Made by a program: the position numbers and the translations under genes
The notes under the pieces: model-generated
The model's input: the letters and a program-made list of their open reading frames with translations, nothing else
What the model was told of the DNA's origin: nothing
The model's database searches: none
In this document: positions 1 through 40,599 of the stretch, in pieces
How positions within the stretch are numbered: the first letter of the stretch is position 1
Layout: each line of letters starts with the position of its first letter
Origin: Pseudobdellovibrionaceae bacterium
Lineage (GTDB): Bacteria; Bdellovibrionota; Bdellovibrionia; Bdellovibrionales; UBA1609
NCBI GenBank assembly: GCA_023954155.1
Contig: JAMLIO010000012.1
Coordinates: 1-40,599 of the forward strand
Reading direction: 5' to 3'
DNA: 40,599 nucleotides

Positions 1-59
1 CGAACTCGCATTTCGACCATACACAATGAAAAAATAAATTCCCAAACTAAATCTGTAAA
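1..59. repeat. Truncated copy of the covarying-arm hairpin element (right half)
   Basis: Bases 1-18 match the last 18 bases of the 79-nt core found at 29061-29139 (CGAACTCGCATTTCGACC). After base 18 the sequence leaves the other copies and should be the right arm of a hairpin whose left arm lies outside the window. As in the complete copies, the arm begins with ATA next to the core and the element runs up to a stop codon, here that of the mscS gene (60-62). The right end of the arm cannot be fixed without the upstream sequence. Confidence 0.7.
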
Positions 60-884
60 TTACGGACGAGCTTGGTGGACGACGCGTTGAGGGTATGGGA
101 TGTCTATGCCCTCTTTCTCAAAAGCAATCTTAATTTGTTCCATCATGGAGTAATAAGTAGACCAATAATCCACAGCACCGACCCATATACGGAAAACTAA
201 GTCTACTGAGTTATCACCAAAGTTTTGGATACCTACAAATGGAGGAGCTGGCTTTAAAAGAACTCTTTGGTCAGCCAAGGCCAGATCTAACATGATTTTT
301 TTTACTTTTTCGATGTCGCTGCCGTAGCCTACGCCGACTTTGATTTCGATGCGTCTGGCGTTTTCGGCAGTGACGTTGACGATCACCCCACCAGCAAGAG
401 GACCATTGGGGATGACGACTCGTCGATTGTCAGCGGTGATCAGTACAGTGTTAAAAACGTTAATGTCTTTCACCTCACCTTCCTGACCTTGGGCAACGAT
501 GCTGTCCCCAACTTTATAAGGTTTAAACACCATCAAAAGCACACTGCCTGCAAAGTTGCTTAAGCTTCCTTGCAGAGCCAAACCAATTGCTAAACCTGCT
601 GCACCAATCATGGCAACAAAAGAAGTCGTAGCAATACCAACCGTAGACGCCACTGTGATGATCAGAAGAATTTTTAATAGAATAGAAGCAATAGAGGTCA
701 GAAAATTAGCCAGAGTGACTTCCACTCCTCTTCGGATCAACGCAAACTTAAAGGTCTTTAAGATAATGCGAATGACAAAAAGACCGACGGCAAATAAAAT
801 GATGGCAATCGGAATACGCGGTAAAAACAGAACTAGATCATGAATTAACTTTTCTATGTATTCAGGTTTGATATAACTGTCCAT
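60..884 (-). CDS. MscS-family small-conductance mechanosensitive channel
   Basis: A 274-residue inner-membrane protein expected to open under membrane tension and release solutes during hypo-osmotic shock. The N-terminal 100 residues hold three hydrophobic segments. The third is Gly/Ala-rich (FVAMIGAAGLAIGLALQGS), the pore-lining TM3 signature of MscS. The cytoplasmic beta domain follows (FKPYKVGDSI, residues about 120-130; VVIPNGPLAG near 158), then the alpha/beta vestibule domain. Length is close to E. coli MscS (286). It lies 101 nt downstream of the MerR-type gene on the same strand, so it may be the last gene of that run or have its own promoter. Family assignment is secure; paralog identity is not. 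Confidence 0.93.
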   Translation of the reverse strand: MDSYIKPEYIEKLIHDLVLFLPRIPIAIILFAVGLFVIRIILKTFKFALIRRGVEVTLANFLTSIASILLKILLIITVASTVGIATTSFVAMIGAAGLAIGLALQGSLSNFAGSVLLMVFKPYKVGDSIVAQGQEGEVKDINVFNTVLITADNRRVVIPNGPLAGGVIVNVTAENARRIEIKVGVGYGSDIEKVKKIMLDLALADQRVLLKPAPPFVGIQNFGDNSVDLVFRIWVGAVDYWSTYYSMMEQIKIAFEKEGIDIPYPQRVVHQARP

Positions 885-985
885 ATTTTCACTCTAATAT
901 TTACATTCATTTTTCATATTGATCATTTTCTACAACTCTTAGCACACGTATCTATTCCGCTACAGTTCAAGTTGAAAATTTTTGT

Positions 986-1489
986 CTACAATCCCAATTG
1001 AAAAAACTTATGTACCAACTTGCCTTTTGTACTTCTGATTTTTGACAGCAGCATTTCCATTCGTATTTCTAACGCTTTTATGTCTTTTTCTGATGGGCCC
1101 TTAGCCACATCCATTACACCACTGGCCATCTTTTTGCGCGCTAACTTTATGGCTCGTCTCGCACCTGGAATGGAAAACTTATCAATATGTAAAAACTTTT
1201 TCACCATCAACACATTTTCCACATCTCGTCTGGAGTACATTCTTTGATTGTTCGTAGCTTTTTTAGGTTTTAAAATGTCAAACTCTTGCTCCCAGTACCT
1301 GAGCACATAGGGTTTCACATCGGCAAGCTCAGCCACATCACCAATCTTAAAAGCCATCTGATCTGGAATACGAGCAAACATCTTTTCTAAAAGTCGGCTT
1401 CCTTCTACATCAAAGACTACCGCTTGAACCAACTCGTTGGTCTCCATGCTTCCCGCTTCATCAACGGTCTGGTCGATTTCGATGTCCAT
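986..1489 (-). CDS. MerR-family transcriptional regulator (of the type linked to ihfA)
   Basis: A 167-residue DNA-binding protein. Residues about 47-115 form a MerR winged helix-turn-helix (FKIGDVAELADVKPYVLRYW, then RMYSRRDVENVLMVKKFL). The C-terminal 40 residues are helical and could dimerise. There are no metal-binding cysteines, so it is not a metal sensor. The 46-residue N-terminal extension is acidic. A Shine-Dalgarno GAGGTG precedes the ATG. It follows ihfA by 33 nt on the same strand; a MerR gene after pheST-ihfA is a recurring arrangement in deltaproteobacteria-like genomes, and its target is generally unknown. Confidence 0.88.
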   Translation of the reverse strand: MDIEIDQTVDEAGSMETNELVQAVVFDVEGSRLLEKMFARIPDQMAFKIGDVAELADVKPYVLRYWEQEFDILKPKKATNNQRMYSRRDVENVLMVKKFLHIDKFSIPGARRAIKLARKKMASGVMDVAKGPSEKDIKALEIRMEMLLSKIRSTKGKLVHKFFQLGL

Positions 1490-1522
1490 CTTTCACCTCG
1501 TCTATTAGGTTAGAAATAAAAC

Positions 1523-1849
1523 TTACGCTTCTGTCTCTTCAGAGATCGAACCCATCGGCATTTCACCGTTGATCATGTCCTTTAGAACTTGACTGGGTTT
1601 AAAACTTAAAACACGGCGGGCATCAATGATGATCTGATCTCCTGTTTGCGGATTACGCCCTACACGAGACTCTTTTTCTCTGACTTCAAAATTTCCAAAA
1701 CCAGAAATTTTAACCTTTTGACCATCGTTAAGACTGTCCTTTAAAGTTCCAAAAACCAGTTCGACAAGTTCGGAAGCTTCTTTCTTGGAAAACCCAATCT
1801 TGCTGTACACTCTTTCTACGATATCTGCTTTGGTTAATGTTTTAGACAT
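1523..1849 (-). CDS. ihfA: Integration host factor subunit alpha
   Basis: A 108-residue HU/IHF-family protein that bends DNA as a heterodimer with IHF beta. The family core is clear: N-terminal helices (LTKADIVERVYSKIGFSKKE), then the beta-arm signature GFGNFEVREKESRVGRNPQT with the intercalating Pro in GRNPQTG. It ends with an acidic tail after about residue 95, slightly longer than E. coli IhfA (99). It starts 21 nt downstream of pheT with an AGGGGG ribosome-binding site. The pheS-pheT-ihfA linkage supports the IHF-alpha call over HU. Confidence 0.95.
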   Translation of the reverse strand: MSKTLTKADIVERVYSKIGFSKKEASELVELVFGTLKDSLNDGQKVKISGFGNFEVREKESRVGRNPQTGDQIIIDARRVLSFKPSQVLKDMINGEMPMGSISEETEA

Positions 1850-1870
1850 AAATCCCCCTGTCTAGTTTGG

Positions 1871-4426
1871 TTATTTTTTAAATTTTGTTTCTACCGCTTT
1901 AAAGACACTACTTTGAATCTTATCAAGTTCTGCATCTTCAATGCTTTTGTTCTCGTCTTGCAAGCTGAGACTCACAGTAATGGCGTGACGTCCCTGCCCT
2001 AAACGCTCACCCTTATAGATGTCTTTAAGTTCTGTGCGAATCAGTTTTTTGCCCACCGCTTTGGATAGAGTTTGTACCAAGTCGTCATAAGACACGACTT
2101 CTTCCAACTCAAAAGTCATATCCCGTTTAACAATGGGAAAGTAAACTAAGGGTTTTACTTTGCTGTATCGAGGATAACCTCTGAATAACAATTTAGGATC
2201 AATTTCAAAATACGCCATAGGCACACGCACCTTGTGCTCTTCTAAAAGCGCAGGATGGACACTGCCGATAATCCCCACGGTCTTTCCTTCTACAATCACT
2301 CGAGCCCACTGTTTGGGATGAAAGAAAGGTGTCGAACCGTGAGCTTGTTCAATATTTTGAAACTTGTAAGACGTAATGCCTAATTTTTTAAAGACAGATT
2401 CCAAAGTAGTGCGTAGTCCAAATACCGTTAAAGATGAAGTCGCTTGCTGGGGAGGTTTGCTCCAGTATTGCTCTTGATGACCCCAAGCAATGGCTGCCAC
2501 TCGTCCCTCTTCTGTGTACTGACCTTCTGTGGTTTTATAGAAAATAGACCCCACTTCAAAAAGCTGTCCATACTCACGCCCATACTTCCAGTTATGAAGA
2601 GCATTGGCAAAAAGTTGCGGAGCCAAAGCACTTCTCATCGCATCTAAGTTCTCATTCAATGGATTTTTGACTTTGATCTTTGAGTTTAATTGAAGCAGTC
2701 GGCTAGACTCAAAATCATGCAGCCCGTCTAGATTAAAATTGGCCAAAGGATTTGCAGAAACTGCGGTTCCGTCTTCTTGCAGTTTCACAACCACGCTCTT
2801 AATCGGTGAAGCTTGCATATCAGGATTTAACCAGGCATCAATACTCCCCACCAACTTAGCTTCTTCGATACTGGAAGAGAAATTATAATTGTAAGCTTGG
2901 TTTAAACCCAGTTCGACTAAAATATCTGACATCACTTTGTTTTGAATGTACTGAGGGTCTTGGGCTGTAGGAAACACATCTAACTGTGGCAAGATCTCTG
3001 GAATCTGATCGTACCCTTCAAGACGTCCGTACTCTTCGACTAAATCTTCTTTACAGAAAAAATCATATCTAAAACTAGGTGGAGTCACAGTATAAGTGTC
3101 TCCTTGTTTTTTGAACTTACAAAACAGACGCTTTAACCAAGTCTCAAATTTCTGTGGCTCCGCTTCAAACCCTAAACGTTCCGTAATGTCAGACACCTTC
3201 ACATCAATGTCTTTGACAGTGACAGGACGTGGGTAAACGTCACTGAGTTCTGACACCACCTCAGCTCCAGCAATCTCAACGAAAAGTTCTGTGGCACGAA
3301 GGGAAGCCATGTGCACCATGTCCACATCTGTGCCTCTAGAAAATCTGTAACCCGCATCAGTTTCAATACCAAAACGTCTAGAGGTCTTTCTAACTGAAGA
3401 AGGCATAAAATAAGCGCACTCTAAAAACACTTCTGTAGTGGTATCTTGAATTCCAGAGTCTTTTGAACCCACTACACCCGCAAGACCAATCACTTTTTTA
3501 GCATCACGAATACAAAGCTCTTCGCCTGTTAAAACATACTCAGACCCATCAAAGGAGGTGAACACTTCACCTGCATGAGAGTTTTCGACTAAAATCTTTT
3601 GGCCTTCAATAAAACGCGCATCGTAGGCGTGCATAGGTTGCCCAAGTTCGAGCATCACATAGTTGGTGATGTCCACCACATTGTTAATGGAGTTCATTCC
3701 ACAGCTGCTCAATCTTTGTTTTAACCACGCAGGGCTTTCTGCAACTTTGACTTTTTTAAGCATACGCCCTGTAAAACGTGGGCAGGCTTCAGTGTTTTTA
3801 ACTTCCGTTTCGATGACAATAGATGTTTTATTATCTGCCACCTTGGGAGACAATTCTTTAAGTGGACGTCCCAATAGGGCTGACACTTCTCTTGCAAGTC
3901 CCCAATGACTTAAACAGTCGGCACGGTTAGGAGTCACACTGATTTCTAAAATGCTGTCTCGTAAACCTAAATACGACGAAACATCCTCACCTAAAGGCGC
4001 ATTCGCAGGCAAAATTTTAATACCTTCAGACGTGTCGGCTAAACCGAGTTCGGATTCAGAACACAGCATCCCACCACTTTCTTGCCCACGAATTTTAGAT
4101 TTTTTGATTTTAAAATCCCCTGGCAAAATACAACCAGGTAACGCCGCACACACCACATCACCTTGCTTGTGATTGGTAGCCCCGCACACGATCTGTCGAA
4201 TCTCACCATCACCCACATCCACCTGACATACGGTCAGCTTGTCGGCATCGGGATGTTTTTTAAGCTCAAGAATCTTTCCCACCTTCAGGTGATCAAAGTG
4301 TCCTCGTTTTTCTACCCCTTCTACTTCTAAACCTGCTGCGGTCAATTTATCCGCCAGCTTTTCGGGGGCATCCATATAATCTGTCACATCAATAAAATCA
4401 TTTAACCAATTTAGCGAGATCTTCAT
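1871..4426 (-). CDS. pheT: Phenylalanyl-tRNA synthetase beta subunit
   Basis: An 851-residue large subunit of the alpha2-beta2 PheRS, which charges tRNA-Phe. Domains in order: N-terminal EMAP/tRNA-binding domain (about 40-155; VGKILELKKHPDADKLTVCQ), B3/B4 editing domain, B5 domain (about 400-480), a catalytic-like core domain, and a C-terminal ferredoxin-fold anticodon-binding domain (last about 95 residues; YFPIVKRDMTFELEEVVSYD). It is somewhat longer than E. coli PheT (795), partly from an insertion near residues 540-575. It starts in a TAATG overlap with the pheS stop codon, indicating translational coupling. Confidence 0.97.
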   Translation of the reverse strand: MKISLNWLNDFIDVTDYMDAPEKLADKLTAAGLEVEGVEKRGHFDHLKVGKILELKKHPDADKLTVCQVDVGDGEIRQIVCGATNHKQGDVVCAALPGCILPGDFKIKKSKIRGQESGGMLCSESELGLADTSEGIKILPANAPLGEDVSSYLGLRDSILEISVTPNRADCLSHWGLAREVSALLGRPLKELSPKVADNKTSIVIETEVKNTEACPRFTGRMLKKVKVAESPAWLKQRLSSCGMNSINNVVDITNYVMLELGQPMHAYDARFIEGQKILVENSHAGEVFTSFDGSEYVLTGEELCIRDAKKVIGLAGVVGSKDSGIQDTTTEVFLECAYFMPSSVRKTSRRFGIETDAGYRFSRGTDVDMVHMASLRATELFVEIAGAEVVSELSDVYPRPVTVKDIDVKVSDITERLGFEAEPQKFETWLKRLFCKFKKQGDTYTVTPPSFRYDFFCKEDLVEEYGRLEGYDQIPEILPQLDVFPTAQDPQYIQNKVMSDILVELGLNQAYNYNFSSSIEEAKLVGSIDAWLNPDMQASPIKSVVVKLQEDGTAVSANPLANFNLDGLHDFESSRLLQLNSKIKVKNPLNENLDAMRSALAPQLFANALHNWKYGREYGQLFEVGSIFYKTTEGQYTEEGRVAAIAWGHQEQYWSKPPQQATSSLTVFGLRTTLESVFKKLGITSYKFQNIEQAHGSTPFFHPKQWARVIVEGKTVGIIGSVHPALLEEHKVRVPMAYFEIDPKLLFRGYPRYSKVKPLVYFPIVKRDMTFELEEVVSYDDLVQTLSKAVGKKLIRTELKDIYKGERLGQGRHAITVSLSLQDENKSIEDAELDKIQSSVFKAVETKFKK

Positions 4427-5490
4427 TAGAACTGCTCCAAAAATCTTAGATCATTTTCATTAAATAAACGAATGTCAGAAATTCCATATCTGATCATGGC
4501 CATTCTCTCTACACCAAACCCAAAGGCAAAACCTTGCCACTGATCAGGATCAAGACCCGACAGTCGAAAGACATTGGGATTCACTAGCCCGCATCCGCCA
4601 ATTTCAATCCAACCTGTGTCTTTACAAATTCGACATCCACTTCCAGAGCAGATGGGACAAGTACAATCCACTTCTGCCGAAGGTTCAGTGAATGGAAAAA
4701 AGCTAGGACGGAATCTCACTTGGGTTTTAGACCCAAAAAAAGATTTAGCAAAAAACGAAATCACTCCTTTTAAGTGAGCCATGGACACCACTTTATCTAC
4801 CCACAGCCCTTCAACTTGATAAAAGTTGGGAGAATGGGTCACATCACTGTCACAACGAAACACCGAACCAGGGGCCAAGATTCTTAATGGTAGACTTTCC
4901 GTCTTTTTGATATCCCCCGCATGAGCACTTTGACTTTGTGATGTGGCCTCTAAGGTGCGAATCTGAATAGGACTAGTATGAGTTCTTAAAACATGATCTT
5001 CATCAATGTAAAAAGTGTCCTGCATGTCACGCGCAGGGTGATCTTTAGGAAAGTTCAAAGCTTCAAAATTGTAATGATCACTCTCCACCATAGGACCTGT
5101 TCTTACGCTAAATCCAAGGCGAGACAAAATTTCAATCATCTCTGTGATGGTCAAATAAATAGGATGTTTGTGACCTATAGCCTGACTTGGACCAGGTAAA
5201 GAAAGATCCAAACGCTCTGAAGCAATCTTTGCCGCCAGCTCGTGAGTGGCCAGAGCTTGGTCTTTGGTTTCATACAAAGCCTCAAGTCCTTGTTTTTTTT
5301 GGTTGATCAACTGGCCAAACGCGGGACGGTCTTCTTTAGGAAGCTCGACCAACTTTTTCATGAGTCCCGTAAGCTCGCCTTGTTTACCCATGTATTTGAC
5401 TTTTTGATCATAAAGCTCGGCACGGGTTTTTGCTTCTTCAAAAGCTTTTACTGCATTATCATAGATTTCTTTGAGTTTTTCCTGTAACAT
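4426..5490 (-). CDS. pheS: Phenylalanyl-tRNA synthetase alpha subunit
   Basis: Catalytic subunit of PheRS, 354 residues from the chosen ATG at 5490. It has the N-terminal coiled-coil arm ([18 protein letters not shown]) and class II motifs, including the [12 protein letters not shown] segment, motif 2 ([17 protein letters not shown]) and motif 3 ([14 protein letters not shown]). The open frame continues upstream to an ATG at 5607 (393 residues), but the extra 39 residues are unlike PheS, and the 5490 start gives the usual family length. Neither start has a good Shine-Dalgarno. Between the middle motifs it carries a Cys-rich segment ([16 protein letters not shown]), seen in many bacterial PheS. 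Divergent from rsmG. Confidence 0.95.
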
Positions 5491-5648
5491 ACTAAAAATA
5501 CTCGATGAAAAAGGATTTTCAGGCAAGGTATGAGGTGGCATCCCAGATATTTGCGCATAGCATAATTCAAAAGGGCTACCCGATAAAATTGCCATTTTTT
5601 TCATCAACTAGACTTTGATATTTAGAACACAGAACCATAAAAGAGATC

Positions 5649-6362
5649 ATGAAAGACAAAAACAGAGAGCAAAGAACTAAAAAAGCTGCAGCAAAAGACA
5701 ACAATAAGGACTTCAGCCTGCACGAAATTGATGAGCGCATCTACGATGTGTTTTGCAATCATGGCTTTGAGGACTTCCCCCATAACCAGCGCCAAGAGCT
5801 GTCCCGATTTTGTGAGCTGTTACTGAAGGCACAAAAAAGACTCAACCTCACCCGCCTTCTCAAACTTCACGAGGTGGCCTTAAAGCATTTTATTGATTGT
5901 CTGATTGTAGACCAACTGTGGGATTTGAAGTTTCCTTTAGCTGACCTTGGCACAGGACCTGGGTTCCCAGGCATTCCGCTTAAGGTGTTGTATCCCGATG
6001 AAAAGATCATTTTGGTTGAGAGCGTGCAAAAACGAGTCAGCTACTTGAAGGACATTCGTGAGCAGATGGGCTTTAAGAATCTAGACATTCTAGGCCGCAA
6101 GTTTGACCCAGATTATCTTTACCCTTGCGCAAGCTTCATCACCCGCGCCTTACAAATGCCTATCGAAGAGATTTTACTTTACGCCAAGCCTTCTCTTCCC
6201 TCAGGTGGCGAAGTGGTACTTATGAAAGGTCCAGCTGTGGACAATGAAAATCTTGAGGACATCGCCAGTGCCATTCATGATTTTCGTTTAAAAAAAGTCA
6301 TCCCTTACACTTTACCCCAATCTAACCATCACAGACGTTTGGTGATTTATGAAAAAATTTGA
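5649..6362 (+). CDS. rsmG: 16S rRNA (guanine-527-N7)-methyltransferase
   Basis: A 237-residue SAM-dependent enzyme (GidB) that methylates G527 of 16S rRNA. The SAM-binding motif LADLGTGPGFPGIPLKVL (about residues 100-117) and the following FITRAL segment are characteristic. The upstream RLNLTRL corresponds to the family's NLT signature. The first 25 residues are Lys/Asn-rich and not conserved. Here it is not next to parAB, its frequent neighbour, but diverges from pheS and overlaps the next methyltransferase by 14 nt, so the two are probably one operon. Confidence 0.93.
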   Translation: MKDKNREQRTKKAAAKDNNKDFSLHEIDERIYDVFCNHGFEDFPHNQRQELSRFCELLLKAQKRLNLTRLLKLHEVALKHFIDCLIVDQLWDLKFPLADLGTGPGFPGIPLKVLYPDEKIILVESVQKRVSYLKDIREQMGFKNLDILGRKFDPDYLYPCASFITRALQMPIEEILLYAKPSLPSGGEVVLMKGPAVDNENLEDIASAIHDFRLKKVIPYTLPQSNHHRRLVIYEKI

Positions 6363-7122
6363 AAGCATTGAAAGCCCACAAAATGCCAAATTTAAAACCT
6401 GGTGCAGCCTAAAGACCACCAAAGGGATTAAAAAGACAGGCAAAGCCCTTGTGGCGGGAAAAACTTTGGTCAGTGAAATGCACAAACACTTTTACGATCA
6501 CCCCTTAGAAATCCTCTTTACTGAAAAAATGGGAATTCCTGTCAACCTTGGCCCTCACACCAAGGCTTACCAACTCAGTGAAACTCTGTTTAATGAACTA
6601 GACCCTTTGGGACTTCACTTTCCTTTATTGGTCGTCCCTACACCTGAGATCCCAACGCTTCCACTAAATCCCACTCCTCAAGGTCTTCAAGTTCTGCTTC
6701 CTTTAGGCGATCCTAAAAATTTAGGTGCTGCGATCAGAAACTGTTTAGCCTTTGGCGTAACAGACATCGTGCTCCTCAAAGAAGCCGCTCACCCTTACCA
6801 CTTTGCCAGCATCAAAGCCTCTTCAGGCGCTGTGTTCAAAGTCCGTCTGCAAGCTGGACCTTCCATTCAAGAACTCACAAAATCAAATTCTCTATTTTGT
6901 TTGGATGGCCACGGTCAAAGCTTAGTGGACTTTGAGTGGCCTGGGAATCTTTACTTACTTGTCGGCGAAGAAGGACCAGGTGTTCCCGACAGTCTTAAGG
7001 ATCATAAACAAACTTTAAGTATCCCGATTGATGAAAATATCGAATCACTCAATGCTCACCAAGCATTGGGAATTGCTCTGTATGATATGTGTAGCAAAAA
7101 ACACAACTCCAAGACAAACTAG
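6349..7122 (+). CDS. TrmH/SpoU-family RNA methyltransferase
   Basis: A 257-residue SPOUT enzyme, probably a 2'-O-ribose methyltransferase acting on rRNA or tRNA. The three SpoU motifs are present: motif 1 (DPKNLGAAIRNCLAFG, about residues 121-136) with the catalytic Arg, motif 2 (LYLLVGEEGPGVP), and motif 3 (IPIDENIESLNAHQALGIAL), which forms the trefoil knot. Motif 3 has NAHQ where NVSVA is usual. The N-terminal substrate-binding domain (residues 1-100) resembles the SpoU_sub_bind type only loosely. The substrate cannot be assigned from sequence alone. It overlaps rsmG by 14 nt. Confidence 0.85.
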   Translation: MKKFESIESPQNAKFKTWCSLKTTKGIKKTGKALVAGKTLVSEMHKHFYDHPLEILFTEKMGIPVNLGPHTKAYQLSETLFNELDPLGLHFPLLVVPTPEIPTLPLNPTPQGLQVLLPLGDPKNLGAAIRNCLAFGVTDIVLLKEAAHPYHFASIKASSGAVFKVRLQAGPSIQELTKSNSLFCLDGHGQSLVDFEWPGNLYLLVGEEGPGVPDSLKDHKQTLSIPIDENIESLNAHQALGIALYDMCSKKHNSKTN

Positions 7123-7182
7123 GTCTTAGTCGATTTAAAAATAAGCACTGGATTTTTAAAGGACAGATGGTAACCTGTTTAT

Positions 7183-7812
7183 ATGTGGGGACGTCTGTTA
7201 AAAGTTTTTTTATTACTGCAATTGACTTTTTTGTTTAAAGGTCCCTCTCTGGTTTCTTATGCTAAAAATACAAAGTCTCTGTCTTCAAGTCTTAGCACTT
7301 ATGCTTCAGAGTTTTCGCTTCCTCCCTACAAAGCCCGCGTGCTTGTGTATGAAGGATCACGCGCCAGTAAAAATCCTTGTTATGCTAAAATAGAAACTTA
7401 TGGCAAAGCCAACATCAAAGACTGGTACTTTTCTACAGGTGACGATCAGCTTAAATTAGGCTTTGAACCCGAGTACCGCGAGATCAAACCCAAGACTGTG
7501 AAAATTTCTGGTTCATTTCAAAGCTTTCGTATGGGCAGTATTTATCAAATCCCAAATATGTTAGCCTCAAGCCAAATCCGTTCTACCTACGCCATCAATT
7601 CTGAACTGGCCTTAGAAGAAGATGGTTCACCCAGAGCCTTCAGTCTTGTGGTTAAAAACAAAAACTTTATGCGAGAGTTTCCCGACAAAGACTTCATCTG
7701 TCATGATTTAAGACTGATGAAATACTGGCCCTGCTATCAAGCCACCGACGGTTTTGAACTTCGCAATGGCTGGTGCACAAGAACCGACCTCGAAGGCGAC
7801 ATCAATTTTTAG
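7183..7812 (+). CDS. Secreted protein of unknown function
   Basis: A 209-residue protein not recognised as any family. An N-terminal signal peptide (LLKVFLLLQLTFLFKGPSLVSYA, about residues 5-27; a hydrophobic run preceded by Arg/Lys) suggests export. The mature part has five cysteines, four of them late (ICHDL, PCYQ, GWCT region), compatible with disulfide bonds in the periplasm, and many aromatic residues in a beta-rich pattern. It sits alone, 60 nt after the TrmH gene, and converges with the mevalonate kinase gene. The start has no strong ribosome-binding site at normal distance. Confidence 0.7.
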   Translation: MWGRLLKVFLLLQLTFLFKGPSLVSYAKNTKSLSSSLSTYASEFSLPPYKARVLVYEGSRASKNPCYAKIETYGKANIKDWYFSTGDDQLKLGFEPEYREIKPKTVKISGSFQSFRMGSIYQIPNMLASSQIRSTYAINSELALEEDGSPRAFSLVVKNKNFMREFPDKDFICHDLRLMKYWPCYQATDGFELRNGWCTRTDLEGDINF

Positions 7813-7932
7813 AGCCCCACTTCACCCACCTGACATTCACATCTTTTAACCTTTGCTTATGGGCCCAAGCTCAGGTTTGGGTTTGCGCACTCGAACCACG
7901 GAAATCGAAAAGCAAGATTTTTTATGATGGAA

Positions 7933-8823
7933 TTAAAGACTTAAAGGTAAAAGCTGCTTTTGCAATTGCGGAGCGGGAGCCTCTTTCCATAACCCGATGA
8001 GATAGCCTCCTCCACCAGAGCCTGTCAGTTTGCATTGCTGGGCCCCACCTTCTGTCAAAAGTACTATGGCTTTGTCTACTTCTGGAGTCACTAGATCCCA
8101 CTCCTCATAACACTGCTGTCCCAATCTTAGGCCCGCCTTTAAAACATCAAAGCCCTCTTGGGCGTCCATACAAAGCGCTCGTTCACACATGTCCACAGAC
8201 TCTTTCATCTGAAAGTCCATGCGGGCAAAAAGATCAGGCTTTGTGGTTTGTAAGGCCTTCACCTTATTCACACACTCCAAAGTCACGCCTTTTTGGCCAG
8301 TGTAGTATAAATACAGTTGAGGACTCCACTTAGGAGTGAAAACCTCGACAGGTTTATGGCGGATGTATTTGATCGCACTTTCATAAAACGCAATGGCAAT
8401 ATCAGCCCCACTGCTCTCGCCATGGAACTGATCTTCTAAAGATCGGCAAAATTCAAAAAGCTGATCATCAGCAATCAAACCAAAATTGCGCAACAAACGC
8501 CCGACTCCTACAGAAATAGCTGCCGAAGCCCCTAGTCCTCCACCAAAAGGAAGATAGTTCACAAGCTCTAAGCGTCCCGTAAGGTCTCGTCTTGATTTCC
8601 CCAATTTTTGTAAAGCCACTTCTAACAGACCCCAAAATAAAAACTTAAGAGGTTCGCCATGAGGGCCAGACATGACCGCATCAAAATACTCTTCAGAGGG
8701 TTTAAAGTGCATGTCTATAGAATAAGATTTAATAGGAAATACTAAGGCAGGGGCTCCACGAAGCACCGCATGTTCGCCTGATAAAATACATTTTGCATAA
8801 AGTGATTTTTTAAATTCAACCAA
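7933..8823 (-). CDS. mvk: Mevalonate kinase (GHMP family)
   Basis: A 296-residue ATP-dependent kinase for mevalonate to 5-phosphomevalonate. GHMP motifs: GEHAVLRGAPAL (residues 16-27), the phosphate loop PFGGGLGASAA (92-102), HGESSGAD with the likely catalytic Asp at 141, and the C-terminal LTGSGGGGYLIGLW. GEHAV followed by a P-A-L segment is typical of mevalonate kinase rather than phosphomevalonate or homoserine kinase. The start is a TTG, with AAGGG about 8 nt upstream and no ATG nearby. It is last in the mevalonate operon, 16 nt after mvaD. Confidence 0.88.
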   Translation of the reverse strand: MVEFKKSLYAKCILSGEHAVLRGAPALVFPIKSYSIDMHFKPSEEYFDAVMSGPHGEPLKFLFWGLLEVALQKLGKSRRDLTGRLELVNYLPFGGGLGASAAISVGVGRLLRNFGLIADDQLFEFCRSLEDQFHGESSGADIAIAFYESAIKYIRHKPVEVFTPKWSPQLYLYYTGQKGVTLECVNKVKALQTTKPDLFARMDFQMKESVDMCERALCMDAQEGFDVLKAGLRLGQQCYEEWDLVTPEVDKAIVLLTEGGAQQCKLTGSGGGGYLIGLWKEAPAPQLQKQLLPLSL

Positions 8824-8839
8824 ACAGGAAGCCCTTATC

Positions 8840-9787
8840 TTAATATCTTAGGATTTGAATCTCTTTAGACCATTTTTCGCAAATGTTTTCCATCATTTCT
8901 TTTTGATTAGATCGAAATAAGAAATGAATATTAGGGCCCGCATCCATGGTCACAATAGGACCATCCCCAATCATCTTCCAGTAGTCGCGAATCCAATTTA
9001 AAACTTTAATCGTCTCAGGCACCATATATCCAAAACTAGGAACACTGGTTTCAAACAGAACGTGCATATCCCAAAACTCAGCCCAACAGATTTCATAAGC
9101 CTTTTGCCAGTCTTTATTTTGAAAGGCCTCTATCAAATGCAACATTCTGGTTTTAGCCCGATCAATGCGACCATCAAACAAAGAACTGCTCACCACTCGT
9201 TTATGGGCTTCACTGGAACTGACTTTTTTAACAGAACTGTTCACAACAAGCACCATGTGATGAAGGTCTTTGTAAGGCAGTTCAATCTCTTGAATGGCAT
9301 CATGACTCCAAAAAGACCAAGGAGAAAAAAAGGAGCGGCAAGAAGAACCTGATCCCAAACGGCTGAGAGCTGCGATGTCTTTTTGTGGAGGTAAAGAGCG
9401 TTCTGTCAGCTCACAAATGGCTTTCACAGTCACTTTAGTCAGTGCCGCAAAGCTACTGGCAGAACTGGCCAAACCACAATCGTGAGGAAAATTATTGCCA
9501 GACTTTACAATAAAGTGTCCGTCATATTGAAAAGAATCTTTGATTTTTTTTAAGAAATTTAAAAAACGTGCCTCTTGTTGTCCAGACAAATTGATATTAG
9601 CACCAGGCAAAGGCTCAAAGTGATCTTGCCCATCAGGGCTAGGTGCTAACTGCACCTCCGTGGTCAAGTGATTAAGAGTGTAAGATAAAGTGGGATTGAT
9701 AGTCTGATTGATGTCCCCTTCCACCTTGCCCATATACTTGATCAGAGCAATATTTGAAGGTGCTTTATCTATCCATACTTTATCCAT
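8840..9787 (-). CDS. mvaD: Diphosphomevalonate decarboxylase
   Basis: A 315-residue enzyme that converts mevalonate diphosphate to isopentenyl diphosphate with ATP. Signatures: APSNIALIKYMGK (9-21; the family has YWGK), NNFPHDCGLASSASSFAAL (GHMP phosphate loop), SRLGSGSSCRSFFSPW, and the C-terminal TMDAGPNIHFLF containing the catalytic Asp. A GAGG ribosome-binding site precedes the ATG. The start region has an 11-bp tandem repeat (TCCATACTTT twice on the plus strand) that creates a second, out-of-frame ATG. It follows the phosphomevalonate-kinase-like gene after a 148-nt gap, in which the mvaD frame stays open upstream for about 40 codons without an ATG. Confidence 0.94.
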   Translation of the reverse strand: MDKVWIDKAPSNIALIKYMGKVEGDINQTINPTLSYTLNHLTTEVQLAPSPDGQDHFEPLPGANINLSGQQEARFLNFLKKIKDSFQYDGHFIVKSGNNFPHDCGLASSASSFAALTKVTVKAICELTERSLPPQKDIAALSRLGSGSSCRSFFSPWSFWSHDAIQEIELPYKDLHHMVLVVNSSVKKVSSSEAHKRVVSSSLFDGRIDRAKTRMLHLIEAFQNKDWQKAYEICWAEFWDMHVLFETSVPSFGYMVPETIKVLNWIRDYWKMIGDGPIVTMDAGPNIHFLFRSNQKEMMENICEKWSKEIQILRY

Positions 9788-9935
9788 ACTTTGCCTCTTT
9801 GAGCCTCGAAAAGCTTCTGGAAACCTCGGCCTATTTAAAAAACCCAGCCTTAATTTCTTAAAACGGACCTCTTGCCAAAATCCTTTCTTAAAAGTCTCTT
9901 GCTCAGGGTCTTAGTTGTGGGTTCCTTTTAAAAAA
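9788..9935 (-). other. 148-nt spacer inside the mevalonate operon
   Basis: This is the only large gap in the operon. No ATG-initiated gene fits. The frame of mvaD is open upstream to a TAA and would encode a basic peptide, but it lacks a plausible start codon. It may be a remnant of a longer gene end, or a leader for mvaD and mevalonate kinase. No convincing terminator or promoter was seen. Confidence 0.4.
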
Positions 9936-10874
9936 CTAATTTTTAAAAACTACGCCATCTTCATCTGTCACAAAACGCAGATCGTCCGCATACAATGTAC
10001 CTATCTCGTTTAAGACCTGATTTTTATACTGCTTTTTACAAAAAACAGCAACAACGTCTGCGCCTAAAGCTCCGCATCCCTTAGCAAAACTGATATTCGG
10101 CACATCATAAAGACGTTTCACAATGTCGAGAGTTTCAGCACAAATAAGGTCAGATTCTTCTAATAAACCTCTAAACGTTGTCATCGCTTGAATAAAACCC
10201 TCTTGATCTTCTTGGGTGTATTGGAAGGACACCTTTTCACTTGCAGACAAAAGAGGTTTTAAAACATCTGAAGATAAACCAGAGACATGCTGATGAGTAA
10301 ATACTTTTTTCTTGGTCTTAAATAACAGAAAACTAAGACGCGTAAAGGGCCACGGTTTCACCATAAGACGTAACTGACCTGATAAAACATGGATTACATT
10401 GAAGTTGGATTTAAGCTGAGTCACCAGATCGTAACCACTAGGAGGCAGAGCTTGCGTACCTGCGTGAGGAACAATCTCACGGTAAAGCTCCCATAATGTC
10501 TGTATGTCCATATCTAAACGCGACTTCAGCTTGTAGGCCACATACACAAATTCTGCTGTGGACCTGCCAAACCCTCCTGCTCCATGATGAGGGTCAAACA
10601 TCTGACATGAGGACAGGGCCTTGACCTCCTCGGCTGGCAAATTCAACTTTGCACGCGTATGATCAATGAATTTTCCCGCAGGGCTTTCTGGATGGAAAGT
10701 AAAATCTTGGGACACTTCTTGCTGATCTAAAAGAATTTTTGCGTCAGAAAAAGCAAAGCAAGGTTCAGTGGCAACAAGGCCCGCACTGCCACCTTCAAGA
10801 GCGGCATACTCGCCCCATAAAAAGGTTTTGCTGGGAACATAAAAGATGTCGCTACTTGATTTTAGGCTCTTCAT
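9936..10874 (-). CDS. GHMP kinase, probable phosphomevalonate kinase
   Basis: A 312-residue GHMP-fold protein placed between HMG-CoA reductase and mvaD, where a phosphomevalonate kinase is needed. N-terminal PSKTFLWGEYAALEGG (14-29) matches the family start (GEY with ALEGG). The phosphate-loop position reads GAGGFGRSTAEF, with Arg-Ser-Thr instead of the usual SSA. The active-site segment is PPSGYDLVTQ, and the C-terminal motif is AKGCGALGADVVAVF, similar to the phosphomevalonate kinase SGAGGGD block. The family and step follow mainly from context; the sequence is divergent. It overlaps mvaA by 23 nt. Confidence 0.72.
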   Translation of the reverse strand: MKSLKSSSDIFYVPSKTFLWGEYAALEGGSAGLVATEPCFAFSDAKILLDQQEVSQDFTFHPESPAGKFIDHTRAKLNLPAEEVKALSSCQMFDPHHGAGGFGRSTAEFVYVAYKLKSRLDMDIQTLWELYREIVPHAGTQALPPSGYDLVTQLKSNFNVIHVLSGQLRLMVKPWPFTRLSFLLFKTKKKVFTHQHVSGLSSDVLKPLLSASEKVSFQYTQEDQEGFIQAMTTFRGLLEESDLICAETLDIVKRLYDVPNISFAKGCGALGADVVAVFCKKQYKNQVLNEIGTLYADDLRFVTDEDGVVFKN

Positions 10875-12162
10875 GCAAGTCTCTATTTCTTAAATCATTA
10901 AGAGCATCAATCGCCTGACTTAAAGAAATTCTTTTTGTTGCACGCAGGATCTCTTCTAATTTTTTTTGCACAAACGGGGTTTCTGACTCTTTAGCACCTG
11001 CACTTAAAGCCAAATTTTTAATATGTAACTTCATGTGCCCTTCAATAATCCCCACCGTAGATAAGGCTTTGATCGCACCTAAGTTTTGTACCAGCCCCAC
11101 AGCCGCACAGATTCTTGAAAGGTCATCCGCAGATTCAATGTTCATCATCTTAAGGGCCATCGTTGCAAAAGGATGAAGTTTTGTAACTCCACCCACAACA
11201 CCCACAGAAATCGGAGCAATCAATTGTCCAGTTAAAGTTTTGGCACTGGGGTTCGCCCACCACTTGGTCACAGAACGGTATTGGCCATCTTCTAGAGTGG
11301 CATAAGCGTGCATCCCCGCTTCCACCGCGCGCCAGTCGTTTCCTGTAGCCATCAAAATAGGATCAATCCCATTAAGTACACCTTTATTATTTGTAGCTGC
11401 GCGATAAGGGTCAAGTTGGGCAAAAAGCGAGGTCTCTTGGATCTTTATGGCTAAGTCAGGATCAATGTTGTTCATCACAACTTCGGCCTTCACCAAACGA
11501 GTGTCCGTGAGGTTACTTAAAATCTTCACATTCACTGTCTCGTCAGTAAGGTCTTCAATGGGACCAGCTAAAAACTCACACACTTGATTGATGATATTCG
11601 CACCCATGGCATCGCAGGTCGCAATCTCAGCATGAATGACCGCCATCGTGTAAGAGTCGGGACGAGTGATATAACGAAGTTTTAAATCTCTGACTCCACC
11701 ACCTCGGTCCACTAAACCTTTGGCAGGAATTTGGTTCGCCAGTTCTATGAGATGTTTTTTAATATTCGCAAATCTGGTTTTAAATTCCTCAGGATTTTTA
11801 AGGATGGCAATTTGAATTTGTCCAATCCCTACATGGCCTAACATTTGGGTTTTAATATGCCCATTGCTTTTGACCCACTTAGCGGTTTTGCTTGCGGCTG
11901 CAATAATAGAAGTCTCTTCCACAGCCATAGGGATCAAAACAGGTTTGTCATCAATCACAAAATGCGTGGCCACACCTAAAGGCATTGGGAAATATCCCAA
12001 AGAGTTTTCAATAAATTTTTCTGCTAGGTCAGGCTCTAAAAAGTTACTCAACCTAAGCAGTCGCACGTCTTCTTTTGTCAGGTAGCCTAGATCTTGAAGG
12101 ATCTTAAAGCGGTCTTTACGTTCTAACTTTGAGAATCCCTCAAAAGGATTTAGTTTTTCCAT
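10852..12162 (-). CDS. mvaA: Hydroxymethylglutaryl-CoA reductase, class II
   Basis: A 436-residue enzyme that reduces HMG-CoA to mevalonate, the committing step of the pathway. Class II features: SLGYFPMPLGVA, PMAVEETSIIAAAS with the catalytic Glu, DPYRAATNNKGVLNGID with catalytic Lys and Asp, and GHMKLHIKNLALSAGA with the catalytic His near the C-terminus. There is no membrane anchor. The frame opens at 12213, but the ATG at 12162 has GGAG at proper spacing and matches the family N-terminus. The 12162 start overlaps idi by 13 nt. Cofactor preference (NADH or NADPH) cannot be read with confidence. Confidence 0.94.
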   Translation of the reverse strand: MEKLNPFEGFSKLERKDRFKILQDLGYLTKEDVRLLRLSNFLEPDLAEKFIENSLGYFPMPLGVATHFVIDDKPVLIPMAVEETSIIAAASKTAKWVKSNGHIKTQMLGHVGIGQIQIAILKNPEEFKTRFANIKKHLIELANQIPAKGLVDRGGGVRDLKLRYITRPDSYTMAVIHAEIATCDAMGANIINQVCEFLAGPIEDLTDETVNVKILSNLTDTRLVKAEVVMNNIDPDLAIKIQETSLFAQLDPYRAATNNKGVLNGIDPILMATGNDWRAVEAGMHAYATLEDGQYRSVTKWWANPSAKTLTGQLIAPISVGVVGGVTKLHPFATMALKMMNIESADDLSRICAAVGLVQNLGAIKALSTVGIIEGHMKLHIKNLALSAGAKESETPFVQKKLEEILRATKRISLSQAIDALNDLRNRDLHEEPKIK

Positions 12163-13193
12163 TCCCAAACTCCATTTTTCTGACACGAAACAGGGTCTCG
12201 ATGTCCTGTGCAAAATAACCCGACTCTAGTTTCATACTCTAGGATCGCCATTAACTCTAGGACTTTTTCTGTTCCCTCAAGGGCAGCTCGCAAGAAGGGC
12301 TGCGCCACTCCCACCATTTCAGCACCCATGGTCAAACACGTCACAACGTCTAAGCCTGTCCTGATGCCTCCTGAAGCCCAACATCTTTTGTCCTGCATCT
12401 GTTCACGGTTGGCAAAAAAAGCGTTCAAACTTTCTGCGGTGGTGTGCCCCCAATAAGAATAGGTCTCAGATGCGCGTACATACATAGGGTTTTGACTTCG
12501 TCCCCCCTCTATACGTCCCCAATGCGTTCCACCCATACCCGCCACATCAATGGCATAAAGATTAGGAATCTTACAAAGTTCAATTAAAGACAGTAAAGAA
12601 AATCCACAACCCGTCTCTTTAACCAGAATCGGCACAGGAGAAGACTCTGCAAGGTTTCTAAGAGCCTCGACTCCTCCCTTAAAATTCGGAGTTCCTTCTT
12701 CTTGCATCACCTCTTGTAAAGCATTGAGATGAACCACAAAAGCTTGGGGCTCTAAATGATCAATGAGTTTTAAAACTTCTGTCGCCCCACTTTCAATCAG
12801 TTGGGGTAGACCAATATTTCCAAACACTTTCAGTGTGGGGTACTGCTGCTTACGGCTCTTCCATTCTTCTTTGGCTTTAGAGTCAAAAAGTTCACGACGT
12901 TGTGAGCCTACACCCATCAGCCAATTTTTTTCTACACAGGCTTCAAACAAAGCATGATTGATTTTAGGACTGTCGGAGTGACCCGCCGTCATAGAGCTGA
13001 CAAAGATAGGGGCATTCACTTCGAGTTGACCAAAAACTTTAGTCTTTAAATTGACTTCTGAAAAGTTAAATTCAGGCAAAGCCTGATGAAAAAGTCGAAC
13101 TTGGCTGGAGGGACTGAGCCCCACTTGATGTCTCACATCTAAAGACTGAACAATATGATCCTTTTTACGAGATTCAAATGTGGCATCATTCAT
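12150..13193 (-). CDS. idi: Type 2 isopentenyl-diphosphate delta-isomerase
   Basis: A 347-residue FMN-dependent enzyme (Fni/IDI-2) that interconverts IPP and DMAPP. Signatures: RKKDHI near the N-terminus, PIFVSSMTAGH, MGVGSQRRELFD, LVKETGCGFS, the phosphate-binding DVAGMGGTHWGRIEGG and WASGGIRTGLDVV. It is the first gene of the mevalonate operon. The ribosome-binding site AGGAAG lies immediately after a terminator-like hairpin (13217-13244), so the hairpin is inside or directly ahead of its leader. Confidence 0.94.
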   Translation of the reverse strand: MNDATFESRKKDHIVQSLDVRHQVGLSPSSQVRLFHQALPEFNFSEVNLKTKVFGQLEVNAPIFVSSMTAGHSDSPKINHALFEACVEKNWLMGVGSQRRELFDSKAKEEWKSRKQQYPTLKVFGNIGLPQLIESGATEVLKLIDHLEPQAFVVHLNALQEVMQEEGTPNFKGGVEALRNLAESSPVPILVKETGCGFSLLSLIELCKIPNLYAIDVAGMGGTHWGRIEGGRSQNPMYVRASETYSYWGHTTAESLNAFFANREQMQDKRCWASGGIRTGLDVVTCLTMGAEMVGVAQPFLRAALEGTEKVLELMAILEYETRVGLFCTGHRDPVSCQKNGVWEWKN

Positions 13194-13209
13194 AGTCGTC
13201 GACTTCCTA

Positions 13210-13244
13210 AAATAAAAAAGAGCATGAGGCTGCCCATGCTCTTT
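13210..13244 (-). terminator. Intrinsic terminator or attenuator between rplT and idi
   Basis: Inverted repeat with a 10-bp perfect stem (13217-13226 pairs with 13235-13244, AAAGAGCATG) and an 8-nt loop. On the minus strand it is followed by a T-rich run (TTTTTTATTTT). It ends the rpmI-rplT transcript, yet lies only about 17 nt before the idi start codon. The other side is also A/T-rich, so weak bidirectional action is possible. Confidence 0.8.
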
Positions 13245-13291
13245 GAAGTTTTAATTAAAATCTCTTGTTCACCTTTAGCGGGCAACCACGT

Positions 13292-13639
13292 TTAGGCAGA
13301 CTTCACTTGATCCGCTATAGCTTTAAATGCAGCCGCATCAAATACCGCTAAATCAGCTAAAGCTTTACGGTTAAGTTCAATGCCTGCTTTCTTAAGGCCA
13401 CCGATAAATTGGCTGTAAGATAGACCGTTGATTCGTGCAGCAGCGTTGATTCTTTGAATCCAAAGACCTCTAAAATCACGCTTCTTCACTTTACGATCAC
13501 GGTAAGCATAAACTAAGGCACGGTCGTTTCTTTCCTTAGCAATAGTAAATAAACGACTTCCTGCTGAGTAGTATCCACTAGCACGCTCTAAAACTTTTTT
13601 TCTACGTCTTCTGGCGACGATTCCTCTTTTTACTCTCAT
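13292..13639 (-). CDS. rplT: 50S ribosomal protein L20
   Basis: A 115-residue ribosomal protein, the usual length. The basic N-terminal helix ([20 protein letters not shown]), [19 protein letters not shown] and the C-terminal [18 protein letters not shown] are diagnostic. It binds 23S rRNA early in 50S assembly and in several bacteria represses its own operon through a leader RNA. It lies 10 nt after rpmI. Confidence 0.97.
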
Positions 13640-13649
13640 CTCTGACCTC

Positions 13650-13847
13650 TTAACCTAACAATAGTTCTCTCATGGTTTTTTCTTCACAAGGACCCACATG
13701 AGTCATGATTCCTAGGTGTCTTTTACGCTTTGACGATTTCTTAGAAAGAATATGTCTTAGACCTTGTTTTTTTCTTTTGATTTTGCCGCCTGGCTTTAGA
13801 CGGAAACGCTTTTTCGCACCACTGTGCGACTTCAGCTTGTAGCTCAT
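13650..13847 (-). CDS. rpmI: 50S ribosomal protein L35
   Basis: A 65-residue basic ribosomal protein with the family pattern: [20 protein letters not shown] near the N-terminus and [16 protein letters not shown] in the middle. A GGAG ribosome-binding site precedes the ATG by 5-6 nt. infC, the usual first gene of this operon, is not upstream; instead there is a promoter-like sequence and a divergent small gene. Confidence 0.96.
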
Positions 13848-13924
13848 TTTTTCTCCATTCCCATAAAGGCGAAGCTTCTTAAATGAAGCTCACTTTGAGG
13901 CCCTTACTAGATATCAGGTCTAAA

Positions 13925-13953
13925 TCTATAAACATAAATCCCTGAACTGACAA
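13925..13953 (-). promoter_or_regulatory. Promoter for rpmI-rplT
   Basis: On the minus strand, TTGTCA (13948-13953) and TATAGA (13925-13930) are separated by exactly 17 nt and match the sigma-70 -35 and -10 boxes well. This predicts a leader of about 70 nt before rpmI. The leader contains a 6-bp hairpin (13873-13878 with 13885-13890) that could take part in L20-type autoregulation, though I cannot model it. Confidence 0.6.
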
Positions 13954-14009
13954 GCATAAAGGCCTTTTTTCTGAGTTTTTCGCTATTTACGGGCTTTTAA
14001 AAAGAACCT

Positions 14010-14285
14010 ATGATGGTGGGCATGAAAAGTGACGATCCACAAAATCCCCAACAGCCCCCAGAAGTGAAACCGCTTCCTCCACCTGTGAAGCTTAGCATGT
14101 TGGACTTTATAATTACTCTTCTAAGTCCTTTAATTATTGGAAAAAGCTTGGTTTTTTATTTTGGCACCATGTACTCAAGCCATCCAGGACAAGGTTATGG
14201 ATATGCCATGATTGCCGCCATATGCTTCACGCTAGGAACCTTAGGGCGGTTCCTTTGGAAGTATCGACATTACAACGACGAGTAA
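14010..14285 (+). CDS. Small membrane protein of unknown function
   Basis: A 91-residue protein with a hydrophilic Pro-rich N-terminus (residues 8-28) and two predicted membrane helices (about 32-50 and 60-80), ending in a short basic/acidic tail. A second in-frame ATG at 14022 is an equally possible start. It diverges from rpmI. I do not recognise the family. Confidence 0.55.
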   Translation: MMVGMKSDDPQNPQQPPEVKPLPPPVKLSMLDFIITLLSPLIIGKSLVFYFGTMYSSHPGQGYGYAMIAAICFTLGTLGRFLWKYRHYNDE

Positions 14286-14323
14286 GAACGAGTCATTTCA
14301 AGGACTTAATGCACATCTTAATT

Positions 14324-14336
14324 TTTACAATGTAAA
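14324..14336. promoter_or_regulatory. Perfect dyad upstream of the TIGR02147 gene
   Basis: TTTACA-A-TGTAAA, a 13-bp perfect inverted repeat 56 nt ahead of the regulator's ATG, followed by a further TTACA half. It is a candidate operator, possibly for the regulator itself. Confidence 0.4.
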
Positions 14337-14392
14337 TTACAAAATCATATATCTTCTTGATTTTGCTTATATTTACGCGGTAACTATAGTTC

Positions 14393-15238
14393 ATGGAAAA
14401 CGTTACTTTACGCCCCATCATCAGCACTTACCAAGACCCCGTCGACTTTATCAAAAGTATGCTGGAGTACCGACGCAAAAGTGAGCCTCACTTTTCGGTC
14501 CTTAAAGAGACTCAGTCTTTAAGAAAGGTTTCCCCTGCGTTGATCTCTCTGATTCTTAAAGGTAAGCGACGAATCAATCCTGATCGTGCGGATGAGCTGG
14601 CCAAACTTCTAAATTTGAGTGCTTCAGAAAAATTTTATTTTAAAAATTGGCTGCAAAGTTTAGATGCCGGTTTTACTGAAGAACTCACAACACCAAGCGC
14701 ACCTATTCGCTCGCGCAAAGACACTGGGATTCATCTTTTGAATGATTGGCTCAATATTTATGTCAAAGACTTATTTATGATTGCTGAGATTCAAAAAAAT
14801 CCACAGTTAGTTTACGAAAAACTGTCTGGCATCGCCCCTCCGCCTAGAATCAAAAAGTCGATGGATTTTTTACTTAAGTACGGCTACCTCAAAAGAACCC
14901 CACAAGGTCATATTGTTGTAGACACCAATCTAGATGTAGCCGAGTCCCCCATCCCTCATCGCAAGATCAGGCAGTTTCACAAAAAGGCTCTAAGTATTGC
15001 CAGCCATAATCTTGAAGTTTATTCGGTGGCAGAACGAATTGCCAACACCTTCACTCTAGTTCTGGATCAAAAGCAACACGAAGAACTGCGCGAACTGATT
15101 ACAGAATTTGTTGAAAAACTTAAACTATTTGCAGAGAAAGCCCCAGAAAATAACAGTCACATTCAGCTCTACCAACTGATTATCAACTTAAGCCCTACAG
15201 GAGGACAACCCAATGACAAAGTCACGGATGAAAACTAA
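14393..15238 (+). CDS. TIGR02147-family regulator-like protein
   Basis: A 281-residue protein of the family abundant in Bdellovibrio and Fibrobacter. The N-terminal 80 residues carry a helix-turn-helix of lambda-repressor type: YRRKSEPHFSVLKETQSLRK, then SPALISLILKGKRRINPDRA with LAKLLNLSASEKFYF. The middle and C-terminal part (about 100-270) is the family's helical domain of unknown role. It overlaps the next gene by 26 nt and probably heads a three-gene operon of surface proteins. The biochemical function of the family is not established; a transcription-factor role is inferred from the helix-turn-helix. Confidence 0.85.
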   Translation: MENVTLRPIISTYQDPVDFIKSMLEYRRKSEPHFSVLKETQSLRKVSPALISLILKGKRRINPDRADELAKLLNLSASEKFYFKNWLQSLDAGFTEELTTPSAPIRSRKDTGIHLLNDWLNIYVKDLFMIAEIQKNPQLVYEKLSGIAPPPRIKKSMDFLLKYGYLKRTPQGHIVVDTNLDVAESPIPHRKIRQFHKKALSIASHNLEVYSVAERIANTFTLVLDQKQHEELRELITEFVEKLKLFAEKAPENNSHIQLYQLIINLSPTGGQPNDKVTDEN

Positions 15239-16442
15239 CACCTACAAAATGGCCTTGTCATTTTTAGCACTACTGTGCTTCACCGCCCTAGCAGAATTTG
15301 CTTCGGCAAATACGTTTGTAGGCAACGGCGGCACATCAGGGGACGTGGAGCTTAAGATCACCCTAGAACAGATTGAGAAGACCTTTACAAAAATTGCCAG
15401 AACTCAAAAAGTAAAGGATCTTGAGCTTTGTGAATGCCCACCTATGTGGACTCAAAACTCCATTTGTCGACCTCTCAATCAACTGCAAGAGTCGCAAAAG
15501 AAGTTCTGCCAAAAAGGACTTGTGAGTGTCACACCCCAAGTCTTAGACATCCTAAAAAATAATAAAGCTTATTTTAAGTGGACCCACTCCTCTATCAATG
15601 TTCTTTCACATGAGGACCACGAAGTTGCAGCTGATGCTGTAGCCAATATTAACGACCACACCGTCACCATAAATAAAGATAACTTTTTAAAAGCGTCTCA
15701 AGCACAAAGAGTCTTTCTGCTCACTCATGAGCTGATGCACTTGATCTCTTTTGAAGATGGGAGGTTGGCAGATCAAGGCCCTGTGGGTCCTTTCACCAGC
15801 GCTCAAGGACAGCGCGAATTTATCAATGCCATGGCTTCTTCTATTGCTACCGAAGCGAATTCTCTTATGCTCTACCACAACTATCAAAGAGCCTTACACA
15901 GATCGCAAAGCCACGTAAAAAACTGGGTAGACTTGGGATTTGTAGGTTTATTTTCTGTCAACCCCAGCAGCAACACCTATGATCAAGATTATTATGGAAG
16001 TTTTAAACTGAATTATCGCCGTTACTGGAATCTGAACTGGGGATTCAATGCGGGACTGCGCGGAGAACGCGCCACCGAAGATGTTATGAGTGACACCACC
16101 ATCGAAGAACAGCTTCAGGTGTACCACTTAGGAGTCAGCTATAGGTTCTTTAATAATGCTGATCCACTCACTGCTTGGGGACAATCTTTTATCAACGTCG
16201 ACCTAAACTTTGAATACACGTTAGCAGATTTAAAAGCCAAGGACAGCTTCACGTCAGCTAAAGACGATGATTCAGGCATGGGTTTAGGTTTATATGCTCA
16301 ATACTATTACCCTTTAAGCAATTCGTTTTGGATTCATCTTGGGGTGGGAGTGAACCAAACTTTTTACAAATATAATGTTTTTAATTTAGAAAAAAATGAT
16401 ACAAAGGTGTCTGGAACTTTAGGAGTCAGCTATGGATTTTAA
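15213..16442 (+). CDS. Secreted HExxH protein with C-terminal outer-membrane barrel
   Basis: A 409-residue protein. A signal peptide spans residues 1 to about 32, and the mature part begins NTFVGNGGTSGD, a GNGG motif common in secreted Bdellovibrio proteins. An N-terminal soluble domain has four cysteines (73, 75, 85, 99) and a zinc-metallopeptidase-like motif HELMH at 172-176, inside a helix (QRVFLLTHELMHLISF). From about residue 230 the pattern changes to alternating aromatic/hydrophobic strands ending in GVSYGF, a C-terminal Phe typical of beta-barrel insertion. The start codon has AGGAGG 8 nt upstream. Peptidase activity is inferred from the motif only; a third zinc ligand was not identified with certainty. 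Confidence 0.75.
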   Translation: MTKSRMKTNTYKMALSFLALLCFTALAEFASANTFVGNGGTSGDVELKITLEQIEKTFTKIARTQKVKDLELCECPPMWTQNSICRPLNQLQESQKKFCQKGLVSVTPQVLDILKNNKAYFKWTHSSINVLSHEDHEVAADAVANINDHTVTINKDNFLKASQAQRVFLLTHELMHLISFEDGRLADQGPVGPFTSAQGQREFINAMASSIATEANSLMLYHNYQRALHRSQSHVKNWVDLGFVGLFSVNPSSNTYDQDYYGSFKLNYRRYWNLNWGFNAGLRGERATEDVMSDTTIEEQLQVYHLGVSYRFFNNADPLTAWGQSFINVDLNFEYTLADLKAKDSFTSAKDDDSGMGLGLYAQYYYPLSNSFWIHLGVGVNQTFYKYNVFNLEKNDTKVSGTLGVSYGF

Positions 16443-17664
16443 TTTCAAAAAATATCTTCTTAGTCTTATTGCACTTATTTTGATAACTGGATGCGATGTT
16501 TTACCTGATGTTGAAGGCGAATACCTGATTGGGAACAGTCTTGACTCTATCTCTTCACAGAGCGATCAAGGTAACTCGCAGATTGTCAGTTTTTTTGATA
16601 GCAAAATAAAAAAGATTCATATTTTTGATCTGCAAAACCTGCAAACCCAACAGAGTTTTAACGTCAAAAATCCTAAAGACGATCATTACCTTGTGGCCAA
16701 TAATGACATGTCTTATGTGATTGACCTCAGCCCCAGCCAAATGTCCATTTATCGTTCGACAGGCACAGCCATTCACAACCCCATACGTTTTAATGGACGC
16801 CCTATCTCTGCGGCCTTTGCCAAGGCAGCAGGTCGATTAGTGGTCTACGATGATCTGGCCTCTGTAGGTTTTTTACAACTTGACCCAAGTGGTGAAGTCA
16901 CAGACTCTTGGGTGGGTGGCCCTGTCATCAGTCAAAATCATAGCATTGTGTCTGGAGATCTGTCCCCTGATGGGCAAACTCTTTTATTAGGACTGAGCAG
17001 TGGAGACCTCGCCATTATTGATGTGACTCAAAGCATGGCCAACCAGAGTTGGGTCTATGAAATCGCTCCTTTAGGAATTAACGATATCAAATGGATCGCA
17101 CCTCTGTCTAACACTCAGGCCCTACTGCAAGATCAATCCTCTTTGATCCTCTATGATTATCAAAACAAACAAGTTGTAGATACAATGGCGATGAGTTCTT
17201 TAAGAGTGACTCTGTATTCCAAACAGAATGACCCTCACGTCTTATACAAAAATGATTTAGGGCACACTATTTTAGTTTACGTACAAGGTGGCAGTCTGCA
17301 AAGCCGACAGATGATCCATCTGCAATCCAGTAAAAGAATTCCAATTCAATCTGTTTTAAATCAAAGTAGTAACGTCTGGAACTTGATCACTCATACTCCT
17401 ACGTATAACTTAAATATTTTTGATCCTAAAGGAGCCTATATCAATATCACTTCAAAGAAGCGTTCGGCAGAGTCCTATCGTTTTAATGATATGCTCAATC
17501 TTTCAAATAGAGAACTGCCCGATCAGGCGCAGTTAAAGCAGGCTTCACACTTTATCTTTGCCCTGTTTCCTTCAGAACTAGGTTATATTGAAAAGATTCC
17601 TCTTCTATCAGAGGAGCCTGCAGAAAAGATGAAAAACTTTAACTTACACTATATTAAGAAGTAA
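16432..17664 (+). CDS. Lipoprotein with propeller-like repeats
   Basis: A 410-residue protein with a lipoprotein signal (SLIALILITGC, Cys21 as the lipidated residue). The body shows repeated beta-rich segments resembling YVTN/WD-type propeller blades, for example DLSPDGQTLLLGLSSGDLAIID (about 180-201), plus further aspartate-serine turns. Overlap with the barrel gene is 11 nt, so the two are translationally linked and the lipoprotein may partner the barrel protein at the outer membrane. The function is unknown; the propeller call rests on pattern only. Confidence 0.7.
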   Translation: MDFNFKKYLLSLIALILITGCDVLPDVEGEYLIGNSLDSISSQSDQGNSQIVSFFDSKIKKIHIFDLQNLQTQQSFNVKNPKDDHYLVANNDMSYVIDLSPSQMSIYRSTGTAIHNPIRFNGRPISAAFAKAAGRLVVYDDLASVGFLQLDPSGEVTDSWVGGPVISQNHSIVSGDLSPDGQTLLLGLSSGDLAIIDVTQSMANQSWVYEIAPLGINDIKWIAPLSNTQALLQDQSSLILYDYQNKQVVDTMAMSSLRVTLYSKQNDPHVLYKNDLGHTILVYVQGGSLQSRQMIHLQSSKRIPIQSVLNQSSNVWNLITHTPTYNLNIFDPKGAYINITSKKRSAESYRFNDMLNLSNRELPDQAQLKQASHFIFALFPSELGYIEKIPLLSEEPAEKMKNFNLHYIKK

Positions 17665-17669
17665 ATTAT

Positions 17670-17703
17670 TCCCACGTAATATTAGAAACAATATTATGTG
17701 GGA
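17670..17703 (+). terminator. Hairpin after the TIGR02147 operon
   Basis: TCCCACGTAATATT (17670-17683) pairs with 17690-17703 along 14 bp including one G-T pair, with a 6-nt loop (AGAAAC). It begins 6 nt after the lipoprotein stop codon. There is no clear T run, so this may be an RNA-stabilising hairpin rather than a strict intrinsic terminator. Confidence 0.55.
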
Positions 17704-17720
17704 TGTAAGTTAAAGTAAAA

Positions 17721-17748
17721 AGAGGACTATTGTCGACGATAGTCCTCT
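17721..17748 (+). terminator. Second tandem hairpin after the same operon
   Basis: AGAGGACTAT (17721-17730) pairs perfectly with 17739-17748, enclosing an 8-nt loop that contains a GTCGAC dyad. It lies 17 nt beyond the first hairpin and is followed by an A/T-rich stretch. Confidence 0.6.
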
Positions 17749-17812
17749 AGTATTTAAAAAGGAATACATTTTGCAAAAATATTTCTTGATAACGTAATAT
17801 GGATGGAGTCCC

Positions 17813-18673
17813 TTGCTACTGAGTTCAAAGTCCCTTTATTTGGTTTTAACACTATTTGTGCTTCTAGGTGTCGTCCCTTTACGTCACCTGCAAGCGGCAG
17901 AGGATGTCACCTTCACTCAGTCAGAAGTGGTCTCTGTAGACACATTCTTAACATCACAAAAAGCAGTCGTTCCCTTAGCTCAGAAAGAGGTGGCTGCGGT
18001 GTTTGGACAAGAGTCGACCATCACTGAGGCCCTTCGCATTACAGAACGCATTCTTAAAATTTACCCGCCAGAAAAATATCATTATGTATTTGTGGGACGA
18101 AGTCTGGCTTTGATCAAAGCCCTTATGGACAACAAAGGGATTGCCAACACAGGGCTGCCCTTTCGTGGAAAAAGTTTTGACCTAAGCTTTTCTGCTGCCA
18201 ACGCGCAGGAGGTGGCAGCGTGGATTCAAACTCATTTAAATCAACATTTACCCAGGCCCTCAGAACGACAAGGTAAAGAGTTGGTGCTGCTAGATTTCAC
18301 TCTTTCAGGCGCAGGTCTTTATACTGCACAAAAAGTGCTGGATTGGTACTACAGCCACAATGAACGCCTAAACCTTCTTCGCGTCACCACAAATCCTTTC
18401 AGTTTAAGCAGTGTGACCCCTGCTTTTTTAAATACATACCACAACAAAAGCATTCGCATTTCTGCTGACACTATGTTTGCCAAACATCTTTTAAACTCAA
18501 ATTTTGATTCTTATGCTGGGTATGGGACGTTTAATATTTTAACGGGGCAATACTTAGAATATGACAGATCCACCTCTGATCGATATGAAAACTTAAAAGA
18601 TTGGGTCTCTACAGAAATTTTAGGCCAAACTCCTCGTCGTCGCCTTCGCTGCGTCAGCTATTTAAAGGTTTAA
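17813..18673 (+). CDS. Exported protein with phosphoribosyltransferase-like motifs
   Basis: A 286-residue protein with an N-terminal hydrophobic export signal (LYLVLTLFVLLGVVPLRHLQA, about 8-28). Two segments resemble the phosphoribosyltransferase fold: YHYVFVGRSLALIKALM (89-105), an early loop with Gly-Arg-Ser, and ELVLLDFTLSGAGLYTAQKV (156-175), placed like a PRPP-binding loop with a Ser-Gly turn. The acidic pair usual before that loop is reduced to one Asp. The start is a TTG with GGAG 4 nt upstream; no ATG is available nearby. It probably forms an operon with the TonB-like gene 44 nt downstream. The family call is tentative. Confidence 0.5.
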   Translation: MLLSSKSLYLVLTLFVLLGVVPLRHLQAAEDVTFTQSEVVSVDTFLTSQKAVVPLAQKEVAAVFGQESTITEALRITERILKIYPPEKYHYVFVGRSLALIKALMDNKGIANTGLPFRGKSFDLSFSAANAQEVAAWIQTHLNQHLPRPSERQGKELVLLDFTLSGAGLYTAQKVLDWYYSHNERLNLLRVTTNPFSLSSVTPAFLNTYHNKSIRISADTMFAKHLLNSNFDSYAGYGTFNILTGQYLEYDRSTSDRYENLKDWVSTEILGQTPRRRLRCVSYLKV

Positions 18674-18717
18674 AAAAACTAGAAAATGCCTTAAAATCAT
18701 AAGAATGGGATGGCCCT

Positions 18718-19971
18718 ATGATTTGTAAATCTTTATCTTTACCCCAACTGCGATCCTATTTACGCCGTCAACCCGTGATCACGGCTTTGGGTGTATCTCT
18801 ACTTATACATATAGGATTAGGGGGCTTACATCTTACTTCCTCCATTTTCACATCCACTGAGCCTTTAAAACCTCTAGATGCACCTCCCATTGAGATCACA
18901 GTAATAAACGACAATACAGACCCTCATCGCGCTGATGGGGAACGGGCGCACAATCTGGCTCCTGTCTCTTCACCCTCTCAGGAACAAAATGTAAACACCG
19001 TGGCGACAACATCATCACAGAAAACAAAAAATCCTTCACAAACACAGGCAAAGAAACCCAAAGGCTCGCCCCTATTTCAAGCAGGGCCCACCTATGTGGA
19101 TGTGGTCGAAAATAAATTGAGCGATCCTTCGGGTTCTGTGTTTGAAGGGCATGAGGACGCCCCCATTACTACAGCGGCCACTTATGACAATTACTCACCC
19201 ACAGGAGCTTTTGGGTATGTCAATCAAGGGGGAATTGTTAAAAGTTTTGAGAACAATAGTTTTTATAAAAGTCTTTGGTCACGAGTTCGATTTCATTCGG
19301 GGTTTCCTGACGACTTTGTAAAATACCGCTTAAATGGAAAGGCTAGAATCCATGTTCTTGTCAATCGCAAGGGACAGATCATTGGTGACTTTTTAAAAGC
19401 TCATTCCAGCGATCCTTTTTTAGAACTTTACTCTATGGCCATTTTAGCCAAAGCCTTACAAGAGCCCTTGCCGTCCCAACAATGGGCCGAAGACAAACAG
19501 ATTCCCGTAGTTTTTGAATTTGAGTACGCCTTTGTTTCTGACCTCATTACATGGGAAAGCCTTAAGACCGATAAAGGCACTTACCAGGAAAATAAATTTG
19601 TAATCAGAAACTACCGTTACTCTCCTTCAGACCTTGAACAGATCATGGCGGACCTTTACCGCGATTACTATCCACCCGTACTTATCTTTCCTGGTGGGGC
19701 GTTTGTGGACATCATCGCTCTCTATGAGAAATACGATCGGTACTTTAGAAAAAAAGACTTTCGCTCCTCAGCCCAACAACGAGAAGACCTTTTTAAATCC
19801 TTTAACCTAAGAGAATTACTACAGGTGGCGATCAATAATCCCAACTTAGACTTAGTAGACACCTTAAACAAAGGAAGTTTAATGGGATCACCCAAAACAT
19901 TTTCTGACCCTACAATGAGTCAAAAGTTTATGATCCCTAGCACAGACAACTCTCAGGATATTAAAAAGTAG
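18718..19971 (+). CDS. TonB-like protein with extra C-terminal domain
   Basis: A 417-residue protein anchored by one N-terminal membrane helix (about 20-42, VITALGVSLLIHIGLGGLHL), followed by a Pro/Ser/Lys-rich periplasmic linker (50-125). A TonB-type C-terminal domain spans about 184-272 (LNGKARIHVLVNRKGQIIGD, then FLELYSMAILAKALQEPLP). Unlike ordinary TonB (about 240 residues), it continues another 145 residues (YRYSPSDLEQIMADLYRDYY and FVDIIALYEKYDRYFRKKDF are recognisable helices). This suggests energy transduction or envelope contact with an added function. Not the iron-cluster tonB found at 39725-40462. Confidence 0.7.
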   Translation: MICKSLSLPQLRSYLRRQPVITALGVSLLIHIGLGGLHLTSSIFTSTEPLKPLDAPPIEITVINDNTDPHRADGERAHNLAPVSSPSQEQNVNTVATTSSQKTKNPSQTQAKKPKGSPLFQAGPTYVDVVENKLSDPSGSVFEGHEDAPITTAATYDNYSPTGAFGYVNQGGIVKSFENNSFYKSLWSRVRFHSGFPDDFVKYRLNGKARIHVLVNRKGQIIGDFLKAHSSDPFLELYSMAILAKALQEPLPSQQWAEDKQIPVVFEFEYAFVSDLITWESLKTDKGTYQENKFVIRNYRYSPSDLEQIMADLYRDYYPPVLIFPGGAFVDIIALYEKYDRYFRKKDFRSSAQQREDLFKSFNLRELLQVAINNPNLDLVDTLNKGSLMGSPKTFSDPTMSQKFMIPSTDNSQDIKK

Positions 19972-20038
19972 TTCACTACTTTCAGCAAGATTGGGATTGA
20001 ATTTAATCTCACATGTCCGTTATTGGTTGGCACCCGCT

Positions 20039-21334
20039 TTAAATCACAGGTTCTTCGGTGGGAGCTTTGCGTCCGTAAAAGATGTCTTCGTCGAGCTGCT
20101 TTTCGCTTTTACCAATGACACACGCCACCATACTGTCCCCTGCCACATTGACCATCGTGCGAGTCATATCTAATAGACGGTCCACAGCCATAATGATTCC
20201 AATGCCTTCGACAGGAAGACCCACTTGGTTAAACACCATAGACAACATAATCAGACCCACAGCGGGTACACCCGCAGTGCCGATTGTGGCTAACGTGGCA
20301 GTAAAGATCACCATCAGGTATTGGCTTAAGGACAAATCAATGCCATAGGCTTGCGCTACAAATACTGTCGCCACCCCTTGCATGATTGAAGTTCCATCCA
20401 TGTTTAAGGTTGCACCTAGAGGAACGACAAACGAAGTCACTGAGTTTGAAACTCCCAATTTATTTTCTGTGGTGTCCATGGTCACAGGAATCGTGGCATT
20501 ACTGCTCGATGTGCTAAAAGCAAAAATAAGTAGGTCATAAATATTTCGCAAATACTGAACGGGACTTAATCCAGTAAATGTTTTTAATATTATACAGTAA
20601 ACCACAAACAGATGAACCAAAAGTAAGGCTAAAACCGTAAAGAAATATTTGGCCAAAGGCATAACGGCCACAAGTCCTTGCTCTGAGAACACCTTAGCGA
20701 TCAAGCAAAACACACCCACTGGCGAAAACATAATCACAATGCCTACGATCTTCATCACCACAACATTTAAGTCTTCAACAATACTTAAAATTCTTTTCCC
20801 AGCAGCACCCGTCAAAGTCAGAGCCATTCCTATTAAGATCGACAAGAAGATCACTTGTAACATGTTACCACTAGCCAGAGCATCGATGGGGTTTTTGGGC
20901 ACAAGATTCACAAGCAAGGTAGATAGGGGTGGTGCCTCAGCGCCTTCAAATTTGATCGCATCCGCACTCAGCTCAAAGCCCCGACCTGGGCCAATAAGAA
21001 TGGCCACAGTAATAGCAATGGCTAAAGCTAAAATGGTAGTCAAAATATAGATCAAAAGCGTTCGGCTTCCAATACGACCCAATTGCGCAATATCACCCAA
21101 ACCCGCCGTTCCACTGATTAAGGAGACCAGCACCACAGGCACAACTACAAGCTGCAACAGACGCATAAAAATCTGTCCACCAACATCAAACGCTCCAAAG
21201 ATCACAAAGTCTTTAACAAATGCAATGTCCCTAGTGCCTGTAAGATTGATGATGAGACCCAATAAGGCCCCTACAATTAAGGCAAAAATCACTTGGAATG
21301 TAAGGCTCTGCCATTTAAAGACTTTTTTCATCAT
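20039..21334 (-). CDS. Dicarboxylate/amino acid:cation symporter (DAACS family)
   Basis: A 431-residue inner-membrane transporter for glutamate, aspartate or C4-dicarboxylates with Na+ or H+. Family signatures: the serine-rich hairpin FAFSTSSSNATIPVT (about 270-284), NMDGTSIMQGVATVFVAQ in TM7 with the cation-binding NMDGT, the second re-entrant loop TAGVPAVG, and DRLLDMTRTMVNVAGDS in TM8 with the substrate-binding Asp and Arg. The TM8 Arg favours acidic substrates over neutral amino acids. It lies downstream of the fnr gene on the same strand after a 70-nt gap, so its expression may be coupled to oxygen status. Confidence 0.93.
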   Translation of the reverse strand: MMKKVFKWQSLTFQVIFALIVGALLGLIINLTGTRDIAFVKDFVIFGAFDVGGQIFMRLLQLVVVPVVLVSLISGTAGLGDIAQLGRIGSRTLLIYILTTILALAIAITVAILIGPGRGFELSADAIKFEGAEAPPLSTLLVNLVPKNPIDALASGNMLQVIFLSILIGMALTLTGAAGKRILSIVEDLNVVVMKIVGIVIMFSPVGVFCLIAKVFSEQGLVAVMPLAKYFFTVLALLLVHLFVVYCIILKTFTGLSPVQYLRNIYDLLIFAFSTSSSNATIPVTMDTTENKLGVSNSVTSFVVPLGATLNMDGTSIMQGVATVFVAQAYGIDLSLSQYLMVIFTATLATIGTAGVPAVGLIMLSMVFNQVGLPVEGIGIIMAVDRLLDMTRTMVNVAGDSMVACVIGKSEKQLDEDIFYGRKAPTEEPVI

Positions 21335-21404
21335 AAGCTTACCCTCTTATCTTATGGATTATTGATAGAATTTAAGGGCTTATAACGTTTTTGGGAGCTT
21401 GAGT

Positions 21405-22133
21405 CTACCTTTGGGCGGCCTCTTGTAAGCGTGACAGGTCTTGAATGTAAATTCTTTTTTTATTTTCGGAAAGAATGACATCTCTTTTCAACTCTGCAAA
21501 ACAGCGTATGACGTTTTCTACGGCGACACCCACTAAAGAGGCATACTCTTCTCGCGTGAGCTGCACATCTAAAAAAGAACCTATCTCATCTGCACCATGG
21601 AAGTCTTGATAGAGATTCAGAAGAATGAAGGCTAAACGCCCCTTGCTGTTCTTGTGAGCTAGAGCATGGGCCACTTCTTGCGCCTCTTTCATCTCTTCAT
21701 CCCAGCGGCGAACCATATTCAGAGCCAAAACACGATCTTTAAGTAAAAGATCTTGGAAGAGATCATCACTGATCAGGCAGATCACTGCATCTTCGATCAC
21801 AACAGCCGTAGTCGCATAACCCGTCTTATTTAAGAAACCCACCCCACCGATCACATCCCCAGGTTTAGCAATACGCATGATAGTTTCGCGCCCATCCACA
21901 GTGCCTTTGATCAATTTGACTTTACCTGAATTTATACAGAATAGACCATGATGAGGATGACCCTCAATAAAAATGGTCTGCCCTTTTTTATACTGACGAG
22001 AGTGCTTCTCATCATTCATACTCTTAAAGGACTCGTCGTTAAGGCCCTTAAAGACGCTTTTAGCAACTGCAGAACAGCCTGCAGGCGTATTGCATGAACC
22101 ACATAAAAGAGAGGGTTTTTGACCGTAAGACAT
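21405..22133 (-). CDS. fnr: FNR-type oxygen-sensing regulator
   Basis: A Crp/Fnr transcription factor, 242 residues from the ATG at 22133 (260 if the ATG at 22187 is used). Near the N-terminus it has CGSCNTPAGC, the Cys-x2-Cys-x5-Cys spacing of E. coli FNR, and a fourth Cys in DAVICLISDD at the place of FNR Cys122. It is therefore a likely [4Fe-4S] oxygen sensor. A cyclic-nucleotide-type beta roll (FIEGHPHHGLFCINSGKVKL) and a C-terminal HTH (LTREEYASLVGVAVENVIRC) follow. The recognition helix reads E-N-V-I-R instead of E-x-x-S-R. The 22133 start leaves a usable 65-nt divergent promoter region before ccoI; the 22187 start would leave only 11 nt. Confidence 0.9.
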   Translation of the reverse strand: MSYGQKPSLLCGSCNTPAGCSAVAKSVFKGLNDESFKSMNDEKHSRQYKKGQTIFIEGHPHHGLFCINSGKVKLIKGTVDGRETIMRIAKPGDVIGGVGFLNKTGYATTAVVIEDAVICLISDDLFQDLLLKDRVLALNMVRRWDEEMKEAQEVAHALAHKNSKGRLAFILLNLYQDFHGADEIGSFLDVQLTREEYASLVGVAVENVIRCFAELKRDVILSENKKRIYIQDLSRLQEAAQR

Positions 22134-22136
22134 TGT

Positions 22137-22150
22137 CTGATAAATATCAT
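22137..22150. promoter_or_regulatory. FNR-like box between fnr and ccoI
   Basis: CTGAT-AAAT-ATCAT: the inner TGAT-N4-ATCA of the FNR consensus is perfect, while the outer T/A pair is replaced by C/T. It lies directly upstream of the preferred fnr start and 49 nt upstream of ccoI, so it could serve autoregulation and activation of the oxidase genes. Confidence 0.5.
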
Positions 22151-22198
22151 GTTTTAAACTGCAAAACAACATAACTTCAGTCGTCATAAACCATTAAA

Positions 22199-24376
22199 AT
22201 GTCTGCAAACCCTCCCTCCCCTTTGCGAGTAAATATGGATCCGACACATGCGCCTACAGCCATTCAAAATTACATTTATCGCGTGGATGGGGTCAGCTGC
22301 ACTAAGTGCATTGCTAAAATTCGCGAGCTGTCCAAATCTGATTTTAAAATTGAAAATCTAAAATTTAACTTAGCCAATAAAACCCTCACTCTTGATGCGC
22401 CTGAAACTTTTGCTGGTGAGACGTATGTTCTGGCTTTAAAAAAATTAGGTTATGTTGCCAAGGACATCACCACTTCCGAACTGCATGAAACTTCAGACTA
22501 TCACAAAGAAAATAAACTATTTTTGATTCGTTTAGGTGTAGCTGGGGCATGTGCGGGAAATATTATGCTCTTAAGTTTTGCACTATACCTAGGAGCTGAA
22601 GAGACCGTGTACGCAGGACCACTGTCGTGGTTGTCTTTTGTGTTTTATATTCCTGCACTTCTCTTTAGTGGATACCCGATCCTACACAGAAGCTTTTCCG
22701 CACTTAAAAATCTTACTCCTTCCGTGGACCTTCCCATTGCTTTGGCTCTACTTGTCGGTGGAGCATTAAGTTTTAAAAATCTGGTGCAAGGTAACCCCAA
22801 TATTTATTTTGATTCCTTAGCGGGGTTGATCTTTTTTCTACTGTGCACTCGTTACCTTGTGTTTCAAATTAAAAATAAGTTTTTAACACCACTTTCGATG
22901 GCAGAGATCCTCCCCTCAAAAACCACACGTCTTAAAAAGGCAGGGCAAACTGAATTTATCAGCGCCGACATCACAAGTATTGAGCCTAAGGATCACATTG
23001 ATCTACAGGCCCAATGTATTTTACCTGTAGATGGAATTTTACTCAGTGATAAGGCCGAGTTTGACACTTCACTTCTGACTGGTGAGTCTTTTCCCGTCAC
23101 ATTGCAAAAATTTGATCGAGTCTATTCAGGTTCTAAGCTTCTTTCTTCTTCAGCGTTGATCGAAGCTCAGTCCACATCTAAGACCTCACGCATTCATGAA
23201 ATTTTTGAACGGCTCAATGCCGCTCTTACACAAAAGACAGAGCTTGTGACCTTTACAGATAAGGCTGCACAAATTTTAACGTATGTACTTCTTGGAACCT
23301 CCGCATTATTTTTAACTTTTTACTCTGGTGTCGGTTTTGATGAAAAACTTCACCGCGTTCTAGCTCTACTTGTGGTGGCCTGTCCTTGTGCTTTAGCCAT
23401 TGCCACTCCTCTGGCTTTATCTTTAGGGGTGAAAAGGCTGTTTCACAAAGACATTTTGATCAAAAATCCTGACACCTTTGAAAAGATCAATCACACAAGA
23501 CATGTGATCTTTGATAAGACAGGAACCCTGACTCAGTCTTCTTTGGAAGTCACCCAGTGGCATCCCCGTAGACCTACACAAGAGGAACAAGACATTATTT
23601 TTGCTCTTGAACGTCATAGCGAACATCCCGTGGCCAAAGCCTTACTGCGAAGTGTGAATCCACAAAATATAGAACTGACTCTGAATGTGGCCGAGCGAAT
23701 TGGAGAAGGAGTCAAGGCCCAAGTAAAAGACGACATTTACTCACTAGAAAAGAGTCATGAGCAACAAGGGCAAGTTGTGTTCACTAAGAACCGCGTTCCT
23801 GTACTTCACATTAGTTTTTCTTCTACGTTGCAAGAAGATGCCAAGTTGGCTTTAGACTTCTTACAATCTAAGAACATCCAAAGTTATTTGCTGTCTGGAG
23901 ACAATCAAAAATTTTCTGCACAGATTGGCGGGCAACTGGGATTTGAACCCCAAAACATTATCTATGACCAGACGCCAGAATCCAAAGCGGACTTTGTCGA
24001 AGGGTTTAAATCTCGACATGTGCTTTATGTGGGCGATGGTCTTAATGATAGCATTGCCATGGCCAAGTCTAATTTAAGTATTTCTGTGAATAACAGTGTT
24101 GAGGCCACCTTTAAGGCGTCTGATGTTCATTTTAATAAATCTGGGATCGCTAAGATCATTCCACTTTTTGAAGTTTCAAGGGACGTACTTCAAACCATCA
24201 AAAGAAACCTTATGCTTTCTACATTATACAACCTCACCTTTGGCACACTGGCTTTATCTGGAGTCATTACCCCTCTTCTGACGGCTATCATTATGCCCAC
24301 AAGTTCTTTTACTGTAATTGGTCTGACCTTTTATTTTTTATATTTAAAACACCCACAAACAAGTGAGTTAAAATGA
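22199..24376 (+). CDS. ccoI: Copper-type P1B ATPase for cbb3 oxidase assembly
   Basis: A 725-residue heavy-metal P-type ATPase (CcoI/FixI type) that delivers copper for the binuclear centre of cbb3 oxidase. The N-terminal metal-binding domain contains CTKC (34-37). Membrane helices follow, with the actuator motif TGESFP, the transmembrane metal site CPCALA, the phosphorylation site DKTGTLT, the SEHPVAKAL motif and the hinge GDGLNDSIAMA. It overlaps ccoS by 4 nt (ATGA), which supports the CcoI assignment over a detoxifying CopA. It diverges from fnr. Confidence 0.93.
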   Translation: MSANPPSPLRVNMDPTHAPTAIQNYIYRVDGVSCTKCIAKIRELSKSDFKIENLKFNLANKTLTLDAPETFAGETYVLALKKLGYVAKDITTSELHETSDYHKENKLFLIRLGVAGACAGNIMLLSFALYLGAEETVYAGPLSWLSFVFYIPALLFSGYPILHRSFSALKNLTPSVDLPIALALLVGGALSFKNLVQGNPNIYFDSLAGLIFFLLCTRYLVFQIKNKFLTPLSMAEILPSKTTRLKKAGQTEFISADITSIEPKDHIDLQAQCILPVDGILLSDKAEFDTSLLTGESFPVTLQKFDRVYSGSKLLSSSALIEAQSTSKTSRIHEIFERLNAALTQKTELVTFTDKAAQILTYVLLGTSALFLTFYSGVGFDEKLHRVLALLVVACPCALAIATPLALSLGVKRLFHKDILIKNPDTFEKINHTRHVIFDKTGTLTQSSLEVTQWHPRRPTQEEQDIIFALERHSEHPVAKALLRSVNPQNIELTLNVAERIGEGVKAQVKDDIYSLEKSHEQQGQVVFTKNRVPVLHISFSSTLQEDAKLALDFLQSKNIQSYLLSGDNQKFSAQIGGQLGFEPQNIIYDQTPESKADFVEGFKSRHVLYVGDGLNDSIAMAKSNLSISVNNSVEATFKASDVHFNKSGIAKIIPLFEVSRDVLQTIKRNLMLSTLYNLTFGTLALSGVITPLLTAIIMPTSSFTVIGLTFYFLYLKHPQTSELK

Positions 24377-24582
24377 ATATCTTAATTATGACTATTCCTA
24401 TCTCTATTTTGTTAGCCACTCTGTTTATCTTGTTTTTCATCAAAGCCGTAAGATCAGAACAGTTTGATGACTTAGAAACTCCAGCACATATTGTTTTACT
24501 CGATGAGATCGAGAAAGAAAATGAACAACGCTACAAAAAAGAACTGGAACGCATAACAGAAGACAAAGAAGCCAAGATATAA
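24373..24582 (+). CDS. ccoS: cbb3 oxidase assembly protein CcoS
   Basis: A 69-residue protein with one N-terminal membrane helix (about 3-24) followed by the family segment KAVRSEQFDDLETPAHIVLL and a charged helical tail. CcoS is needed to insert heme and copper into the cbb3 catalytic subunit. It overlaps ccoI by 4 nt. Confidence 0.92.
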   Translation: MNILIMTIPISILLATLFILFFIKAVRSEQFDDLETPAHIVLLDEIEKENEQRYKKELERITEDKEAKI

Positions 24583-24590
24583 AAAAAGCG

Positions 24591-24655
24591 TTTAGAGTTT
24601 AGGTTTTGGGGATTGAGGTTTGAAGTTTGGGGCTTTAAATTTTTGGGAGTTACGT
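24591..24655 (+). other. G/T-rich quasi-repetitive leader before ccoNO
   Basis: This part of the 147-nt gap between ccoS and ccoNO is a run of T/G words (TTTAGG, TTTTGGGG, GGTTTG, TTTGGGG, TTTTTGGG) on the plus strand with almost no C. It contains five G tracts of 2-4 within 46 nt. It is neither coding nor a hairpin. It could form a weak G-quadruplex or simply be low-complexity sequence; no FNR box was found here. Confidence 0.4.
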
Positions 24656-24729
24656 TTTTTAAAATTTTGAATGAGTATTAAAAGTTAGAATTAGATAGCA
24701 ACGTCAAACAGAAAAAGAGGCAATAAACA

Positions 24730-26880
24730 ATGACTGAAAACGACAAGAATTATTACGATAATAAAATCGTGAGAGACTTCGCATTTGCGACCCTATTTTG
24801 GGGAATCATCGCATTTACAGTGGGACTGCTAGCGGCTTTGCAACTCAGCTACTGGAAGTTTAACTTTGATCTCGAATGGCTGACCTTTGGTAGGATTAGA
24901 CCCCTACACACCAACGCGGCTATTTTTGCCTTCGCAGGTAATGCCATCTTTGCAGGGATTTACCACTCCACGCAAAGACTCTGTCGAGTACGTATGTTCT
25001 CTGATGTCTTAAGTCGTATTCACTTTTGGGGTTGGCAGGCTATCATCGTTGGAGCAGCAATCACTCTTCCTCTAGGTTTTACTCAAAGTAAAGAGTATGC
25101 CGAACTGGAATGGCCTCTGGACATCTCTATCGCTTTGATCTGGGTGATCTTTGGACTTAACTTCTTTATGACCTTAAAAAATCGTAAGGAAAAACATATC
25201 TATGTGGCCCTCTGGTTTTATATTGCCACTATCATCACTGTAGCGGTTTTACATATCTTTAACTCCATCGAAATTCCAGTGAGTATGCTTAACAGCTATC
25301 CCGTGTATGCGGGAATTCAAGATGCGATGGTGCAATGGTGGTATGGACACAACGCCGTGGCCTTCTTCTTGACCACACCATTTTTAGGACTCATGTACTA
25401 CTATATTCCTAAAGCCGCAGAACGCCCTGTGTACTCATATAAACTATCTATCATTCACTTTTGGGCTTTAATTTTTATTTACATCTGGGCAGGTCCTCAC
25501 CATCTGTTAAACACATCTTTGCCTGATTGGGCACAGACCTTGGGTATGGTTTTCAGTGTGATGTTATGGGCTCCAAGTTGGGGTGGAATGATCAACGGTC
25601 TTCTAACTTTAAGAGGTGCGTGGCATCTTTTAAGAACCAGTCCTGTGATTAAGTTCTTGGTGACTGCTGTGACTTTCTACGGGATGGCCACATTTGAAGG
25701 CCCACTGCTTTCTATTAAATCTGTCAGTTCGTTAGCTCACTACACCGACTGGATTGTGGCTCACGTTCATGGTGGGGCTTTGGGATGGAACGGGTTTCTG
25801 ACTTTTGGGATGCTTTATTATATGATTCCAAAACTTTATAACACCAAACTTTACAGTGAAAAGTTAGCTAACATTCACTTTTGGGTGGGGCTATTAGGGA
25901 TTTTACTTTACTACATCTCCATGACTGTAGCGGGGATCACTCAAGGACTCATGTGGAGAGCCATCAATGATCAAGGAAAATTAGTTTACCCTGACTTTGT
26001 GGAAACCGTGACTCGTATTGTGCCTCTGTATTATGTGCGCGCAGCAGGCGGTGTTTTATTTATTATTGGAACTGTGCTGATGATCTACAACATGGTGTGC
26101 ACCATCAGAAACTCTAAAGGTCTTGCAGATGATCCAGTGGCTGAACCTTTGGAAAAACGTGAAAGCACTGGTGAACACAAGTCCTCTGGGCACAGACGGC
26201 TTGAAGGTGCGGTTTTAACTTTTAGTGTGTTGTCATTTGTGGCTATTGCCGTTGGGTCTGTCATTGAAATTGTACCGACCTTGTCTTTACATAAATACGT
26301 GGATGAAAAAGTCCAAGCCGAACCTTACACTCCTCTGGAACTAGCTGGGCGGGACATTTATGTGCGTGAAGGCTGTTACACCTGTCACTCTCAACAGATC
26401 AGAACTCTACCGTTTGACGTTCTACGTTTTGGTCCTGCCTCTAGTGTGGCAGAGTCCATGTACGACAGACCTTTTCAATGGGGTTCAAAACGCATTGGGC
26501 CAGACTTGGCTCGCGTAGGGAAAAAATATCCTCACATCTGGCACTACAGACACATGCGTGACCCACGCGAAGTCATTTCTGATTCTTTGATGCCTAGTTA
26601 TCCTTGGCTGTTAAATAAGAAGACCGACTTTTACTCTTTAAGAAGAAAGCTTTCTGTCATGAAGTACTTAGGTGTGCCTTATGATCAAGACACCGTGGCC
26701 AATGCGGATATTGTGGCAGAAAAGCAAGCGCGTGAGCTTTCTTATGAACTGCGCGAACAAGGAATCACAGCTTCAGCTCTAGAACAAAAAGAGATCGTGG
26801 CTTTGATTGCTTACCTACAAGCCTTAGGTCAAAAAGTAACACCGATTGATTCTGTGGCATCAGAAGGAGAGCAAAAATGA
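24730..26880 (+). CDS. ccoNO: cbb3 cytochrome c oxidase, fused subunits I and II
   Basis: A 716-residue fusion of CcoN and CcoO. Residues about 15-470 are the polytopic heme-copper oxidase subunit, with the His-bearing segments RPLHTNAAIFAF, WWYGHNAVAFFLT, WAGPHHLLN and IVAHVHGGALGWNG. After a linker and one membrane helix (about 500-520) comes the CcoO monoheme cytochrome c domain, with CYTCH at 549-553 and an RIGPDLARVG segment followed by a likely axial Met (SLMPSYPW). It reduces O2 to water at low oxygen and pumps protons. The fusion is also known from Bacteroidetes and Bdellovibrio-type genomes. Confidence 0.96.
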   Translation: MTENDKNYYDNKIVRDFAFATLFWGIIAFTVGLLAALQLSYWKFNFDLEWLTFGRIRPLHTNAAIFAFAGNAIFAGIYHSTQRLCRVRMFSDVLSRIHFWGWQAIIVGAAITLPLGFTQSKEYAELEWPLDISIALIWVIFGLNFFMTLKNRKEKHIYVALWFYIATIITVAVLHIFNSIEIPVSMLNSYPVYAGIQDAMVQWWYGHNAVAFFLTTPFLGLMYYYIPKAAERPVYSYKLSIIHFWALIFIYIWAGPHHLLNTSLPDWAQTLGMVFSVMLWAPSWGGMINGLLTLRGAWHLLRTSPVIKFLVTAVTFYGMATFEGPLLSIKSVSSLAHYTDWIVAHVHGGALGWNGFLTFGMLYYMIPKLYNTKLYSEKLANIHFWVGLLGILLYYISMTVAGITQGLMWRAINDQGKLVYPDFVETVTRIVPLYYVRAAGGVLFIIGTVLMIYNMVCTIRNSKGLADDPVAEPLEKRESTGEHKSSGHRRLEGAVLTFSVLSFVAIAVGSVIEIVPTLSLHKYVDEKVQAEPYTPLELAGRDIYVREGCYTCHSQQIRTLPFDVLRFGPASSVAESMYDRPFQWGSKRIGPDLARVGKKYPHIWHYRHMRDPREVISDSLMPSYPWLLNKKTDFYSLRRKLSVMKYLGVPYDQDTVANADIVAEKQARELSYELREQGITASALEQKEIVALIAYLQALGQKVTPIDSVASEGEQK

Positions 26881-27065
26881 AAAAGGAGATTTTAAATCAT
26901 TTTGTAAATCCCGATTGGATTTTACTGAGCTTTCTTTTATTTTTTGCTGTCTTTTTATTTATGCTTTATCGCGTGTTCTTTTTAACATCAAAAAAAGAGC
27001 ACCAAAGACATTCCTTAATCCCACTATACGACAAACCCATGAGAAAGGCAGAACACCATGAGTGA
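26877..27065 (+). CDS. ccoQ: CcoQ-like small subunit of cbb3 oxidase
   Basis: A 62-residue single-helix membrane protein (helix about 14-35) with a basic C-terminal half. It lies between ccoNO and ccoP, overlapping both (4 nt and 8 nt), exactly where CcoQ is encoded. Sequence similarity to CcoQ is weak, as usual for this small subunit; the call rests on position, size and topology. Confidence 0.75.
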   Translation: MKKEILNHFVNPDWILLSFLLFFAVFLFMLYRVFFLTSKKEHQRHSLIPLYDKPMRKAEHHE

Positions 27066-27639
27066 GAACGACAAAAACGTTGAAGGACAAATCATCGAAG
27101 GACACGTGTACGATGGCATTAAAGAGCTTGATAATCCACTACCTAAATGGTGGCTATTCACCTTTTACATCACTATTGTGTTTAGTATTTTTTATTACGG
27201 ATACTATGAACTTTTTGGTGGCCCTACCAGTCATGAAATTTTAGCAGCAGATATGGCAAAGGTGGAGGCTCTACAGCAACAAAACGCGCAAGACGCACCT
27301 GAAGAGCAACCCATAGACATGAACGATGTGAATAGCATTTTAGCTGATGCCAGTGTGATGGCTGAAGCTAAAAGACAGTACGATGGAAAATGTGCCGCTT
27401 GTCATGGAATGAATGGAGAAGGCACTGTTGGGCCTAACTTGACCGATAAGTACTGGATTCACTCTAAGGGTGAACTCGATGCCATTGTTGTGGCTCTTAA
27501 AAAAGGATTTCCCGATAAAGGGATGCCCCCTTGGGAAGACATGATTCCTAAAGAGTATCACCTTGCTGTGGCCGTTTATATTAAACAGATGCCCCCAGCC
27601 TCTGGACGACCTCCCCAAGGAGACTTAGTCGAAGAATGA
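27058..27639 (+). CDS. ccoP: cbb3 oxidase subunit III, monoheme form
   Basis: A 193-residue membrane-anchored cytochrome c. The CcoP N-terminus is clear: GHVYDGIKELDNPLPKWW, followed by a membrane helix (about 36-55). Only one heme site, CAACH (112-116), is present, with GTVGPNLTD and a likely axial Met in KGMPPWED. Typical CcoP has two CxxCH sites and about 300 residues, so this is a shortened monoheme version. It accepts electrons for the CcoNO core. It overlaps ccoG by 4 nt. Confidence 0.92.
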   Translation: MSENDKNVEGQIIEGHVYDGIKELDNPLPKWWLFTFYITIVFSIFYYGYYELFGGPTSHEILAADMAKVEALQQQNAQDAPEEQPIDMNDVNSILADASVMAEAKRQYDGKCAACHGMNGEGTVGPNLTDKYWIHSKGELDAIVVALKKGFPDKGMPPWEDMIPKEYHLAVAVYIKQMPPASGRPPQGDLVEE

Positions 27640-29021
27640 GCTACAACCCCAGAGACCTCCCTACAGAACGCCCCTCAACCCTAGATAAAAAAGGGTTCCG
27701 TGTTTATATTCATCCCGCCGAGGTCTTAGGGTATTTTCGTACTCGCAGAAATCTTGTCTATGGTTTTTTAGTTTTTATTTTTTTAGTTTTGCCTTGGACT
27801 CAATTTCAGGGCAAGCAGACCATCTTACTGGACTTAGCACAAAGAGAGTTCACGTTTTTTGGCAGCACCTTTTATGCTCATGATGCGCCACTGTTCTTTT
27901 TTCCAGTTTTTATCTTTGCCATGCTGTTAGTTTTTATAACTTCTGTCTTTGGTAGAGCCTGGTGTGGATGGGCTTGTCCTCAAACTGTATTCATTGATTT
28001 TATTTATCGAAAAATTGAAAAATGGATTGAAGGCAATCACGTAGAAAGAAAAAAATTAGATGAAGCTCCTATGAGTGTTAGCAAATTCAGCAAAAGAGCT
28101 TTGAAGTGGATTTTGTTTTTTCTGGTCTCGGCCCACATCGCCCATAGCTTCACCGCCTATTTTGTAGGGGCAAAACCCTTGCTGCTCATCACGTTGGGGA
28201 ATCCGCTTAACAATATTAACTTATTTATTTTTGTTCACTCTCTTACTCTTTTATTCCTGTTTGATTTTGGCTGGTTTAGAGAGCAGTTCTGCATCATCAT
28301 GTGCCCCTATGGACGCTTTCAATCCGTGTTAATGGACAAAGACTCTTTGACTGTCGCCTACAATGAAAAACGCGGAGAACCCAGAGGCAAAAAAGGGCCT
28401 GGAGATTGTGTCGACTGTTATAAATGCGTGATCGTCTGTCCTACGGGAATTGATATCCGTAACGGCTCGCAACTAGAATGTATTGCATGCACGGCCTGCA
28501 TTGACGCCTGTGATGATGTGATGACTCGTCTAAAGCTGCCCACTGGACTTATTGGGTACTCTTCAGAGGCTGAGCTTGAGGGCAAGAAACGCAAACTCAT
28601 CAACTGGCGCAGTGGCAGCTATTTAGCAATCATCCTAGGGCTTAGCATCGCCTTTTCTATCATTCTGTTCTTTAGACAACCTGTAGAGTTTAAGGTCTTA
28701 CGTGCCAGTAAAGCCCCGTTTTCTATCACAGAAGAGCAAGGGCAAAGACTGGTTCTTAACCATTTTAAACTGCATCTCACCAATCAAACTCAAACTCTGA
28801 TCCAGATCGACATTGTGAACCAGCATCAAGACTCTCAACTTCTGTCACCAGAATTTCCTCTGTCACTTTCTCCGAGTAAAGACAGATGGTCCCACATCTT
28901 CTTTAAGACACCTATAGATAAATTCAAAAACAAAGATAAAATCCAAACTCAAATCCAACTTAAGTATAAAGATCGCACTGAAACTTTAAAAATCAATCTT
29001 CTTGGGCCGCAACAACACTAA
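27636..29021 (+). CDS. ccoG: cbb3 oxidase accessory protein CcoG
   Basis: A 461-residue polytopic membrane ferredoxin (FixG/RdxA), thought to reduce copper for CcoI-dependent delivery to the oxidase. It contains RAWCGWACPQTVF and CIIMCPYGRFQ, and two 4Fe-4S clusters of ferredoxin type (CVDCYKCVIVCP, then CIACTACIDACD). A C-terminal membrane helix leads to an IgG-like periplasmic domain. CcoH, normally next, is not downstream; a hairpin element begins 5 nt after the stop codon. Confidence 0.94.
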   Translation: MSYNPRDLPTERPSTLDKKGFRVYIHPAEVLGYFRTRRNLVYGFLVFIFLVLPWTQFQGKQTILLDLAQREFTFFGSTFYAHDAPLFFFPVFIFAMLLVFITSVFGRAWCGWACPQTVFIDFIYRKIEKWIEGNHVERKKLDEAPMSVSKFSKRALKWILFFLVSAHIAHSFTAYFVGAKPLLLITLGNPLNNINLFIFVHSLTLLFLFDFGWFREQFCIIMCPYGRFQSVLMDKDSLTVAYNEKRGEPRGKKGPGDCVDCYKCVIVCPTGIDIRNGSQLECIACTACIDACDDVMTRLKLPTGLIGYSSEAELEGKKRKLINWRSGSYLAIILGLSIAFSIILFFRQPVEFKVLRASKAPFSITEEQGQRLVLNHFKLHLTNQTQTLIQIDIVNQHQDSQLLSPEFPLSLSPSKDRWSHIFFKTPIDKFKNKDKIQTQIQLKYKDRTETLKINLLGPQQH

Positions 29022-29026
29022 CGGCC

Positions 29027-29173
29027 GCAGAGATTTTGGGGTCTCCATTTTTATATATATACTCAAAATACTCAAACAGTGACGTTTGGCATACCTTTGC
29101 GTTCGCAAAGCTACGCCAAGCCGAACTCGCATTTCGACCATATATATAAAAATAGAGACCCCAAAATCTCTGC
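29027..29173. repeat. Covarying-arm hairpin element, copy 1
   Basis: Left arm 29027-29060 pairs with right arm 29140-29173 (34 bp, one mismatch). Between them is a 79-nt core (29061-29139) that contains an inner hairpin around GCG-TT-CGC. The core is about 85% identical to that at 30121-30199, while the arms are unrelated. It fills most of the space between the convergent ccoG and hexapeptide-transferase genes. Confidence 0.9.
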
Positions 29174-29206
29174 TCTCTTACTGTAGACTGGGAGATTCAC
29201 CATATT

Positions 29207-29962
29207 TTAAATAATTTGGCCGTCTTCGATTTTGTGTTTGGGTAAAACTACGGAGTGAGGCTTTATGGTGACTCGATTTCCGATTTTAGCTCCGCCCATA
29301 ATGCTGGCTTTGAGGCCGATGTTGGTGTGATCACCAATAGTGACAGGCTCAATGATTAAGAAACCTTTTTGACCAGAATGAGCAAAGATAGTCGCGCTTC
29401 CACCGATGGTGACATAATCCCCAAGAGTGATCATACAAGGGTCAGAGATATTTGACGTGTTAATCACGACACCTTTGCCGATTTTCATTCCCATCATTTT
29501 AAAAAATAAAACATTTAAAGGACTGGGTGTGATGAACTCTAAAAACGTAAAGCGCACCATATAAGTCAAAGCATTATGAATAAACCAAGGAATGGTAGGA
29601 AGTGAAAACCAAGGTCCACGAAAGGCTTTAACCTTAAAAGGGATTAAAAAATTCACTAATGGAACAACAAAAACTAAGCTTATGCCATAAATAAAATAAC
29701 CTGCCGCAAGGCCTATACCCATAGCCATATATTTTAAAATAGGTGCCCAATGGGCTGTAAACTCTTGCACAGTAAAAAACACATAAAGCCCAGGCCCCGC
29801 AGCCACACCCACACAAAAGACACAAATAAAAATGACAGGTAATAATAACAAACTAAAAGATAGGGTACGAAACCTACGCAAAACCTTCTCTAAAACTCCA
29901 CCCACACCTTTGCGCTTGGAATCAATAGATAAGACATCTTCTTTAATCTTTTCTGCCCCCAT
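29207..29962 (-). CDS. Membrane-associated hexapeptide-repeat acyltransferase-like protein
   Basis: A 251-residue protein. The N-terminal half has two long hydrophobic segments (about 33-60 and 72-105). The C-terminal half is a left-handed beta-helix made of hexapeptide repeats: MKIGKGVVINTSNISDP, ITLGDYVTIGGSATIFAHS, VTIGDHTNIGLKASIMGGAK, IGNRVTIKPHSVV. Such domains usually transfer acetyl or acyl groups; HSGQ could supply the catalytic His, but this is inferred. The arrangement resembles the C-terminal part of Pls/PosA-type NRPS proteins. The gene stands alone, with one hairpin element on each side. Confidence 0.75.
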   Translation of the reverse strand: MGAEKIKEDVLSIDSKRKGVGGVLEKVLRRFRTLSFSLLLLPVIFICVFCVGVAAGPGLYVFFTVQEFTAHWAPILKYMAMGIGLAAGYFIYGISLVFVVPLVNFLIPFKVKAFRGPWFSLPTIPWFIHNALTYMVRFTFLEFITPSPLNVLFFKMMGMKIGKGVVINTSNISDPCMITLGDYVTIGGSATIFAHSGQKGFLIIEPVTIGDHTNIGLKASIMGGAKIGNRVTIKPHSVVLPKHKIEDGQII

Positions 29963-30088
29963 AAATAACCTAAACAGATCTACTAGACCTGTGCCTCTCT
30001 CTACACATTATCGGTATTTAAGCGGCAAGATTCAAGACTATGTATTTATGACACATAAACAACCCCCTTCATAGGTCTAGATCGTGGA

Positions 30089-30231
30089 GGCATTTGGGTT
30101 TGGGCTTTTTAGTTATATATACTCAAAATGCTCAGACAGTGACGTTTGGCATGATTTTGCGAACGCAAAATCATGCCAAGCCGAACTCGCATTTTGACCA
30201 TATATAACTAAAAAGCCCAAACCCAAATGCC
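30089..30231. repeat. Covarying-arm hairpin element, copy 2
   Basis: Left arm 30089-30120 pairs with right arm 30200-30231 over 32 bp with no mismatch. After two mismatches the core ends add nine further pairs (TCAAAATGC with GCATTTTGA). The 79-nt core (30121-30199) has a perfect 16-bp inner stem (TTGGCATGATTTTGCG, loop AA). Same orientation as copy 1. Here the element sits between divergent genes, so it is not simply a terminator for converging transcripts. Confidence 0.9.
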
Positions 30232-30278
30232 GTTCTCTATATTAAGACTGTGGATACAAATCGTTTAGTGTTTTTTTG

Positions 30279-30295
30279 TGCAACATATTGTTGCA
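30279..30295. promoter_or_regulatory. TGCAACA-TAT-TGTTGCA dyad upstream of regB-like gene
   Basis: A perfect 7-3-7 inverted repeat, 49 nt before the histidine kinase ATG. Size and symmetry fit a dimeric regulator's operator. It does not match the FNR consensus or the RegA consensus as I know them. Confidence 0.5.
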
Positions 30296-30344
30296 TTGGT
30301 CTTCACAACTTGGCGCAGCTCTGTCTTTGATGTAAAAAGAGGGC

Positions 30345-31649
30345 ATGAAAAAGCTTTTGAAATCTCCGCTTCGTTTTCCGTCTCATATCGTTAATAACGA
30401 GGTGGCCAAGCTGATCTGGGTGACGCGTTTGCGGTGGTTTGCCCTCGGCCTATTTATAGTGCTGGTTCTTCCTGCTTTTAAATTTGGGTTTTTACAGAGT
30501 GGACATATTTTATTTTACCTATTTGGCATCTGCTTGCTGTTTGCTTTTAATTTAGTGTCTTTATTTCTGTTTACAGAAAAATTTTTTCTTGAATCTCAAA
30601 GCAATAAACGCATTAACTCTTTTATCTTTTGTTTACAGTTTGCCTTTGATCTGTTTATCCTCACCTATCTGCTCTGGTTTTCTGGAGGGATTAAAAATCC
30701 TTTTATCGTTCTGTTCCTTTTAAATACAGCCCTCGGAGGACTTTTGATTCCTGGGCGCGTGGCCTTTCCTTTGCTGCTCCTCACCCACTCTTTACTCGCC
30801 GTACTGCAAATGCAGTTTATGGCCCAAGCCCCTCTGACTGCTCCTATTGCTATTTACTTTTTTATTTCTCATTTTTTAGTCCTTACATTTTGGCTAGTGA
30901 TGAGAAATTTGGGTTCTTATTTAGAAAAACGCAACCAAGCAGAGACCTTAGCCACTCTGACTTTAGAACGACAAGATCGTTTACGTTCTTTAGGGGCACT
31001 TGCAGCGGGTTTTTCCCATGAGTTTGCCAGTCCCTTGAATACAGCCAAAATACGTTTACAAAGAATCATGCGTGCGGCGGGGCAGATTGAAAATACACCT
31101 CAAGAGCTCAAAGAAGAAATTTATGAAGCTCTGGAAGCTATCGAAGATTGCGAGGGCATCTTACACCAGATGAACTCTTCACAACTTGATTCTAGGGATT
31201 ATCAATTCAAAAGAATTCGTGTGGCGGATCTTTTAAACGACGTCATTGATTCGTGGAAAGAGGAACACCCTGAAGCCCAAGTTCAAACTCAAATTACAAA
31301 TGCTCAATATGATTCTTTACCTGCTGTGAATTTTGCCCAAGTGGTTTTGAATCTCTTGGATAATGCCCACGAGGCCGAACCTCACAAACCTATTGGTGTG
31401 CAATTTGATTATGTGGATGGACAATTCACTCTAAGTATTCGAGATCAAGGCCCTGGCTTTTCACATCTGGTTTTAGAAAAACAACTTGAACCCTTTATCA
31501 CCACAAAAACTCATGGTACGGGTTTAGGCCTATATGTGTCGCAACTGTTTGCCAACTCTTTAGGTGGGCAACTCAAAATTAAAAACTTAACGGCTCCCAC
31601 AGGAGCTTTGGTTAAAATCATTTGGCCTCAACAAAAGGAATCCTCATGA
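30345..31649 (+). CDS. regB: RegB/PrrB-type redox sensor histidine kinase
   Basis: A 434-residue kinase with about six membrane helices (residues 25-190). The quinone-binding signature GGIKNPF (114-120) matches the RegB GGxxNPF motif. The phosphorylated His is H225 in AAGFSHEFASPL. Cys269 in EDCEGILHQM lies where RegB has its redox-active cysteine. ATPase motifs follow: VVLNLLDNAHEAE (N box), SIRDQGPGF (G1), GTGLGLYVSQL (G2). It senses quinone pool or respiratory flux and controls RegA. Stop and start codons of regB and regA overlap (ATGA). Confidence 0.92.
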   Translation: MKKLLKSPLRFPSHIVNNEVAKLIWVTRLRWFALGLFIVLVLPAFKFGFLQSGHILFYLFGICLLFAFNLVSLFLFTEKFFLESQSNKRINSFIFCLQFAFDLFILTYLLWFSGGIKNPFIVLFLLNTALGGLLIPGRVAFPLLLLTHSLLAVLQMQFMAQAPLTAPIAIYFFISHFLVLTFWLVMRNLGSYLEKRNQAETLATLTLERQDRLRSLGALAAGFSHEFASPLNTAKIRLQRIMRAAGQIENTPQELKEEIYEALEAIEDCEGILHQMNSSQLDSRDYQFKRIRVADLLNDVIDSWKEEHPEAQVQTQITNAQYDSLPAVNFAQVVLNLLDNAHEAEPHKPIGVQFDYVDGQFTLSIRDQGPGFSHLVLEKQLEPFITTKTHGTGLGLYVSQLFANSLGGQLKIKNLTAPTGALVKIIWPQQKESS

Positions 31650-32155
31650 ATAAAAAAACACTGATTCTAGAAGATGACCTGAATCTTGCACAAAGCTTGG
31701 CACAAGAGTTCACAGAACACGGATACGATGTGATTAAAGCCTCTCAGTTCTCTGAAGTTCCTGAAGACGTGCAATTTGACTTTGCTGTGATCGACTTAAG
31801 ACTTAAAGGTGAGTTTGGTTTAAATGTTTTAGAAAAACTTAAAACGCGCTCCCCACTTTGTCGAACTGTTGTGCTGACAGGCTACGGCAGTATTACTACT
31901 GCTGTGGAGGCCGTCAAATTAGGTGCCGTTGATTACCTGACTAAACCCGCAAGCTTTGAAATGATTGAGCAGGCTTTACTAGGTCAAAAACTAGAAAGCA
32001 CAGACAAAACAGGAGACTCTCCGTCACTTTCACAGATTGAACATGAGTATATCAATTATGTTCTAACAAAGAACAAAGGCAATATCTCTAAGTCTGCCAG
32101 AGAGTTGGGGCTTCATCGTCAAAGCCTCCAAAGAAAATTAAAAAAATACACTTGA
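31646..32155 (+). CDS. regA: RegA/PrrA-type response regulator
   Basis: 169 residues. The receiver domain has Glu9-Asp10-Asp11 as acidic pocket and Asp50 (FAVIDLRL) as phosphoacceptor, plus VVLTGYGSITTAVEAVKLGA and the conserved Lys in YLTKPA. The C-terminal Fis-type HTH (NKGNISKSARELGLHRQSLQ, then RKL) is the RegA/ActR signature. The ATG at 31646 overlaps the regB stop codon and is preceded by GGAA; an upstream ATG at 31622 lies inside regB and is less likely. With RegB it probably tunes the adjacent cbb3 oxidase and other redox genes. Confidence 0.93.
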   Translation: MNKKTLILEDDLNLAQSLAQEFTEHGYDVIKASQFSEVPEDVQFDFAVIDLRLKGEFGLNVLEKLKTRSPLCRTVVLTGYGSITTAVEAVKLGAVDYLTKPASFEMIEQALLGQKLESTDKTGDSPSLSQIEHEYINYVLTKNKGNISKSARELGLHRQSLQRKLKKYT

Positions 32156-32160
32156 TGATC

Positions 32161-32997
32161 TTACTTGCTGACCTTTTTAAACTTTAAAGTCATGCGGTCA
32201 CTCTCACCAATGGCAAGATACTTTTCTCTATCTTTATCCCCTAATCTTAAACTAGGAGGTAAGGTCCAAACACCTTTCGGATGATTGGTGGTGTCTTTGG
32301 CGTTCGCATTGATTTCTGAAGCTTCAATGAACTGAAATCCTGCTTGCTCGGCTAGGCGAATGACATCGGCTTGTTTGACATAACCACTGCCTTTTAAATC
32401 TTTAGTGTGAGCTTGTGCACGATGGTCCACAACACCTAAAATTCCACCAGGTTTTAAAGCCTCATAGAAGCCTTTAAATATCTTTTCTTTATCATCCCAG
32501 TTGTGCACATTTCTAAAGGTCAGCACGCGGTCTACGCTTTCTTTGGGGGCAAACTCTTTGCCTGCTTGAAACTCAGTGAATACCACTTTGCCATAAGTCC
32601 CCGCATTGTTAGCGATCTTTTCTTTTAAGGCGACATTGGCTTTTTGAAAATACTCCACTTTATTATCCGCAGGAAAAATAGCTAAGTACAAAGTGCCTTT
32701 CTCTTTTAAGTAAGGGCCTAAGATTTCTGTGTACCATCCTTGCCCAGGAGTGATTTCTAAAACACTCATGTCTGGCTTCACCTCAAAAAAGCTTAAGGTC
32801 TCGTAAGGGTGACGAAAGACATCGCGAGCTGCATTTTTGGCTTCTCTGTTGGGACTGGCAACGGCCTTTTTTAGGGGGTCGCTCTCCACAGCATTTCCTA
32901 CGTTGGCAGTCCTACTGCTGTCTGTCGTGCAGGCTGTACACATTAAAAATACAGCACCCATCCCCAATAATGAAACTTTTGATATTATGTTTCTCAT
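32161..32997 (-). CDS. Exported SAM-dependent methyltransferase-like protein
   Basis: 278 residues with an N-terminal signal ending LMCTAC, a weak lipobox, so probably a periplasmic lipoprotein. The rest is a class I Rossmann methyltransferase of the COG4798 type: MSVLEITPGQGWYTEILGPY (SAM motif I, Glu instead of Asp-x-Gly start), LTFRNVHNWD and GGILGVVDHRAQ. SAM is not expected in the periplasm, so either the signal is not cleaved or the fold has another role. GAGGTGAG precedes the ATG. Follows a 38-residue membrane peptide gene by 12 nt; converges with regA. Confidence 0.8.
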   Translation of the reverse strand: MRNIISKVSLLGMGAVFLMCTACTTDSSRTANVGNAVESDPLKKAVASPNREAKNAARDVFRHPYETLSFFEVKPDMSVLEITPGQGWYTEILGPYLKEKGTLYLAIFPADNKVEYFQKANVALKEKIANNAGTYGKVVFTEFQAGKEFAPKESVDRVLTFRNVHNWDDKEKIFKGFYEALKPGGILGVVDHRAQAHTKDLKGSGYVKQADVIRLAEQAGFQFIEASEINANAKDTTNHPKGVWTLPPSLRLGDKDREKYLAIGESDRMTLKFKKVSK

Positions 32998-33009
32998 CGC
33001 TCACCTCGA

Positions 33010-33126
33010 CTATTTTTTATTTTGTATGGCTTTGGCTCTCTCTTTTCTTACAACTGCAAGAAAATACACACATAGAAACACAAAACCAAAACATAAAACG
33101 GCAAATACGATATCTTCTGCTGTCAT
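33010..33126 (-). CDS. 38-residue single-helix membrane peptide
   Basis: A short gene: ATG at 33124-33126, stop TAG at 33010-33012. The peptide starts MTAEDIVFAVLCFGFVFLCV, forms one membrane helix (about 6-26) and ends in a basic tail. A perfect GGAGG lies 7 nt before the ATG, and a TATAAT box lies about 40 nt upstream. It precedes the methyltransferase gene by 12 nt, so the two are probably co-transcribed. Size and composition resemble CcoQ- or YbgT-like accessory peptides, but no family can be assigned. Confidence 0.7.
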   Translation of the reverse strand: MTAEDIVFAVLCFGFVFLCVYFLAVVRKERAKAIQNKK

Positions 33127-33164
33127 CACAGAACCTCCAGTGAGACTATTTTGTAGTCCTTTAT

Positions 33165-33170
33165 ATTATA
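33165..33170 (-). promoter_or_regulatory. -10 box for the peptide-methyltransferase unit
   Basis: An exact TATAAT on the minus strand, about 39 nt before the 38-residue gene. No good -35 box sits 16-18 nt upstream. Confidence 0.45.
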
Positions 33171-33241
33171 TGGATATAGACCTTATATCAGCATGTTTTA
33201 TGCTATGGAGCATGACATAAAAAGCACTTTCAAGGAGACCT

Positions 33242-33922
33242 ATGCCTATGAGTTTATATAAGAGCATCACCAATTCCTTTGTCCCTATTCACCCTGCTGG
33301 GTACCCCTTTATCCTGATCTTTGCCCTTGTGAGCCTTGTTCTTGGGTTTTTCTCGACAAGCTTGCTGTGGATTGGCGGATTTTTAACCCTATGGTGCGCT
33401 TACTTTTTTAGAGATCCTGAGCGTGTCACCCCTAATGAGCCTGATTTTGTGTTCAGCCCTGCCGATGGTAAGGTCTCTTTTATAGGACAAGTAACACCCC
33501 CACCTGAGTTAGGTTTTGACAGGCCTTCTATGGTTAAAATTTCTGTTTTTATGAATGTCTTTAACTGCCATGTGAATCGCTCCCCTATTGAGGGAAGCAT
33601 TAAACGGATTGCCTATATCAGAGGCAAATTTATCAACGCCGAACTGGACAAATCCAGTTTTCACAACGAAAGAAACGCGCTGGTGATCTCTAACCCTAAG
33701 CTCACCATTGGTGTGGTGCAGATTGCGGGTCTTGTTGCCCGCAGAATCTTGTGCTGGAGCGAAGAGGGCGATGAAATCATGGCAGGAGAGCGTTTTGGCC
33801 TCATTCGTTTTGGTTCGCGCCTAGATGTGTATCTGAATCCTGAAGATGTAGATCAAATCTTTGTCGAAAAAGGACAGACCACTGTAGCGGGCGAAACACG
33901 TTTAGTGAAAATCAGAAACTAA
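33242..33922 (+). CDS. psd: Phosphatidylserine decarboxylase
   Basis: A 226-residue enzyme of the short Psd type that makes phosphatidylethanolamine. One or two N-terminal membrane helices (about 20-55), then [36 protein letters not shown] and the self-cleavage site FGSRLDVYL (Gly191-Ser192), where Ser becomes the pyruvoyl group. AAGGAG lies 4 nt before the ATG. It is followed one base later by the reading frame containing pssA, so both steps of phosphatidylethanolamine synthesis are encoded together. Confidence 0.95.
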
Positions 33923-33934
33923 TTGGACTTCAAA

Positions 33935-34738
33935 ATGAAAAACGGTCAAAAAAGCAGAAATAACGTTCCCATTCGTTTTCTTATTCCTAACGCCATCACC
34001 TTACTCGCCCTCAGTGCGGGCTTGACCTCTATCCGTATGGCTTACGAACAAAGATTTGAGGTGACCATCATCTCTGTCTTATTTGCAGCTATTCTGGATG
34101 GGATTGATGGACGAGCCGCACGACTGCTCAATGCTTCTAGTAAATTTGGAGCCGAGTTGGATTCTTTGGCTGACTTTGTAAACTTTGGTGTCGCCCCAGG
34201 GCTGATCGTGTACTTTTGGGCCTTACAAGACGCTAAGTCTTTAGGTTGGGTGGTGTCTCTGATCTTTACCATCTGTATTTGTCTTAGACTGGCTCGCTTT
34301 AACGTAGAAAGCCAAGAAGAAGCGACCTATAAATGGAAAAAGAAATTCTTTACAGGCGTTCCTGCCCCTGCAGGTGCCTTCTTAGTTCTCACCCCTTTTT
34401 ACTGTCGTTTTATTAACATAGAAATTCCAAGTTATTTAATTCTGCTTAACACAGTGGCGATCTCAATTCTCACTGTAAGCCAAATGCCGACATTTTCATT
34501 TAAAAATATGGGTTCTATGCCCCGAACGTCTGTTCGTGTGCTTTTGGTACTGATCATTCTACTGGCTTCCGTGCTGGCCATTCACACATGGCAAACTCTG
34601 CTTACAGCAGCAGTGCTTTATGTTGCCACCTTCCCATTTAGTATTTTAAGCCACAGAAAGTACATGCAGCTTGAAGCCTTAAAAAATCCACCCCAACTCG
34701 AATTTGATTCTGACGAGCTAGACAGCGACGAGGACTGA
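33935..34738 (+). CDS. pssA: CDP-diacylglycerol-serine O-phosphatidyltransferase
   Basis: A 267-residue membrane enzyme that makes phosphatidylserine from CDP-diacylglycerol and serine. The CDP-alcohol phosphotransferase motif is intact: DGIDGRAARLLNASSKFGAE, then LDSLAD. Multiple membrane helices follow, and the C-terminus is acidic (DSDELDSDED). A TTG at 33923 opens the frame 12 nt earlier, but the ATG at 33935 is preferred. It lies 12 nt after psd. Confidence 0.94.
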   Translation: MKNGQKSRNNVPIRFLIPNAITLLALSAGLTSIRMAYEQRFEVTIISVLFAAILDGIDGRAARLLNASSKFGAELDSLADFVNFGVAPGLIVYFWALQDAKSLGWVVSLIFTICICLRLARFNVESQEEATYKWKKKFFTGVPAPAGAFLVLTPFYCRFINIEIPSYLILLNTVAISILTVSQMPTFSFKNMGSMPRTSVRVLLVLIILLASVLAIHTWQTLLTAAVLYVATFPFSILSHRKYMQLEALKNPPQLEFDSDELDSDED

Positions 34739-34770
34739 TCGCTTTATCTGTCCTCGCACTCGCTCAGCAC

Positions 34771-34798
34771 TAAAAAGTGAAGCCCTTTACCGCTTCAC
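34771..34798 (-). terminator. Intrinsic terminator for the LtaS-like gene
   Basis: GTGAAGC (34777-34783) pairs with GCTTCAC (34792-34798), loop of 8. On the minus strand the stem is followed by TTTTTA. It lies 76 nt beyond the stop codon of the LtaS-like gene, in the space converging with pssA. Confidence 0.7.
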
Positions 34799-34873
34799 AG
34801 CCTTGAACTCCACACAAAATGATGTCTTCATGACTTTTTAACGGCTATAGGTAAGCCTTAAATCTGTCGCCTA

Positions 34874-37042
34874 CTACAAAGACGTAGGCGTTTCGCCTTC
34901 GGTGTAAGTGACGTTTTGCTCTTTTAACTTTTTGGATTCCTCCACCAAAAGCGTTTTGTACTTCTCTTCCACTTTAGCTTTTTGATTGTGTCTTAATTTA
35001 TATTTAATGGCATTGTAATAGGCACGACCTAACTGGGCTTTGCGTTCTATGTTTTGACGAGCCTCTTCATCCAAAGCAGAAACATCCACAAGCTGATCGA
35101 CATAGGTTTTTGCGTCTTCAGTGTGATACAGTTGTTTTAGAAAATCCTGAGTGTGAAAGACTTTGATGTCTTTCGCATCAGTGATCGAAGAATAGATGAT
35201 ATTCTCTCCATCAAAGAACTTCGCGGGGTAAGAGCCCTCACCCGCAAGAAACACTCCTGATCTTTTTTGAGCACCTTCCGATAACAAGTCCATTCCAAAA
35301 GTAGAGTTCGGTCCCTCATGTCCCATCATAGACATCAATGTAGGCAAGATGTCAGGTTGATACCCCAATGTGGAATTGACCTGTCCTTTTAAAGTTTCAT
35401 CAAATAAAGGAGAGTAAAACACCAATGGGATATGATGCACTGGAAACTTATGGGCATTATAAAAAGCACTCAAAGTCTTGGCATCATAGGATCTTAATCC
35501 GTGGTCCGCATAAATCACAAAAATCGTATTTTTAAAATACTCTGCATCTTTGGCAATATTAAAATAGTGGCCTAAAGCATGATCGGAAAAACGCAAAGAG
35601 TTGTATTCGTCATTGCTAAAAAATCCATACTTAGCCATCTCTTCATCTGTTAAGTTTTTAAGTTCAAAACCCTCAGTGCGTTTCGGAATAGTGTAGGGCT
35701 TATGATAGCCCGCCGTCTGAATGAAAGCAAAGAAGGGTTTGGTCTCTTGGCTTAATATCTTATGACTCTCTTCAAAAAGCTCTAGGTCAGAAATTCCCCA
35801 GATGTCATTCAAAGAAGACTTTTTAAACATTCCCTCTTCATAAAGTTTAAGATCATAAATGTTGTTTTGAATGATGCCTCGAATATTCCCCCAATTGGCA
35901 CTTCCCCCAATAAAATAATATTTGGAGTGCTCACTCAAATTATTGATCATCGTATGTTGGTCGACAACAAGAGGGTTTCTTGAGGCGGTCTCTTCTTCAT
36001 TGAGATCAGGAATGCCCGTCAAAAAACAAAAGATCGAAGCAGCTGTGCCCGTCTTGATGACATGAAAGTTATCAAAGAGCAGTCCTTCACGGATGACCTT
36101 ATCTAAATGGGGTGTGGTATCGAAAGGGTTGCCAAAATGTCCCAGTTTAAAGGACGCCAGAGACTCCATCATGATCACAACCACATTGACGTCTTGAGGT
36201 AGATTTCCAATGGTGGGCTGCTTACGCACAAACAGAAGATTCTCTGGGTCGTCTGTCATAGCCACTTCAGGCTGCAACAGACTCAGCTCCTTTTTCATGG
36301 TCTCGGCACCGACAGTCTGTTTATTGAACTTGTAGGTGTCATACACATTTTGAATCGGGCTTAAAGCAAATTGATTGATAAAAGTATTTCTAGAAAAATA
36401 AGCTTCACTCCAACGCAGTGGATACTGCGACAGTTTGGAATGAACCGTAAGAGCAAGAAGCAAAAAGATCACTACATACTTTCCGATAGAAATATACAGT
36501 GGCGTGATAGGGCGAGAGTAAAAAAACATCTCTTCTTTAAAGACAAAACCCACTTTGGAAATTAAAAGATAAATGGCGACAGCCAAACATAAAAATCCCA
36601 ACACCAAAGCTGCAATGGGGTAACTCTGCATCACCATACCTAAAGCAATCATGGGGTTGGATAACAAAGCCAAAATTTTAGAGGACAGACGTTCTTCAAG
36701 ATAGGAGTAGTTTCCAAAATCCACCCAAGTGCAGATCAACATAAATCCTAAACCTAAAGAAAACCAAATTTTTTGAAAAAGATAAAAGTACTGTTTAAGT
36801 CTAAAGAAAATAAAAAGCGGATTTAAAATCAGAAAGATCCCAAAGCTGACTAAAAAAAATAAAGAGACCATGCGCAAGTCAAATCTGAGACCCAACCACC
36901 ACGCTTTCGTGATCTCAGAAAAGGGCAAATCACCTGAAGAGAACACAAACCAAAACACGACTCTATGGACTAGAAGTGTGAGGAAAAATATCGCATATAA
37001 ACGAATATAGCTTTGAAAAGAAAACTTTTTTGCAAATCCCAT
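34874..37042 (-). CDS. LtaS/OpgB-like membrane sulfatase-fold transferase
   Basis: 722 residues. Five N-terminal membrane helices (within about residues 10-205) precede a periplasmic sulfatase/alkaline-phosphatase-fold domain: NVVVIMMESLASFKLGH with a metal-binding Glu, the catalytic Thr in KTGTAASIFC, and YADHGLRS with metal-binding Asp-His. The closest known roles are transfer of phosphoglycerol or phosphoethanolamine from phospholipid to envelope glycans. Psd and PssA, which make phosphatidylethanolamine, are encoded next to it on the opposite strand. The frame opens at a TTG at 37048; ATG 37042 is preferred. Confidence 0.85.
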   Translation of the reverse strand: MGFAKKFSFQSYIRLYAIFFLTLLVHRVVFWFVFSSGDLPFSEITKAWWLGLRFDLRMVSLFFLVSFGIFLILNPLFIFFRLKQYFYLFQKIWFSLGLGFMLICTWVDFGNYSYLEERLSSKILALLSNPMIALGMVMQSYPIAALVLGFLCLAVAIYLLISKVGFVFKEEMFFYSRPITPLYISIGKYVVIFLLLALTVHSKLSQYPLRWSEAYFSRNTFINQFALSPIQNVYDTYKFNKQTVGAETMKKELSLLQPEVAMTDDPENLLFVRKQPTIGNLPQDVNVVVIMMESLASFKLGHFGNPFDTTPHLDKVIREGLLFDNFHVIKTGTAASIFCFLTGIPDLNEEETASRNPLVVDQHTMINNLSEHSKYYFIGGSANWGNIRGIIQNNIYDLKLYEEGMFKKSSLNDIWGISDLELFEESHKILSQETKPFFAFIQTAGYHKPYTIPKRTEGFELKNLTDEEMAKYGFFSNDEYNSLRFSDHALGHYFNIAKDAEYFKNTIFVIYADHGLRSYDAKTLSAFYNAHKFPVHHIPLVFYSPLFDETLKGQVNSTLGYQPDILPTLMSMMGHEGPNSTFGMDLLSEGAQKRSGVFLAGEGSYPAKFFDGENIIYSSITDAKDIKVFHTQDFLKQLYHTEDAKTYVDQLVDVSALDEEARQNIERKAQLGRAYYNAIKYKLRHNQKAKVEEKYKTLLVEESKKLKEQNVTYTEGETPTSL

Positions 37043-37084
37043 AGTCAAGGTAATAATAGCCCTTATCTAGATTTACAACATTAA

Positions 37085-37124
37085 AAAAACAAAAAACCTG
37101 CTGAGTGAAATCACACCAGCAGGT
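37085..37124 (-). terminator. Intrinsic terminator for the small lipoprotein gene
   Basis: ACCTGCTG (37096-37103) pairs with CAGCAGGT (37117-37124), with an inner GTG/CAC. On the minus strand it is followed by TTTTTTGTTTTTTT, a strong T tract, 36 nt after the lipoprotein stop codon. Confidence 0.85.
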
Positions 37125-37159
37125 CATATACCTTACTAATAAAGGCTTTAACTTTAAGA

Positions 37160-37336
37160 CTACTCTGCCATTTCGTCAGTAGCGTCTTCAATCTCATCGC
37201 CAGCGTCTTCCATAGAATCCCCAGCATCCTCAACTGCATCTACTGTGGCTTCTGGTGCTTTTTTGTTACATCCAGTAAAAGAAACGGCAGTAACAGCGAA
37301 TGACAACGCGATTAAAAGAATTTGAATAGCTTTCAT
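37160..37336 (-). CDS. Small acidic heptad-repeat lipoprotein
   Basis: 58 residues from the ATG at 37336, which has GGAG 7 nt upstream. A signal peptide ends at SFTGC, the Cys being the probable lipid site. The mature part is very acidic and contains three near-exact heptads (EDAGDSM, EDAGDEI, EDATDEM), suggesting a helical or coiled-coil stalk. It may be an abundant small envelope lipoprotein, analogous in size to Lpp, but without Lpp's basic C-terminus. It has its own strong terminator. In the leader, CTCC/GGAG flanks TAAA and could mask the ribosome-binding site. Confidence 0.8.
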   Translation of the reverse strand: MKAIQILLIALSFAVTAVSFTGCNKKAPEATVDAVEDAGDSMEDAGDEIEDATDEMAE

Positions 37337-37493
37337 GTTTATCTCCTTTAGGAGGCTAGGCCCCAATTTATTTAACTATACTAGTCAAAGCTGCCACAAT
37401 CTGCTTTTAAAATCAACATGAGATCGAATTACAAATTTGTGAAATATCCTACACAATTCTTTGCTTGACTTGATAAATGTTGATAACTTTTTT

Positions 37494-37521
37494 TTGCCAG
37501 AAGCATAGACTTGATGATACT
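37494..37521 (+). promoter_or_regulatory. Candidate promoter for the ZIP transporter
   Basis: TTGCCA (37494-37499) and GATACT (37516-37521) are separated by 16 nt, acceptable -35 and -10 boxes. A CTTTGCAAAG palindrome (37557-37566) lies between this promoter and the ATG and could be an operator. Confidence 0.4.
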
Positions 37522-37580
37522 CCTGATCACTGGCGATACCATAGAACCCCCTCCAGCTTTGCAAAGGATGAGCACTGAAT

Positions 37581-38435
37581 ATGACTCACTACGCTCTATA
37601 TACACTTCTGACCACGGCTTCGATTGCCCTTGCTACTGCGCTTTTGGGCATTGCTGTGGCACGTACCATGGACCGTTCTCATAAATTTTTAAGCTTTTTT
37701 ATTGCCCTTGGTGCAGGACTTTTGGTGGGAGTCGCACTGACAGAGTTCCTGCCACAAGTCTTTCACTCTCACCCTACACCCTTACATGATGCTCAAATTC
37801 ATAGCAATGAGCACTCTCACGATCCTTTTGGTTTTGGAATTCTGCCCGCACTCTTGATTCTTCTTGGGGTCTTTTTTGTGATCATTTTAGAGAAAAAAGT
37901 GGCACAAACCCTAGAGTTAAGCACCCTAGGTTCTACTACGACTGAGAGCCACGGTCACGAGTTCTGCGTGCACAGTCACTCTCACACCCATGAACCCCAC
38001 ATCACTCTCAAAACAGCATGTTTATCCGTGGGGTGTGTGACAGTCTGCTCATTTTTTGATGGCTTAGAAATCTCCACAGCCTTTCACATGGGATCACAAG
38101 TGGGCTGGCTCACAAGCCTTGGATTTTTGCTTCATTCTATCTCCAACGGCGCACTTGCCGCGAGTTTGGGCCTTGCTGGTGGACTCTCTAAGTCTAGAGC
38201 CATCCAGGTGTCTATAGTCATAGGAGCTTTACTCTTCATCGGTTCTGTCGTGGGTGTCGTGGGCATCAGCCTATTTGACTTTAAATCTTATGTTTTACCC
38301 TTTAGCACAGGCGTGATGCTTTACATCTCCTTCACCCATCTGATTCCCCTAGCTCTCAAAGACAGATTGGGCTGGGTCGGCTTTATCCTTGGAACCCTCA
38401 TCACCTTTATCATTCACAGCCTGCACACCCACTAA
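37581..38435 (+). CDS. ZIP-family divalent metal transporter
   Basis: 284 residues with about eight membrane helices. ZIP features: a His-rich loop between helices (HSHPTPLHDAQIHSNEHSHD near 60-80, and HSHSHTHEPH near 131-140), FFDGLEISTAFHMGS and FLLHSISNGALAAS in the metal-coordinating helices, and the C-terminal FSTGVMLYISFTHLIP. It imports zinc or iron, or handles related metals. It converges with a Fur/Zur-type regulator gene, consistent with metal-dependent control. Confidence 0.93.
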   Translation: MTHYALYTLLTTASIALATALLGIAVARTMDRSHKFLSFFIALGAGLLVGVALTEFLPQVFHSHPTPLHDAQIHSNEHSHDPFGFGILPALLILLGVFFVIILEKKVAQTLELSTLGSTTTESHGHEFCVHSHSHTHEPHITLKTACLSVGCVTVCSFFDGLEISTAFHMGSQVGWLTSLGFLLHSISNGALAASLGLAGGLSKSRAIQVSIVIGALLFIGSVVGVVGISLFDFKSYVLPFSTGVMLYISFTHLIPLALKDRLGWVGFILGTLITFIIHSLHTH

Positions 38436-38439
38436 GCTC

Positions 38440-38698
38440 CCCCCTAGTTACACTGAATTTAGAATTGGAATTTGATTTGAGATTCCTTTAGAAATTAGGT
38501 TATACCTTCGATTTCAACCTCAGAAGTGAGCAATGCGTATCCGACATGCGTTGGCCTGTGGGGCCATAGGTCCCACAGGGTAACGCGTGCCGAAGACGCT
38601 TTGCACCCGTCTCTGCTGCGTTGGAATCGAAGGTATAACCTAATTTCTAAAGGAATCTCAAATCAAATTCCAATTCTAAATTCAGTGTAACTAGGGGG
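38440..38698. repeat. Large 259-nt palindromic element with 74-bp arms
   Basis: Arm 38440-38513 is perfectly complementary to 38625-38698 over 74 bp; after one mismatch another 4 bp pair. The 111-nt centre contains a further stem (38555-38562 with 38572-38579) and paired halves carrying the motif GYCGRANWCGCWTT (38532-38545 inverted; 38589-38602 direct), which also occurs in the cores of copies 1 and 2. The left arm starts 4 nt after the ZIP stop codon. The right arm includes the stop codon and last bases of the Fur-type gene. Confidence 0.92.
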
Positions 38699-39143
38699 TG
38701 CGGCAGGTTTTGCAGAGGTAGTTCACGCGGACGTGGGAGATTTGGTTGCGCTTGAAACCTAGGATTTTTTGTAGAGATTCTAGGTCTTGGTTTTTGATTG
38801 TGGGCTCATCGGCGTTGCCGCATTGGTCACAAAGCCAGCTCATGTGGAGATGCTTAGAGCCACATGTCGAGTGCTGGCAAAGGCTCACTTGGCCTTGGTT
38901 TAATTCATGGACCACCTTGATATCTTTAAGAACTTTGATGCTGCGGTAGACTGAGGCCTCATCGACTTGCACGTCTCGGCTGAGCAGCTCTTGGAAGATT
39001 TGTGGTACCGTCATGGCCTTGTCGGTCTCAAGTAAAAGCTCAAGCAAAGCGCGGCGCTGTTCCGTAATTCTCAGTCCTTCATCTTTCATCAGACGAAGAA
39101 GCTGTTCTAAATTTTCAGAAGTTTTAGGAGTGGCACAGTTCAT
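38691..39143 (-). CDS. Fur-family metalloregulator (Fur or Zur)
   Basis: 150 residues. The N-terminal winged helix (LRITEQRRALLELLLETDKA, then VDEASVYRSIKVLKD) binds DNA; the C-terminal dimerisation domain has the structural zinc site CDQCG and CKTC at the end. The regulatory His-rich loop reads CGSKHLHMSWLCDQC, with one fewer His than Fur. Linkage to tonB suggests iron control, while the convergent ZIP transporter suggests zinc; sequence alone does not decide. The last Pro codon and the stop codon lie inside the arm of the large palindrome. Overlaps the preceding gene by 20 nt. Confidence 0.9.
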   Translation of the reverse strand: MNCATPKTSENLEQLLRLMKDEGLRITEQRRALLELLLETDKAMTVPQIFQELLSRDVQVDEASVYRSIKVLKDIKVVHELNQGQVSLCQHSTCGSKHLHMSWLCDQCGNADEPTIKNQDLESLQKILGFKRNQISHVRVNYLCKTCRTP

Positions 39144-39708
39144 TGGTTTTATCCCATAGGTAAGTAGAGATGTCCTTCACCCCATACTTCCATTGTTTTT
39201 GATCTTCGATCCATAAAGACGGTGTGGCTTCTATTAAGAAAACTTTACTTCTGCTGTGATCATAAATTTGAGTTTGGATTCCTTTAAGAGAGACCAGTTT
39301 AGCTCTGATTTTTTGCCTGTCCCCAAAAGCCAGCACGGCGACATTTTTATTTAATTGCTCTTTATTCTTACACTCTTTGCCCATCTTTTTAACCAAACGA
39401 ACGCACGACTTGCATTCCTCATCAAACACCAGAATCAAAGGGCGCTTTAAATATTTCGACACCGCACCCATGACTTCATGTTGAGACATCTGCACTTTGG
39501 TGGTGACGGGAGGTTCCTTTGTGTCTGGTGTGAGATGGACTGCTGTAGGGGCGCTTCTTTCAGGATTAAGGACGACGTGAGAATCGGATGCGAGACGAGC
39601 CGAAGCCATAGAAGGTGTGACGGACAGCTCTGCTGTAGGGACTGGTTTCATAGCTTGAGCAGCCATAAACGAAGTCACAACAAAATACAGAATGAACTTT
39701 ATAAGCAC
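39124..39708 (-). CDS. Exported thioredoxin-fold-like CxxC protein
   Basis: 194 residues from a GTG at 39708, chosen because GGAGGAG lies 5 nt upstream; the frame opens earlier (39831), but that part lies inside tonB. A signal peptide (LIKFILYFVVTSFMAAQA) is followed by a low-complexity linker (20-75) and a thioredoxin-like segment: RPLILVFDEECKSCVRLVKK with Cys99 and Cys102, later IEATPSLWIED, with a Pro where thioredoxins have the cis-Pro. It could be a periplasmic thiol oxidoreductase or a metal-binding protein. It lies between tonB and the Fur-type gene, 16 nt from the first and overlapping the second. Confidence 0.7.
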   Translation of the reverse strand: MLIKFILYFVVTSFMAAQAMKPVPTAELSVTPSMASARLASDSHVVLNPERSAPTAVHLTPDTKEPPVTTKVQMSQHEVMGAVSKYLKRPLILVFDEECKSCVRLVKKMGKECKNKEQLNKNVAVLAFGDRQKIRAKLVSLKGIQTQIYDHSRSKVFLIEATPSLWIEDQKQWKYGVKDISTYLWDKTNELCHS

Positions 39709-39724
39709 GAAGGCTCCTCCAAAG

Positions 39725-40462
39725 CTAATTGATCTTATACACAATGGGGACTTCCACTCGGTACTGACTGACAGAGCTTGGAAGTTCTTTAAAAGGCGAT
39801 AGCGAACGCACGTGATTGATGGCCGCCACATCTAAAGTTTTATAATTTGAAGACTGCTTGATTTTAAGTTCTTTGATTAAACCTTTGGCATCAATCTCAA
39901 GGACTAAAACCACCATGCCCTCTTGTCTGAGCTTCTCTGCCATGCGGGGATATTGTTTGGAATTATTGAGATAATTGGACAAGTAATCTTTGTAAGACAT
40001 TAAGATTCTTTTGGTTTCGCCATCTAAAGCGCCTGCACCTTCTCGGTCTTCATGATCCGTTCCGAGTGGGTCCCCGCCATCCTGAGGAGCCACCTTCAGA
40101 GTATTCGTTGACAGATTTGAGGTGGCTTTTGCTGAAATTGTGTTCTTTTCAGCCGTAGCCTCTTCAGCCCTTTTGATCTTTTTTCGGACCACTTTGGCCT
40201 TTTCAAAATCCTTCGGGTTAAATCTGACATTGTCCATGGTGACATCCACAAGCTCGACATTAAAACCCTCTATGATGGGGTTGGCCTTATAAGTAGAAAG
40301 ATCAGCGTCCCAGAGTAAAGGGACAAAAAGAAGTGCTAACATTACCCCATGCAAGGCTAGGCTTAGGAGGAAAAAACCACCTCCACCATTTTTTGAATCT
40401 GAACCTTTTAAATACGATGTCTTCACGTCTTGGTTTTTACACCATCTGGGGCTCTGTGGCAA
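39725..40462 (-). CDS. tonB: TonB energy-transducing protein
   Basis: 245 residues. One N-terminal membrane helix (about 29-49, FFLLSLALHGVMLALLFVPL), a charged periplasmic linker (about 85-150), and a canonical TonB C-terminal domain (about 170-245: YPRMAEKLRQEGMVVLVLEI, LDVAAINHVRSLSPFKELP). It transmits proton motive force from ExbBD, which is not in this window, to outer-membrane receptors. The start is uncertain: a TTG at 40462 has no ribosome-binding site, and a GTG at 40426 is possible. First gene of a tonB, thioredoxin-like, fur/zur cluster. Confidence 0.88.
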   Translation of the reverse strand: MPQSPRWCKNQDVKTSYLKGSDSKNGGGGFFLLSLALHGVMLALLFVPLLWDADLSTYKANPIIEGFNVELVDVTMDNVRFNPKDFEKAKVVRKKIKRAEEATAEKNTISAKATSNLSTNTLKVAPQDGGDPLGTDHEDREGAGALDGETKRILMSYKDYLSNYLNNSKQYPRMAEKLRQEGMVVLVLEIDAKGLIKELKIKQSSNYKTLDVAAINHVRSLSPFKELPSSVSQYRVEVPIVYKIN

Positions 40463-40464
40463 TA

Positions 40465-40481
40465 TTGCAAGTGACTTGCAT
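40465..40481. promoter_or_regulatory. Candidate operator directly upstream of tonB
   Basis: TTGCAA-GTGAC-TTGCAT on the plus strand. It contains the perfect 15-bp dyad TGCAAGT-G-ACTTGCA (40466-40480), immediately ahead of the TTG start. The TTGCAA-N5-TTGCAA layout recalls the Nur (Fur-family) box of actinobacteria; in this organism that is only an analogy. Confidence 0.5.
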
Positions 40482-40521
40482 TAAGTTTTCAGCCCCCTGA
40501 CGGATCGTGCTGCTGTTTAAA

Positions 40522-40554
40522 ACTAAAAAGCTCACCTGAGGTGAGCTTTTTAGT
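40522..40554. terminator. Bidirectional intrinsic terminator
   Basis: A 33-nt perfect palindrome, ACTAAAAAGCTCACC with its complement around TGA, with A and T tracts on the two sides, so it can act in both directions. It probably ends a gene beyond the right edge and insulates tonB. Confidence 0.85.
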
Positions 40555-40599
40555 GTTTTTGCCCCTATTCACCGTCAATACCGGCTTGCGTGGCGCGTA

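Follow-up and report, generated by a model that had tools for sequence, protein, structure and literature searches.

The window analysed here, a stretch of 40,599 nucleotides that is the complete contig C12 of a Pseudobdellovibrionaceae genome (G000; 15 contigs, 2.44 Mb, 99% complete), begins inside a repeat, and this locus bears on the question of how long, perfect stems of RNA or DNA originate and are maintained; in a passage of PMC8794818, the evidence presented there on stem maintenance is itself called circumstantial. The first 21 bases of the window (CGAACTCGCATTTCGACCATA) are an exact match to positions 29122-29142 and differ by a single C/T change from the copy at 30182. A previous reading, made from this sequence only, had taken bases 1-18 for the right end of a hairpin core, and this was borne out: positions 1-20 (forward strand) are identical to 29122-29141, the right end of the core denoted here family A, and CGAACTCGCATTTYGACCAT is found exactly in 30 places of the 2.44-Mb genome, compared to none for a control pattern read backwards. 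The right arm of the cut copy (21-59, forward strand; the limit at base 59 is nominal, being set by the position of the adjoining stop codon) lies directly beside an MscS-like gene on the minus strand (60-884, stop codon 60-62). The observation that this arm is unlike the others also held: among 39 left arms, none apart from a trivial match scores above 10 with it, and the median for true partners is 36. Base 1 of the window is base 1 of the contig, so there is no sequence to the left of it, and a left arm complementary to bases 19-50 was not found anywhere in the assembly (39 left arms compared). The wider claim, that the edge holds a truncated third copy and that the arms of this core covary, is supported by covariation across the genome, with complementary arms in 35 of the 39 G000 copies of family A.

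The two complete family-A copies in the window (all coordinates on the forward strand) have the same organization. In the first copy, the left arm (29027-29059) and the right arm (29141-29173) form 32 of 33 pairs around a core at 29060-29140 that scores 101.2 bits with the covariance model R1; in the second, the arms at 30089-30119 and 30201-30231 form 31 of 31 pairs around a core at 30120-30200, also detected with R1, and the RNA fold of 30089-30231 has z = -18.4. About 81 nucleotides are conserved in the core, among them those of an internal-loop motif (CTCAGACA..CG / CCGAACTCGC); the core also has a short inner stem, and long arms lie on either side of it. The 39 copies are distinct places detected with R1 in G000 (hits on both strands counted once); the four that lack complementary arms include one cut by a contig end (C2:6) and three at mosaic or rearranged loci (C9:242, C2:58894, and C5:762). 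A scan of the whole window against Rfam at the curated cut-off produced no matches, and permissive scans of the hairpins produced sub-cut-off matches only.

Right halves of family-A copies are located at five contig ends (C7:1, C7:end, C8:1, C10:1, and C12:1, the last being the window edge). For three of these, a complementary left arm is present on another contig: C8:1 with C2:6 (score 33), C10:1 with C2:58894 (33), and C7:end with C9:242 (48). The only clean end-to-end join is that of C8:1 with C2:6; the left arms at C2:58894 and C9:242 sit on cores bearing a different right arm, so these loci are mosaic or misassembled, and the right halves at C7:1 and C12:1 have no complementary left arm in the assembly. 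In G025, another genome of the same family, two contigs (C12 and C35 of that assembly) end in two halves, the arms of which are complementary along some 120 nt (with 108 matches and a score of 71). Bases 1-80 of the window recur with 100% identity at C5:819-898, beyond which the sequences diverge; at C5, this segment is joined to an inverted right half, with no left half, and the arm of the inverted half resembles that of the copy at C6:50813. The previous reading predicted, to the left of base 1, the remainder of the core and before it the reverse complement of bases 19 to about 50; read literally, C5 would contradict this, but the region C5:758-898 is a right/right junction, and we do not count it as a refutation. 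The 80-base overlap between C12 and C5 could be a seam of the assembly graph. The apparent 61-point match of the edge arm to C5:762 (minus strand) is not evidence of a partner because what is matched there is this same DNA, present also in C5 and read from the opposite strand. Apart from this, about 800 bp between inverted family-A copies are duplicated (C5:1-818 and C6:50069-50866, loci L098 and L099) at 95% identity with 23 gap openings, which suggests sequencing indels or a decayed duplicate; after this duplicate, C5 runs into that of the window edge. Loci of this kind are what could be expected if the hairpins were assembly or library artefacts, that is, fold-back chimeras formed at hairpins: there are cores at the ends of contigs, the structure of C5, C9, and C2:58894 is mosaic, and some arms in genome G017 stop at contig ends. 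We consider such an origin highly improbable given that the cores recur in 32 of the 143 genomes of the class, that interior copies are found in contigs of up to 590 kb, with different genes on either side, and that the palindromes stop between genes.

The arms are private to each copy and nearly perfect within it. The own-arm median score of 36 compares with a mean of 3.3 over 1,482 cross pairs among G000 family-A copies, and only two cross pairs score at least 20, both involving duplicated or mosaic loci. In 33 of the 39 copies, the arm identity between copies equals that expected from base composition (0.25-0.33) beyond 12 nt from the core, and the pairing of arms within copies is 0.88-0.90 out to nucleotide 30. 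The arms do not follow the kinship of the cores: among the 294 pairs of equal core length that were compared, arm identity (nucleotides 13-35) is 0.29 in 22 pairs with 0-3 core differences and 0.30 in 84 pairs with 9-15 differences, and three G000 copies have an identical 81-nt core along with unrelated arms. Slow divergence of inherited arms is thus ruled out because identical cores carry unrelated arms, and the pattern suggests that each locus generates or rewrites its own arms instead of inheriting them. The pairing is independent of core divergence as well. In 35 of 38 G000 copies (C5:762, minus strand, left out of the 39), with 1,196 arm base pairs in total, 9 mismatches due to substitution were counted along with 12 gap columns, compared to 148 mismatches predicted from core divergence, and the 12 most diverged cores have 4 arm mismatches against 103 expected. 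Classified by type over 72 copies scoring at least 16 (G013, G029, G007, G025, and G065 left out), the mismatches comprise 15 G.T, 12 A.C, and 26 others in 2,885 bp, with no wobble preference, so that copying fits better than RNA-level compensation.

One form of copying would be an inverted duplication coupled to insertion, whereby the enzyme mobilizing the core would also transfer a copy of 30-80 bp from one flank to the other side in a single step, followed by slow decay. Private perfect arms on identical cores are readily accommodated in this manner, as are the inward-facing terminator-like arms mirrored on both sides that are described below. We nevertheless regard it as quite unlikely: the most diverged cores are equally perfect in their arms, there is no resident Y1 transposase, the arm limits respect stop codons, and the family-B elements discussed below contain private inner stems.

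Model R2, constructed from 26 diverse family-A copies with marked covariation (covariation score 0.342; shuffles score 0.139 and slid structures no more than 0.129), detected the family in the 32 genomes mentioned above, which represent 19 of the 68 genera of the class (copies counted up to a ceiling of 32 per genome). Within one genus, family A is present in G029, G037, and G042 and missing in G014; for the one G029 locus tried, G014 yielded no DNA-level match and no empty site. The arms are private in G000, G005, and G017, exceeding 100 nt in the last of these genomes. In G029, they are largely common to the copies, forming a repeated unit of about 213 nt (HSPs of 84-96%), so that arms can travel with the core. 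Among the 80 loci listed for public genomes, all R2 matches with E < 1e-5 come from records labelled as Bdellovibrio relatives; one Bacteroidales locus with E 0.018, among the R2 matches listed, was taken as a chance match.

The copies are positioned mostly by the 3' ends of genes. Of 37 copies in G000, 11 lie between convergent genes and 3 between divergent ones; with ORFs called by a simple script, a facing 3' gene end is no more than 44 nt away in 36 of 45 cases, and a 5' end is more than 60 nt away in 25 of 27. When read inward, 19 of 35 arms (from 35 of the 39 G000 copies) contain a hairpin with a U-rich tract, compared to 55 of 280 dinucleotide-shuffled sequences and 2 of 35 arms read outward. 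This enrichment, the location near stop codons with the excess of convergent over divergent neighbors, and the covariation in the core all agree with functional RNA hairpins at the 3' ends of mRNAs, acting as bidirectional terminators or as 3' stabilisers, in which compensatory selection would let the arms diverge while the loop motif is held. Such selection is an unlikely explanation, if one to be taken seriously: unrelated arms on identical cores and near-perfect pairing over 28-80 nt without wobble preference count against it, and so do two G000 copies located 100-200 nt from divergent genes and the 8 of 21 copies in G029 that lie between divergent genes. Intrinsic terminators resemble the elements described here in that inward-read arms often look terminator-like and are located just past stop codons, but the whole hairpin here is about 140-260 nt long, includes a conserved core and, by eye, usually has no T-run at its base. 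The window also contains an ordinary strong candidate for an intrinsic terminator, a 15-pair hairpin with a T tail at 40522-40554.

A different core, denoted family B, is found in the window within a hairpin at 38440-38698 (forward strand), between convergent ZIP-transporter and Fur-family genes. The left arm (38440-38513) and the right arm (38625-38698) are perfect over 74 nt (99% over 79 nt), the right arm extends over the final 8 nt of the Fur-family gene (38691-39143, minus strand), and the spacer between the arms (38514-38624) contains the core (R3 match at 38517-38620; RNA fold z = -25.7). The likeness of this core to that of family A is limited to GACATGCGTT and GCCGAA. There are about 18 copies of core B in G000, mostly with private arms, and three copies in G025 have an identical 78-nt core and unlike arms; of the 143 genomes of the class, 8 contain family B, and in 6 of these family A is present as well (hypergeometric p 0.0017, with kinship ignored). 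In four family-B variants (L359, L360, L362, and L364), conserved segments within the element are separated by an additional private stem with a conserved tip (approximately CCCAAAGGGGTTTC), giving the impression of a hairpin within a hairpin. A third core, C (CCAGCAAGCGGGACGCGCTTTGCCC...), is found at L359:326-553, L118:1128-1300, and L096:570-698, with private perfect arms of 28-83 nt, and has a relative in another genome (L140). The three cores behave alike, that is, each is shared among copies with mostly private, matching arms. None of the three families reached the Rfam cut-off, and we conclude that two hairpin families absent from Rfam, and probably a third, are present in these relatives of predatory bacteria; a literature search, with most subscription journals outside its scope, yielded no publication that describes repeats of this type in the group.

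Private arms would be accounted for also by insertion of cores into the tips of pre-existing hairpins, and G065 does contain one perfect hairpin that lacks a core, with arms of 48 nt around a loop of 3 nt (L368:2572-2670). However, all 48 perfect hairpins with arms of at least 28 nt in 371 kb (overlapping) of G000 loci, a sample centred on known copies, hold one of the cores (29 A, 16 B, and 3 C), and no empty perfect hairpin with arms of at least 20 nt was found in these loci, so that we give this scenario very little credence. Shorter core-less inverted repeats were detected in L325 (G030); the hits to runs of N in L326 are masking artefacts.

The explanation that we favor, with about even confidence, is that these are dispersed hairpin cores and that fold-back template switching both generates their arms and maintains the match between them. 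The core would be the part that spreads, and the arms would belong to the locus rather than to the core lineage. At replication, the core strand would fold, and the resulting hairpin would prime synthesis back along the neighboring strand, so that one flank becomes, through intrastrand template switching (quasipalindrome correction), a reverse-complement copy of its counterpart; repeated switching would then erase later mismatches. Rewriting would spread outward into tolerant sequence, and arms would therefore often stop just past a stop codon, clear of promoters, although selection for 3' hairpins would account just as well for arms that end at stop codons. In G000, the copied flank might often be a gene's own terminator, giving rise to the mirrored, inward-facing terminator-like arms.

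Intrastrand template switching fits stems that are perfect whatever their sequence and loops that are left alone, and in the elements described here arms are kept identical irrespective of sequence. Switching of this type has been proposed for RNA genes, with an excess of G and U derived for the 5' side, in sections of PMC8794818, and the cases treated there share with these elements stems that are perfect regardless of sequence, conserved loops, and the predicted bias of the 5' arm. The stems considered in those sections are short ones of RNA genes, obtained from ancestral reconstruction, whereas here there are dozens of dispersed elements with arms mostly of 28-80 nt. In the left (5') arms of G000, G exceeds C in 27 of 31 untied copies and T exceeds A in 31 of 35, which is the bias so derived; this is weak support for switching because a terminator layout would predict the same bias and because no G excess is seen in family B or in G017. 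Counting against fold-back switching, no switching event or empty site was seen in the comparison of G014 with one G029 locus. Furthermore, the private inner stems of family B are beyond what a local flank can supply, which weakens flank capture as the sole source of arms, and these stems, together with the shared arms of G029, are not explained by flank copying alone. The more far-reaching scenario, which we put forward tentatively and with some doubt, is that a class of mobile hairpin cores in Bdellovibrionota moves without stems, each core, once arrived, building a long stem from local DNA by self-primed fold-back and keeping it perfect, with A, B, and C all doing so in one genome and host terminators being mirrored in the process. 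The approximately 60 natural hairpins in a single genome, with cores but not stems in common, amount to a replicated test that can set single-step compensations against whole-block rewrites between strains.

Among known systems, REP/BIME elements, which are associated with the RAYT transposase, are dispersed intergenic hairpins near 3' ends, as are the elements described here, but the Y1 transposase (Y1_Tnp, PF01797) is missing from G000 and most copy-rich genomes. A search for this domain produced no matches in the copy-rich genomes G000, G001, G013, G017, G028, G036, G037, and G042; it is present in 99 of the 143 genomes of the class, with one match in G029, and on this distribution Y1/RAYT was rejected as the current mobiliser. 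A reverse transcriptase or retron was rejected in this role as well: RVT_1 is present in 10 of 14 genomes, including the copy-free G014, and absent from the copy-rich G042, G036, and G017. The reverse transcriptase of G000 is part of a retron type VI-like pair with an HTH protein (L403:2481-3768, corresponding to C2:213480-214767; PADLOC RT_VI 2e-65, HTH_VI 3e-27). Integron attC sites consist of R and L boxes recognized by a cognate integrase; such boxes are not evident by eye in the elements. No blastn matches were found in phages, plasmids, or viral contigs; the eight viral pattern hits included one weak covariance-model match (E 0.026) and no convincing one, and none of the 80 listed family-B pattern loci gave a covariance-model match. 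MITEs and palindromic repeats of bacteria such as RPE, CIR, and YPAL/RU-2, as outlined in part of PMC2229807, are likewise short, dispersed between genes, and able to form long hairpins; they are described there with inverted repeats of their own, whereas the G000 copies have only the inner 12 nt or so of their arms in common and lack the shared terminal inverted repeats typical of MITEs; in G029, the arms are largely common to the copies. Elsewhere in the window, a run of minus-strand genes at 7933-13193 resembles, as judged by eye from the translations, a mevalonate-pathway cluster.

Follow-up and report, generated by a model that had tools for sequence, protein, structure and literature searches.

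Integron attC sites are folded single-strand recombination sites, recognised mainly by their structure, in which short conserved outer boxes surround a variable centre. Bacterial MITEs are non-coding and dispersed, and carry terminal inverted repeats that are common to their copies. The REP repeats (GTAG or CGTC repeats) found with RAYT are mostly intergenic, dispersed palindromes with complementary stem variants, and have been proposed to be miniature mobile elements (PMC3733652). Template-switch (quasipalindrome) correction produces multi-base compensatory changes, stem-extending insertions and an enrichment of G/U on the 5' side (PMC8794818).

The locus described here belongs to a real, multi-copy, order-specific hairpin element whose kin are the small mobile palindromic repeats. 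Family A, to which the locus belongs, resembles REP in being small, dispersed, extragenic and palindromic. REP stems, however, are mostly 6-9 bp long with a conserved GTAG or CGTC foot, whereas the arms in the source genome are hypervariable, 28-92 nt long and without a common foot; what is conserved here is an internal loop, and no Y1 transposase was found in six carriers, including the source genome. As in MITEs, the copies are non-coding and dispersed with terminal inverted repeats, but these differ from copy to copy while the inside is conserved. The same arrangement, a conserved inside and variable outer arms, is the reverse of attC, and the single dispersed intergenic copies, with no cassette arrays seen, also speak against attC. 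The compensatory changes, stem extension and 5'-side enrichment of template-switch correction are all found here too; PMC8794818 describes that process for genes of rRNA and microRNA, where it proceeds by short steps, whereas here an entire repeat family would be shaped by it, with flanking host DNA captured as well.

The window analysed is the whole stretch of 40,599 nucleotides that makes up contig C12, from a 15-contig assembly of 2.44 Mb (genome label G000). It contains the following family A features:

29027 to 29060, + strand: left (5') arm of copy 1, 34 nt with 1 mismatch to the right arm, its first base 5 nt past the stop codon of the gene ending at 29021
29061 to 29139, + strand: conserved 79-nt core of copy 1, with loop sides near 29071-29085 (CTCAAACAGTGACGT) and 29120-29130 (GCCGAACTCGC) and the inner hairpin between them
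29140 to 29173, + strand: right arm of copy 1, complement of the left arm
30089 to 30120, + strand: left arm of copy 2, 32 nt with no mismatch to the right arm, unrelated to the arm of copy 1
30121 to 30199, + strand: conserved 79-nt core of copy 2, with loop sides near 30131-30145 and 30180-30190
30200 to 30231, + strand: right arm of copy 2, pairing with its left arm
1 to 46, + strand: right half of a further copy, cut off by the contig edge (repeat family D2 of the window)

The first-pass annotation had described 29027-29173 and 30089-30231 as hairpins with self-pairing arms that are unrelated between the two copies, enclosing cores of identical length, and each of these points was reproduced. 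The arms pair over 34 nt with one mismatch and over 32 nt with none, their distal parts are unlike (the 15 ungapped matches in 32 positions lie mostly in a core-adjacent TATATAT), and both cores are exactly 79 nt long and differ at 12 positions. The changes reported for the inner hairpin are likewise present, namely two compensatory pairs (C-G to T-A and A-T to G-C) and two mismatches of copy 1 that are paired in copy 2. Both strands fold far more strongly than dinucleotide shuffles (z -12.9 to -18.4), and in block-shuffled versions of the window perfect inverted-repeat arms did not exceed 13 nt at the spacing scanned.

Core matches across the contigs of G000 show family A to be a dispersed non-coding repeat of about 40 copies, so that the further genomic copies for which the annotation had proposed a search exist here, with many more in relatives. 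In almost all complete copies the arms pair with each other yet are unlike the arms of other copies. The arms of the 36 family A and 23 family B copies measured are mostly 28-92 nt long with 0 to few mismatches, non-Watson-Crick columns amounting to about 2.8% overall. Among the 36 core-complete family A copies the loops, which the annotation had called nearly invariant, differ by 1.3% on average, and the whole core by 9% because of the inner hairpin. Nor are the arms shared among copies, as they would be in the ordinary repeat that the annotation had set against its own reading: the local score between distal arms of family A copies is barely above that of shuffled arms (7.25 vs 6.47). This small excess means that some arms in G000 are weakly alike beyond composition, so captured flank is not the source of all arm sequence. 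Three copies (L021, L022 and L026) have an identical core over 74 alignment columns and very different arms, those of L021 and L022 being distantly similar by appearance. Arms must therefore either evolve far faster than the core or be acquired at each site. In 257 kb of G000 scanned, long palindromes (perfect arms of at least 18 nt) were confined to the cores of families A, B and C or to the inner stems of a long family B variant, which ties palindrome growth to the elements.

Contig ends frequently fall in copies, as those of C7, C8, C10 and C12 do. Some copies (L033:756-839; L003; L016) join arms from two different copies, and one chimeric copy consists of two right halves fused into a loop-less palindrome. 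Certain contig-end copies look chimeric and several of the genomes are fragmented; such copies reflect either misassembly or recombination via repeats.

A covariance model built from 36 family A copies gave matches in 26 of 141 Bdellovibrionales genomes, from 18 genera, with up to 24 copies in any genome other than the source genome. These matches keep the internal loop across the order, with YTCRRACATGCGTT on the left and GCCGAACTCG on the right; in the relatives the left side reads (Y)TCRRACATGCGTTTT and the right side AAAGCCGAACTCG, and the stems are other sequences. The carriers include one whose genome is a single contig of 2,657,893 bases. When 369 genomes of the phylum were searched, all matches fell inside Bdellovibrionales and none beyond; an exact pattern looked for in 84,980 species genomes occurred solely in Bdellovibrionales-type records, and no viral carriers of the element were found. 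Rfam had no match at gathering score and, at the E-value threshold, only chance microRNA-type matches far under the gathering scores; the open-access literature held nothing relevant on a Bdellovibrio family of this kind. This agrees with the annotation, which had not recognised a described family. In the short-arm relatives G029, G013, G091 and G036 the arms are inherited and recognisably homologous, which counts against fold-back copying. Composite hairpins in G140 (L152, L154, L156) carry the same loop module again further out, in the opposite orientation, and in G128 (L115-L124) a second conserved loop, ACCCGG/CCTGGA, lies outside a hypervariable stem.

Significant covariation in an alignment of many copies, also proposed as a test in the first pass, is overwhelming. 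Family A has 76 two-sided cells against 15.9 in shuffles, with 97% of cells paired, and the relatives have 739 against 211, with 92% paired; the model structure was used in fitting alignment A4, whose pair counts lean towards it. Stepwise compensation is expected to leave many one-sided (wobble) states. Family A has 38 two-sided changes and 1 one-sided change, and for the relatives' arm helix the cell counts are 379 two-sided and 2 one-sided. In the long variant of family B (B-long), which has a hypervariable inner stem of its own, the inner stems are on average 20% divergent between copies with pairing kept, and L060 and L062 have lost 12 and 5 nt from each of the two arms, at positions that face one another exactly. 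The G128 stems between the two conserved loops are 34-49 nt long, with left and right of equal length in all nine measurable copies; identity is 93% in the cores, 64% in the stems and 52% in shuffles. Symmetric changes of this kind suggest that one arm templates the other. The first-pass view that conserved loops with covarying stems indicate selection on structure is thus partly upheld: it survives for the loops but is no direct consequence of the stem covariation, because arm templating can restore complementarity mechanically (mechanism in PMC8794818). Covariation proves pairing, not by itself selection for RNA. Selection is argued for clearly by the near-invariant internal loops across 18 genera alone, and the form recognised would be either RNA or folded single-stranded DNA.

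Several arms contain the ends of host genes. The left arm of L050 holds the last codons of a siderophore-interacting protein (SIP), whose conserved 'GYWKR' (GYW-K-R), aligned with solved structures up to that point, ends within the arm; the right arm is a non-coding inverted copy. One arm of L051 holds the C-terminus 'EYHRLLN' of an ABC exporter and the other arm is its inverted copy, and five copies in relatives have the CCA of a tRNA gene as their start and an inverted copy of that CCA as their end. Because a coding or tRNA end has to be the ancestral state, the arm carrying it is host DNA and the opposite arm was copied from it. The tRNA-fused elements (L157, L160, L155, L163 and L100) come from four genera.

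Copies are placed mainly at gene 3' ends. With genes called by simple ORF length, the context in G000 is convergent for 15, tandem for 15 and divergent for 3, and in relatives 26, 26 and 1; arm ends in G000 lie a median of 5 nt from a facing gene 3' end and 93 nt from a facing 5' end. We read this as a palindrome that may grow until it reaches sequence protected by selection, together with a 3'-end preference or tolerance. A terminator or RNA-stability role is possible, if hypothetical. The intergenic flanks at the related species' loci examined are too diverged for orthologous empty sites to be read, and a test for target-site duplication gave no clear direct duplication outside the arms, the flanks being palindromic.

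The 5' arms of family A are 68% G+T, with more than one half in 32 of 33 copies, compared with 51% for the 3' flanks of other genes. Stems enclosed by loops are also G+T rich on the 5' side, in 10 of 10 cases in G128 and 10 of 10 in B-long, and the short-arm genomes (G029, G013, G091, G036) have no such skew. T-rich 3' flanks could account for part of the outer-arm skew. Monttinen and Loytynoja (PMC8794818) predict such a bias: in intrastrand template switching the 5' base determines the correction, and by way of wobble intermediates the 5' side then shifts from A to G and from C to T. The G+T richness of the 5' side fits this prediction.

A hairpin of a second family, B, lies near the other end of the window:

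38440 to 38518, + strand: left arm, 79 nt, 99% complementary, beginning 4 nt past the stop codon of the gene ending at 38435
38519 to 38619, + strand: conserved core of 101 nt, from a dispersed family with at least 23 copies in G000
38620 to 38698, + strand: right arm, covering the last 8 nt of the convergent gene 38691-39143

Its core runs GAGCAATGCGTATCCGAC...GCCGAAGACGCTTTGCACCC (window 38440-38698; L042-L071), and the remaining genomes of the order gave no match to it. Family C, with the unrelated core CTCCAGCAAGCGGGACGCG...GCTGGCAGAGCCCATGGATGGGCG and arms of 45-80 nt that differ from copy to copy, occupies 18 places in G000 (L050:2600-2771, L060:223-450, L247-L264) and is also found in G011, of another genus (L269-L273). 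Families A, B and C share a common plan with unrelated cores; the inner loop of B (TCCGACATGCGTT / GCCGAA) is similar to the loop of A, and that of C is dissimilar. At L184:6400-6720 in G013, two short hairpins with the core AAAAGAGATAAATGTATCAAAAGTTTTACCGAAGTTTAACAATCAAAGC and differing self-complementary arms flank a relative of family A.

Candidate mobilisers were sought in the carriers. The Y1 transposase domain PF01797 had no match in G000, G036, G013, G028, G037 or G042, and its absence from G000 rules out Y1/RAYT there as a general mobiliser; the Y1-like genes that G011 has were not consistently associated with family C. Of 14 carriers, 10 have a reverse transcriptase; G036, G042, G134 and G140 lack one, some of these genomes being incomplete. 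A copy lies near the reverse transcriptase in one of the seven loci examined (G000, about 2 kb), and the linkage to the element that would mark a retron or other retroelement was not found in the carriers. The G000 gene (C2, L244:3981-5268) is a single retron-like reverse transcriptase that follows an XRE-type regulator, in what is probably a defence island; a divergent copy of family A lies about 2 kb away. As a mobiliser, reverse transcriptase was rejected on the lone retron-like gene, its defence-type neighbourhood and the several carriers that have none. An autonomous copy with an internal ORF was also rejected, as separate searches with the loop motifs returned no gene-bearing pair.

We think it probable that these are dispersed mobile hairpins defined by their loop, whose stems are rewritten by fold-back (intrastrand template-switch) copying. 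The heritable identity would be the short asymmetric internal loop (YTCRRACATGCGTT / GCCGAACTCG) with the small inner hairpin, the loop presumably serving as the recognition site of some factor. The stems would need merely to pair, with the 5' arm templating the 3' arm during DNA synthesis; such copying would keep the arms complementary, make substitutions and indels symmetric, and extend the palindrome outward over the host flanks, giving arms of local DNA, gene ends included. Replication template switching, and not a dedicated polymerase, would do the copying, and the core would move by transposition. Both insertion and arm rewriting are what we infer from comparing copies, and paired rewriting of the arms, partly from host flanks, via fold-back template switching is the most likely course. 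A bolder proposal, which we hold tentatively and consider doubtful, is a class of mobile hairpins defined solely by an internal-loop module and represented by three or more unrelated cores (A, B and C among them), in which dedicated loop-directed fold-back copying, beyond chance errors of replication, would regenerate the stems from themselves and the host flanks at each site.

The arms might instead be made once, at insertion, if the 3' end of a single strand or cDNA snapped back on the core, copied the flank and then joined (self-priming or target-primed transposition). Unrelated arms on identical cores and the capture of flanks are in keeping with this, as are an arm mismatch of 2.8% that is close to the nearest-neighbour core distances of 0-5.6% and the one retron-like reverse transcriptase gene of G000; but symmetric changes in stems between conserved loops are left unexplained, four carriers (G036, G042, G134 and G140, some incomplete) have no reverse transcriptase, and we judge the explanation unlikely. 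It also seems unlikely that the element is a conventional structured RNA, a 3'-UTR terminator or stability element whose stems covary by ordinary selection on the transcript. Its sites at gene 3' ends and directly after tRNAs, loops kept across 18 genera and folding well beyond shuffles would suit such an RNA, whereas the near lack of one-sided intermediates, the symmetric indels, the unrelated arms on identical cores and the captured coding and CCA ends would not. Folding also prefers the minus strand for A and the plus strand for B, and with the two families in disagreement it was rejected as a guide to the functional strand.

That a REP- or MITE-type element landed in long palindromes or bidirectional terminators already present is very improbable: the T-rich left arms do look like terminator tails and the 3'-end context is suitable, yet every long palindrome in 257 kb of G000 has a core of family A, B or C, arms as long as 92 nt enter conserved coding sequence, and G000 has no Y1 transposase. 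Fold-back reads or another assembly or sequencing artefact could be suspected from the several contigs that end in copies and the few chimeric copies, one joining two right halves; against dozens of copies with distinct flanks in many independent genomes, including the single- or few-contig G053 and G100, this is hardly credible at all.

For fold-back rewriting, the element provides a natural and many-times-replicated record of arm-templated hairpin evolution, in which the origin and upkeep of perfect stems, an old question, become directly testable. It also means that extreme covariation can be mechanical, and hence is not alone proof of a selected RNA. At the tRNA-fused elements, the tRNA precursor would end in a long hairpin. 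With most of its length rewritten at every site, a repeat family of this kind stays hidden from searches by sequence.
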